Part shown: positions 1 through 39,679 of the stretch, in pieces
Layout: every line of letters begins with the position of its first letter
How positions within the stretch are numbered: position 1 is the stretch's first letter
NCBI GenBank assembly: GCA_903828975.1
Contig: CAIKOD010000040.1
Location: 1-39,679 of the forward strand
Direction of reading: 5' to 3'
From: an uncultured Methanomicrobiales archaeon
GTDB taxonomy: Archaea; Halobacteriota; Methanomicrobia; Methanomicrobiales; Methanospirillaceae
DNA: 39,679 bases
Notes under the pieces: model-generated
What the model was told of the DNA's origin: nothing
What the model saw: the letters and a program-made list of their open reading frames with translations, nothing else
The model's database searches: none
Program-made: the position numbers and the translations under genes

Positions 1-60
1 GCTGCGTTCCAAGCCAATACGCTCTTCTTTACTCAGGGAAACAACATATTTCTTCTTCAT
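1..60 (-). CDS. N-terminal fragment of probable IS630-type transposase (runs off the window)
   Basis: An ATG at 58-60 on the minus strand opens a frame that stays open to the window edge. Its first residues, MKKKYVVSLSKEER, are basic and followed by a helix-like stretch. This resembles the start of the helix-turn-helix domain of IS630-family transposases and related small HTH proteins. Only 20 codons are visible, so the family is a pattern-recognition guess. The AT-rich DNA after it and the apparently truncated gene at 123 fit an insertion-sequence border. It could instead be an ordinary HTH protein. Confidence 0.35.
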   Translation of the reverse strand, partial: MKKKYVVSLSKEERIGLERS

Positions 61-69
61 TTTATTTTT

Positions 70-96
70 ATAGTACGTACTTAGATAAAGTACTAT
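70..96. repeat. Short inverted repeat upstream of the transposase-like start
   Basis: The 7-base arms ATAGTAC (70-76) and GTACTAT (90-96) are exact inverted copies separated by 13 bases. They lie about 10 bases upstream of the transposase-like start codon. The repeat could be part of an element end or an operator for that gene. The sequence alone does not decide this. Confidence 0.4.
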
Positions 97-122
97 TGGA
101 TAATATTTATATATAATATTAA

Positions 123-485
123 TTGACCGCAAACACTAGTGACATTAGACCCGATATCGTAATAGGAAAAGTTGCTATTGAATTGAAGGGTCCAACCTAC
201 CATTACGATCTACAATCGATATATTCGAAATGTTTTGAATATCTAACTGAATATGAGGCGCTGGTTATCGTCCTTTTTGACCTCCATGCAACTGAAGGCC
301 AATTTAAAAAAGTCCTTAATAATGTCAACCGCTATTTCCCCAGAGCTGTAATAATTAGAAAGGAAGTAAAAAATCTCCCTGAATTTCAGGAAACATCTGA
401 AAAAGGTAATCAGTTCACAAAAGTACCCGAACCAAAACAACCACAAAAAGGTAATCGGTTCATAAAAAAACCCAGGAAACGATAA
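123..485 (+). CDS. Probable C-terminal remnant of a PD-(D/E)XK nuclease-like protein
   Basis: This 120-residue frame begins at TTG immediately after an in-frame TAA at 120-122. Near its N-terminus RPDIVI (residues 9-14) is followed by VAIELKG (18-24). This matches the D...(D/E)xK strand pair of PD-(D/E)XK nucleases, with D11 and E21-x-K23 as candidate metal-binding residues. About 60 residues of alternating helix and strand follow, then a basic, low-complexity tail with a repeated KGN(Q/R)F motif. The helix normally preceding the catalytic strand is absent. The frame sits just past an insertion-sequence-like border and is richer in A+T than its neighbours. I infer that the 5' part was lost and that what remains is probably inactive. 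A genuine short protein cannot be excluded. Confidence 0.45.
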   Translation: MTANTSDIRPDIVIGKVAIELKGPTYHYDLQSIYSKCFEYLTEYEALVIVLFDLHATEGQFKKVLNNVNRYFPRAVIIRKEVKNLPEFQETSEKGNQFTKVPEPKQPQKGNRFIKKPRKR

Positions 486-631
486 TTCTTTTAATCAGCC
501 AATTTATTTTAGGAATATCGAATATTTTCCATCGAGTGTTACCGTTGCAGGTATGGCAATCGTTCAGGACGATAGGAATCAGGGAATAATCAGGTGCAGG
601 CACAGGAAAAACCCCTTATACCGGAAAAAAG

Positions 632-892
632 TTATTTAGGTTTCTTCTGCCGTAATTCAGCGGCCATTTCGGGGTCCGGTACCCGGATCAGGAACGTACC
701 GTAACAGGGCTTCGTATAAGGTATAATTACGTCGTCCCCGTCAACGGCGATATAGAGCGGTGGTACGCCGATAAGATGCTTCTCAAATATCTTGTACCCG
801 GGCAACACCACGAAGTGTTCAGGAAAGTGCGAGAGAATATATTCCCGGCATTCTTTGAAGGTCGTATCCCTCATTAAAATTTCATGCTTCAT
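632..892 (-). CDS. DUF1894 family methanogen protein
   Basis: This small soluble protein of 86 residues starts MKHEILMRDTTFKECREYIL. It resembles DUF1894, a family of about 90 residues found in methanogens, with solved structures but no assigned function. The ATG at 890-892 overlaps the TGA (889-891) of the upstream DUF1890 gene in an ATGA arrangement, so I prefer it to the ATG six codons upstream. The coupling suggests stoichiometric expression and perhaps a complex with the DUF1890 protein. No signal peptide, membrane segment or catalytic motif is visible. The C-terminus is basic (RQKKPK). Family assignment is from memory of sequence patterns. Confidence 0.75.
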   Translation of the reverse strand: MKHEILMRDTTFKECREYILSHFPEHFVVLPGYKIFEKHLIGVPPLYIAVDGDDVIIPYTKPCYGTFLIRVPDPEMAAELRQKKPK

Positions 893-1368
893 AGATTCGA
901 GACAACCCATGGGAACACCTCGTCAATTTTGGCCTTAAGCGGCATCGGGTTATGCACTGCATTTACTGCAATTATTTCGGCAGGAAAATCCACCGAGGAG
1001 GCCACTTCCTGATAGTGCTCACCAAAGATGATCAGGATTTGGGCGGCCGGGGAAATCGCCTTCACCGTTGCTGCATAGGAAAGCCCGGCATCGTTGTGAA
1101 TGAAGGAAAAACAGTAATGAAAGTCCCGCTTTTTCTCTGCGAGCTGGGCAATACACCGGTCGATATCAATCACCTCGCCGATATAGTGGCGGTCAGGGTC
1201 TGCGACTTCGATATTCGTTCTCGCCGCGCGGTTCCCGGTAATCACCGTAGTTATTCCCTGCTTGCGGAGCTTACTGGCGAGGTATAATGCCATACTCGTC
1301 TGTATCGGTACCTGCGGGCACCCAAGGAGAAGAAGCGCGTCCCGCGGCCCTGTTTTCGTGTCCGGCAA
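889..1368 (-). CDS. DUF1890 family methanogen protein
   Basis: The 159-residue protein has an N-terminal strand-loop ALLLLGCPQVPIQT (about 12-25), followed by alternating helices and strands of a Rossmann-like alpha/beta fold. This matches DUF1890, a family of unknown function largely restricted to methanogens. The start is a TTG at 1366-1368. It is supported by a strong purine-rich Shine-Dalgarno element (AGGTGGATC on the minus strand) just upstream. The gene is translationally coupled to the DUF1894 gene. A role in methanogen physiology is suggested by family distribution only. The Cys in GCP near the N-terminus is the only obvious candidate functional residue. Confidence 0.75.
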   Translation of the reverse strand: MPDTKTGPRDALLLLGCPQVPIQTSMALYLASKLRKQGITTVITGNRAARTNIEVADPDRHYIGEVIDIDRCIAQLAEKKRDFHYCFSFIHNDAGLSYAATVKAISPAAQILIIFGEHYQEVASSVDFPAEIIAVNAVHNPMPLKAKIDEVFPWVVSNL

Positions 1369-1517
1369 TTCGATCCACCTTATCTAAACTAGCGGGCTCC
1401 TCTTATTTCAATAGTGCGAGTTATGCCGGCCGGGCAGGGAACATAACACGTATCCCATATGGCAGACTGCGGATGGTATGAACGGTACAGGGAGTACAAT
1501 CAGTCGTGCCGTGTTAA

Positions 1518-1859
1518 TCAGCCGGACGGACTATCCTTCGCCAGTTCATCGTTAAGCCAGGCGAGATAGGGTGGAAATCCCCCTGTGACAGGAATGACAA
1601 TCATTTCAGGGAGTTCATACGTGTGGAGACGCCGGATGGCATCCATCACCACGGTCTTTCTTGAATCCACTGTCTTGATAATCAGGAGGGTCTCGGCATC
1701 CTCGCATAATTCCCCTTTCCAGTGGTAATATGACGAAATTCCGGTCATGTTCACGCATGCAGCAATTCTTTCCCCGACAAGTGCTCGCGCGATGGCCTTC
1801 GCATTGTCAGGAGATGCAGTGGAGAGGATAATAACCGGGACATCAGTTGGCTGATTCAT
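1518..1859 (-). CDS. cutA: CutA1 divalent-ion tolerance protein
   Basis: At 113 residues the length is typical for CutA1, a small homotrimeric ferredoxin-like protein linked to copper and divalent-metal tolerance. Diagnostic stretches are ILSTASPDNAKAIARALV near residues 11-28, ERIAACVNM (30-38) with the conserved Cys, the YYHWKGEL motif (44-51), ETLLIIKT (56-63) and the HTYELPEMIVIPV segment (79-91). The ATG at 1857-1859 is the natural start. It is a single gene on the minus strand, with about 150 bases to DUF1890. The metal-response cassette starting at 2043 is nearby, but I see no operon link. The true ligand of CutA in archaea is unsettled. Confidence 0.93.
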   Translation of the reverse strand: MNQPTDVPVIILSTASPDNAKAIARALVGERIAACVNMTGISSYYHWKGELCEDAETLLIIKTVDSRKTVVMDAIRRLHTYELPEMIVIPVTGGFPPYLAWLNDELAKDSPSG

Positions 1860-1932
1860 AATGTAGTCAATCGTTCATTATGAGCAGCCAGGGATATGAA
1901 CCAGATGTATTATTTTCAAACCGCCGGATGCC

Positions 1933-2011
1933 GGGATGAACAAGAATAAGAAATGTGCTGGAAACCTGACGAAATCCCTGATTAGCAGATTAATTGGCGT
2001 ACAGATGCAAT
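1933..2011 (+). repeat. Left copy of a degenerate direct repeat flanking the arsR cassette
   Basis: The segment 1972-2011 aligns to 4184-4223 in the same orientation with 33 of 40 identities by hand count, including exact runs AAATCCCTGA and TAGCAGATT. Weaker similarity extends left to a shared GGGATGAA at 1933 and 4149. The two copies bracket the arsR-DGC-permease genes. Confidence 0.6.
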
Positions 2012-2042
2012 AAGTACTCAACTTACTACCTATTTCAATAAT

Positions 2043-2471
2043 CTACTTCTTATTCTTCCGGGGTTCATTGTAGCATATAAGTCTGGATTCAGGGACCTCC
2101 TTATCAGAATCCTGCGCGACAATGCTGTATTTCTTTCCCCTTTCGGTGAGACTATATATTATCCAGCTCCCTTGTTGTTCTCCAACGATTATGCCTGCTT
2201 TTTTCAGTACATTAAGATGATACGACAGTTTAGAATCAGAAATTCCAATAATTTCCCTGATTACACAAACACAAAGCGGTTGAGAGGTGAGAAGATGAAG
2301 GATCTTCATCCTGATCAGGTCAGAAAGGGCATGGTGGACCTCGACAAGATTTTGAAGTTCCTGGTCGTCAGGAAGCCGTGAAACCAATCCGTTCAACCCT
2401 CCGCTCCTGTCCAGCTCTTCCTGGATAACAGGTGGAATTGTTAATACTTCTTTTACAATCGGCCCAGTCAT
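2043..2471 (-). CDS. ArsR-family winged-helix metalloregulator
   Basis: A 142-residue ArsR/SmtB-type repressor. Residues 45-58 (HHALSDLIRMKILH) form the first helices of the domain. LCVCVI (66-71) places a CxC pair at C67 and C69, next to the helix-turn-helix, a position used for soft-metal or metalloid sensing in this family. The recognition helix region is ISDSKLSYHLNVLKKAGII (76-94), followed by the winged strand GSWIIYSL. The gene is divergent from the DGC protein and permease, and a 9-bp-arm palindrome covers its start codon. That is a classic autoregulated metal-response layout. The metal cannot be read from sequence: As(III), Zn and Cu are all possible. Confidence 0.88.
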   Translation of the reverse strand: MTGPIVKEVLTIPPVIQEELDRSGGLNGLVSRLPDDQELQNLVEVHHALSDLIRMKILHLLTSQPLCVCVIREIIGISDSKLSYHLNVLKKAGIIVGEQQGSWIIYSLTERGKKYSIVAQDSDKEVPESRLICYNEPRKNKK

Positions 2472-2492
2472 TTCAAAAATATATGAAATGAC
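2467..2492. promoter_or_regulatory. Palindromic operator between arsR and the DGC gene
   Basis: The perfect 9-base arms GTCATTTCA (2467-2475) and TGAAATGAC (2484-2492) flank the 8-base AT spacer AAAATATA. The left arm covers the arsR start codon at 2469-2471. The spacer and the adjacent ACAAAATATATT (2491-2502) could serve as TATA elements for the rightward operon. ArsR dimers typically bind such imperfect 12-2-12-like palindromes in promoters. Binding here is inferred. Confidence 0.65.
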
Positions 2493-2547
2493 AAAATATA
2501 TTACCCTTCACATCAAGACTTCAATAAAAGTTGAAACCGTGATCAGC

Positions 2548-2937
2548 ATGAACCATCAACAATCATCCTGTAATTGTGGATCGGAAGGAAAAACCACCCT
2601 AATTTATTCCTGTTCCGGCCTGGGGTCGAACGTGGGACAATTATCAAACGCTGCGGGCTGCCGCCTGACAAATGAAGGATTCGGAAGCGGATCGTGTCTT
2701 GCAGGTATTGGTGGGACCGTCGAAAAACTCATGGGAGTAGGAACAGCAGCAAACCGGCGGATTGTCATCGATGGCTGCCCTCTTGCCTGTGGAAAGAAAA
2801 TTATGGAGACACAGGGGCTTACCATTGATGACTATGTCGTTATCACAGACCTTGGCATTGAAAAAGTTGCGGGACCGGTATTTGATGAGTGTGATCTTGA
2901 AATGGTCGTCAATGCAGTGAAAAGTCACTGCTTATAG
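2548..2937 (+). CDS. DGC-domain putative zinc-binding protein
   Basis: The protein of about 129 residues is rich in cysteine (C8, C10, C22, C38, C50, C77, C81, C115, C128 counted from the ATG at 2548). It carries the hallmark DGCPLACGKK near residues 75-84, which defines the DGC domain (PF08859). Other landmarks are YSCSGLGSNVGQ (20-31) and SGSCLAGIGG (47-56). An upstream in-frame ATG at 2488 would overlap the palindrome, so I choose 2548. The domain is thought to bind metal and is often found beside metal permeases. Here it sits 60 bases before the permease start and opposite an ArsR repressor. A metallochaperone or metal-sequestering role is inferred. Confidence 0.85.
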   Translation: MNHQQSSCNCGSEGKTTLIYSCSGLGSNVGQLSNAAGCRLTNEGFGSGSCLAGIGGTVEKLMGVGTAANRRIVIDGCPLACGKKIMETQGLTIDDYVVITDLGIEKVAGPVFDECDLEMVVNAVKSHCL

Positions 2938-2997
2938 TACGCAATGGGGGAACAGTACTTTGGAAGAATCAACATTTCATATGGATGTTATCATTTC

Positions 2998-3960
2998 ATG
3001 ATTCCCGATTATCTGCAAATGTTTGCCGACTGGCTGACATACACTGTATTGGGAATGACTGCAGGAAGTCCGCTTGCGTCGTCGGTCAATTTCTTTATCT
3101 ATGATTCCATCAAGGTTACTGCTCTCCTCGCAATCATCGTATTCATTGTGGGGATCATCAGAACCTACATCACCCCGCAGAAGGTGAAAAAATTGGTCGG
3201 CGGGAGGACTGAAGGGGTTGGAAATGTTCTTGCGGCGTTGCTCGGGATCCCGACACCCTTCTGCTCCTGTTCTGCGGTCCCGCTGTTTATCGGGTTCGTT
3301 GAATCGGGTGTGCCGTTAGGGATTACCTTCTCGTTCCTGATTTCATCACCATTGATCAATGAGGTTGCGGTTGCAATGCTGTTCGCATTATTCGGCTGGC
3401 AGATTGCAGCACTATACATTGTATCAGGCCTGATCATTGCAATTGTTGCAGGAATTATTATCGGGCGGCTCCGCCTTGAAAGCCAGGTCGAAGAGTTTGT
3501 TTACAAATGCAAGATGTATGACCAACCCGATAAGACGATGACCTGGCGGGACCGGTTCGACTTTGCCGTTGGTGAGTCAAAAAGTATAACACTCAAAGTC
3601 CTGCCCTACATTCTCATCGGTATCGCCATTGGTGCGATAATTCACGGATATGCCCCGGCAGATTTCCTTGTGAATATCGCGGGACCTGATAACCCCCTTG
3701 CAGTCCCTATTGCCGTGCTGATAGGAATCCCACTCTACTCGAATGCTGCCGGGATGCTCCCGATCATGCAGGTACTGACCTCGAAAGGTATGGCCATCGG
3801 GACTGCCCTCGCCTTTATGATGGCGGTCGTCGGTCTCTCACTTCCGGAGATGATTATTCTCCGGCGGGTAATTAAAATCAAATTGATTGCAATATTTGTT
3901 GGAATCCTGTTTGTAGCCATTACACTGACCGGGTTACTTTTCAACGCTATACTCGGGTAA
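2998..3960 (+). CDS. ArsP/DUF318-type permease (probable metal or organoarsenical efflux)
   Basis: A polytopic membrane protein of about 320 residues with roughly eight hydrophobic segments. The signature TPFCSCSAVPLF has a membrane-embedded CxC pair, followed by ESGVPLGITFSFLISSPLINE. This defines the DUF318/ArsP permease family (PF03773), whose members export trivalent organoarsenicals or other soft metals. A second conserved repeat, GIPLYSNAAGMLPIM, lies in the C-terminal half. I chose the ATG at 2998 (MIPDYLQMFADWL) because family members begin just before the first membrane helix. The ATG at 2944 would add 18 residues. The gene follows the DGC gene in one operon opposite arsR. Substrate cannot be decided from sequence. 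Confidence 0.85.
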   Translation: MIPDYLQMFADWLTYTVLGMTAGSPLASSVNFFIYDSIKVTALLAIIVFIVGIIRTYITPQKVKKLVGGRTEGVGNVLAALLGIPTPFCSCSAVPLFIGFVESGVPLGITFSFLISSPLINEVAVAMLFALFGWQIAALYIVSGLIIAIVAGIIIGRLRLESQVEEFVYKCKMYDQPDKTMTWRDRFDFAVGESKSITLKVLPYILIGIAIGAIIHGYAPADFLVNIAGPDNPLAVPIAVLIGIPLYSNAAGMLPIMQVLTSKGMAIGTALAFMMAVVGLSLPEMIILRRVIKIKLIAIFVGILFVAITLTGLLFNAILG

Positions 3961-4424
3961 CAAGAGAAATAACGGTGCGAAATGGAAGGAGACCCTGGTT
4001 ATATTTGGGGAGTACTCTCTGCATGATGCCGGTGGGTATCCAGAGCCATAGTTTAGTAGAAAACTCACATGGGTATAAAGGACCACCCGCGAACAGGAAG
4101 ACGAGAAGGAACGTCTTGCAAAACAGAAAGATACCTGACCTAATCGCAGGGATGAATGAAAAACTGGGTCGGAAAACGTGATCAAATCCCTGAATAGCAG
4201 ATTGATGAGCGTAAAGGTACAATTTCCAAGTGCAATGTATGTAATACGAACACTCATGTTCAGTTATTGGTGGTTTTTACCTTATCAGAGAAAACATCTA
4301 AAAGATTGATACAATCACCGGTCGGAATAACCCGGACCCGGTACTGAAGAGAGATTCAGGGAATATTTATCTGGATTCTCTAAATAATCATAAAAAATTG
4401 ACCATACACCATTAAGGTATCAGT
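3961..4424. other. 464-base gene-free gap between permease and methyltransferase
   Basis: No convincing gene is visible. Short frames on both strands lack family patterns and good ribosome sites. The gap holds the right copy of the flanking direct repeat (4149-4223). An AT-rich stretch near 4374-4400 probably contains the methyltransferase promoter. Confidence 0.6.
4149..4223 (+). repeat. Right copy of the direct repeat flanking the arsR cassette
   Basis: This copy matches 1933-2011. The best conserved part is 4184-4223, with 33 of 40 positions identical to 1972-2011. It lies about 190 bases beyond the permease stop codon. Confidence 0.6.
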
Positions 4425-5174
4425 ATGATCGACCATGAGATCAAGGATGCAGTCCGGAAGAGCTGGGACCACTCCTCAGTTATGTATGACAGCTGTCCGG
4501 GCCACGGGATCGGAACAGAGGAAGAGAAAGTCGCATGGAAACAGGAACTGGCCCGGAACATACCAGAATCGCCACAAAGGGTACTCGATATAGGGTGCGG
4601 AACAGCTGTTATGGGCCTTCTGTTTGCTGAGATGGGACACCAGGTTACCGGGGTCGACCTTTCGGAAGCGATGTTAGCAAAAGCACGTGAGAAAGCTGAT
4701 GCACAAAACCTTCCGATTGAGCTGAGGACAGGGGATGCCGAACACCTTCCCTTCAGTAACGGATCTTTTGACGTGGTTGTCAACCGGCACCTCGTCTGGA
4801 CACTCCCTCACCCGGAGATTGCCCTGGAGGAATGGAACCGTGTCTTAAAAAAAGGGGGTGTGGTGCTCATCATCGAGGGGATCTGGAAGGATAATAGCGT
4901 TTCAATCCGGGCGAAACGAATATTGAGTGATGGGCTGGCAAAGATTTTTGGTCATACCCATGGCGGCCATTATGATGAAAAACTCAGGAGCCAGCTCCCC
5001 TATGATGGGGGAGTGCCGAAGGAAACAATGGTATCCGACCTGGAGCACGCGGGATTCACTGGCATCTGCTATCGGGATTTAATGTACATCCAGGAGATGC
5101 AGAAACCACAACAACTGTGGTACCGGAGATTCGCACCAGGCAAGACATACTATATCCTTGCTGCGATGAAATAG
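4425..5174 (+). CDS. Class I SAM-dependent methyltransferase
   Basis: A 249-residue protein with canonical class I motifs. Motif I is VLDIGCGTAVMGLLFAEMG (about 49-67), motif post-I is VTGVDLSEAML (70-80), an acidic GDAEHLPF (103-110) contacts adenine, and the motif IV-like SFDVVVNRHLVWTLPHPE is followed by LKKGGVVLIIEG. This is the Methyltransf_11 (UbiE-like) pattern for small-molecule targets. The substrate-binding C-terminal part (GHTHGGHYDEKLRSQLPY) is not diagnostic. The ATG at 4425 follows AAGGT by seven bases. A T-run at 5191 is a possible terminator, so the gene is probably monocistronic. The acceptor is unknown; proximity to the metal cassette hints at, but does not show, a metalloid or metallophore role. 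Confidence 0.85.
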   Translation: MIDHEIKDAVRKSWDHSSVMYDSCPGHGIGTEEEKVAWKQELARNIPESPQRVLDIGCGTAVMGLLFAEMGHQVTGVDLSEAMLAKAREKADAQNLPIELRTGDAEHLPFSNGSFDVVVNRHLVWTLPHPEIALEEWNRVLKKGGVVLIIEGIWKDNSVSIRAKRILSDGLAKIFGHTHGGHYDEKLRSQLPYDGGVPKETMVSDLEHAGFTGICYRDLMYIQEMQKPQQLWYRRFAPGKTYYILAAMK

Positions 5175-5495
5175 AACTGCATTGGGTTAATTTTTTATTC
5201 ACCTTAGAGAAAAAATGGGGCACTAGTTTATCTCTTCTGCATGGTATGGTTCAAACTGGCAAACTTGGGCTGTATCGCATTAACTAATAGCAGCATGATT
5301 AGATCTTAACAGGGTGGAAAAAGATAACCCATTATTGGTACTGATACTCAGTGTCAGTTACCAACATGAACCGCATAAAAACCAGCACATTAGCTCAGTT
5401 TTGGGGCCATCAGGCACCTTTAACAAATGAACCTCAAAAAGTAATACCTATATTCTAAAAGGTCCATTATTATAGGTATTTTTTGGGGAATACTG
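5175..5495. other. Gene-free gap with probable terminator and promoter
   Basis: The T-run in TTAATTTTTTATTC (5188-5201) is a plausible terminator for the methyltransferase. AT-rich CTATATTCTA near 5449-5458 may be the promoter of the small gene at 5496. Nothing else recognisable is seen. Confidence 0.45.
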
Positions 5496-5711
5496 ATGCA
5501 GGAATTAGGTTTTTTATCGATTGAAGGCAATAATGCGAAAATTATTACGGAACTTCCGGATCTGCAGAACTGGGTGATGGTTGATGTTTTCCCAACATTC
5601 TCCGATGCGGTATCACGTGCAAAAGCTGAACGTGTCACCAACCCGGACATTCGTTTACTCATCCTACCCTACAGGACCGGGTCCGCTGCCTTATTCAGGG
5701 AAAGGCTGTAA
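5496..5711 (+). CDS. Small hypothetical protein (71 aa)
   Basis: I do not recognise this protein. It begins MQELGFLSIEGNNAKIITEL. It is predicted to be soluble, with strand-like (KIITEL, RLLILPY) and helix-like (FSDAVSRAKAERV) segments and no Cys cluster or membrane helix. The ATG at 5496 follows GGGGAA by about seven bases, a reasonable ribosome site. Amino-acid composition looks like a real protein. The opposite-strand frame covering the same DNA does not. It converges on the radical SAM gene with only about 25 bases between the stop codons. A small alpha/beta domain is as far as I would go. Confidence 0.55.
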   Translation: MQELGFLSIEGNNAKIITELPDLQNWVMVDVFPTFSDAVSRAKAERVTNPDIRLLILPYRTGSAALFRERL

Positions 5712-5736
5712 AAAATAGTTGGATAGCCCCACGTTT

Positions 5737-6696
5737 TCACGGTTTCCGTATCCGGGCAGGAACGGTTAAACCGGCCACCGGTACCCTGCAATCCTCACAA
5801 TAAACCTGCGGGGGAGTGAGGATTGCCGGGTTGCTCTGCCGTTTCTCCTTTCGTACAAGATAACAGAGATGGCAGGCATCCGCGACCTTTACCGGGGGAA
5901 CACAGCCAAGAGTGCGGGACAGTTCTGCCGGGCCACCCCTGACCAGTGGTCCGCAGACGGGATGTGAGACCGGATCATACCGGCGTACCAACTCTTTGAG
6001 CGGCTGTTCCCAGACATTGCCAATCGAGATCCCCTGGCATATCTGGAGGGTCCCCAGCGCATCCACGTGGAGCCGGGCCGGTGTCACGAGGTCTTCGTAA
6101 GGGCAGCGGGTGAACTGCTGCCAGTCCCTGCAGACAGTATACGGGCTCAGTTTTTCAGCAGCCCGGCCCCGGAACATGATCCCACCCCCTTCGACAATCC
6201 CGGTCTTTTCTTCCCGTGAAGACCCGGAAGTGTCCGGCCCCGATGCACCGGGATCGAGGGCCAGGACTGATGCCGGTAACCCCATCTCCTGTGCAACCCT
6301 GAATGCACGCCGGGCCGGGTTGTCACTCCGGTTCTCGTAATGGAAGATATCATCGCTGATGCTCAGGTCCACGACCCCGAGATCGACAAGGGGCTCCAGG
6401 AAAAGCCGGGCATTCTCTTCCGAAGTTGCAAAGAACCCGTTGGTCACGACCCCGACAGAGAATTTCCGCCGGCGTGACTGCCGGATGCTTTCGATGAGGA
6501 GTGGGTAGAACAGGAATGGCTCCCCTCCTTCGAAGTACACGGTATCGACGGTACCCATATCCTTTGCCTGGTCCAGCACCTGGTTGATTTGACCGGGGGT
6601 AAAGGTACCTTCTGCGTCCGGACTACTGCATACAAAGCAGTGTTCACACGAGAGTGTGCACATATACGTCAGGATGAAATGGACCTGTTTGATCAT
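5737..6696 (-). CDS. Radical SAM protein with SPASM-like C-terminal cysteines
   Basis: This 319-residue enzyme has the radical SAM cluster motif C13-x3-C17-x2-C20 (CTLSCEHC) and the SAM-binding GGEP at 57-60. The C-terminal half is Cys-rich. It includes CRDW, RCPYED, the pattern GTLQICQGISIGNVW, a VCGP, a CHLC and a final CEDC, which resembles SPASM/twitch domains binding extra Fe-S clusters. GGIMFRGRAAEKL is a loop often seen in such maturases. It begins with ATG after GCGGAG. No peptide substrate gene is obvious next door; the 71-residue protein at 5496 is convergent, not co-transcribed. A peptide- or cofactor-modifying role is inferred from architecture only. Confidence 0.85.
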   Translation of the reverse strand: MIKQVHFILTYMCTLSCEHCFVCSSPDAEGTFTPGQINQVLDQAKDMGTVDTVYFEGGEPFLFYPLLIESIRQSRRRKFSVGVVTNGFFATSEENARLFLEPLVDLGVVDLSISDDIFHYENRSDNPARRAFRVAQEMGLPASVLALDPGASGPDTSGSSREEKTGIVEGGGIMFRGRAAEKLSPYTVCRDWQQFTRCPYEDLVTPARLHVDALGTLQICQGISIGNVWEQPLKELVRRYDPVSHPVCGPLVRGGPAELSRTLGCVPPVKVADACHLCYLVRKEKRQSNPAILTPPQVYCEDCRVPVAGLTVPARIRKP

Positions 6697-6732
6697 GGGA
6701 CTCCGCTTTTATGGTAACTTTTACTGGGTATT

Positions 6733-6748
6733 TCGTTTTTAAAAAGAT
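6733..6748 (-). promoter_or_regulatory. TATA-like element for the radical SAM gene
   Basis: The minus strand reads CTTTTTAAAAACG about 40 bases before the start codon at 6696. This spacing fits an archaeal TATA box followed by a short leader containing the GGAG ribosome site. Confidence 0.45.
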
Positions 6749-6854
6749 ATTCGTCAGCATCAGGTGGGATCATGGCCGCGGCTGCCCCCCTAGGAATGTC
6801 ATAAGAGGAAACATCCAGGCATTTCTAAAAAGCCAAAAATAATAATCATAACCG

Positions 6855-6868
6855 AAATTTTAAATTTT
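6855..6868 (+). promoter_or_regulatory. TATA-like element for the hydrolase lipoprotein
   Basis: AAATTTTAAATTTT lies about 50 bases upstream of the chosen start at 6918. It would place a transcription start near 6890. Confidence 0.45.
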
Positions 6869-6917
6869 GATAGTTAATAAGAGTTAATTCACGATGAATC
6901 GACGAAGAGGATCGTTT

Positions 6918-7796
6918 ATGGACAAGACACATATTCCAACCCTGGTAATCGCTGTAATGATCTGCCTCCTCGTGACGGCAGGGTGTACAAGTGCCCCCAA
7001 TACCCCCGGTACTCCCGTAACGGTAACCAACCCACCCGTAACTCAGGCAGTGAGGGTGCCTCAGCCTGTCTCGTTCAACGCAACCCCTGTCCAGTATGCA
7101 AAAGTCAACGGAGTAACGCTGGGATACCGGGAATTCGGAGCAGGTGAACCACTCCTGATGGCCCAGGGGTTCGGGGACACCATTAATGACTGGAATGAGA
7201 CGTTCATTGGCATCCTCGCCTCGAAATACCATGTATATACCTATGATCACCGGGGAATGGGGTACAGCAGCGAATATAACGGGTCACCCACTATTGCACT
7301 CTATGCAGATGATGCCGCAAAACTGATTCCTGCACTTGGCTATGACAGCATGAATGTATACGGGGTCTCGATGGGTTCCACGGTCTCCCAGCAACTGGTT
7401 ATCGATCATCCTGAACGCGTACGAAAACTGGTACTGGATTCTGTGACCTACGACATCCGGATCCCGGAGACCAGACTGCTATACGAAGTCATTGTCGTGG
7501 AAGGCAACAGTCCTAACCAGACCGAGGGCGTTCACCAGGAGTCCCAGGCAAACCTCAATTGGAGCGGGTCCTGGGACCATCTTTCAGGAATCAATAAGAC
7601 GGTCATGCTCGTCGTGGGCACCGCGGACGTACTGACGCCACAGAATGTTACGGTCCGGATTGCCGGGCAGGTCAACGGATCGTGGCTCGTTCGGTTCAAG
7701 GGACTCCCGCATTTCGGGTCCAAGTATGCACCCGTCCAATACGGGGAGAACGCAATCGATTTCCTCGGCATGAATGAGTCCCCGCTGGGGACCTGA
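6918..7796 (+). CDS. Exported lipoprotein alpha/beta-hydrolase
   Basis: From the ATG at 6918 the 292-residue protein starts with a short basic segment and a hydrophobic helix ending in the lipobox VTAGC (C23). The mature protein is therefore probably lipid-anchored outside the membrane, after a Pro/Thr-rich linker (about 24-55). The catalytic domain shows the oxyanion region MAQGFGDT, YDHRGMGYS, the nucleophile elbow GVSMG with S151, the acid in GTADVLTP (D237) and the histidine in LPHFG (H265), a complete triad. The cap region is short. I prefer 6918 over the ATG at 6894 because an AGAGG sits about eight bases before it. Substrate is unknown; an esterase or peptidase-like role is typical. 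It is probably monocistronic. Confidence 0.87.
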   Translation: MDKTHIPTLVIAVMICLLVTAGCTSAPNTPGTPVTVTNPPVTQAVRVPQPVSFNATPVQYAKVNGVTLGYREFGAGEPLLMAQGFGDTINDWNETFIGILASKYHVYTYDHRGMGYSSEYNGSPTIALYADDAAKLIPALGYDSMNVYGVSMGSTVSQQLVIDHPERVRKLVLDSVTYDIRIPETRLLYEVIVVEGNSPNQTEGVHQESQANLNWSGSWDHLSGINKTVMLVVGTADVLTPQNVTVRIAGQVNGSWLVRFKGLPHFGSKYAPVQYGENAIDFLGMNESPLGT

Positions 7797-7899
7797 AATC
7801 TTTATTTTTCGCGGGACCATTGTCCTCCAAATTTGGGCCTTTTTCCCTATCATGAATGCACAGTCTGATTAGGCGGATCCGTATACCAACGGCCCTGGA

Positions 7900-7922
7900 T
7901 AATGTAAATTTTTTTAAAAATA
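7900..7922 (+). promoter_or_regulatory. TATA-like element for the dapL-lysA block
   Basis: The AT run AAATTTTTTTAAAAATAA spans about 7905-7922 in otherwise GC-rich DNA. It is followed by a leader of a few tens of bases before the dapL start. Confidence 0.5.
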
Positions 7923-7997
7923 ATTCACGGCAAAGGTGCCCGGTTCAAAATCACGCTGCCGAAAGGGATGTATCGCATTAAATCAAAATATGTCCAA

Positions 7998-9146
7998 ATG
8001 TACGCAAAACGTATGGGCCATCTTCCCCCTTACCTTTTTGCCCGGATCGATGAGATGAAGGCCGAGAAAATAAGGAGCGGCGTCGATGTCATCGACCTCG
8101 GGGTAGGTGACCCTGATCTCCCGACACCCCGCCATATCGTGGAATCACTCTGCGAGGCGGCACAATACGTGGAAAACCACCATTACCCGATTTATGCTGG
8201 AATGCCGCAGTACCGGAGTGCTGTCGCAGACTGGTATAAATCAAGGTTCGGGGTATCCCTTGACCCGGGCAAAGAAGTACTCGCCCTGATGGGATCAAAA
8301 GACGGGATTACCCATATTGGCGAGGCCTTTGTTGATCCCGGTGATTACGTGCTTGCCCCGAGCCCCGGTTACCCGGGGTACTACACGGGAACGCTGTTCT
8401 CAGAAGGAAGGGTACATGAGATGCCGCTTACACGGGAAAATAATTTTATTCCCGTCCTTTCGGACATCCCGAAGGATGTCCTTAAAACGGCAAAACTCAT
8501 GTTCATCAACTACCCGAACAACCCGACGGCGGCGGTCGCTTCAACTGATTTCTATCGCGAGGTGGTGGATTTTGCCAGCGAGAACAATATCATTGTTGTT
8601 TCTGATAACCCCTATTCGGAAATTGCTTATGACGGGTACCGTGCACCATCCTTCCTCGAAGTAAAAGGGGCGATGGAGGTCGGTGTCGAGATGCACTCCC
8701 TCTCGAAGACCTATAACATGACCGGCTGGCGGATCGGGATGGCGGTAGGCAACCCTGATATCCTGTCAGGTCTTGGCCGTGTTAAGACCAACGTGGATTC
8801 CGGTGTGTTCAACGCCGTGCAGCATGCCGCTATCACGGCCCTTTCCGGTCCGCAGGACTGCGTCAGGGAGGCCTGTGCTGTCTACCAGGAGCGGCGTGAC
8901 ATCCTTGTAAAAGGACTTAACGAGTTGGGCTACAACGTCCCCGTCCCCAAAGCGACATTCTATGTATGGATGCAGGTCGAGGACTGCATGAAATTTTCCG
9001 CGACGATGCTCGATAAGGCGGGTATTGTCGTTACACCGGGTCTCGGCTTCGGGCGATGGGGCGAGGGCTACGTGCGGTTTGCACTCACCCGGCCGAAGGA
9101 ACGCATCATCGAAGCACTTGGAAGGATGAGGGGGCTTCGGGCGTGA
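7998..9146 (+). CDS. dapL: LL-diaminopimelate aminotransferase
   Basis: A fold-type I PLP aminotransferase of about 382 residues, converting tetrahydrodipicolinate to LL-diaminopimelate in one step. It shows GVGDPDLPTP near the N-terminus, YPNNPT for PLP contacts, DNPYSEIAYDG, and the Schiff-base lysine in SLSKTYNMTGWRIG (K237 from the chosen start). The N-terminal LPPYLFARIDEMKAEK matches DapL rather than aspartate or alanine transaminases. I chose the ATG at 7998 because family members start about there. The ATG at 7968 would add ten residues, and neither has a strong ribosome site. The stop overlaps the lysA GTG, so the two lysine-pathway enzymes are translationally coupled. Confidence 0.9.
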   Translation: MYAKRMGHLPPYLFARIDEMKAEKIRSGVDVIDLGVGDPDLPTPRHIVESLCEAAQYVENHHYPIYAGMPQYRSAVADWYKSRFGVSLDPGKEVLALMGSKDGITHIGEAFVDPGDYVLAPSPGYPGYYTGTLFSEGRVHEMPLTRENNFIPVLSDIPKDVLKTAKLMFINYPNNPTAAVASTDFYREVVDFASENNIIVVSDNPYSEIAYDGYRAPSFLEVKGAMEVGVEMHSLSKTYNMTGWRIGMAVGNPDILSGLGRVKTNVDSGVFNAVQHAAITALSGPQDCVREACAVYQERRDILVKGLNELGYNVPVPKATFYVWMQVEDCMKFSATMLDKAGIVVTPGLGFGRWGEGYVRFALTRPKERIIEALGRMRGLRA

Positions 9147-10435
9147 ACCTGCCCCCACACCTCTCCGTGCAGGGCGGGCACCTCGTTATCGGCCGGCATG
9201 ACCTGGTGGCCCTTGCACAGGAGCACGGGACCCCGCTCTATGTCACTGATGAACAGCGGATCTGCGACAATTACACGCGGTACCAGAAAGCCTTGGCTAC
9301 CCTGTACCCGAAATCGAAAGTGCTCTATGCCGCAAAGGCCAACGGAAACGTCTCGGTTCTCCGTGCACTGGGGAAACTCGGTGCCGGCGCCGATGTATTC
9401 TCACCCGGCGAACTGGAACTTGCACTATCCGCAGGGATGAACCCGGCAGACCTCCTCTTTAACGGGAGTTCAAAGAGCCCGGGCGACCTCGCCCTCGCCG
9501 TCGCGCATGGTATCACAGTTTCTGTCGACTCGCTTGACGAACTTCACCAGCTCGATGCTGCTGCCAAAGCGGGCGGGAAAAAAGCACGGATCTCGTTCCG
9601 TGTCAACCCTGCACTCCACATACCAACCCACCCGAAAATCGCAACAGGGGTTACATCAAGCAAGTTCGGTATTGCCCACGACAAGATCCTGTCCGCGTAC
9701 AGGGAGGCGCTCGCGTGCAGTAACGTGGTCCCTGTCGGGGTCCACTGCCATATAGGTTCCCAGATCCTTGATATCGAACCCTTTGTGAAAGCAGCAGAAG
9801 TGATGGTCAGGGTCGCAAAAGAGCTGACAGGGATCGGGGTAGTTCTTGAATTTATTGACCTTGGCGGGGGCCTCGGCATCCCCTACCACCACGACACCGA
9901 TCCCGCACCAACCCCTGAGGAGTACGCCCGGGCAGTTGTACCGGTGTTTGTCGAGGGGATCACCGCTGCAGGCATCAGCCCGGCACTCTGGGTGGAGCCC
10001 GGGAGGTATCTCGTCGCCGATTCTTCGGTACTCCTCACCCGCGTGAATTCTGTCAAATTTGCCCACAAAAACTTTGTCAATGTAGATGCCGGGTTCAACC
10101 TCCTCATCCGGCCGACCATGTACGACTCCTACCACGAGGTCATCGTCGCCAACAAGGCAGCATCTCCGGCAACAGAGACCTATTCGATAGCGGGTCCGAT
10201 CTGTGAGACAGGGGATATTTTAGCCGCTGACCGGTTACTCCCGGCAGTCGAGGCAGGGGACATCATCGCAGTCCTTGATGCAGGGGCCTACGGGTTTGCA
10301 ATGGCATCCCAGTACAACTGCCGGCCGAGATGTGCGGAAGTCCTCATAAAAGGAAAAGATAAGGCGCTCATGCGGAACAGGGAGACCACTGAGGACATTA
10401 CCTCAACAATGGTCACACCACCGTGGCAGCAGTAA
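9143..10435 (+). CDS. lysA: Diaminopimelate decarboxylase
   Basis: A PLP-dependent fold-type III decarboxylase of 430 residues making lysine from meso-diaminopimelate. The PLP lysine is K65 in YAAKANGN. HCHIGSQI, GGGLGIPY and EPGRYLVADS line the active site. CETGDILA supplies the cysteine contributed across the dimer. The start is the GTG at 9143, whose last bases form the dapL TGA stop (GTGA overlap). The frame extends upstream inside dapL, but that part has no family similarity. DapL followed by LysA gives the last steps of the pathway except epimerisation; no dapF is in view. It is followed by rpa 16 bases later, which suggests read-through into the repair genes. Confidence 0.95.
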   Translation: MNLPPHLSVQGGHLVIGRHDLVALAQEHGTPLYVTDEQRICDNYTRYQKALATLYPKSKVLYAAKANGNVSVLRALGKLGAGADVFSPGELELALSAGMNPADLLFNGSSKSPGDLALAVAHGITVSVDSLDELHQLDAAAKAGGKKARISFRVNPALHIPTHPKIATGVTSSKFGIAHDKILSAYREALACSNVVPVGVHCHIGSQILDIEPFVKAAEVMVRVAKELTGIGVVLEFIDLGGGLGIPYHHDTDPAPTPEEYARAVVPVFVEGITAAGISPALWVEPGRYLVADSSVLLTRVNSVKFAHKNFVNVDAGFNLLIRPTMYDSYHEVIVANKAASPATETYSIAGPICETGDILAADRLLPAVEAGDIIAVLDAGAYGFAMASQYNCRPRCAEVLIKGKDKALMRNRETTEDITSTMVTPPWQQ

Positions 10436-10451
10436 GTGAGGGATCACCCCG

Positions 10452-11783
10452 GTGCAGTTCCACTACGCGCTTGTTGATGACCTGCTCAGCAGGGAGGAGT
10501 TCGAACGACGTGTAGAGGAGAAAATAAGGGATTGCGGAGACCTTGTCGATGAGCTGACCGGTGCAATGCTTGTCGTTGCCGATCTCGGTCGCCAGCATGT
10601 TAAGATACATGGCCTGGTGGCAAAATCAAGTCTTTTTTCATTTTTCGCAAAAGTAATCGAGAAGAGCGAACCAATGGAGTTCGACCGCACCGACGGGGAT
10701 AAAGGCTTCGTTGCCTCGATCCTTGTCGGGGACGAGACCGGTGAGACCCGGCTGGTCCTCTGGGACGAGAAAGCCATGGCAGCCCAGGAAATCGAGAAAG
10801 GCGACGTGCTTGAGGTCATTGGAAAGCCAGGTAAGCGACCGGGTGACATCATGGCACTGGCCATCAGGAAGGCCACCTGCGAGATCGAATGCAGGAACAA
10901 CATATCACCACTCAACACGGCCCCGGCAGAACGCTTAACGATCGAAGCCAGGTTGCTTTCACTGGAGGAGCCCAGGCTTTTCACACGCCGTGACGGCAGA
11001 GGGGGAGAGATGAGGGGGGCAGTCATTGGAGACGGGAGCGGGACCGCGCGGCTTATCTGCTGGATGCCGGAAATCCTCGACGATCTGGTACCAGGTACAA
11101 CACTGCGTATTACCGGTGCGATCGATCGCTCACGCCCTCCCGTGAGGGAATATAGTGTAGATGAAAAAAGCACGGTAGAGCAGATAGAAATGGAGATTGA
11201 GGTGCTGATGAACTCCATTGCCGGAGTGGCCGATGAGGGGGTTTATTCTGTCAGGGGGACAATTTCACGGGTCCTGCCTGCAAGGTCTTTCATCGCGAAG
11301 GATGGCTCCCGGTCCCATGTCAGGAATATCATGGTCAGGGATGCTACTGGTGAGATCAGGGTAGTATTCTGGGGGGATACAGCAGTGCTGCATTACTTCC
11401 AGGGGGACTCCATCACCATTTATAATGCCACAGCACGGGTCGGAAGAACCGGTGAGCGCGAATTAAGCATCGGACGGGGCAGCACCATCTCGGTTGAAAC
11501 CCAGGTATTCGGGCAGCCAATAGAGTTTCAGGGGACGATCCTGTCTGACAGGAGAGGGACATTGATCGATGACGGGACTACCTCTTACCTTATCAACGGT
11601 GAACACCCCCACGGTCGTGAAGTCCGTGTCACCGGTACACTTACAGGTCATACTATTACCCCGGAAACAGTAGAAGCAGCAGAGCTTTCCCGGGAAAAGG
11701 TACTCCTGCGGTGCCGTCGCCTGAAAGAGCAGATTGACCCGGCACGGCCTGGCCTGAAGGACCATTCCGGCCACGCCCCCTGA
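10452..11783 (+). CDS. Replication protein A, multi-OB single-strand DNA-binding protein
   Basis: A 443-residue protein with at least three and probably four OB folds, at roughly residues 51-140, 163-240, 264-345 and a shorter one at 357-410. Each has the strand pattern with GDETGETRLVLW, GDGSGTARLICW or RDATGEIRVVFW, typical of archaeal RPA/COG1599 proteins. It coats single-stranded DNA in replication and recombination. I see no clear zinc finger, unlike some euryarchaeal RPAs. The N-terminal 45 residues are helical and acidic. The start is a GTG 16 bases after lysA, with GAGG upstream. Lying just before radA, it fits a recombination role. Other RPA paralogues may exist elsewhere in the genome. 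Confidence 0.88.
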   Translation: MQFHYALVDDLLSREEFERRVEEKIRDCGDLVDELTGAMLVVADLGRQHVKIHGLVAKSSLFSFFAKVIEKSEPMEFDRTDGDKGFVASILVGDETGETRLVLWDEKAMAAQEIEKGDVLEVIGKPGKRPGDIMALAIRKATCEIECRNNISPLNTAPAERLTIEARLLSLEEPRLFTRRDGRGGEMRGAVIGDGSGTARLICWMPEILDDLVPGTTLRITGAIDRSRPPVREYSVDEKSTVEQIEMEIEVLMNSIAGVADEGVYSVRGTISRVLPARSFIAKDGSRSHVRNIMVRDATGEIRVVFWGDTAVLHYFQGDSITIYNATARVGRTGERELSIGRGSTISVETQVFGQPIEFQGTILSDRRGTLIDDGTTSYLINGEHPHGREVRVTGTLTGHTITPETVEAAELSREKVLLRCRRLKEQIDPARPGLKDHSGHAP

Positions 11784-11873
11784 TATGCTGCCACCGTACC
11801 CGTGGGAAACAATACACGGCAGTGAGAATTTCTGTGTGACCGGTTTTCTTCACTTTCACCCTGCGCACATGCC

Positions 11874-11887
11874 GGATGCATATATGC
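11874..11887 (+). promoter_or_regulatory. TATA-like element and leader of radA
   Basis: GGATGCATATATGCG lies about 45-50 bases upstream of radA, and the AGAGGT at 11913-11918 is its ribosome site. The box suggests that radA can be transcribed separately from rpa across the 144-base gap. Confidence 0.5.
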
Positions 11888-11927
11888 GAGAGTATATGAT
11901 GTTCTTTTAGTAAGAGGTAGATAAGAA

Positions 11928-12905
11928 ATGACCACCACAGGTCCACTTGAACTTGATGACTTACCCGGCGTTGGCCCAACCACCGCCGAAAAACTCCGGG
12001 AAGCCGGATTTGTCACCGTAGAAAGCATTGCAACAGCTTCCCCGCTCGATCTTGCGGAGACCGCAGAAATCGGAGAGTCCGTTGCAAAGAAGATGATCAA
12101 GGCCGCCCGCGAACTGGTAAATATTGGCGGTTTTAAAACAGGAAAGGATGTTTTTGAGCAGCGGAAGGAGATCAGGAAACTGCGGACCCGCGTCCCCGAT
12201 CTCGACACCCTCCTTGGCGGGGGACTCGAAACACAGGCAATCACCGAGATGTATGGTGAATTCGGGTCGGGTAAAAGCCAGATCGTTCACCAGCTCGCGG
12301 TCAATGTCCAGCTCCCTGAGTCGGAAGGGGGACTGAATGGAAGCGCGATCTATATCGATACCGAAAACACGTTCAGGCCGGAGCGTATCGAGCAGATGGT
12401 CAACGGTCTTGAAATTGATAATGCCGATCCGCAGGAGTTCTTAAAAAATATCCATGTCGCGCGTGCCCATACCTCAGATCACCAGATGCTTCTCATTGAT
12501 ACGGCACGCGAACGTGCTGCCGAGATGAAGGAGTCCGATATGCCAGTCAGGTTGTTTATCATCGATTCCCTGACCGCCCATTTCCGTGCAGAATATGCTG
12601 GCAGGGGGACCCTCGCAACGCGGCAGCAGAAGTTGAACCGTCATATGCATGAACTGTTCAAGCTCGTGGACGAGAACAATGCCGTGGCACTGGTGACAAA
12701 CCAGGTGATGTCGAACCCGGCTGTATTCTTCGGCGACCCGACAAAGCCAATCGGTGGTAACATCGTTGGCCATACCGCCACGTTCAGGTTATATCTCCGG
12801 AAGAGCAAGGGGGGTAAAAGAATTGCCCGTCTCGTGGACAGCCCGAATCTGCCCGAGGGTGAAGCACCGTTCATGGTTGAAGAGGCAGGTCTCAAGCCGT
12901 GCTGA
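11928..12905 (+). CDS. radA: DNA repair and recombination protein RadA
   Basis: The archaeal RecA/Rad51 recombinase, 325 residues, the usual length. An N-terminal helix-hairpin-helix domain (about 8-60, [17 protein letters not shown]) binds double-stranded DNA. The ATPase core carries Walker [10 protein letters not shown] (110-118) and Walker B LFIIDS (209-214). The L2-region motif is [14 protein letters not shown] (257-270), followed by [11 protein letters not shown]. RadA forms filaments on single-stranded DNA and carries out strand exchange, working against or with RPA, encoded upstream. The ATG follows AGAGGT at good spacing. Its 3' end overlaps the next gene by seven bases. Confidence 0.97.
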
Positions 12906-13597
12906 GGGCAATCCTGACAGACGTGGACGGCACTATAACCGATCAGGGCCGTTCCTTGCACACCGGGGCTATAGAGGTGATCAGGGAGCTTGTTTCACGT
13001 GGCGTAGAGGTCGTGCTTGCCAGTGGTAATACAGCGTGCTTCATGGACGCGCTATGCCGTATGATAGGCACATCAGGGACCTTTATTGGAGAAAACGGGG
13101 GTGTATACCGTGTCGGATTCCCTGGTGAGCTCCATATCCACGGTGACCAGCAGGTCTGTCTCGCAGCATTTCAGGTAATACAGAAGCATTATCGGGATAC
13201 AGGGGCACACCTCCAGTTACTCAGCCCCCAGTACCGGTATGCTGATGTCGCCTTCTCACGGACGGTCCCTCCGGAAGAGGTGGAAAAACTGCTCGCGGAC
13301 TATGACGTGCGGGTAATTGATACCGGATTTGCTATCCATCTCCAGGCAAAAGGTGTTAATAAGGCGACGGCATTTATGGACCTTTCAAATGACCTCGGGA
13401 TACCTGCCGGGGAATTTCTCGCTATAGGGGACGCAATAAACGATGTTGAGTTGCTCAAAGCCGCGGGGATAGGGGTCACCGTTGCAAACGGACATCCGGA
13501 GGCAAAGGCCGTTGCAGGATATATTGCAAAAAAAGGGTATGGAGATGGTTTTATTGAGGCAATGCAGCACTATTCATCTCATTTTCTTGAGAGATAG
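12899..13597 (+). CDS. Archaeal phosphoglycolate phosphatase (HAD superfamily)
   Basis: A 232-residue Cof-type HAD hydrolase. Motif I is [10 protein letters not shown], with the nucleophile D8 and acid D10. Motif II is LASGNT, and motif IV is [14 protein letters not shown]. The length and the small C2-type cap match archaeal phosphoglycolate phosphatases, which remove 2-phosphoglycolate. That compound can arise when 3'-phosphoglycolate ends are trimmed during DNA repair. The start GTG (12899) overlaps the radA stop by seven bases, so it is translationally coupled to radA. I infer a possible repair link, but other HAD substrates such as sugar phosphates are possible. The 3' end overlaps the convergent PRC-barrel gene by 19 bases. 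Confidence 0.85.
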
Positions 13598-13830
13598 CGA
13601 TCAACGACAATATAGTCCTTGATGTCTTTCACTGCTTCAAAATTAATATAGAGTTTATCGCCCTCAAGACGGTACCCTGATGTATCAAAGGACGAATCCG
13701 GGTGGATAATAAGATCGATTACCTGGCCTGTCTCGTCATCGACAATAATATTTTTGAGGGTCCCGATCACCTTTCCATCATTGGTCATAATTTTCTTCTT
13801 TGAAAGCTGGCGGGCCAGTATATGCGTCAT
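13579..13830 (-). CDS. PRC-barrel domain protein
   Basis: This 83-residue single-domain protein has the PRC-barrel strand pattern. Landmarks are the strand GKVIGTLKNIIVDDETGQVIDLII near residues 19-42, the turn around HPDSSFD and a last strand YIVVDRYLS. Free-standing PRC-barrel proteins are common in euryarchaea. They are related to the RimM C-terminal domain and the photosynthetic reaction-centre H subunit. They are thought to mediate protein or RNA contacts, and archaeal PRC proteins have been tied to cell division (CdpB type). I cannot tell which subgroup this is. The ATG is at 13828-13830, and the stop lies inside the 3' end of the convergent phosphatase gene. Confidence 0.85.
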   Translation of the reverse strand: MTHILARQLSKKKIMTNDGKVIGTLKNIIVDDETGQVIDLIIHPDSSFDTSGYRLEGDKLYINFEAVKDIKDYIVVDRYLSRK

Positions 13831-13917
13831 AGAAAAAAATGATGATATATTAATATTTAAAGATGTTTAAAAACCTCGAGAGATTGTTGAGAAAATCGGT
13901 AAAACGGTAAATTTTGT

Positions 13918-14127
13918 CTAGCTGAGGATCTCAGCGGCCATCCTGATATCATGCGATGTAATCGTCTTCCGACCGGCATGGGATGCAAGTTTCAACGCTT
14001 CCTTCGCAATTTTCCGGCCATATTGTTCCATCAGGTCTGCAAGTGCTTCTCCTGCTTCATTGCCGACACGCTCAGCGCCGGTTTTCCGGATAATCCGTAT
14101 TACCGGGGCAATCGGAATTTCTGTCAT
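13918..14127 (-). CDS. Archaeal histone
   Basis: A 69-residue histone-fold protein running from MTEIPIAPVIRIIRKTG to IRMAAEILS. The fold is complete. Helix 1 is IAPVIRIIRKTG, the long helix 2 is EAGEALADLMEQYGRKIAKEALKLASHAG, and strand-helix 3 is KTITSHDIRMAAEIL, including the conserved KTI and HDI. It compacts DNA as dimers and higher multimers. I start at 14127 because AGGATACC precedes that ATG and family proteins begin there. A TATA-like box at 14226-14232 would initiate transcription close to or inside an upstream in-frame ATG at 14208, ruling against the longer form. It is monocistronic. Confidence 0.95.
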   Translation of the reverse strand: MTEIPIAPVIRIIRKTGAERVGNEAGEALADLMEQYGRKIAKEALKLASHAGRKTITSHDIRMAAEILS

Positions 14128-14503
14128 GGTATCCTGGTACTCCTTTTTCTCTTCCCTGCCAATGGTTGCAGCCGGTTGGAAATCGCCAGAGGAATCCCGT
14201 ACTGGCAATGCCTAATCATTTCTTCTTATAAGAATTCACTCAATAAACCTGGGAGTGAATGACCCGGCATTGATGGGAGGGTGTAAAATTGGTTTAGGGT
14301 AGAGCCATAAATAGATTAGCCAATAGTTTGGGCGCCTGTATGGTGATCACCAGCACATTACCCGTGATCGCTCACAGTTCCAACATCCCGGGCGGAACAA
14401 TAAATCATCATATAATCCGCCCTGACGAAAAGTTCAGGATGCATTCCAGGCCCGGTGAAAAATGCCTTGTAGCTGTAACCAGTTCAACGAAACCGTTCTT
14501 GCC
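14128..14503. other. Histone leader, promoter and gene-free gap
   Basis: The minus-strand TATA-like TTATAAG at 14226-14232 would place the histone transcript start near 14203, giving a 5' leader of about 75 bases. The remainder up to the HTH-CBS gene stop shows no gene or clear repeat. Confidence 0.5.
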
Positions 14504-15382
14504 TTAAAGAGAAGGAAATACCCGGATGATATCAGACTGAGTGAGAATACCGATTGGTTCGTCCCCATCAACGACAACCAGTCGACCAATTTTGCGTTCC
14601 TTGAACCTCCCGATTACCTCAAAGAGCTGTACATCAGCTGACGCTTTCACCACGTCAGTTGTCATTACCATATTGACCTTTGTAGTCAGGGGCATCTCAT
14701 CATCAATTGCTTTTATCACATCTGAAAGAGTTATGATCCCTTCAAGACCCCTTTTTCCAATTACCGGGGCACCATGGATATGGCGGGTATTGAAGAGATG
14801 AAGTGCATCACGCAGCGTGGAGTCCGGTGGAAGTGAGAGTATCGGTGCGCTCATATAATGCCGGATCGATTGTTTCGGGAGTGATATCATCTCCTGGGTG
14901 GTAATCAGCAGGGATTGTTCCACCTCGTCTTTCCCATACACCTCACCACGGATCAGGAGCTTGTTAACCGGGGTAGGACCGATGGTAATCTGGTCGCCTA
15001 TCTCGAAAATTTTTGCACTCCCAATCAGTTTTATTACCGCATGACAGATATCCGGGTGACACAGGGTAGTGAAATCAATCTCTGATACCTTTGCCCCCGT
15101 TACCGTCTCACCATTCCGGGAGATGCGGACATCATAGTCCTCGTCCGAAATGTCGAGGTCAAGTTCCCGAAAGGCAAGTGCTGTCGGATTATACCCTCCC
15201 TTCGGACCGGGGACCCCGTCAACCAGGCCTATCGCTTTAAGGGACTGCATCTGGTTCCGGATAGTGCCAGGGTTTCGTTTAATAACATCGGCGATATCTT
15301 CACCTTTAATCGGGTGGGAATGCTTTTGGTAGAGCGAAATAAGTGTAATCAGGATGTCTTTCTGAATAAGGGAAAGATCCAT
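14504..15382 (-). CDS. Transcriptional regulator with N-terminal HTH and C-terminal CBS pair
   Basis: A 292-residue COG2524-type protein. Residues 1-65 form a winged helix (KGEDIADVIKRNPGTIRNQM as the DNA-reading part, then the PGPKGGY wing). A middle domain (about 70-170) has a TRAM/OB-like strand pattern, GDQITIGPTPVNKLLIRGEV. The C-terminus carries two CBS motifs, SAPILSLPPDSTLRDALHLF...HGAPVIG and MTTDVVKASADVQLFEVIG...IGRLVVVDGDEPIGILTQSDI. CBS pairs bind adenosine nucleotides, so this is probably an energy- or SAM-sensing regulator. It diverges from the NOG1-like GTPase with only 46 bases between the starts. A 12-base palindrome lies immediately upstream of its start codon, suggesting autoregulation. 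Confidence 0.88.
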   Translation of the reverse strand: MDLSLIQKDILITLISLYQKHSHPIKGEDIADVIKRNPGTIRNQMQSLKAIGLVDGVPGPKGGYNPTALAFRELDLDISDEDYDVRISRNGETVTGAKVSEIDFTTLCHPDICHAVIKLIGSAKIFEIGDQITIGPTPVNKLLIRGEVYGKDEVEQSLLITTQEMISLPKQSIRHYMSAPILSLPPDSTLRDALHLFNTRHIHGAPVIGKRGLEGIITLSDVIKAIDDEMPLTTKVNMVMTTDVVKASADVQLFEVIGRFKERKIGRLVVVDGDEPIGILTQSDIIRVFPSL

Positions 15383-15383
15383 A

Positions 15384-15395
15384 ATGATTAATCAT
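15384..15395. promoter_or_regulatory. Candidate operator of the HTH-CBS regulator
   Basis: ATGATTAATCAT is a perfect 12-base palindrome one base upstream of the regulator's start codon (15380-15382). It sits in the short divergent gap shared with the GTPase gene. Binding by the regulator is an inference. Confidence 0.45.
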
Positions 15396-15428
15396 GGGAG
15401 TACCATAAATAGGTTAGGTTGAACTTCT

Positions 15429-16397
15429 GTGGAATTTGAGAGAATCCCGACTGTACCGACCGCTGACGAAGTCCTTGACAGGTGTTTCCGGCGTGCTGCG
15501 GCTAAAATGAAATTAAAAGCGAATAAAGACCGCGCAAATCAGGATTTCGTACGGGCTGTCAGCCACTCAATTCACGACCGACTGGTACACGTGATCCAGA
15601 CATTCCCTGAATTCGAGACCCTCCCTCCGTTTTACCGGGAAACAGTAGATATCCTGTATGGAATTCCGAGGCTGAAAAAAGCCCTCGGGGCGATTGGATG
15701 GGCAGCCAGGTGGTCCAGGCTTCATGGCCCGGATCTGATATTAGAGACACGCAGAGGTGCGGATCCGCTGGCCGCACGAAAAAAGGCGGTTGCACGGCTT
15801 GCCTCAGTAGTGCACCAGATAGACTCCGAACTGCGTTTCTTAAATGAAGTAAGAAATGTGGTCCGGAAACTTCCCCATGTAGAGGACATTTTTACGGTGG
15901 TTATCGCAGGGTATCCGAATGTCGGCAAATCGTCATTTATTAGGCTGGTTTCCACAGCCGACCCGGAAGTTGCTTCGTACCCGTTTACTACAAAAGGAGT
16001 CATCGTAGGGCACCGGGTGGACGGGAGGAAGCGGATGCAGTTTATCGATACTCCTGGTGTACTTGACCGGTTACCTGAGGCAAGAAATCCCATCGAACGG
16101 CAGGCAATGGCTGCAATAACCAACATCGCCGATGTCATCCTGTTCATTCTTGACCCGAGCGAACACTGCGGGTTCCCGCTCGAAGACCAGATGAAACTGT
16201 ATGAAGAAATAACCAGCACTATCGATGTGCCGGTTGTTGCAGTCGCAAACAAATCTGATATAAAATGTCTGGATGGCTACCCCCTGATGTCAACAGGCCA
16301 GAACTCAGGGGTTGACGAGGTCCTTCTTACGCTTATGGAATACTGGCGGGAACCTGGGCCGGTTGAAGAGCCGATCCCATACTCCGTCACATACTGA
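15429..16397 (+). CDS. NOG1-like GTPase
   Basis: A 322-residue Obg/NOG1-family GTPase. An N-terminal helical domain of about 150 residues (PTADEVLDRCFRRAAAKMKL onward) is characteristic of NOG1, a ribosome-assembly factor in eukaryotes. The G domain has G1 GYPNVGKSS (161-169), switch I around YPFTTKG (184-190), G3 DTPG (207-210) and G4 NKSD (274-277). Archaeal versions lack the long C-terminal extension of the eukaryotic protein, as here. The start is a GTG at 15429. A role in large-subunit biogenesis is inferred from family. It is divergent from the CBS-domain regulator, and a T-run plus hairpin at 16458-16499 follows its stop. Confidence 0.9.
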   Translation: MEFERIPTVPTADEVLDRCFRRAAAKMKLKANKDRANQDFVRAVSHSIHDRLVHVIQTFPEFETLPPFYRETVDILYGIPRLKKALGAIGWAARWSRLHGPDLILETRRGADPLAARKKAVARLASVVHQIDSELRFLNEVRNVVRKLPHVEDIFTVVIAGYPNVGKSSFIRLVSTADPEVASYPFTTKGVIVGHRVDGRKRMQFIDTPGVLDRLPEARNPIERQAMAAITNIADVILFILDPSEHCGFPLEDQMKLYEEITSTIDVPVVAVANKSDIKCLDGYPLMSTGQNSGVDEVLLTLMEYWREPGPVEEPIPYSVTY

Positions 16398-16457
16398 AGC
16401 CGGTAAGAAATCATTAATTTTCGGCTGGTATGAAAAACTCCAGGCAACCACCTGAAA

Positions 16458-16499
16458 GGCCACCTTTTTTATGCTCATTTATGAGCCAGGTGGCTCATA
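16458..16499 (+). terminator. T-run and hairpin after the GTPase gene
   Basis: CACCTTTTTTATG supplies six T residues at 16465-16470. It is followed by a 9-base-stem hairpin TATGAGCCA-GG-TGGCTCATA (16480-16499). Archaeal termination mainly uses T-runs; the hairpin may be an added signal or part of the repeat cluster that follows. Confidence 0.5.
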
Positions 16500-16503
16500 G
16501 CAC

Positions 16504-16767
16504 GCTTTGTTGAAACCCTCTCAAATCTATCTTGCAGATTGGGTTATTCCAAAATTTCGTCACGCTCCCGGGGCTCATGGCCCGCCGCTGTGGCGCCCCG
16601 GTTGGGATAGAGACTATTCCCCCAATACTCTGAAATTAATGAGCCTTCGCCGAAACCCATGCCCGAAGAATATCTGAATGGGGGTGAGGCAGGGAGGGGG
16701 TGAAACCCCCTCCTGTCTTCGTATTTCCCTCTTAATTTTTTATGACACCGAAGGGTTTCAACAAAGC
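16504..16767 (+). repeat. 264-bp repeat unit bounded by 16-bp inverted repeats (MITE-like)
   Basis: GCTTTGTTGAAACCCT at 16504-16519 is exactly inverted as AGGGTTTCAACAAAGC at 16752-16767. Between them lies copy 1 of the structured repeat. A further TTTCAACAAAG at 17073-17083, beyond copy 2, has the same orientation as the right end. This suggests two adjacent units sharing an end. No protein is encoded inside. The arrangement resembles a miniature inverted-repeat element. Confidence 0.55.
16546..16729 (+). repeat. Structured dispersed repeat, copy 1
   Basis: From ATTCCAAAATTTCGTCACGC to the C-rich CCTCCTGTCTTCGTATT region, this copy matches copy 2 nearly throughout and the reverse complement of copy 3. 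It can fold into at least three hairpins: GGGC/GCCC around 16570-16584, GGGATAG/CTAT around 16604-16620, and GGAGGGGG-TGAAA-CCCCCTCC at 16693-16713. It lies between convergent genes. Confidence 0.8.
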
Positions 16768-16771
16768 CATA

Positions 16772-16956
16772 ATTCCAAAATTTCGTCACGCTCCAGGGAC
16801 TCAAGGCCCACCGCTGTGGCGACCCCGGTTGGGATAGAGACTATACCCAATACTCTGAATTTAATGAGCCTTCGCCGAAACCCCTGCCCGACGAATATCT
16901 TAATGGGGGTGGTGCAGGGAGGGGGTGAAACCCTCTCCTGTCTACGTATTCTCCGC
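16772..16956 (+). repeat. Structured dispersed repeat, copy 2
   Basis: A tandem direct copy of the element at 16546. Its third hairpin, GGAGGGGG-TGAAA-CCCTCTCC (16918-16938), keeps the stem through a G-T wobble. GGGATAGAGACTATACCC retains the second hairpin. Translated frames look alike in the copies only because the DNA repeats. Confidence 0.8.
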
Positions 16957-16993
16957 TTATTTTTGAAAATCCTCAGGATTTACCCTGTAAATG

Positions 16994-17049
16994 CCTGAAC
17001 GACCACGAATCTGAAGATATTTTGAACGTGGCATTTTCAATCGTTCGGG
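16994..17049. repeat. Long interrupted stem-loop beyond repeat copy 2
   Basis: CCTGAACGACCACG (16994-17007) can pair with CGTGG (17027-17031) and TCGTTCGGG (17041-17049), leaving a bulge of nine bases on the 3' side. It lies between copy 2 and the repeated end TTTCAACAAAG at 17073, so it may belong to the second unit. Confidence 0.35.
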
Positions 17050-17159
17050 TGTGAACTTCCCGTTCATCTGTATTTCAACAAAGACTAATTATCGATAATT
17101 AATTGACTGAAATGTTAATCTACCAATATTTTGGAAGAATTGAGACATTTTTTCCGGGA

Positions 17160-18062
17160 TCAGATTATCATCCATCCCCAGCTCCCACTTATTGCACACC
17201 CGATCAAAAAACCGATAATTGCCCCACCATTTAATGGAGGGAGCCCTGCCTGTGGTTTTCCCTTATATACAAACCACAGGAGGACTACAAGGCCGGCGAG
17301 TGATCCAATAATTGCACCCAACGCCGGAATATTAATAAATGGCAATTCGCCCGGTTTTAAAAACATGTTCGCAGAAACAACGAGGATCGCAGGCATAATG
17401 AGGTCCCCCATCCCCATGATGAATGCCCCCCGCTCTCCCTCGCCGATCTTGCCTATCCCATCCCTGATATATGAATAACTGACTTTTTTCGGGATCACGA
17501 AGAGAATGGGCGTTTTCATCTCCATAACACCTTCTGCAAGGGTGATCATATGCCGGGTCTTATAGACTGATATTGCATCATAAATCGCGAGGAGGACGAG
17601 CAGGATAAGTACAGGGAGAATACCAAGCGAGATCCCAAAAATTGACGCCGCACCTGCCGCAATAAGTATTCCAAGTGTATCAATGACATACCATTCCGGA
17701 TACAGGTACAGGAGAGCAATCGCAAGCCCGGACAGTATGAGTGGCAGGATCACTGCAACGATTTCATTACTGGTAAAAAGGGTTACAATGGAGCTGAAAA
17801 TATAAACAAATGTAAAATATATCGAGATTGCAATGATAGCGACAATCAGTTGTTTATAGCGATACTTCAGGAGGACCAGGAGCACAGCAGTGAATGCGAG
17901 GAGTATCGCGATAAAGATCAGGGGATTTAACATTGATGAAGGGTCTTCGAAGGCCGAAATTCCTGCGGCTTTCATCGGGAGTGACAGAAGTATAGCGCCA
18001 ATTTCGACGAGTACCATCATTCCCAGTATCCCCGATATCGGGACGAGCTGTTTCAACTCCAT
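17160..18062 (-). CDS. Presenilin-type intramembrane aspartyl protease (archaeal PSH)
   Basis: A 300-residue polytopic protein with about nine hydrophobic segments. It has the two catalytic motifs of family A22 proteases: YD at 161-162 (AIYDAISVYKTRHM) and GxGD at 217-220 (GMGD). D162 and D220 are the catalytic pair. A PAL-like motif reads LPPLNGG (PPL at 275-277). Length and motif spacing agree with the crystallised archaeal presenilin homologue from a related methanogen, as I recall it. It cleaves transmembrane helices within the bilayer. Native substrates in archaea are unknown. It is divergent from the small membrane coiled-coil gene at 18120, and its stop faces the repeat cluster. Confidence 0.92.
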   Translation of the reverse strand: MELKQLVPISGILGMMVLVEIGAILLSLPMKAAGISAFEDPSSMLNPLIFIAILLAFTAVLLVLLKYRYKQLIVAIIAISIYFTFVYIFSSIVTLFTSNEIVAVILPLILSGLAIALLYLYPEWYVIDTLGILIAAGAASIFGISLGILPVLILLVLLAIYDAISVYKTRHMITLAEGVMEMKTPILFVIPKKVSYSYIRDGIGKIGEGERGAFIMGMGDLIMPAILVVSANMFLKPGELPFINIPALGAIIGSLAGLVVLLWFVYKGKPQAGLPPLNGGAIIGFLIGCAISGSWGWMII

Positions 18063-18119
18063 ACTAAAACTCCATTCATCATAGGTAGTTTAATTAGTTG
18101 GTCTTCATTATCTAAAAGC

Positions 18120-18434
18120 ATGGATATTCGAGATTACGCGCGCGACATTATTCTGATTATTATCCTCGTAATCGCCACACTCGCACTCGTCACGCGCCTC
18201 TGGTATGATACTACAATTGCTCTGGGAGCAATGCTGATGGTGCTTTCCCTTGGGGGACTTCTCCTGTCCCAGAGCATCAGGATCCGTTCACTGGAACGGA
18301 GTATCCAGGTGCGTGACAAGGCAATAAGGGCGAATCTTGAGGAAATTTCAGCGAAAATGATCCAGAAATACGATGCGAGTGCAGCCCATCTCGATGACGT
18401 CGTCAACGAGTTAGGGAAACGTATCTACCGCTAG
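18120..18434 (+). CDS. Small membrane protein with C-terminal coiled coil
   Basis: I do not recognise a family. The 104-residue protein has two adjacent hydrophobic segments (about 9-27 and 33-50, with LIIILVIATLALV and GAMLMVLSLGGLLL). A charged heptad-like region follows to the C-terminus (IRSLERSIQVRDKAIRANLEEISAKM), likely a cytoplasmic coiled coil. The ATG at 18120 starts close to the divergent presenilin gene (57 bases). The stop is 23 bases before fen, so it may be co-transcribed with fen. A partner or substrate of the neighbouring intramembrane protease is conceivable, but that is speculation from position. Confidence 0.7.
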   Translation: MDIRDYARDIILIIILVIATLALVTRLWYDTTIALGAMLMVLSLGGLLLSQSIRIRSLERSIQVRDKAIRANLEEISAKMIQKYDASAAHLDDVVNELGKRIYR

Positions 18435-18457
18435 AATATAAACTCCGCACGGTCACC

Positions 18458-19459
18458 ATGGGAGTCGCGTTACGTGATATTATTGCAGAGTATAAAGTGC
18501 CCCTCGGGTGGGAGGCACTTCCCGGAATAGCGGCAGTTGACGCCCATAACGCACTCTACCAGTTCCTTTCAATTATCCGCCAGCCTGATGGTACCCCCCT
18601 GATGGATACAAAGGGCCGGGTCACATCGCATCTCTCCGGTATTCTCTTTCGGAATGCAAATTTCCTGGAGAGAGGGATCAGGCCGGTGTACGTATTCGAT
18701 GGCCCACCCCCGGATTTTAAACAAAAGACCATAGAAGAGCGGAGAAACGCAAGGGCGCAGGCTGGTGAACGCTGGGAGGAGGCGCTTGCAAGGGGCGACA
18801 CGGAAGAGGCCTATAAGCAGGCGAGGTCATCATCAAAGGTCGATCGGGACGTAATTGAAACCTCAAAGAAACTCCTGTCCCTGATGGGGATACCCTGTAT
18901 CGATGCACCAAGCGAAGGGGAAGCGCAGGCAACATACATGGTGATGCATGGCGATGCATCCTATGTTGTATCGCAGGACTATGATACACTGCTCTTCGGA
19001 GTCCCCATGCTTGTCAGGAACCTCACGATAAGCGGTAAACGGAAAATTCACGGGAGAAGCGTCATGTTAAACCCGGAAAAGGTCGCCCTTGCGGAGGTTC
19101 TGAAAGGACTGGGTATCACCCGCGAGCTGCTTATCCAGATCGCGGTACTTATCGGGAACGATTTTAACCCCGGTGTGAAAGGTATCGGCCCGAAGACCGG
19201 GCTGAAGCTGGTAAAAGAAGGTTCCTTCGAAAAGACCATGCGTGAAAAGGAACCGGATTTCGATCCCGGACCGGTTATTGACTTTTTCTTAAACCCGCCT
19301 GTCACCAGTGAGTATAACCTGGCCTGGCATCCACCGGACACGGTTAAGATCGAGGAGATGCTCTGCGGGGAGTATAATTTCTCGGTGGAACGGGTGAGAA
19401 AAGCGCTTGAAGGGATTGCAGGGAAAGCAGGTCAGAAGACACTTGACAAATGGTTTTAG
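18458..19459 (+). CDS. fen: Flap endonuclease 1
   Basis: A 333-residue structure-specific 5' nuclease that removes flaps during Okazaki-fragment maturation and repair. The metal-binding acids are visible: D28 (AAVDAHNA), D81 (YVFDGPPP), E153 and E155 (PSEGEAQ), D174 and D176 (QDYDTLLF), and the later GNDFNPGVKGIGPKTGLKL helix-two-turn-helix. The C-terminus QKTLDKWF (326-333) is a textbook PIP box for PCNA binding. The N-terminal GVALRDI begins as in the family (MGV...). Together with RPA and RadA upstream it adds to the DNA-maintenance genes of this region. It ends at a T-rich stretch. Confidence 0.96.
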   Translation: MGVALRDIIAEYKVPLGWEALPGIAAVDAHNALYQFLSIIRQPDGTPLMDTKGRVTSHLSGILFRNANFLERGIRPVYVFDGPPPDFKQKTIEERRNARAQAGERWEEALARGDTEEAYKQARSSSKVDRDVIETSKKLLSLMGIPCIDAPSEGEAQATYMVMHGDASYVVSQDYDTLLFGVPMLVRNLTISGKRKIHGRSVMLNPEKVALAEVLKGLGITRELLIQIAVLIGNDFNPGVKGIGPKTGLKLVKEGSFEKTMREKEPDFDPGPVIDFFLNPPVTSEYNLAWHPPDTVKIEEMLCGEYNFSVERVRKALEGIAGKAGQKTLDKWF

Positions 19460-19465
19460 GATACA

Positions 19466-19481
19466 TTTTTCTGGATTTTTT
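19466..19481 (+). terminator. T-rich terminator after fen
   Basis: Two T-runs, TTTTT at 19466-19470 and TTTTTT at 19476-19481, follow the fen stop within 25 bases. This fits the archaeal poly-T termination signal. Confidence 0.5.
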
Positions 19482-19617
19482 CCTGGAATTAGATCAGTCG
19501 TTAACAATTGAGAAATTGAGTTGGACAGAACATTTTATTGCAACACGTATTATTTGTAAAAATGGAAAAAATTGTTCTTCTGATATTCTGTGGACTGTCA
19601 AAAAGCGGAAACTGCAT

Positions 19618-19788
19618 AGACAGGAGGGGGTTTCACCCCCTCCCTGCCCCACCCCCATTAAGATATTCTTCAGGCAGGGTTTCCCGAAGGCACAGTAAAT
19701 TCAGAGTATTTTTGGATAGGCTCTATCCCAACCGGGGTCGCCAAAGCGGCGGGGCAGCGCCCCGGGAGCGTGGGTCAATTTCGGAACA
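19618..19788 (-). repeat. Structured dispersed repeat, copy 3 (inverted orientation)
   Basis: The minus strand matches copies 1 and 2, from CACGCTCCCGGGGCGC through CCGGTTGGGATAG to the GGAGGGGG-TGAAA-CCCCCTCC hairpin (19623-19643). The first stem differs in sequence but still pairs: here GGGGC/GCCCC around 19750-19763. This copy also lies between convergent genes, fen and AIP synthase. I do not see the 16-base inverted ends around this copy. Confidence 0.8.
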
Positions 19789-19837
19789 ACCCAAAATCGC
19801 TAGAGATTATCAGAGCATTTCTACAGAGCTGGTTATT

Positions 19838-20434
19838 TTATTCAATTTTTCTCCAGGTATGCGCAAATCGCTGGGCTGCTGTGAAATGGCCGAACACCCC
19901 GAATATTACGAGCAACCACCCGAGCAGCGGCATCCCGAGTACTCCCTCAGGGAATACCAGTGTCAGGATCCCTGCCACCATGATCAACAGCAGGCGATCT
20001 GCCCGCCCGAGCACCCCGCCATAAAATCTCCCGGCACCAACGGCCTGGGCCTGGGTTCCCAGATACGAGGACATGAGGACCCCCGTCAGAGCAAAAATAC
20101 CAAGCAGCCAGCCGGCATTTCCCCCGCCGATAATTCCGGTGATGATAAAAATATCTGCATAACGGTCAACCACATGGTCGAGGAAATCCCCCTTCGGGCT
20201 CTGGATATTCATTGCCCGTGCAAGAGCGCCATCCAGCGCATCCAGGCCCGCATTCAGCGCGACCATGACGACAGCTGCTGCAATATAATTAAAATAAAAA
20301 AATATACCTGCAGCAATTGCGGCGACCAGTGATCCAACGGTCAGAATATTAGGAGTCAGGCCCATCTTCATTGAGGCCGCGATGAAAGGGTTGAACCAGT
20401 CCTTTACATGCGGTCTGAAATGGTCAAGGGTCAT
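19838..20434 (-). CDS. CDP-alcohol phosphatidyltransferase, probable archaetidylinositol-phosphate synthase
   Basis: A 198-residue membrane enzyme with about six hydrophobic helices. The CDP-alcohol phosphotransferase motif is complete: D65-x2-D68-G-x2-A-R73-x8-G82-x3-D86-x3-D90. It binds Mg and the CDP-activated lipid. Archaeal proteins of this size with HFRPHVKDWFNPF-like starts make archaetidylinositol phosphate from CDP-archaeol and inositol phosphate. The acceptor specificity is inferred from family resemblance, and glycerol phosphate or serine cannot be ruled out. The start overlaps the AK6-like kinase stop by four bases (ATGA), giving tight coupling in the pyrG-to-AIPS strand block. 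Confidence 0.85.
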   Translation of the reverse strand: MTLDHFRPHVKDWFNPFIAASMKMGLTPNILTVGSLVAAIAAGIFFYFNYIAAAVVMVALNAGLDALDGALARAMNIQSPKGDFLDHVVDRYADIFIITGIIGGGNAGWLLGIFALTGVLMSSYLGTQAQAVGAGRFYGGVLGRADRLLLIMVAGILTLVFPEGVLGMPLLGWLLVIFGVFGHFTAAQRFAHTWRKIE

Positions 20435-20943
20435 GTCATTGGCTCCAGGTAGTCCGACCAGTCGTTCTTCCCATAAGAGGAAGGGATCTCCCTCCGGATA
20501 AACTGCTCTATATGTTCCACGCAGACGGGGATCGTATCATATGTCGTTTCAATTTCAAGAATATGCCCTGGCGGATGAATCTCGAGGGTCTCGACAAGGA
20601 TCACATCGAGCGCTTCGGCTTCAACATTCTCCCGTATTTTCTCCCACGGGTATCCCCGCTTCACCAGCCTTGATTTGAGGATATCCGGCCTGCAACGGAG
20701 AATGATTACAAGGTCGCAGGGGAGGAGATGGGCAAGGTGAGCTTCAACGAACCCTTCGACTGGTCTGAATGATGCAATCCATGCTTCCTCGTCAATGATA
20801 ACGGTATCCCGGTCATTGTCCGCCTCTATAATAAATTCCTGGGTTGTATCTGTTGCATGGACTACCCGATAACCCCGCTTTTCCAGCTCTTCTGCAATCG
20901 CAGACTTCCCTGTACCGGGGGTCCCGGATATCCCGTACATCAT
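20431..20943 (-). CDS. AK6-type adenylate kinase / ribosome-associated NMP kinase
   Basis: A 170-residue P-loop kinase. Residues 3-14 (YGISGTPGTGKS) form Walker A. HATDTT occupies the NMP-binding region, VIIDEEAW is the Walker B-like strand, and VIILRCRPDILKSRLVKRGY is the LID start. The size and the short LID match the archaeal putative adenylate kinase / Fap7 (AK6) family, which has both adenylate kinase activity and a role in small-subunit assembly. It begins with ATGATG at 20938-20943. The first ATG overlaps the hisC stop (ATGA), so I use it. The position between hisC and the lipid synthase seems opportunistic rather than functional. Confidence 0.85.
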   Translation of the reverse strand: MMYGISGTPGTGKSAIAEELEKRGYRVVHATDTTQEFIIEADNDRDTVIIDEEAWIASFRPVEGFVEAHLAHLLPCDLVIILRCRPDILKSRLVKRGYPWEKIRENVEAEALDVILVETLEIHPPGHILEIETTYDTIPVCVEHIEQFIRREIPSSYGKNDWSDYLEPMT

Positions 20944-22001
20944 GGATTCAGGCGCCCGAAGGCATCAATACACATAGTGTTCTCCCAATCAGCCCCGATA
21001 CTTACACGGACATAATGGTCTTCGAGACCACGGAAACTCCGGCATGACCGGGCAAGCACACCCATCCGGGCAAGACGGTCAACTGCCTCATCAGATGTGA
21101 ACGGGGCAACGTCCACCATAATGAAATTCGCATCCGACTGCATGACAGGAAAATTCAACCGCCCTGATAATTCCTTTCGCCAACGGATTACCCGTGCCCG
21201 GGCCGTTTCAACATGTTGTGTATCTGACAGGGCACCCACTGCTGCTGCAGCCGATACCGCGTTAAGGGTGTGGGGTGTGGCAGCACGGAGGTAATAGGGC
21301 CGGAACCATTCCGGCACAAAGGCATACCCTACCCTGAGCCCGGCAAGCGAGTACGCCTTTGAAAAGGTCCTCCCGATGATCAGGTTATCGTAGTCCCTGA
21401 GTAGCGGGAGATAATCCAGGTCTGAAAACTCAACATAGGCATTGTCGAGGAACAGGACACATTCGATCTCATTCAGAATTCCCCGGATCACTTCCGGAGA
21501 TGTCCCGTTTCCTGTCGGGTTATTGGGGGTGCACAGGAACGCCAGCTTTGCTTCTTCGCACGCTTCGATGAACCTGGCAGGCTCAACGGTAAAACCCGGC
21601 CCCCTTGGCACTTCGACAACCCCCGCCCCCTGCGCAATGGCAGAAAGGCGGTAAAAAGAGAAGGTAGGGGTGGAAATCGCGACAAGGTCTCCTGGTTCCA
21701 CAAGTGTCCGGATCGTTGTCTCGATGACCCCGTCCATGCCAACACCGGTAACGAAAGGGAAATTCCCATGCACCGCGATAAGGGCGTCATTCAGGGAGAC
21801 CTGGCGCTCGTCAGGGTACCGGTTCGCGTTGCAAAGTGCTTCGTACCCCTTTTTCAGGGCAATTTCCGAAGGTGGATCCGGATTTTCGTTGCTTGCAAGC
21901 CTGGCAACCCAATCAAGACCATGTTGTTTCCCAATCTCGGCCGCGTTCCTGGCAAAGACATAGCCCTCGCTCTGGTAGCACCCCCTAACCGATCGCTTCA
22001 T
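20940..22001 (-). CDS. hisC: Histidinol-phosphate aminotransferase
   Basis: A fold-type I PLP enzyme of 353 residues. It has LASNENPDPP at 35-44, TPNNPTG (158-164), FLDNAYVEF (184-192), and the Schiff-base lysine K215 in RTFSKAYSLAGLRVGY. The SNENP motif and the arginine-rich C-terminal VRVSIG assign it to HisC, which transaminates imidazole acetol phosphate in histidine synthesis. Some archaeal HisC enzymes also act on aromatic or other keto acids. The 5' end overlaps argD by 17 bases and the 3' end overlaps the AK6-like gene by four. It is therefore inside one long minus-strand transcription unit. Confidence 0.93.
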   Translation of the reverse strand: MKRSVRGCYQSEGYVFARNAAEIGKQHGLDWVARLASNENPDPPSEIALKKGYEALCNANRYPDERQVSLNDALIAVHGNFPFVTGVGMDGVIETTIRTLVEPGDLVAISTPTFSFYRLSAIAQGAGVVEVPRGPGFTVEPARFIEACEEAKLAFLCTPNNPTGNGTSPEVIRGILNEIECVLFLDNAYVEFSDLDYLPLLRDYDNLIIGRTFSKAYSLAGLRVGYAFVPEWFRPYYLRAATPHTLNAVSAAAAVGALSDTQHVETARARVIRWRKELSGRLNFPVMQSDANFIMVDVAPFTSDEAVDRLARMGVLARSCRSFRGLEDHYVRVSIGADWENTMCIDAFGRLNP

Positions 22002-23115
22002 TGACCACCTCTATCACGCGATCTATCTCACGGTCGCTGATGACAAGGGGGGGCATGAGCCGCAGGTTCCCATCCGCAGCACAGTTTACCAGTACACCCT
22101 GTCCGGCACAATTGTCCCGGATTGAGACGCACCGGTCCCCGGTGGTCATCCCAATCAGGAGACCGGCAACCCGGGGATTATGCCTGGACAGCCCCTTCCT
22201 GAACCGTTCTGCCTTTACGGGAATGGAGGACAGCACTTCTTCGATGACCCCGATCGTTGCAAGCGCTGCTGCACAGGCAAGCGGGCCTCCCGCAAACGTG
22301 CTCCCGTGCTCACTTTTCTGGAACTCGAGACCTTGCCGGGCCACAAGAGCTCCCATTGGAAAACCACTGGCAATTCCTTTTGCAATTGTCACAATATCCG
22401 GCGTTACATGGGAATGCTGGTAGGCAAACCACTTCCCGGTCCTCCCCATCCCTGTCTGTACTTCATCGGCGATCATCAGGGTGCCGTGGTCGTCGCAGAC
22501 CTCCCGGACCCCTTCAAGGAAACCTGGTGGTGGAAGGATGACCCCCGCTTCACCCTGGACGGGTTCAACAAGGACGGCGGCTGTAGTATCATCGACTGCC
22601 TTTTTCAGTGACCCGAGGTCTCCATATTCCACAAATGAACATTCAAGCCCGAGAGGTTCGAACGGCTCACGTATTGCCGGTTTATGGGTAACCGCAAGGG
22701 ACCCTATCGTCCTCCCGTGGAACCCGTGCACAAATGAGACAAATTTTTTCCTGCCAGTCCGCACACGGGCCAGCTTCAGCGCTCCATCGTTTGCTTCGGC
22801 TCCCGAGTTGGAGAAAAAAGCCTTTTCAAGGCCTGATATCTCAACAAGTTTCTTCGCCAGTTCTGCCTGGTGTGGTACATAGTACAGGTTGGAGCAGTGG
22901 ATCAGGTCATGCGCCTGGTCGCAGATCGCTTTCACCACGGCCGGGTGGCAGTGACCGGTGCTGCACACGGCAATCCCTGCCACGCAGTCAATGTACTCCT
23001 TTCCATCTGAGTCCCATACTAATGATCCCGATCCCCGGGTGATCATCATGTCCCGGGTAAATGCGGGCATAACGTACTGTGCATCCAGTTCCCTGAAATT
23101 GGATGAATTTTTCAT
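21985..23115 (-). CDS. argD: Acetylornithine aminotransferase
   Basis: A class III PLP aminotransferase of 376 residues. The diagnostic stretches are FFSNSGAEANDGALKLAR (100-117), SFVHGFHGRTIGSLAVT (127-143), VEPVQGEAGV (183-192), IADEVQTGMGRTG (215-227) and the PLP lysine K246 in TIAKGIASGFPMGA. It makes N-acetylornithine in arginine synthesis; such enzymes may also serve lysine pathways. The ATG at 23113-23115 follows AGGAAGG at ideal spacing. About 120 bases separate it from guaAb upstream, so it may have its own promoter. The stop overlaps the hisC start by 17 bases. Confidence 0.95.
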   Translation of the reverse strand: MKNSSNFRELDAQYVMPAFTRDMMITRGSGSLVWDSDGKEYIDCVAGIAVCSTGHCHPAVVKAICDQAHDLIHCSNLYYVPHQAELAKKLVEISGLEKAFFSNSGAEANDGALKLARVRTGRKKFVSFVHGFHGRTIGSLAVTHKPAIREPFEPLGLECSFVEYGDLGSLKKAVDDTTAAVLVEPVQGEAGVILPPPGFLEGVREVCDDHGTLMIADEVQTGMGRTGKWFAYQHSHVTPDIVTIAKGIASGFPMGALVARQGLEFQKSEHGSTFAGGPLACAAALATIGVIEEVLSSIPVKAERFRKGLSRHNPRVAGLLIGMTTGDRCVSIRDNCAGQGVLVNCAADGNLRLMPPLVISDREIDRVIEVVNEAIG

Positions 23116-23237
23116 GTATATCCTTCCTGGTTAGTTGTCCTGATTGTTCATCTGGTTATTTTGCGGTGGAGAAATTATACGCCGAAACGTTCCGGAGGGA
23201 GATTTGGCGATTCAGACTCCGCCCATTTCAACCCGTC

Positions 23238-24155
23238 TCATTCGTATTCAATAGTCGCCGGTGGCTTGGGAGTGATATCATACACAACCCTTGACACGCT
23301 TCTGATCTGTCCTGTGATCCGGGACTCGATTTTCGCCAGTACCTCGTACGGGAGATGGATCGGGTCCGCTGTCATACCGTCGCGCGAGTTGACCGCCCGC
23401 ACGGCAACTATCCACCCATGGACCCGATTATCCCCCTTCACCCCGGTCCCAAGACCGACCACTGCGGCCAGGCACTGCCATGGCCGGAACTGTTCAACCA
23501 GTTCGCCCTCGACAATCCAGTTCGCTTCCCGGACGACCTCAACTTTTTCAGGGGTAACTTCCCCTATTATCCTGACTGCAAGGCCTGGTCCCGGAAATGG
23601 CATCCTGTGCTGGATTTCTGCCGGAAGCCCGAGTGCACCGGCAACATCCCGTACCTCGTCCTTGTAAAGGTCACGGAGCGGTTCAATCACGCCTTCAAAT
23701 TCCATGTGAAGTGGCATACCACCGACGTTATGATGGCTCTTGATACCACCCTCGCTCTCTATCCGGTCAGGGTAGATCGTCCCCTGCAGGAGCATTTTCG
23801 CCCCGGTAAGCCTTGCCTCACGTTCGAAAACACGGATGAACTGCTCACCAATAGCTTTCCTCTTCGCTTCCGGGTCTGTGATCCCTTTCAGGACTGATAG
23901 GAATTCAACCGACGCATTAACCACCTTTAAGTTCATGTCACCAAACAGGTGACAGATCCGTTCGGTCTCACCCTTTCGCATGAGCCCGGTATCGACATAA
24001 ATCGGCACCAGGTTACACCCGATCGCCTTTGCCGCCAGCGCTGCCGCCACCGAGCTGTCAACCCCTCCTGAAAGGGCCATGACAACACCCCTGCCGGCCG
24101 CGGCATCCCTGATCTCTGTTATTGCCTGGTCGATGAATTTTGCTGTATTAACCAT
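23238..24155 (-). CDS. guaAB: GMP synthase subunit B (ATP pyrophosphatase)
   Basis: A 305-residue protein. The PP-loop is [19 protein letters not shown] near residues 26-44, followed by [14 protein letters not shown]. Typical GMP synthetase segments are [31 protein letters not shown] and the C-terminal [16 protein letters not shown]. It adenylates XMP and uses ammonia to form GMP. In archaea the glutaminase is a separate gene (subunit A), which is not in this window. It starts with ATG 16 bases after the pyrG stop, and the two form a nucleotide-synthesis pair. The length matches the archaeal stand-alone subunit. Confidence 0.96.
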
Positions 24156-24171
24156 TCATTCACCTGTATTT

Positions 24172-25752
24172 TCAGATTTTTTTATTCCTCTCACGGCATG
24201 CTGCCACAAACCCGAGGAACGGGGGTGACGGTCGCGTCGGTCGTGACCTGAACTCCGGGTGGAACTGGGTGGCAAAGAAGAACGGGTGTGACGGCACCTC
24301 GAGTATCTCCATCCGGTCCCCCCAGGTCCCTGAAAACACCACACCTGCCTTTTCGAGCGTTTCTATGGAACCCGGGTCTACCTCGTACCGGTGGCGGTGC
24401 CGCTCGGTGGTCTCGTTACTCCCGTAGAGCTTCTTCGCCAGGGTCCCGTCCTTAATAGTAATCGGGTAGTTCCCAAGTCTCATCGTGCCACCCAGGTTTT
24501 TCACGTTCTCCTGCTCGGGAAGTATTGCTATCACGTGCCGGCCTTCACCGAACTCTTCGCTCGTTGCGTTTGTCCACCCGAGCACGTTTCGCGAGTACTC
24601 GACAACCGCCATCTGGAACCCGAGGCAGAGACCGAGGAACGGGATACTATTTGTCCTTGCATAGGTGATGGCATCGATCTTACCCTGTATTCCACGCGGT
24701 CCGAAACCACCAGGGACCAGGATCCCGTCATATTCCTCCAGGTGTGACTGCTCGAAGCGTTCTGCATCGAGCCAGCCGATCTTCACCTCGGTAGAGAGGG
24801 CACGTCCCGCATGTTTGAGTGCTTCCTTGATACTCAGGTAAACGTCTTCTATTCCATATTTAGAGACAACGGCTACACTGATGCGGCTTGTGTATTCCCG
24901 GTTCACAAGGCTGTACCAGTCATTGTTCACCTGTCTTTTCTCAAGTCCCATATGCTTGGAAAGGACCTCCGCAAGACCGTCCTTCTCCATCTCCATCGGG
25001 ACCTGGTAAATGTCAGGGACCGTCGCGGCACTGATTACACCTGCCTGCGGGAGGTCACAGAACGCTGAAATCTTACGTTTCGTATTGGGGCCGATCGGTC
25101 GATCACTCCTTCCGACGATAATATCCGCATGGAGACCAAGTTCACGGAGTGCCTTGACTGAGTGCTGGGTCGGCTTCGTTTTCATGTCACCCATCGAGTC
25201 AGCCGGTATCAGGGTGACATGGATAAGGAGACTGTCAGCTTCGGGGAGCTCTCCCCGCATCTGCCTGACCGCCTCGAGGAACGGCATACTCTCGATGTCA
25301 CCAACCGTACCGCCGACTTCAACGAGGCAGATTTCCGCCTGATCACCGCCATTGATCACGGTTTCTGCCGCATTCCTGATACAGGTCTTTATCTGTTCAG
25401 TGATATGCGGGATGATTTGTACCGTCTCACCAAGGAAATCGCCCCGGCGCTCCATCTCGATGACTGTCCGGTAGACTTTCCCGGTTGTGATATTGTGATT
25501 TGCACCGAGGTCAATATCGAGGAACCGTTCATAATTCCCGAGGTCAAGGTCGACCTCCCCACCATCGGAGAGGACGAACACCTCGCCATGCTGGCCAGGA
25601 TTCATCGTCCCGGCGTCGATATTGAGGTACGGGTCAATTTTTACCGCCGTGACGTTATATCCACGGTTTTTCAGGATGCGTCCAACAGACGCTGCAGTAA
25701 TCCCTTTTCCAAGCCCGCTCATTACTCCGCCGGTAATAAAAATATACTTCAC
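24172..25752 (-). CDS. pyrG: CTP synthase
   Basis: A 526-residue two-domain enzyme that makes CTP from UTP, ATP and glutamine. The synthetase domain has the P-loop [17 protein letters not shown] (8-24), [13 protein letters not shown] (40-52) and [11 protein letters not shown] (145-155). The class I amidotransferase domain carries the nucleophile C376 in [20 protein letters not shown] (451-460), and the H498/E500 pair in FHPEF. The start is a GTG at 25750-25752, preceded by a purine-rich site. It leads the minus-strand metabolic block and is likely co-transcribed with guaAb. Confidence 0.97.
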
Positions 25753-25968
25753 ACGATCCCCCGTTCACCTGGTACAGTTATGATTATTCATTATCACTCA
25801 TTTTATGATAGTTCTATTCCCCTCCATCACGGGTGATTGGGAAAAAAGAAGTGTAAGGAGTCCGGTTGCCCCATCCAAGAAAAGGGATCGCGGCCACCTG
25901 CAGGTTTGCGGGGATATATAACCTGGCAGGCCTGTCGATCCACCAGAAAACCGGGTTGTGGCGTACTG

Positions 25969-26409
25969 TTACGTGGTGCCCGGATCAGGTCTTTTCACAG
26001 TGGTTGAAATCGCAAACGAAGCAGATGAACGTGCGATACTATCATCCTGGCCCTCTGGTCGCACATCAGCTTCGGAGAATACCACCCTCCTTCCTTTTTT
26101 AATAACACGGCCTTGTGCAACCAGGACCATGCCGGGTCCGGCCCCCCTCATGAAACTGGTTGATTCCGAGATGGTGGCAATGACCTGGTCTTCTTCGAGC
26201 TGGGCGTAAATGGCAAGCACCATGGCCTCGTCAGCGAGCGCTGTAAACATTCCGCCCTGTAAAAAACCTTCCCCGTTGAGCATATCGTCCCGCACCCTCA
26301 TGCTGAGCGTGGCCTTCCCCTTATCAAGCGAGACCACATCGATCCCCATCAGGCAGAAAAACGGGTTTGCATCCCTTCCTCGATCCCGTATCCTTTGAAT
26401 ATAACTCAT
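25969..26409 (-). CDS. PaaI/YbgC-type hotdog thioesterase
   Basis: A protein of about 146 residues with the hotdog thioesterase pattern. FFCLMGIDVVSLDKGKATL comes first, then GEGFLQGGMFTALADEAM, where the conserved helix carries the catalytic acid region. ESTSFMRGAGPGMVLVAQGRVIKKGRRVV follows. This is the 4HBT/PaaI family, acting on acyl-CoA thioesters or related conjugates. I chose the ATG at 26407-26409 because it follows an AAAGGGAAAC ribosome site. The ATG 11 codons upstream lacks one. It diverges from the small gene at 26503. The acyl substrate is unknown. The 216 bases downstream to pyrG show nothing recognisable. Confidence 0.8.
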   Translation of the reverse strand: MSYIQRIRDRGRDANPFFCLMGIDVVSLDKGKATLSMRVRDDMLNGEGFLQGGMFTALADEAMVLAIYAQLEEDQVIATISESTSFMRGAGPGMVLVAQGRVIKKGRRVVFSEADVRPEGQDDSIARSSASFAISTTVKRPDPGTT

Positions 26410-26502
26410 TTGTTTCCCTTTAATCTTCGCGAGCGATACCATAAGGGTTTTCCCAAAAAACCCTGGGTGTATTCATCTGCTTCGCGGGACAATCCTTTCA
26501 GC

Positions 26503-26748
26503 ATGTCGAATGAACTGATGAAGGAGAAGGAGTTGACGGAGTTACTCCGTGACCTCGTATGGCTGAATGCGGTCATCGCAACGGAATTGATCCAGATCAC
26601 CGAGAACAGTTCGCAAATACTTCATAAGTGCCCCCCTCCTGATTCCTGTCTCCGTGACCACCAGTCACTCCGTGAAACGGCCCTGCTGATAGCAGAGCGT
26701 TGCCGGCCGGGAACTGCCTTAAAAGAGCACCTTACAAACCACCAGTAA
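26503..26748 (+). CDS. Small hypothetical protein (81 aa)
   Basis: I do not recognise a family. From the ATG at 26503 the protein begins MSNELMKEKELTELLRDLVW and is almost entirely helical and amphipathic. It has two cysteines around CPPPDSC (43-49), and no signal or membrane segment. The open frame extends upstream to 26395, but that part overlaps the thioesterase gene in reverse and looks unlike a protein. The divergent pair leaves about 90 bases for promoters, including a stem-loop at 26444-26464 (AGGGTTTT/AAAACCCT). The ribosome site is weak, so leaderless translation is possible. Confidence 0.5.
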   Translation: MSNELMKEKELTELLRDLVWLNAVIATELIQITENSSQILHKCPPPDSCLRDHQSLRETALLIAERCRPGTALKEHLTNHQ

Positions 26749-26823
26749 GATAAATCTGCGTAATGTATTTGCCGTTGTGCCCCGAAACATACAGGTACAA
26801 CGGTATGGCTGAGCGCGTATCCA

Positions 26824-26893
26824 GGTACCTGTGACAGGCAGTACTTCCGTTACCTCCTGTCATCAGCTAATGGTACCACACTGTGTTATATGG
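26824..26893 (+). promoter_or_regulatory. Nested inverted repeats and TATA-like box before the GT2 operon
   Basis: TGACAGG (26832-26838) is inverted as CCTGTCA (26856-26862). Outside it, GGTACC occurs at 26824-26829 and 26872-26877. A TATA-like GTTATATGG follows at 26885-26893, about 95 bases before the chosen start. This is a plausible operator and promoter region. Confidence 0.4.
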
Positions 26894-26985
26894 AAATATA
26901 CAGGGTTTGATATTGTGAATAAGGCGTGTAAAAGGCCTATCTATCCGGAGTGAGTATACTGGAACAAACAGAGATCAAGGCAGAG

Positions 26986-27678
26986 ATGGCCGCATGTACC
27001 CTTGTTATACCGGCCTATAACGAGGAGGAGCGTATCCACCTGCTCCTTTCAGATATAGCGGGTTCCGGCACCACATTTATATTTGTCTGCGACGGGAACG
27101 ATAAGACCGCAGCGATAATCCATGATTTTGCAACAGCAAATCGGAATATGCGGATACGCTGCCTGGAATATCCAGTCAGGCTCGGAAAAGGAAAGGCCAT
27201 CAGGGAAGGACTCAAAATAGCAGTTACACCGTATGCAGGTTACATGGACGCAGATGGTTCTACAGTGCTGGGTGAGATGAATGCACTTCTTCACGGACTG
27301 GGGGAGGCGGATGGCGCGATCGGCTCCCGTTACGTGCCCGGGTCAAGAGTCACCACACCGCAGGGTATATTCAGGAGACTGGAGAGCAGGACGTTCAACC
27401 TTATTATCAGGTTACTCTTTGGCCTGCCATATAACGACACCCAGTGCGGGGCGAAAGTCTTTAAATCAGGTCCATTGGAGCTTATCCTCCCTAAAATTAC
27501 CTCAAACGGGTTCGAATTTGATGTAGAACTGATCTGGCGGATGAGAACATCAGGGTTTGTCGTGAAAGAACTCCCGATTATCTGGCAGAACAGGGGGGAC
27601 TCACGGGTAAAGGGCCAGGACGCCTTTTCAATGGTTATGAACCTCTTAAAACTCAGGATTGGAAGGGAACGAACTTGA
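26986..27678 (+). CDS. Family 2 glycosyltransferase (dolichyl-phosphate sugar transferase-like)
   Basis: A GT2 enzyme of about 230 residues with a GT-A fold. CTLVIPAYNEEERIH starts the nucleotide-binding domain. VRLGKGKAIREGL is followed by the metal motif YMDADGST (the DxD-like site), and GSRYVPGSRV and FGLPYNDTQCGAKVFK are typical of Alg5/DPM1-like transferases. These move a sugar from UDP or GDP to a polyprenyl phosphate for glycan assembly. No C-terminal membrane helices are seen. I prefer the ATG at 26986 (AAGG five bases upstream) to the GTG at 26950. The stop overlaps the TTG start of the TPR gene (TTGA), so this enzyme heads a three-gene operon. Confidence 0.85.
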   Translation: MAACTLVIPAYNEEERIHLLLSDIAGSGTTFIFVCDGNDKTAAIIHDFATANRNMRIRCLEYPVRLGKGKAIREGLKIAVTPYAGYMDADGSTVLGEMNALLHGLGEADGAIGSRYVPGSRVTTPQGIFRRLESRTFNLIIRLLFGLPYNDTQCGAKVFKSGPLELILPKITSNGFEFDVELIWRMRTSGFVVKELPIIWQNRGDSRVKGQDAFSMVMNLLKLRIGRERT

Positions 27679-29483
27679 CAGGTTTTGGCGAGAGAAAACG
27701 GCAGGCATTTCAGCTGTTTGAAGACGGGAACTACGACGGGTCGTATGCCACCTGCATGGCTCTGCTGGGTGAGGACCAGGAACCGCAGGTTGAGGTACTG
27801 GCAGCCACGAACCTGTTTTATCTCGGGCGCCTCGAAGAGGCGGAACTACATTTCCGTGACCTTGCACGGAAAATGCCGGACTCTTCACATGTTCATGGGT
27901 TCCTTGGGAAGGTCCTCCGTGAAAAAGGTGATGAAGGGGCCGTGGCCGAATTCTCCACAGCAGTGCGGCTCGACCCGGATAACCAGGACGCCCTCCGGAA
28001 TTACGCAAAATGCCTCATTGATGCCAGGGATTACCGCAGGTCACTTCCAGCGCAACGACGCCTTGCGACGCACTCCCGGAGAGATGATGACTGCAGGGAC
28101 CTGATTGCTACGCTTATTGCCGTGGGAGAGGGTATTGAAGCACTGGACCAGTACCAGAAGTTCCCCTCCCTGAAAGCGAACGTTGACCCGCTTTTCATCG
28201 ATGCCCTCATTGCCGCAGGAGAGTTTGCAAAGGCCGGGGATGCCGCATCTGCGGAGTTTGAACGTTCCGGGAACAGGGAATTTCTTCGGAAATACCTCGC
28301 GGTCCTTTCACGCTACAATGTTGCCCATGCCCTTTCGGGATACCGGGACGCCTGCATGATGGGGGCGGACTATGGCATTGCGAAGGACTATATCAACCTC
28401 CTTATTTCAGTCCGGGATAATGATGAGGCACTCAGGATGTGCAGGGAACTGGTAACGAATGATAAGGATACGGACAGTTCAGTTCGCCTTATTGAATGCA
28501 GGCTGCTCGTCGGACTTGGTAAGAAAGAAGAGGCAAAATCAACCTACGAAGAACTGATCCGTTCAGGTATCGGGAGTGCAGGGAGTGATGCTTTGCTCCG
28601 TGACGCACTCCCGCTCTACCGCGAGTTCCTCCTGACATATTACCCGAAAAACGAGACATTAAAGACATTCACATCGGTCGTCTCACCGGGTGCGAACCCG
28701 GTATGCCTCTATGAGACCGGGAATCTCTACGAACAGCTCGGGGATGTTACCGAGGCCCGTGGTTGGTACTACCGGGCATACCGGAGCGATTTCCTTACCG
28801 GCGGCCTTGAATATGCGTCATTCCTTGCCCGGCACAAGGAGTGGAGGGAGTGCGAGAAAGTGATGCTGTATATCCTTTCCAACATTAAACGGAGCCGGGA
28901 CATTGTCAGGGTAGCGCAGATAACCACGGGAGGAAATATGATTCACCACACCCCGAGGCTCCTCTTCAGTCTTATCGAACGGCTTGAAGAACGCCGGGAC
29001 AAGCTCCCTGCAGAAGGGCTCGAATTCCTGGCCGTGGCGTATCTGGTTGCAGGGACGAATGCAATAGGTGAAGGCAATTATCCGGCATGCAAACGCTACT
29101 GCCTTCAGGGACTTGATATCCTGCCCGCATATTCGACCTGCATTGCAACGGCAGATTTTATTGCCGTCCTGGGACGCTGCAAGGAGCGGGCGATAGTCGA
29201 CCAGCCGGTAATGGATGATCCGGAAGGGGCTGCAGGAATTTCTATAAGGGATGTGCCAATAGTCCGGATTAGTGGTCTCGAGCCGCAGGAGGAGAAAATC
29301 CTCGAGTTCCTGAAATTACACCGCAAGGCCAGCGAAACAGACCTGCGAAAACTACTCGGGACCCGCCGGGTAACAGGGATAATGAATAAGCTGATTGCCA
29401 AAAGTGTTGCACAGGGTGTGCGGCACGTTGCAAAACGGGGGAGCGGGGAACAGGGGGAGATCTATGAGTATACGGGAGGGTGA
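27675..29483 (+). CDS. TPR-repeat protein with C-terminal winged helix
   Basis: A 602-residue soluble protein made mostly of helical TPR-like repeats. The clearest are LFYLGRLEEAELHFRDLARKMP (about 47-68) and AEFSTAVRLDPDNQDALRNYAKCL. Less regular repeats continue to about residue 510. The last 70 residues (PQEEKILEFLKLHRKASETDLRKLLGTRRVTGIMNKL and on) look like a winged helix that could bind DNA. The gene starts with TTG overlapping the glycosyltransferase stop. Its own stop is five bases before the ATPase start, so translation is coupled on both sides. I know no characterised orthologue. A scaffold or adaptor for the ATPase downstream is an inference. Confidence 0.75.
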   Translation: MTGFGERKRQAFQLFEDGNYDGSYATCMALLGEDQEPQVEVLAATNLFYLGRLEEAELHFRDLARKMPDSSHVHGFLGKVLREKGDEGAVAEFSTAVRLDPDNQDALRNYAKCLIDARDYRRSLPAQRRLATHSRRDDDCRDLIATLIAVGEGIEALDQYQKFPSLKANVDPLFIDALIAAGEFAKAGDAASAEFERSGNREFLRKYLAVLSRYNVAHALSGYRDACMMGADYGIAKDYINLLISVRDNDEALRMCRELVTNDKDTDSSVRLIECRLLVGLGKKEEAKSTYEELIRSGIGSAGSDALLRDALPLYREFLLTYYPKNETLKTFTSVVSPGANPVCLYETGNLYEQLGDVTEARGWYYRAYRSDFLTGGLEYASFLARHKEWRECEKVMLYILSNIKRSRDIVRVAQITTGGNMIHHTPRLLFSLIERLEERRDKLPAEGLEFLAVAYLVAGTNAIGEGNYPACKRYCLQGLDILPAYSTCIATADFIAVLGRCKERAIVDQPVMDDPEGAAGISIRDVPIVRISGLEPQEEKILEFLKLHRKASETDLRKLLGTRRVTGIMNKLIAKSVAQGVRHVAKRGSGEQGEIYEYTGG

Positions 29484-29487
29484 TCGG

Positions 29488-30765
29488 ATGGACGAACAGA
29501 AACTGGAGAGCCTGAATATTATCAACGCGTTACGGCGGGGGACCGTACCTGCCAGCGGACTTGAACGGATAGCAGTCGGTCTGGACGTGGAAGAGGACGT
29601 CATTGCCACGCAGCTGGATTATGTCTCTTCCGGTGGGGGCGACCTCAAGTTTATCCGGGGGGATTACGGGAGCGGGAAGACGTTTCTCGTAGCACGGTCA
29701 CTTGAGATTGCACGTGAAAAAGGATTTGCCACGGCCCATGTCATCATTTCCCCTTCTTCTCCACTCCATAAGCTGAAAGGGATTTACCAGCAGATATGCG
29801 GGAGCCTGCGGACGAAGGAAGACGAGCACGCGCTGAAGACCGTGATCGACAACTGGCTCTATGCTATCGAGGAACGGATCATCCAGGTCACCGGTGAGGG
29901 AATGGATGAGCAGGGGCTCGAAACAGCAACCGAACGGGAGATAGAGTCTGCCCTCGCCGGGATAAGCGAGATGAACTCGTCGCTTGCGGCTGCGCTCAGG
30001 ACGTATTACCGGGCGAATAATACCGGGGACTTCCAGCTTGCGCAGTCTGCGATAGGCTGGCTTTCCGCTGAGCCGAATATCGGCCGCGATTTCAAACAGA
30101 AAGCCGCGATAAAAGGGGATATTGACGAGACCGTTGCATTTGTGTTCCTGAAAGGGATTGTAAAGATCATTATCGGGTCTGGATGCCGGGGCCTGGCCGT
30201 CGCAATCGATGAAGCGGAGATTACGCAGTCCTCCCCGCGGGCGACCCGGGAAAAAGGGTATTCCCTGATACGACAGGTGGTTGATTCACTTGACGGGGGC
30301 GAAATGCCCCACTGCTATTTCCTGGTCACCGGAACACCTTCGCTCTTCGAAGGACCACGCGGGTTCCGCTCACTTCCTGCCCTGTTTGACCGGATCAATG
30401 TTGTCCAGACCGATAAATTCAGGAACCCGAGGCAGCCGCAGATCATTCTGTCGCGGTTCAATACAACCAAGCTCGAAAAAGTCGCCCTGAAGGTCTGTGA
30501 CATCTATTCTGTCGCCTACAAAGAGGTCGACCGGGAGCGGATCTCGCACCGGTTTATCAGGGCGATGATCAGCAAGGTGACGGGAAAATTCGGCGGGAGG
30601 GTGGATATCATCCCGAGGATTTTCTTAAAGGAATTCGTGGATGTACTCGATAAATGTGAGCTCTACGAAGATTATGACCCCTGGGCAGCCTATGAATTTG
30701 ACACCGCCCGCTTAAAAGGTGAACTTCGGGAAGAAGAAGAAGCGGTCATGACGATTGAGTTCTGA
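29488..30765 (+). CDS. BrxD/DUF2791-type P-loop ATPase
   Basis: A 425-residue AAA-like ATPase. RRGTVPASGLERIAVGLD (16-33) is followed by Walker A RGDYGSGKTF (57-66), Walker B AVAIDEAE (237-244, D241/E242) and a sensor strand YFLVTGTPSLFEG. This pattern matches the DUF2791 family (PF10923), whose members include BrxD of type 2 BREX phage-defence systems. The C-terminal quarter (RFIRAMISKVTGKFGGRVDIIPRIFLKEFVDVL) is likely a winged-helix region, as in ORC/Cdc6-like relatives. The ATG at 29488 follows a very strong GGAGGGTGATC. No pglX, pglZ, brxC or brxL is in the window, so function outside BREX is likely. Confidence 0.8.
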   Translation: MDEQKLESLNIINALRRGTVPASGLERIAVGLDVEEDVIATQLDYVSSGGGDLKFIRGDYGSGKTFLVARSLEIAREKGFATAHVIISPSSPLHKLKGIYQQICGSLRTKEDEHALKTVIDNWLYAIEERIIQVTGEGMDEQGLETATEREIESALAGISEMNSSLAAALRTYYRANNTGDFQLAQSAIGWLSAEPNIGRDFKQKAAIKGDIDETVAFVFLKGIVKIIIGSGCRGLAVAIDEAEITQSSPRATREKGYSLIRQVVDSLDGGEMPHCYFLVTGTPSLFEGPRGFRSLPALFDRINVVQTDKFRNPRQPQIILSRFNTTKLEKVALKVCDIYSVAYKEVDRERISHRFIRAMISKVTGKFGGRVDIIPRIFLKEFVDVLDKCELYEDYDPWAAYEFDTARLKGELREEEEAVMTIEF

Positions 30766-30830
30766 TAGTACTGCTTTCGGGATTGGCCGGTAAACTACCC
30801 TGGCCCGGATTACAGCCAGCCGGAATTACC

Positions 30831-30836
30831 TTTTTT
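30831..30836 (+). terminator. T-run after the ATPase operon
   Basis: ACCTTTTTTATTA lies about 65 bases past the ATPase stop, in the short gap before the convergent histidine kinase gene. It is a plausible archaeal terminator. Confidence 0.45.
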
Positions 30837-30875
30837 ATTACAATTGGACAGGCGAACGTGACCATATGAAAATAA

Positions 30876-33800
30876 TTACCGGTACATCCCTTCAGGTACC
30901 ATCATCTCGAACCGTGCTCCCTTGCCAGGTTCGCCGGCCTCGGTGATAGTGATGCCGGTGATTGCAAGGATCTCGCGTGAAATGAACAGCCCGAGACCGG
31001 TATTTTTCCCAAATCCCCGCTCGAAGATCTTCTCTTTCTCATCTACCGCAACACCATCGCCATCGTCCTCACATACAATCACACAATTACCATCGAGTTT
31101 CTCAGTAGAGAACCGTATAGTCGTGATCTTACCGCCGTACCGTACTGCGTTGTCCATCAGGTTGTAAAACACTTTTACAATCAGCGGGTCTGCAAACATT
31201 TCTTTATTGGCAGGAAGATCGTTTTTGACCATGACCTGTCCGAGCGGGGCTTCTTTTGCTGCAGTATCCACGATAATACGACAATCCTGCCAGACGGGGA
31301 CATTGATGCCGATCTCCTCGCATTCGTTGGTGAACCGGATCAAAGACGAGATCCGCTTTGCAGAGGTCGAAACCTTCTGTAAATATTCGTTACATGTTGT
31401 GTCGGGCTGTTTCTTTTCGAGAATACCCAGGTAACCCATCAGCACGGTAAGCTGATTGTTGATGTCATGCCGGGTGATGCGGGAGAGGAGAGTGAGCTTC
31501 TTATTTGCCTGAACGAGTGCTTCCTCCACCCTTTTCCGTTCGGTGATGTCTAATGCAGTAAACGTCACGCCAGTGGTCAGGTCGGAAGGATCGAGCGGTG
31601 TCGAGGAGAGGAGAATATCGATAATCGTCCCGTCTTTCTTCTGCCACCGGGTCTCGACGGAACCGGACCCTTTCTGTGCGATTTGGCCATATTTTTCTCT
31701 GCCGACATATTCGAATTCCTCCTGCGTCTGGTAGAGGGAACTGGAGGATTTGCCGATCAGTTCTTCAGCTGTGTACCCTGTCATCTGGCAAAGAAGATCG
31801 TTGACTGACTGAATGATACGGTTGGATACGACACCGATACCAATCGGTGCGACACGTATGATACTGTTGAGGTGAGACTCACTCTCCCGCACTGACTCTA
31901 TCATCCTGTTGCGTTCTGTGACATCCCTCGTCACCCCGATAAGCACTTCCTGGTTATTCCACCATCCACGGATAACCTTTGTTTCAACTTCGATACGTTC
32001 ACCGCCTTTTGCAAGAACGGGAACCGGGCAGGAATCGATTGTTCCGGCAATCATCCCCTGTACAATTTGAAGTGCTTCAGAACGTCGCTCGGGGACATGC
32101 AACAGCAGGATATTCGTACCGGTAAGTTCCTCCGCTGAATATGAGAGACGTTTCTGAACCGCAGCATTTACTGCAAGGATGTTTCCCTTCATATCCAGTA
32201 CAAAAACCATCTCATCTATCGAGTTGAACAGGGTCTCTAAATTTTTTAATACCTTCTTTGCCTGCTCTTCGGCTACCATTCTCTCTAATGTGCTGCCAAG
32301 TTCCCTGCCTATGGAGGTGAGCGTCTGTTTTTCCGCTTCAGAGATTACATACCTCCTTGAGCTGACGATATTCAGTGCCCCGATAGCCACCCCTTTTGAG
32401 AGTAAGGGGATACTGGCCATCGACTGAAACCCAGACTTCTTCGATCGGTCAGGTGCGATTTGGGCATAATTCTCGGTGATGATCGGTTCATTTTGAATAA
32501 ACAGTGTATCATAGGGTTTTTTATCAATGGATACGCTCTGAATTTCAGTAAGGAGGTCGGAGGGAATATTTTTTGAGTGGACTACATCTGCGGTTCGTGT
32601 CGAATGATCCACAAGGTAGATCCCACCCGCATCGAAATCCAGAAGACGCAGAGATTCCTCCAACATAGTAGTCAGGAGTTTGGGAAGATCCTCTGCCTTG
32701 TTAGCCGAAGAGATAATCTCATTGAGGATTGAGAGCATTGTCGACTGGTGTTTCAGCGCCTCTTCCGATATCCGGGATTCGGTAATATCTAAGAAGGTAA
32801 CGATGACCCCTGTAATTGTACCGCGTTCATCATATTCCGGGTCTGCATGGACAAGCACCCATACCGTATCCTGGCTCCGCGGGCGGAATATCCCCACCGT
32901 CATATTCCTGAATGGTTTCTGTGTAGCGATTACCTGATTGACGGGATAATCTGCAAGGGGAAGGACATTCCCGTCCTCACCTGAAAAATGCCACGAGGGA
33001 TGTGGAGCAATCCTGCCAATTGCCTCATCACGGGTAAGTCCCAGAAGATCAAGCGCGGTCTTGTTTATCATCCGTATACTCGTGTCCGGGTTGTGGACCA
33101 CTACAGCTGCATGAATATGTTCAATCACGCTGCGGTACTTTTCCTCGCTTTCCCGAGACGCTTCCTCCACCCGTTTCCGATCGGTGATGTCCTGGTTGAT
33201 CCCGATCATGCGGAGGGGAGCACCAGTGCTGTCCCAGGAGACCGCCTTTCCTTGTGAATGAACCCAGCGCCATTCTCCGTTTTTATGTTTCATCCGATAT
33301 ATAACATCAAAATAGGGAGTACTCCCAGACAGATGGTCTGCATTTCCCTTCAGGACAGCGGCTAAATCATCCGGGTGCACCCGTTCCTGCCACCAACCCG
33401 AAGGTTTGTCCATATCAGCCCTTGAAAAACCGAGCATTTCAGTCCATTGCCGGTTGTGGATAACTTCATGAGTAATGACGTTTAAGTCCCAGAGTCCGAG
33501 GTGTGCACTTTCAATAGCAAGGTTCAGACGTCCCTCGCTCTCCCGGAGTGCCTGCTCGCTCCTTCCGAGGTCGTCGATATTCTGCCGCAGTTCCTCTTCA
33601 GAAGCAGCCAGCTCCTCATTGACGGCATGGAGTTCTTCAGCTTTTTTGAGCAGTGCCTCTTCTGCCCGCTTTTGCTCCGTGATGTCATGTGTAATATTGA
33701 GAATGTGCGGCACACCGTTTAGTTCGATAATTGAAGTGGACATCACGCCATTAATCTCTCCACTTTTTGTAAGAAAACGGGCCTCGTAATTTCTGACTTC

Positions 33801-34802
33801 CCCATTTGCTTGTAATCCTTCGATAATCTTCCGCCGGTCCTCCGGGTCCTTCCAGATATTTATTTCCAAAGAAGTTTTACCTGCGATATCCTCTTCCGTA
33901 TACCCGGTAATCTCTGTAAATCCTTTATTTACTGATATAAACATGCCGTCATTAAGGCGGGTTATACAAACCGAATCGGGACTGGTGAAGAATGCCTTCC
34001 GGAATTTTTCCTCACTAATCCGCAGTGCCTCTTCCGCCCGCTTTTGCTCTGTAATGTCACGGCCAACTGACTGATATTCCTTCAGGTTGCCATCCTCATG
34101 AAAGATCGCATGGTCAACCCACCGCTGCCACCGGGTGCTACCGTCCGGCATAATGATCCGTTGATCGATGGTCTCAAGGGGATGTTCCGTGGTAAGGGAT
34201 CCGATCAGCCGGGACACACTCACCCTGTCTTCCGGATGAATCGTCGGGTGAAAACGGGTGCCTCGTATTTCCTCCCGGTTCAGCCCGAAATAGCGGCAGT
34301 ATGCGTCGTTCACAAAGACATGGGTCCCATCGGGGAGAAACCGGCAGATCAACTCGGTCTGGTCCTCGACCACATGCCGGTAACTTGTTTCGCTCTCCCT
34401 CAGGGCCCCTTCCACCTGCCTCTGCGTTACTGCATAACGGATCTTGTTCGAAAGTTCAGCGAACTGTGCCTTTGGCTCGCCACCTTTCTGGAGATAAAAA
34501 TCGGCACCCTCATTGAGCGCCTCAATGACCACCTCTTCACGTCCCTTTCCCGTAAAGATAATAAATGGTGTTGTATTCCCCGATGCCTTTAGCTGCTTGA
34601 GAAAAGAGATCCCATCCATATCCGGCATCTGGTAATCGGAGATAATAGCGTCATACCGCTCGGATTCCATCTGCTTTAGTGCGACTACGGCTGAAGTGAG
34701 CGTGTCGATAACAAATGCCCCCTCTTTTTCGAGAAAGAGTTTGGCGATCGCAAGCAGGTCCGTTTCATCATCTACGTAGAGGACCCGGAGGGTAGACGGC
34801 AT
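30876..34802 (-). CDS. Giant hybrid sensor histidine kinase, REC-PAS(6)-GAF-kinase
   Basis: A 1308-residue soluble multi-sensor kinase. An N-terminal receiver domain (1-125) has acids D11-D12, phospho-acceptor D56 and the conserved FTGKG loop. About six PAS domains follow (near 144, 272, 430, 560, 855 and 975), with a GAF domain at about 690-850 that contains ESLRLLDFDAGGIYLVD. The kinase core has the H-box ITRHDINNQL (H about 1112), N-box NLMDNAVRYGG (about 1215), G1 EDDGDGV and G2 NTGLGLFIS. Placement of REC before the sensors suggests it is the output of another kinase that tunes this one. No membrane helix is visible. AGGAAG precedes the ATG. It is paralogous to the gene at 36877. Confidence 0.93.
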   Translation of the reverse strand: MPSTLRVLYVDDETDLLAIAKLFLEKEGAFVIDTLTSAVVALKQMESERYDAIISDYQMPDMDGISFLKQLKASGNTTPFIIFTGKGREEVVIEALNEGADFYLQKGGEPKAQFAELSNKIRYAVTQRQVEGALRESETSYRHVVEDQTELICRFLPDGTHVFVNDAYCRYFGLNREEIRGTRFHPTIHPEDRVSVSRLIGSLTTEHPLETIDQRIIMPDGSTRWQRWVDHAIFHEDGNLKEYQSVGRDITEQKRAEEALRISEEKFRKAFFTSPDSVCITRLNDGMFISVNKGFTEITGYTEEDIAGKTSLEINIWKDPEDRRKIIEGLQANGEVRNYEARFLTKSGEINGVMSTSIIELNGVPHILNITHDITEQKRAEEALLKKAEELHAVNEELAASEEELRQNIDDLGRSEQALRESEGRLNLAIESAHLGLWDLNVITHEVIHNRQWTEMLGFSRADMDKPSGWWQERVHPDDLAAVLKGNADHLSGSTPYFDVIYRMKHKNGEWRWVHSQGKAVSWDSTGAPLRMIGINQDITDRKRVEEASRESEEKYRSVIEHIHAAVVVHNPDTSIRMINKTALDLLGLTRDEAIGRIAPHPSWHFSGEDGNVLPLADYPVNQVIATQKPFRNMTVGIFRPRSQDTVWVLVHADPEYDERGTITGVIVTFLDITESRISEEALKHQSTMLSILNEIISSANKAEDLPKLLTTMLEESLRLLDFDAGGIYLVDHSTRTADVVHSKNIPSDLLTEIQSVSIDKKPYDTLFIQNEPIITENYAQIAPDRSKKSGFQSMASIPLLSKGVAIGALNIVSSRRYVISEAEKQTLTSIGRELGSTLERMVAEEQAKKVLKNLETLFNSIDEMVFVLDMKGNILAVNAAVQKRLSYSAEELTGTNILLLHVPERRSEALQIVQGMIAGTIDSCPVPVLAKGGERIEVETKVIRGWWNNQEVLIGVTRDVTERNRMIESVRESESHLNSIIRVAPIGIGVVSNRIIQSVNDLLCQMTGYTAEELIGKSSSSLYQTQEEFEYVGREKYGQIAQKGSGSVETRWQKKDGTIIDILLSSTPLDPSDLTTGVTFTALDITERKRVEEALVQANKKLTLLSRITRHDINNQLTVLMGYLGILEKKQPDTTCNEYLQKVSTSAKRISSLIRFTNECEEIGINVPVWQDCRIIVDTAAKEAPLGQVMVKNDLPANKEMFADPLIVKVFYNLMDNAVRYGGKITTIRFSTEKLDGNCVIVCEDDGDGVAVDEKEKIFERGFGKNTGLGLFISREILAITGITITEAGEPGKGARFEMMVPEGMYR

Positions 34803-34927
34803 TATTACTTCCTAGTTGATTTATGAATAAATACTATTTCGCAATTGGGATTCCTATGCACCTCCTATTGATCCGCTACAATACACTACAAGAGTAGGGT
34901 TAAAAAACAGCTAAAATGGCGTAAAGA

Positions 34928-35002
34928 TTACCGGTACATCCCCTTTGACACCTTCATCTCGAACCGTGCTCCCTTACCCGGCTCCCCTATCCCGGTGATG
35001 GT
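34928..35002 (-). pseudogene. Fossil C-terminus of a further histidine kinase
   Basis: The minus strand reads about 24 codons, ending GEPGKGARFEMKVSKGMYR then TAA. This is clearly the last segment of the kinase ATPase domain found at 30876 and 36877 (GEPGKGARFEM then VPEGM(Y/W)R). The copy has lost the TEA after ITGI, and a TAG interrupts it upstream. It lies just downstream, in minus-strand sense, of the REC-only gene. I infer that an ancestral REC-PAS-kinase gene suffered an internal deletion, leaving the REC part at 35018 and this tail. Confidence 0.8.
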
Positions 35003-35017
35003 ATGCTAATGCCAATA

Positions 35018-35386
35018 TTAATCAGCTATCGCAAGTTCGATAGCAACCCGGAGTCCTTCATCGTCAAACGGCTTCTTAATATAGCCCTTCGGACCGGTCT
35101 TTTTTGCACGTTTCAGAAAGTTCTCTTCGGTATGCGAGGTCAGGTAGATGAATGGGATCTTGGTCTTTGATGCAAGGAATTCTCCAATATTTATACCATC
35201 CATATCTCCCTGGAGCTGGATATCCAGGAGGACAAGGTCAGGTGTTAATTGTTGTATCTTTTCAATTGCCTCCTCACCATTGTTCGAAGAACCGCAGACG
35301 CTATGACCGAGTTTTGTCAGTCGCCATTCAATGACCCTGGCAAGGATTTCATCATCTTCAACAAAAAAAATCCTGGATTGTTTCAT
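35018..35386 (-). CDS. Stand-alone response regulator receiver (CheY-like)
   Basis: A 122-residue receiver domain with complete phosphorylation machinery: acids E10-D11-D12 (FFVEDDE), phospho-acceptor D55 (LVLLDIQLQG), switch threonine T83 (FIYLTSHTEE) and lysine K104 (GYIKKPFDDEGL). No output domain is attached. It starts with ATG after GAGGGAAC. It is divergent from the membrane kinase at 35513, with 126 bases between them, which makes that kinase a likely partner. The downstream kinase-tail fossil suggests it was once the receiver part of a hybrid protein. It ends with IELAIAD at a TAA, close to the usual domain boundary, so it should still fold. Confidence 0.9.
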   Translation of the reverse strand: MKQSRIFFVEDDEILARVIEWRLTKLGHSVCGSSNNGEEAIEKIQQLTPDLVLLDIQLQGDMDGINIGEFLASKTKIPFIYLTSHTEENFLKRAKKTGPKGYIKKPFDDEGLRVAIELAIAD

Positions 35387-35512
35387 TCTGTTCCCTCGTA
35401 AAAGATAGCAAATAGAAATGATTATTATCCCATTTATTCACTATACACTATTAATTGCTTTGCTTTCAGAGTGTAAAGAAATTCGATAATATTTTGAGTT
35501 TCAGAGATTTCT

Positions 35513-36817
35513 ATGAAAAATAATGTATCAAACGCCCGGATACTGACACTCCTGTTTATTATTTTCATCGTTTTCATTACATTTTCCTCATTCATCTATA
35601 TTGATACGGTTGCGAGAAGCGCTCTTAAGGAGTCGACGCGTGAACGCCTTGTGGGGTCTGCATCAATTATTGCGACTCAGCTAAACGGTGACGATATCAA
35701 TCAAATACATCCCGGGGATGAATCTACCCAGACATTTGTTTACCTGCGTGATTCTCTTAACGCGATTCACCAATCGGACCCCTCAATCAAATATTTGTAT
35801 ACCATGCGTCAGAACGGCAGTGTTGTTGAATTTATCGTAGATGCCGATTATGGGATCAGACCTGATGGAGCGCCCATTGGTATGGTTTATCCTGACCCCC
35901 CGGCGGCCCTTCTTAATGGATTCAGTCAGCCCACTGCCGTAACAGAGTTTTACACGGATGAGTGGGGGACCCTGCTTTCAGGGTTTGCACCGATCCACGA
36001 CAGCCGGGGTCAGGTTGTTGGAATTGTCGGGGTAGATATGGAAAGCAGGGATGTGCTCAGACGGATGGAATACGTTAGTACTATATTTTATGTCTTATTG
36101 ATCATTATCCTGGCAATCCTTGTAACAGGGGCTATTATTTTTGATATCCGGCGGACACGCGTTGAAACCATGATGAATCTTGCCAACCGGAAGCTGAATT
36201 TATTGAATAGTATCATCAGGCATGATGTGCTCAACACCCTCACGTCACTTATCGGTTACGAGGAGATGACGGAAGAGATAGCGACAGATCCGGATGTCCG
36301 GAAAAATCTTGCAATAATCTCCGCACAGACCGAGAAATTAACTAAACAAATTGCATTCACAAGGGATTACCAGAACCTCGGGATGAGCATGCCGGAATGG
36401 CAGAATGTCGATGATGTTGTGCGCAAGGCTGCTTCGGAAATGGACATGACGTCTGTATTTTTTACGACTGCTTTTTCCAATCTCAAAATTTATGCCGACC
36501 CTTTGCTGGAAAGGGTATTTTACACCCTGCTTCGGAATAGTCTCGAACACGGTAAGACCATATCATGGATACGGGGGTATTACCGGATTTCGAATTCCAG
36601 TCTTATATTGGTCTTCGAAGATAATGGTATCGGCATACCAGAGAAAGAAAAAACCGCCATATTCAATCGTAAATATTATAAAAGTACCGGACTCGGGTTA
36701 TTTCTCGTACAGGAAATCCTTTCCATGACAAATATTTCTATTAAGGAAGCAGGTATACCCGGAGAAGGGGCACGGTTCGAAATTTCCGTCCCAACTGATG
36801 TATACCGTTTGAAATAA
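35513..36817 (+). CDS. Membrane-bound sensor histidine kinase with extracytoplasmic sensor
   Basis: A 434-residue kinase. Membrane helix 1 is at about 9-31. An outside sensor domain (32-188) has Cache/PAS-like features: KYLYTMRQNGSVVEFIVDADYG, then a GFAPIHDSRGQVVGIVGVD strand pair. Helix 2 is at 191-211. The dimerisation segment has the H-box SIIRHDVLNTL with H237. The ATPase part shows N-box RNSLEHG, FEDNGIGIPEKEK, and STGLGLFLVQEIL. There is no HAMP domain and no receiver. The core resembles those of the two giant kinases (LNLLNSI(I)RHD versus LLSxITRHD), so all share ancestry. It converges on the gene at 36877 and diverges from the REC protein. Confidence 0.9.
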   Translation: MKNNVSNARILTLLFIIFIVFITFSSFIYIDTVARSALKESTRERLVGSASIIATQLNGDDINQIHPGDESTQTFVYLRDSLNAIHQSDPSIKYLYTMRQNGSVVEFIVDADYGIRPDGAPIGMVYPDPPAALLNGFSQPTAVTEFYTDEWGTLLSGFAPIHDSRGQVVGIVGVDMESRDVLRRMEYVSTIFYVLLIIILAILVTGAIIFDIRRTRVETMMNLANRKLNLLNSIIRHDVLNTLTSLIGYEEMTEEIATDPDVRKNLAIISAQTEKLTKQIAFTRDYQNLGMSMPEWQNVDDVVRKAASEMDMTSVFFTTAFSNLKIYADPLLERVFYTLLRNSLEHGKTISWIRGYYRISNSSLILVFEDNGIGIPEKEKTAIFNRKYYKSTGLGLFLVQEILSMTNISIKEAGIPGEGARFEISVPTDVYRLK

Positions 36818-36876
36818 ACCGGTTTCCGTTTGGGACAACGGGCATAAGCAGGGAAATAAAAAGCCCGGGGAAACGG

Positions 36877-39679
36877 TTATCGCCACATCCCCTCCGGCAC
36901 CGTCATCTCGAACCGTGCACCCTTCCCCGGCTCGCCGGTCTCGGTGATCGTGATGCCGGTGATCGCAAGGATCTCCCTTGATAAGGCTAAGCCAAGCCCG
37001 GTGTTCTTCCCGAACCCACGTTCGAAGATCTTCTCCTTCTCCGCTGCAACGATACCATCGCCATCGTCTTCGCATACGATAAGATGATCTTCACCGGTTT
37101 CCTCAGCGGAGAACCGGATGGTCGTGATCTTCCCACCGTACCGCACGGCATTCTCCATCAGGTTGTAAAAGACCTTGATAACCAGCGGATCAGCGAACAC
37201 TTCTGCGCCGGCAGGAAGATGGTTCTTCACCACGACCATTCCGAGCGGGGCTTGCTTTGCCGCAGTATCTACGAGTGTACGGCAATCATGCCAGATGGGA
37301 GCCTTGACGCCGATCTCCTCATATTCCCTGGTGAACTTGACCATGGCGGAGATCCGCTTTGCAGCGTTCGAAACCCTCAGGAAATACTCAGTGAGTGTAG
37401 GATCGGGCTGCTTATTTTCCAGAAAGGCGAGGTATCCCGTCAGTATCGTTAGTTGGTTGTTGATGTCGTGCCGGGTGATGGAAGAGAGGAGGTTTAATTT
37501 TTTGTTTGCCGTAGCGAGTGATGTTGAATATTGCTGGAGTTCCTGCTCATGGTACTCCGTCTCCTTTTCAAGTTCTTTCTGCTCGGTGATATCCCACCCG
37601 ACAGACTGATATTCAATAATCCTGCCGTCCGGATCAAAGATTGCCCGGTCGCTCCACCGCTGCCAACGGGTACTGCCGTCTGGCATAATGATCCTCTGGT
37701 CGATTGTCTCATGGGGATGATCGGATGTGAGGGTGGCAATATGCCGAGCAACAATTTCCCGGTCTTCCGGATGGAGGACGGGTCTGAACCGGTACCCGAT
37801 GATCTCCTCCTGTTTCTTGTCGAAATACCGGCAATATGCATCGTTGACAAAGATGTGTGTGCCATCCGGGAGGAACCGGCAGATGAATTCGGTCTGGTCT
37901 TCAACAACATTGCGGTACCGCTCCTCGCTCTTCTGCAGGGCCTCTTCAGCCCGCTTGCGTTCGGTGATATCGAGGAGCGTGGACTGGTACCCGATCTGTT
38001 TTCCGGTTTCATCCTTTATCGCGGTTGCAATCCCAAAGGCGATGAAGGTTGAACCGTCTACCCGCAGGGCTGTAAATTCACCTACCCATCGCCCGAATGT
38101 GTCCAGCGCTTCAAGTACAGGAGCCGCATCCTTTTCGTGTGCAAAGAAACTATGTATGGGCTTCCCTATGGCGTCATCTTTTGTCTTGTACCCCCATATG
38201 AGAAGAAACGCTGGATTTACACTGGAAATTATCCCCAGGTTATCTGCGATGCTGTTGGCTGCAATTGATGATTCGAATACGGTGTTCTTAATCCGGAGCT
38301 GTTCTTCTGCCCGCTTGCGCTCGGTAATGTCTTCAAGCGTTTCTACAGCACCGATAACCAGGCCATCTTCATCATGGATTGGTGCGGCAGTAAAGTACAG
38401 CCATATACCAGACTCACCCATGTGCGGGAAGAAATCGGTGGCTTCATACGCATTCTCGATCAGTTTGGATTTCGCATATTTTCCGGAATACCAGTGCGGG
38501 ACCATCTCAATCGCCCCGTCGACCAGGAGGTCCGCCAGGCAGGGTCTTTCACTTGGGTAGAACGCCCGCCATTGCTGGTTTGTACCGAGGATCTCCTCCA
38601 CCGTTATCCCGCTGTACTTCTCAAGCGCCTCGTTCCAGTTGATGATATTGTGGTCCCGGTCTATTACAAACTGGGGTATCGGGGAACCCCGGATAATGGC
38701 GTCCAGTTTGTTTTCGTTGTCCTGGAGTGCCACCTCCGCCAATTTGCGTTCGGTGATGTCAATGAGGAGGAGGAGAATAGCAGGGCTGCCGTGGTACCGG
38801 ACTTGGGTCCCTTTGACTATCACGGATCTCCGGAGCCCATCCGATGAAAGGAGATCGATTTCATAAGGGTGGACCTCGCCCCCTGACAGGCGTTCGGTTA
38901 TTCTGGAGACCACTATATCGCGGTATTCCTCTGCAACATACGAGAGCACAGGTGTGCCGATCAACTTCTCTGCACTATTCCCAAGGACCCTCACCGAGGC
39001 CGGGTTCACGTAGAGGATCTTCCCATCCGGCCCATACACGACGATATAATCGGGCAGGTTTTCCACGAGGTCCCGGTTGAATAATTCGCTCTCCGCAAGC
39101 GCTTCCTCGCTCCGCTTCCAATCCGTGATGTCCCTGCCGACTGACTGGTACTCCTTCAGGCTGCCATCCGATTGAAAGATCGCACGGTCAACCCATCGCT
39201 GCCACCGGATGCTGCTGTCCGGCATGATGATCCGTTGATCGATGTTCATAAGTGGATGATCAGGTGTGAGGGATGCGATGAGCCGGACAACATTCTCCTG
39301 GTCTTGCGGATGAATTGTCGGATGGAACCGGGTGCCAATGATCTCCTTCTGGTTCAGCCCGAAATAACGGCAGTATGCCTCGTTCACAAAGACGTGGGTA
39401 CCATCAGGGAGAAACCGGCAGATGAACTCGGTCTGGTCCTCGACGACATTACGGTACCGCTCTTCACTCTCACGAAGGTCTACCTCCGCACATCTGCGGG
39501 AGATGGCATAACGGATCTTATTCGCTAGTTCCGTGAACTGTGCCTTTGGCTCGCCGCCTTTCTGGAGATAGAAATCGGCACCCTCGTTGAGCGCCTCAAT
39601 GACCACCTCTTCACGCCCCTTCCCGGTGAAGATGATGAACGGTGTGGTATTCCCTGATGCTTTGAGCTGCTTCAGGAAC
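36877..39679 (-). CDS. Giant hybrid sensor histidine kinase, REC-PAS(5)-kinase (N-terminus beyond the window)
   Basis: The frame is open to the window end, giving about 933 residues with the receiver start missing. The visible receiver part (FLKQLKASGNTTPFIIFTGKG) is nearly identical to the kinase at 30876. Five PAS domains follow. The first and last both begin YRNVVEDQTEFICRFLPDGTH and are internal duplicates. The kinase core has H-box ITRHDINNQLTIL, N-box NLMENAVRYGG, EDDGDGIV and NTGLGLALS, and ends GARFEMTVPEGMWR. It is soluble. There is no GAF domain, unlike the paralogue. It probably signals through phosphotransfer to stand-alone receivers such as the one at 35018. Confidence 0.92.
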   Translation of the reverse strand, partial: FLKQLKASGNTTPFIIFTGKGREEVVIEALNEGADFYLQKGGEPKAQFTELANKIRYAISRRCAEVDLRESEERYRNVVEDQTEFICRFLPDGTHVFVNEAYCRYFGLNQKEIIGTRFHPTIHPQDQENVVRLIASLTPDHPLMNIDQRIIMPDSSIRWQRWVDRAIFQSDGSLKEYQSVGRDITDWKRSEEALAESELFNRDLVENLPDYIVVYGPDGKILYVNPASVRVLGNSAEKLIGTPVLSYVAEEYRDIVVSRITERLSGGEVHPYEIDLLSSDGLRRSVIVKGTQVRYHGSPAILLLLIDITERKLAEVALQDNENKLDAIIRGSPIPQFVIDRDHNIINWNEALEKYSGITVEEILGTNQQWRAFYPSERPCLADLLVDGAIEMVPHWYSGKYAKSKLIENAYEATDFFPHMGESGIWLYFTAAPIHDEDGLVIGAVETLEDITERKRAEEQLRIKNTVFESSIAANSIADNLGIISSVNPAFLLIWGYKTKDDAIGKPIHSFFAHEKDAAPVLEALDTFGRWVGEFTALRVDGSTFIAFGIATAIKDETGKQIGYQSTLLDITERKRAEEALQKSEERYRNVVEDQTEFICRFLPDGTHIFVNDAYCRYFDKKQEEIIGYRFRPVLHPEDREIVARHIATLTSDHPHETIDQRIIMPDGSTRWQRWSDRAIFDPDGRIIEYQSVGWDITEQKELEKETEYHEQELQQYSTSLATANKKLNLLSSITRHDINNQLTILTGYLAFLENKQPDPTLTEYFLRVSNAAKRISAMVKFTREYEEIGVKAPIWHDCRTLVDTAAKQAPLGMVVVKNHLPAGAEVFADPLVIKVFYNLMENAVRYGGKITTIRFSAEETGEDHLIVCEDDGDGIVAAEKEKIFERGFGKNTGLGLALSREILAITGITITETGEPGKGARFEMTVPEGMWR

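Follow-up and report, generated by a model that had tools for sequence, protein, structure and literature searches.

The 39,679-nt stretch analyzed here (hereafter, the window), from an uncultured Methanomicrobiales archaeon, carries three consecutive plus-strand genes that end with a BrxD-like ATPase and raises the question of what such an ATPase does, and with which partners, outside of a BREX locus. The first gene (26986..27678; start ATG 26986, stop TGA 27676–27678) encodes a GT2 family protein similar to polyprenyl-phosphate sugar synthases (PF00535, 6e-14). The second (27675..29483) encodes a 602-aa TPR superhelix protein with a C-terminal winged helix that we treat as a putative adaptor, given its TPR_19 match (1.5e-14), its AlphaFold model and its co-distribution with the ATPase. 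The third, ending at 30765, encodes the ORC/Cdc6-type AAA+ ATPase. Because the TPR gene starts with TTG (27675–27677), its TTGA overlap with the GT2 gene is real. Coordinates and start codons thus confirm the three-gene run and the overlap, both of which were first described from the letters alone (hereafter, the sequence-only reading), and the archaeal host proposed there is supported as well. For the ATPase gene, ATG 29488 is one possible start, giving the minimal version of the gene. A second in-frame ATG at 29464, which lies upstream, within the TPR gene, and is preceded by GGGGGAG, is retained in most relatives, so that a 20-nt overlap of the TPR and ATPase genes is likely.

By sequence, the ATPase is a member of the BrxD family. 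It matches PF10923 (BrxC_BrxD; 1.5e-123, 413 bits against a cut-off of 22), the NCBIfam BrxD equivalog NF033438 (397.5 bits, cut-off 350) and the PADLOC BrxD profile (1.4e-120), and scores 401 bits to BrxD vs 158 bits to SngB, which bears out the earlier assignment to BrxD-like, ORC-type ATPases. The Walker motifs are intact across 20 orthologs: the GxxGSGKT signature is conserved (Walker A GDYGSGKT, 29659..29682, with the key residues invariant or nearly so) and the acidic DE pair of Walker B (D240/E241; 30208..30213) is invariant. Matches at the level of fold, to RdrA, ORC2 and BrxC, are weak, and the predicted model is of low confidence beyond residue 340. Automated annotation will name these core genes “BREX system protein BrxD”, with the risk that they are counted as defense genes.

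The AlphaFold model of the TPR protein (mean pLDDT 85.8) consists of an all-helical superhelix followed by a winged helix of H-H-H-E-E topology (residues 537–599; 29283..29471), in support of the TPR protein with a winged helix that the sequence-only reading described. In the alignment, conservation within the protein peaks in the winged helix (LGTRRVAG...NRLI...GE.GEIYEY), with pN relative to L042 of 0.070, vs 0.124 for the whole protein; no homolog of this domain was detectable by sequence in PDB. Searches beyond Methanomicrobiales yielded generic TPR matches only, and the Foldseek matches of the model (Naa15, Ctr9, Ski3) reflect a generic superhelix and were set aside as evidence. A relationship of the C-terminus to SngA/TerB-C looked plausible by eye; in hhalign comparisons with nine SngA-type proteins, it received a probability of 0.6%, and no TerB domain profile matched the TPR protein.

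Throughout the order, the TPR and ATPase genes, where present, lie side by side, and nearly every member of three Methanomicrobiales families has a single copy of each, so their link goes far beyond chance; the conserved neighborhood on which the sequence-only reading had made its case depend is indeed there. A third component is encoded in trans. On another contig of the same genome (G000:C183:6983-9139, minus strand), we identified a BrxHI-like SF2 helicase of the Lhr/Ski2 type that matches the BrxHI profile PDLC02503 with 553 bits over residues 4–698 and has intact SF2 motifs (TAGGKT, DEVH, SAT, QRMGRSGR). Helicase scores are bimodal within the order (orthologs score 318 bits or more, other Lhr/Shango helicases no more than 256) and also phylum-wide (at least 833 vs at most 541 bits, the 541 belonging to family f12, which has its own BrxD–BrxHI neighbor pair). 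In the genomes examined, the ATPase and helicase loci are separate, with a distance of 45 kb or more. Hence the claim that no other BREX genes are in view holds for the neighborhood of the pair but not for the genome. The helicase partner in trans had been missed in that reading.

We scored 132 high-quality Methanomicrobiales genomes for orthologs of the three proteins, tallying the counts by hand from tables. All three are present in 83 genomes and none in 49, with no mixed case; the ATPase and helicase taken alone give the same split (both in 83, neither in 49, no mixed genome). Discordance is confined to assemblies less than 90% complete. On well-supported branches, there are only three independent pairs, all concordant and too few for significance. 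Losses of the trio are repeated, with five changes on the tree, and the trio is therefore dispensable. One Methanospirillum lineage lost both loci by two clean deletions: G156 (complete, 3,544,738 bp) and G177 lack the trio and are nested among trio-bearing Methanospirillum-like genomes. When ~61 kb of G156 was compared with G182, only two deletions longer than 1 kb were found, one removing the TPR and ATPase genes (3.1 kb reduced to ~60 bp) and the other, 45 kb away, removing the helicase gene (2.1 kb reduced to ~90 bp); the GT2, thioredoxin, pyrG, hisD and lysS genes are retained, and the stretch between the two loci has kept its genes. A possible case of joint decay is G130, in which the TPR and ATPase genes are both frameshifted, but a neighboring gene is broken too.

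Co-evolution was measured as partial correlation of distances with RpoA' divergence removed. The values are 0.90 for ATPase–helicase, 0.88 for TPR–helicase and 0.79 for TPR–ATPase, compared with at most 0.66 for 33 other pairs, although such correlations can mirror shared lineage effects and Methanospirillum-like genomes are the most divergent in all three proteins. That the TPR protein, the ATPase and the helicase form one unit is well supported. Thioredoxin, encoded upstream of the helicase, was considered as a fourth member and rejected, given its retention in G156 and a helicase–thioredoxin correlation of −0.04.

Type 2 BREX contains a tightly linked BrxD–BrxHI dyad, for which helicase loading has been proposed (PMC12839542). 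With its helicase, the BrxD family ATPase of the window corresponds to this dyad. We propose, with a probability of roughly 0.6, that the trio is a loader/helicase dyad of the BREX-2 type supplemented with a TPR/winged-helix adaptor, vertically inherited and employed in chromosome maintenance or fixed immunity. The three proteins would form a physical complex. In it, the ATPase would be held by the TPR/winged-helix protein, itself bound to DNA or to a target on DNA. Powered by ATP, the ORC/Cdc6-like ATPase would load the helicase onto that DNA or activate it there, and the helicase would then unwind or strip the DNA. Such a unit would have lost, or never possessed, the BREX methyltransferase, PglZ and PglW. 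Its present job might be repair or fork rescue on the chromosome, or else fixed, non-mobile surveillance; given the vertical, single-copy inheritance, either appears likelier than mobile, modification-based defense, and we prefer a role on the chromosome to one as an ordinary mobile defense module. The more specific formulation, a housekeeping archaeal DNA machine in which an ORC-like ATPase loads a Lhr/Ski2-type helicase under the control of the TPR/winged-helix adaptor, is one we put forward tentatively, at somewhat less than even odds.

The strongest competing explanation is a vertically fixed, Shango-like antiviral system, in which the adaptor, the BrxD/SngB-like ATPase and the helicase would recognize invading DNA or replication intermediates and block them without self-marking. 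The parts list is that of Shango, with the TPR/winged-helix protein in place of the TerB protein (PMC10250203), the related BREX-2 and Shango proteins serve in defense, the trio has been dispensable over long times, and the three g12 genomes that lost it carry a high-scoring PglZ. We consider this explanation possible but lean against it. The pair occupies a mostly conserved chromosomal site in single copy, the ATPase tree broadly tracks the species tree, the dN/dS of the ATPase is ~0.05, no instance of the trio was found in IMG/VR viral contigs or phage records, and there are no plasmid matches above 60% identity. Genuine Shango and other BrxD-like loci within Methanomicrobiales are sporadic.

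Alternatively, the TPR/winged-helix protein could be a transcription regulator activated by the AAA+ ATPase, following a STAND/MalT-like logic, with the helicase linked only indirectly. The combination of TPR, winged helix and AAA+ ATPase resembles regulator architecture, and the conservation of the winged helix fits such a role. We regard this as improbable because helicases are the partners of BrxD family ATPases in BREX-2, in Shango and in family f12, and the pair was lost together with the helicase.

A decayed remnant of a complete type 2 BREX locus, retained by chance, would account for the sister position of the ATPase clade relative to BREX-2 BrxD (SH-aLRT 89). Such a remnant is, however, very hard to reconcile with genes that are under strong purifying selection, keep their motifs intact, occur in 83 of the 85 high-quality genomes of the three families and include an added TPR/winged-helix protein; no protein of this kind is known from BREX.

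The genome of the window has no PF08665 (PglZ) match, and therefore the trio is not BREX, as the sequence-only reading had held. By size and clustering, no conserved gene of the PglX/BrxX or BrxC/PglY type lies beside the pair (21 loci) or the helicase (20 loci). Across the order, PF08665 matches are sporadic (18 of 199 genomes), and six of the seven genomes that carry a high-scoring PglZ lack the trio; these genomes being few and related, this is only a hint that PglZ and the trio are mutually exclusive.

There is next to no chance that the GT2 protein forms a surface-glycan or regulatory machine with the TPR protein and the ATPase, even though the genes overlap on the same strand and the GT2 gene is directly upstream of the pair in one Methanocalculus-type genome and in most genomes of the Methanoregula and Methanospirillum types. 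In the loci examined from Methanofollis and Methanocorpusculum, it does not adjoin the pair; G156 has kept it despite the deletion of the pair; and it correlates with the trio at only 0.21–0.37 (adjacent TPR–GT2, 0.37; RpoA' removed), so that GT2 is rejected as a functional partner and, with it outside the unit, the surface-glycan idea of the sequence-only reading is left unsupported.

In this one order of methane-producing archaea, a ring-type ATPase and a DNA helicase that are both parts of an anti-phage system of bacteria, together with a new TPR and putative DNA-binding protein, appear as ordinary single-copy chromosomal genes at two loci. That BrxD loads BrxHI has so far only been suggested (PMC12839542), and the trio makes the parts testable on their own: the BrxD and BrxHI types occur without the rest of BREX and with one extra partner, so that the module is isolated for biochemistry, and related strains lacking the trio offer natural nulls.

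Among the closest known systems is the dyad of type 2 BREX (Pgl system). The ATPase of the trio is ~40% identical to its nearest homologs, annotated brxD on BREX-2 plasmids, and scores above the BrxD equivalog cut-off; the helicase matches BrxHI best; and the nearest relatives of both adjoin each other in the same plasmid loci. Unlike type 2 BREX, the trio has its helicase at a separate locus, includes an extra TPR/winged-helix protein, resides in a genome that lacks PglZ and shows no BREX gene in the vicinity of the pair, and consists of vertically inherited, core-like genes; PMC12839542 reports no type 2 BREX from archaea. Shango (SngABC), a TerB protein, an ATPase and a helicase with antiphage activity in Pseudomonas (PMC10250203), shares the three-part plan of adaptor, BrxD-like ATPase and SF2 helicase, with no methylase or nuclease domain found. 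However, the adaptor of the trio has neither TerB domains nor profile similarity to SngA, and with no TerB protein the trio is not Shango; its ATPase is much closer to BrxD than to SngB, and it is not one operon and was not seen on mobile elements. The f12 locus from the same phylum (L142, L143), with no BREX gene in the stretch fetched, resembles the trio in its ATPase (7e-65 to 3e-70) and helicase (541 bits) but is contiguous (258-aa protein/BrxD/BrxHI), and its small partner differs, having no Pfam or PADLOC match. The archaeal Lhr helicases of the aLhr1 type share the SF2 core but differ from the trio helicase in size (~900 aa), score at most 407 bits to its profile and occur in most genomes, with or without the trio. 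If the trio is indeed such a housekeeping DNA machine, BREX-2 and Shango would be defense systems that share a general loader–helicase engine with exchangeable adaptors, of which they are not the sole users.

The contig belongs to a 2.58-Mb archaeal genome, and the three plus-strand genes proposed in the sequence-only reading, encoding a GT2 (26986-27678), a TPR protein (27675-29483) and an ATPase (ending at 30765), are borne out by coordinates and domain matches, including the TTGA overlap between the first two. Judging from the sequence, the ATPase probably starts at the ATG at 29464, which lies within the TPR gene and is preceded by GGGGGAG; this start is preferred because the ATG is kept there in most relatives, within codons of the conserved GEIYEY end. 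The alternative, at 29488, matches the start available in Methanofollis-type genes. The proposed assignment of the ATPase as BrxD-like also holds, given its matches to PF10923 (1.5e-123), the BrxD equivalog (397.5 bits, above the cut-off of 350) and PADLOC BrxD (1.4e-120), with SngB of the Shango system far weaker (1e-46). Walker A and Walker B are conserved across 20 orthologues; the predicted model is good in the core only, and its best structural matches, all weak, are RdrA, archaeal ORC2 and BrxC. The TPR protein is predicted with good confidence to form a helical superhelix followed by a terminal winged helix (residues 537-599). This winged helix is the most conserved part of the alignment, and its sequence has no recognisable counterpart in the PDB. 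Downstream of the ATPase lie a hybrid histidine kinase of 1308 aa with multiple PAS/GAF domains and an N-terminal receiver (30876-34802), then a response regulator and another kinase (35018-36817); in most relatives, these genes are not conserved beside the pair.

In 199 genomes of the order Methanomicrobiales, almost every member of three families encodes one copy of the TPR protein and three further families lack it; a phylum-level search found no orthologue outside the order. The ATPase orthologues (50-96% identical) are encoded in the same genomes directly downstream, a few bases away, confirming a conserved link between the two genes. Other BrxD-like proteins of the order are sporadic, 24-30% identical, and mostly belong to Shango-type loci (TerB protein, ATPase, helicase). 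In Methanoregula- and Methanospirillum-type genomes, the usual neighbours are hisC, argD, guaA, pyrG, thioesterase and hisD, with GT2 directly upstream in most; in the loci examined from Methanofollis and Methanocorpusculum, GT2 does not adjoin the pair. In the 1.2-Mb Methanocorpusculum-like genome G130 (L247:7841-11477), both genes of the pair are frameshifted and a neighbouring gene is broken as well, decay and sequencing error being indistinguishable.

An SF2 helicase is the partner of both BrxD and SngB, which prompted a search for one in trans. Where the pair is present, the genome also encodes a ~700-aa helicase (mostly 500-559 bits against the BrxHI model; C183:6983-9139 in the window's genome), whereas in genomes lacking the pair the best match is mainly the widespread 900-aa Lhr type; a survey of Lhr proteins (PMC8301817) lists an Lhr-like protein for just two archaea, neither from this order. 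Searching with the helicase of the window's genome separates orthologues, at 318 bits or more, from everything else, which stays at 256 or below. The gene occupies a site of its own, usually following a thioredoxin gene and, in many genomes, near lysS. Among the 132 genomes at least 90% complete, all three genes are present in 83, none in 49, and no genome is mixed. The mixed cases are all below 90% complete: G189, G190 and G193 without the helicase, G126, G191 and G195 without the pair, and G130 and G150 with fragments.

The three genes are also lost together. In the RpoA' tree, G156 (3,544,738 bases) and G177 are nested, as sister to G182, in a genus in which every other sampled member carries the trio. 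Over ~61 kb of collinearity with G182, the only two deletions larger than 1 kb in G156 are exactly TPR plus ATPase and the helicase, 45 kb apart, with GT2 and thioredoxin intact at the edges. The tree requires at least five changes for the pair and six for the helicase, the latter count being six rather than five because the incomplete G189 is scored as lacking it; the three independent contrasts on supported branches all agree, but their number is too small for the sign test to reach significance. When distances were corrected for those of RpoA' and all 36 gene pairs compared, the residual correlations were 0.90 for ATPase-helicase, 0.88 for TPR-helicase and 0.79 for TPR-ATPase, the next highest being 0.66. 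Adjacency does not account for this, given the values for neighbours (TPR-GT2, 0.37; ATPase-GT2, 0.21; helicase-thioredoxin, -0.04); part of the signal arises because all three evolve faster in the Methanospirillum-like group. We conclude, with a probability of about 0.9, that the TPR protein, ATPase and helicase form one functional unit.

By analogy with the BrxD-BrxHI dyad, it is fairly likely that the TPR/winged-helix protein would act as an adaptor and the ATPase as an ORC-like loader of the helicase. The trio is not essential, since it has been repeatedly and cleanly lost. A role in antiviral defence is slightly less favoured than chromosome maintenance or constitutive surveillance because the trio, unlike mobile defence genes, is inherited vertically in single copy at conserved sites and is under strong purifying selection (dN/dS against congeners of 0.13 for the TPR protein and ~0.05 for the ATPase).

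In its inventory of parts the trio resembles Shango, yet it is not that system, since its TPR protein has neither TerB domains nor a profile match to SngA. Nor do its genes represent scattered pieces of a BREX system, as the window's genome has no PglZ, a protein found in 18 of the 199 genomes. High-scoring PglZ is found in the Methanospirillum-like G156 (C1:2150738-2151259), G177 and G197, which have lost the trio; six of the seven genomes with this type lack it. The independent cases are too few, but the pattern could be a hint that the functions overlap or that the trio is incompatible with BREX. The ATPase clade, whose tree within the order broadly tracks the species tree, is sister to BrxD of BREX-2 (SH-aLRT 89), the helicases too form one clade, and the nearest plasmid relatives of both adjoin each other in BREX-2 loci beside pglZ. 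A recent BREX survey (PMC12839542), the text of which mentions neither TPR nor methanogens, reports type-2 BREX only outside archaea; it treats BrxD and BrxHI as a linked dyad whose function is unknown and suggests helicase loading.

Across the phylum, trio genomes reach 833 bits or more with the helicase profile, family f12 reaches 541, and all others score at most 407. The nearest ATPase in the phylum outside the order, from f12, stands in a compact locus between a 258-aa protein and a BrxHI-type helicase (L142:167-4322 and L143:349-4517). No BREX gene was recognised in the sequence retrieved there, and the locus is possibly another adaptor-plus-dyad system. Elsewhere, in other archaea of the phylum and family f2, a ~280-aa protein accompanies neighbouring BrxD-like ATPases, one of ~414 aa and a second (L149:3997-9729, L150 and L152). 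A Deinococcus psychrotolerans plasmid (L244:7602-12395) encodes a hypothetical protein of 451 aa together with a BREX ATP-binding protein and a helicase, an ATPase/helicase pair being repeated a few kb downstream, and this locus is a candidate further variant of the same ATPase/helicase engine.
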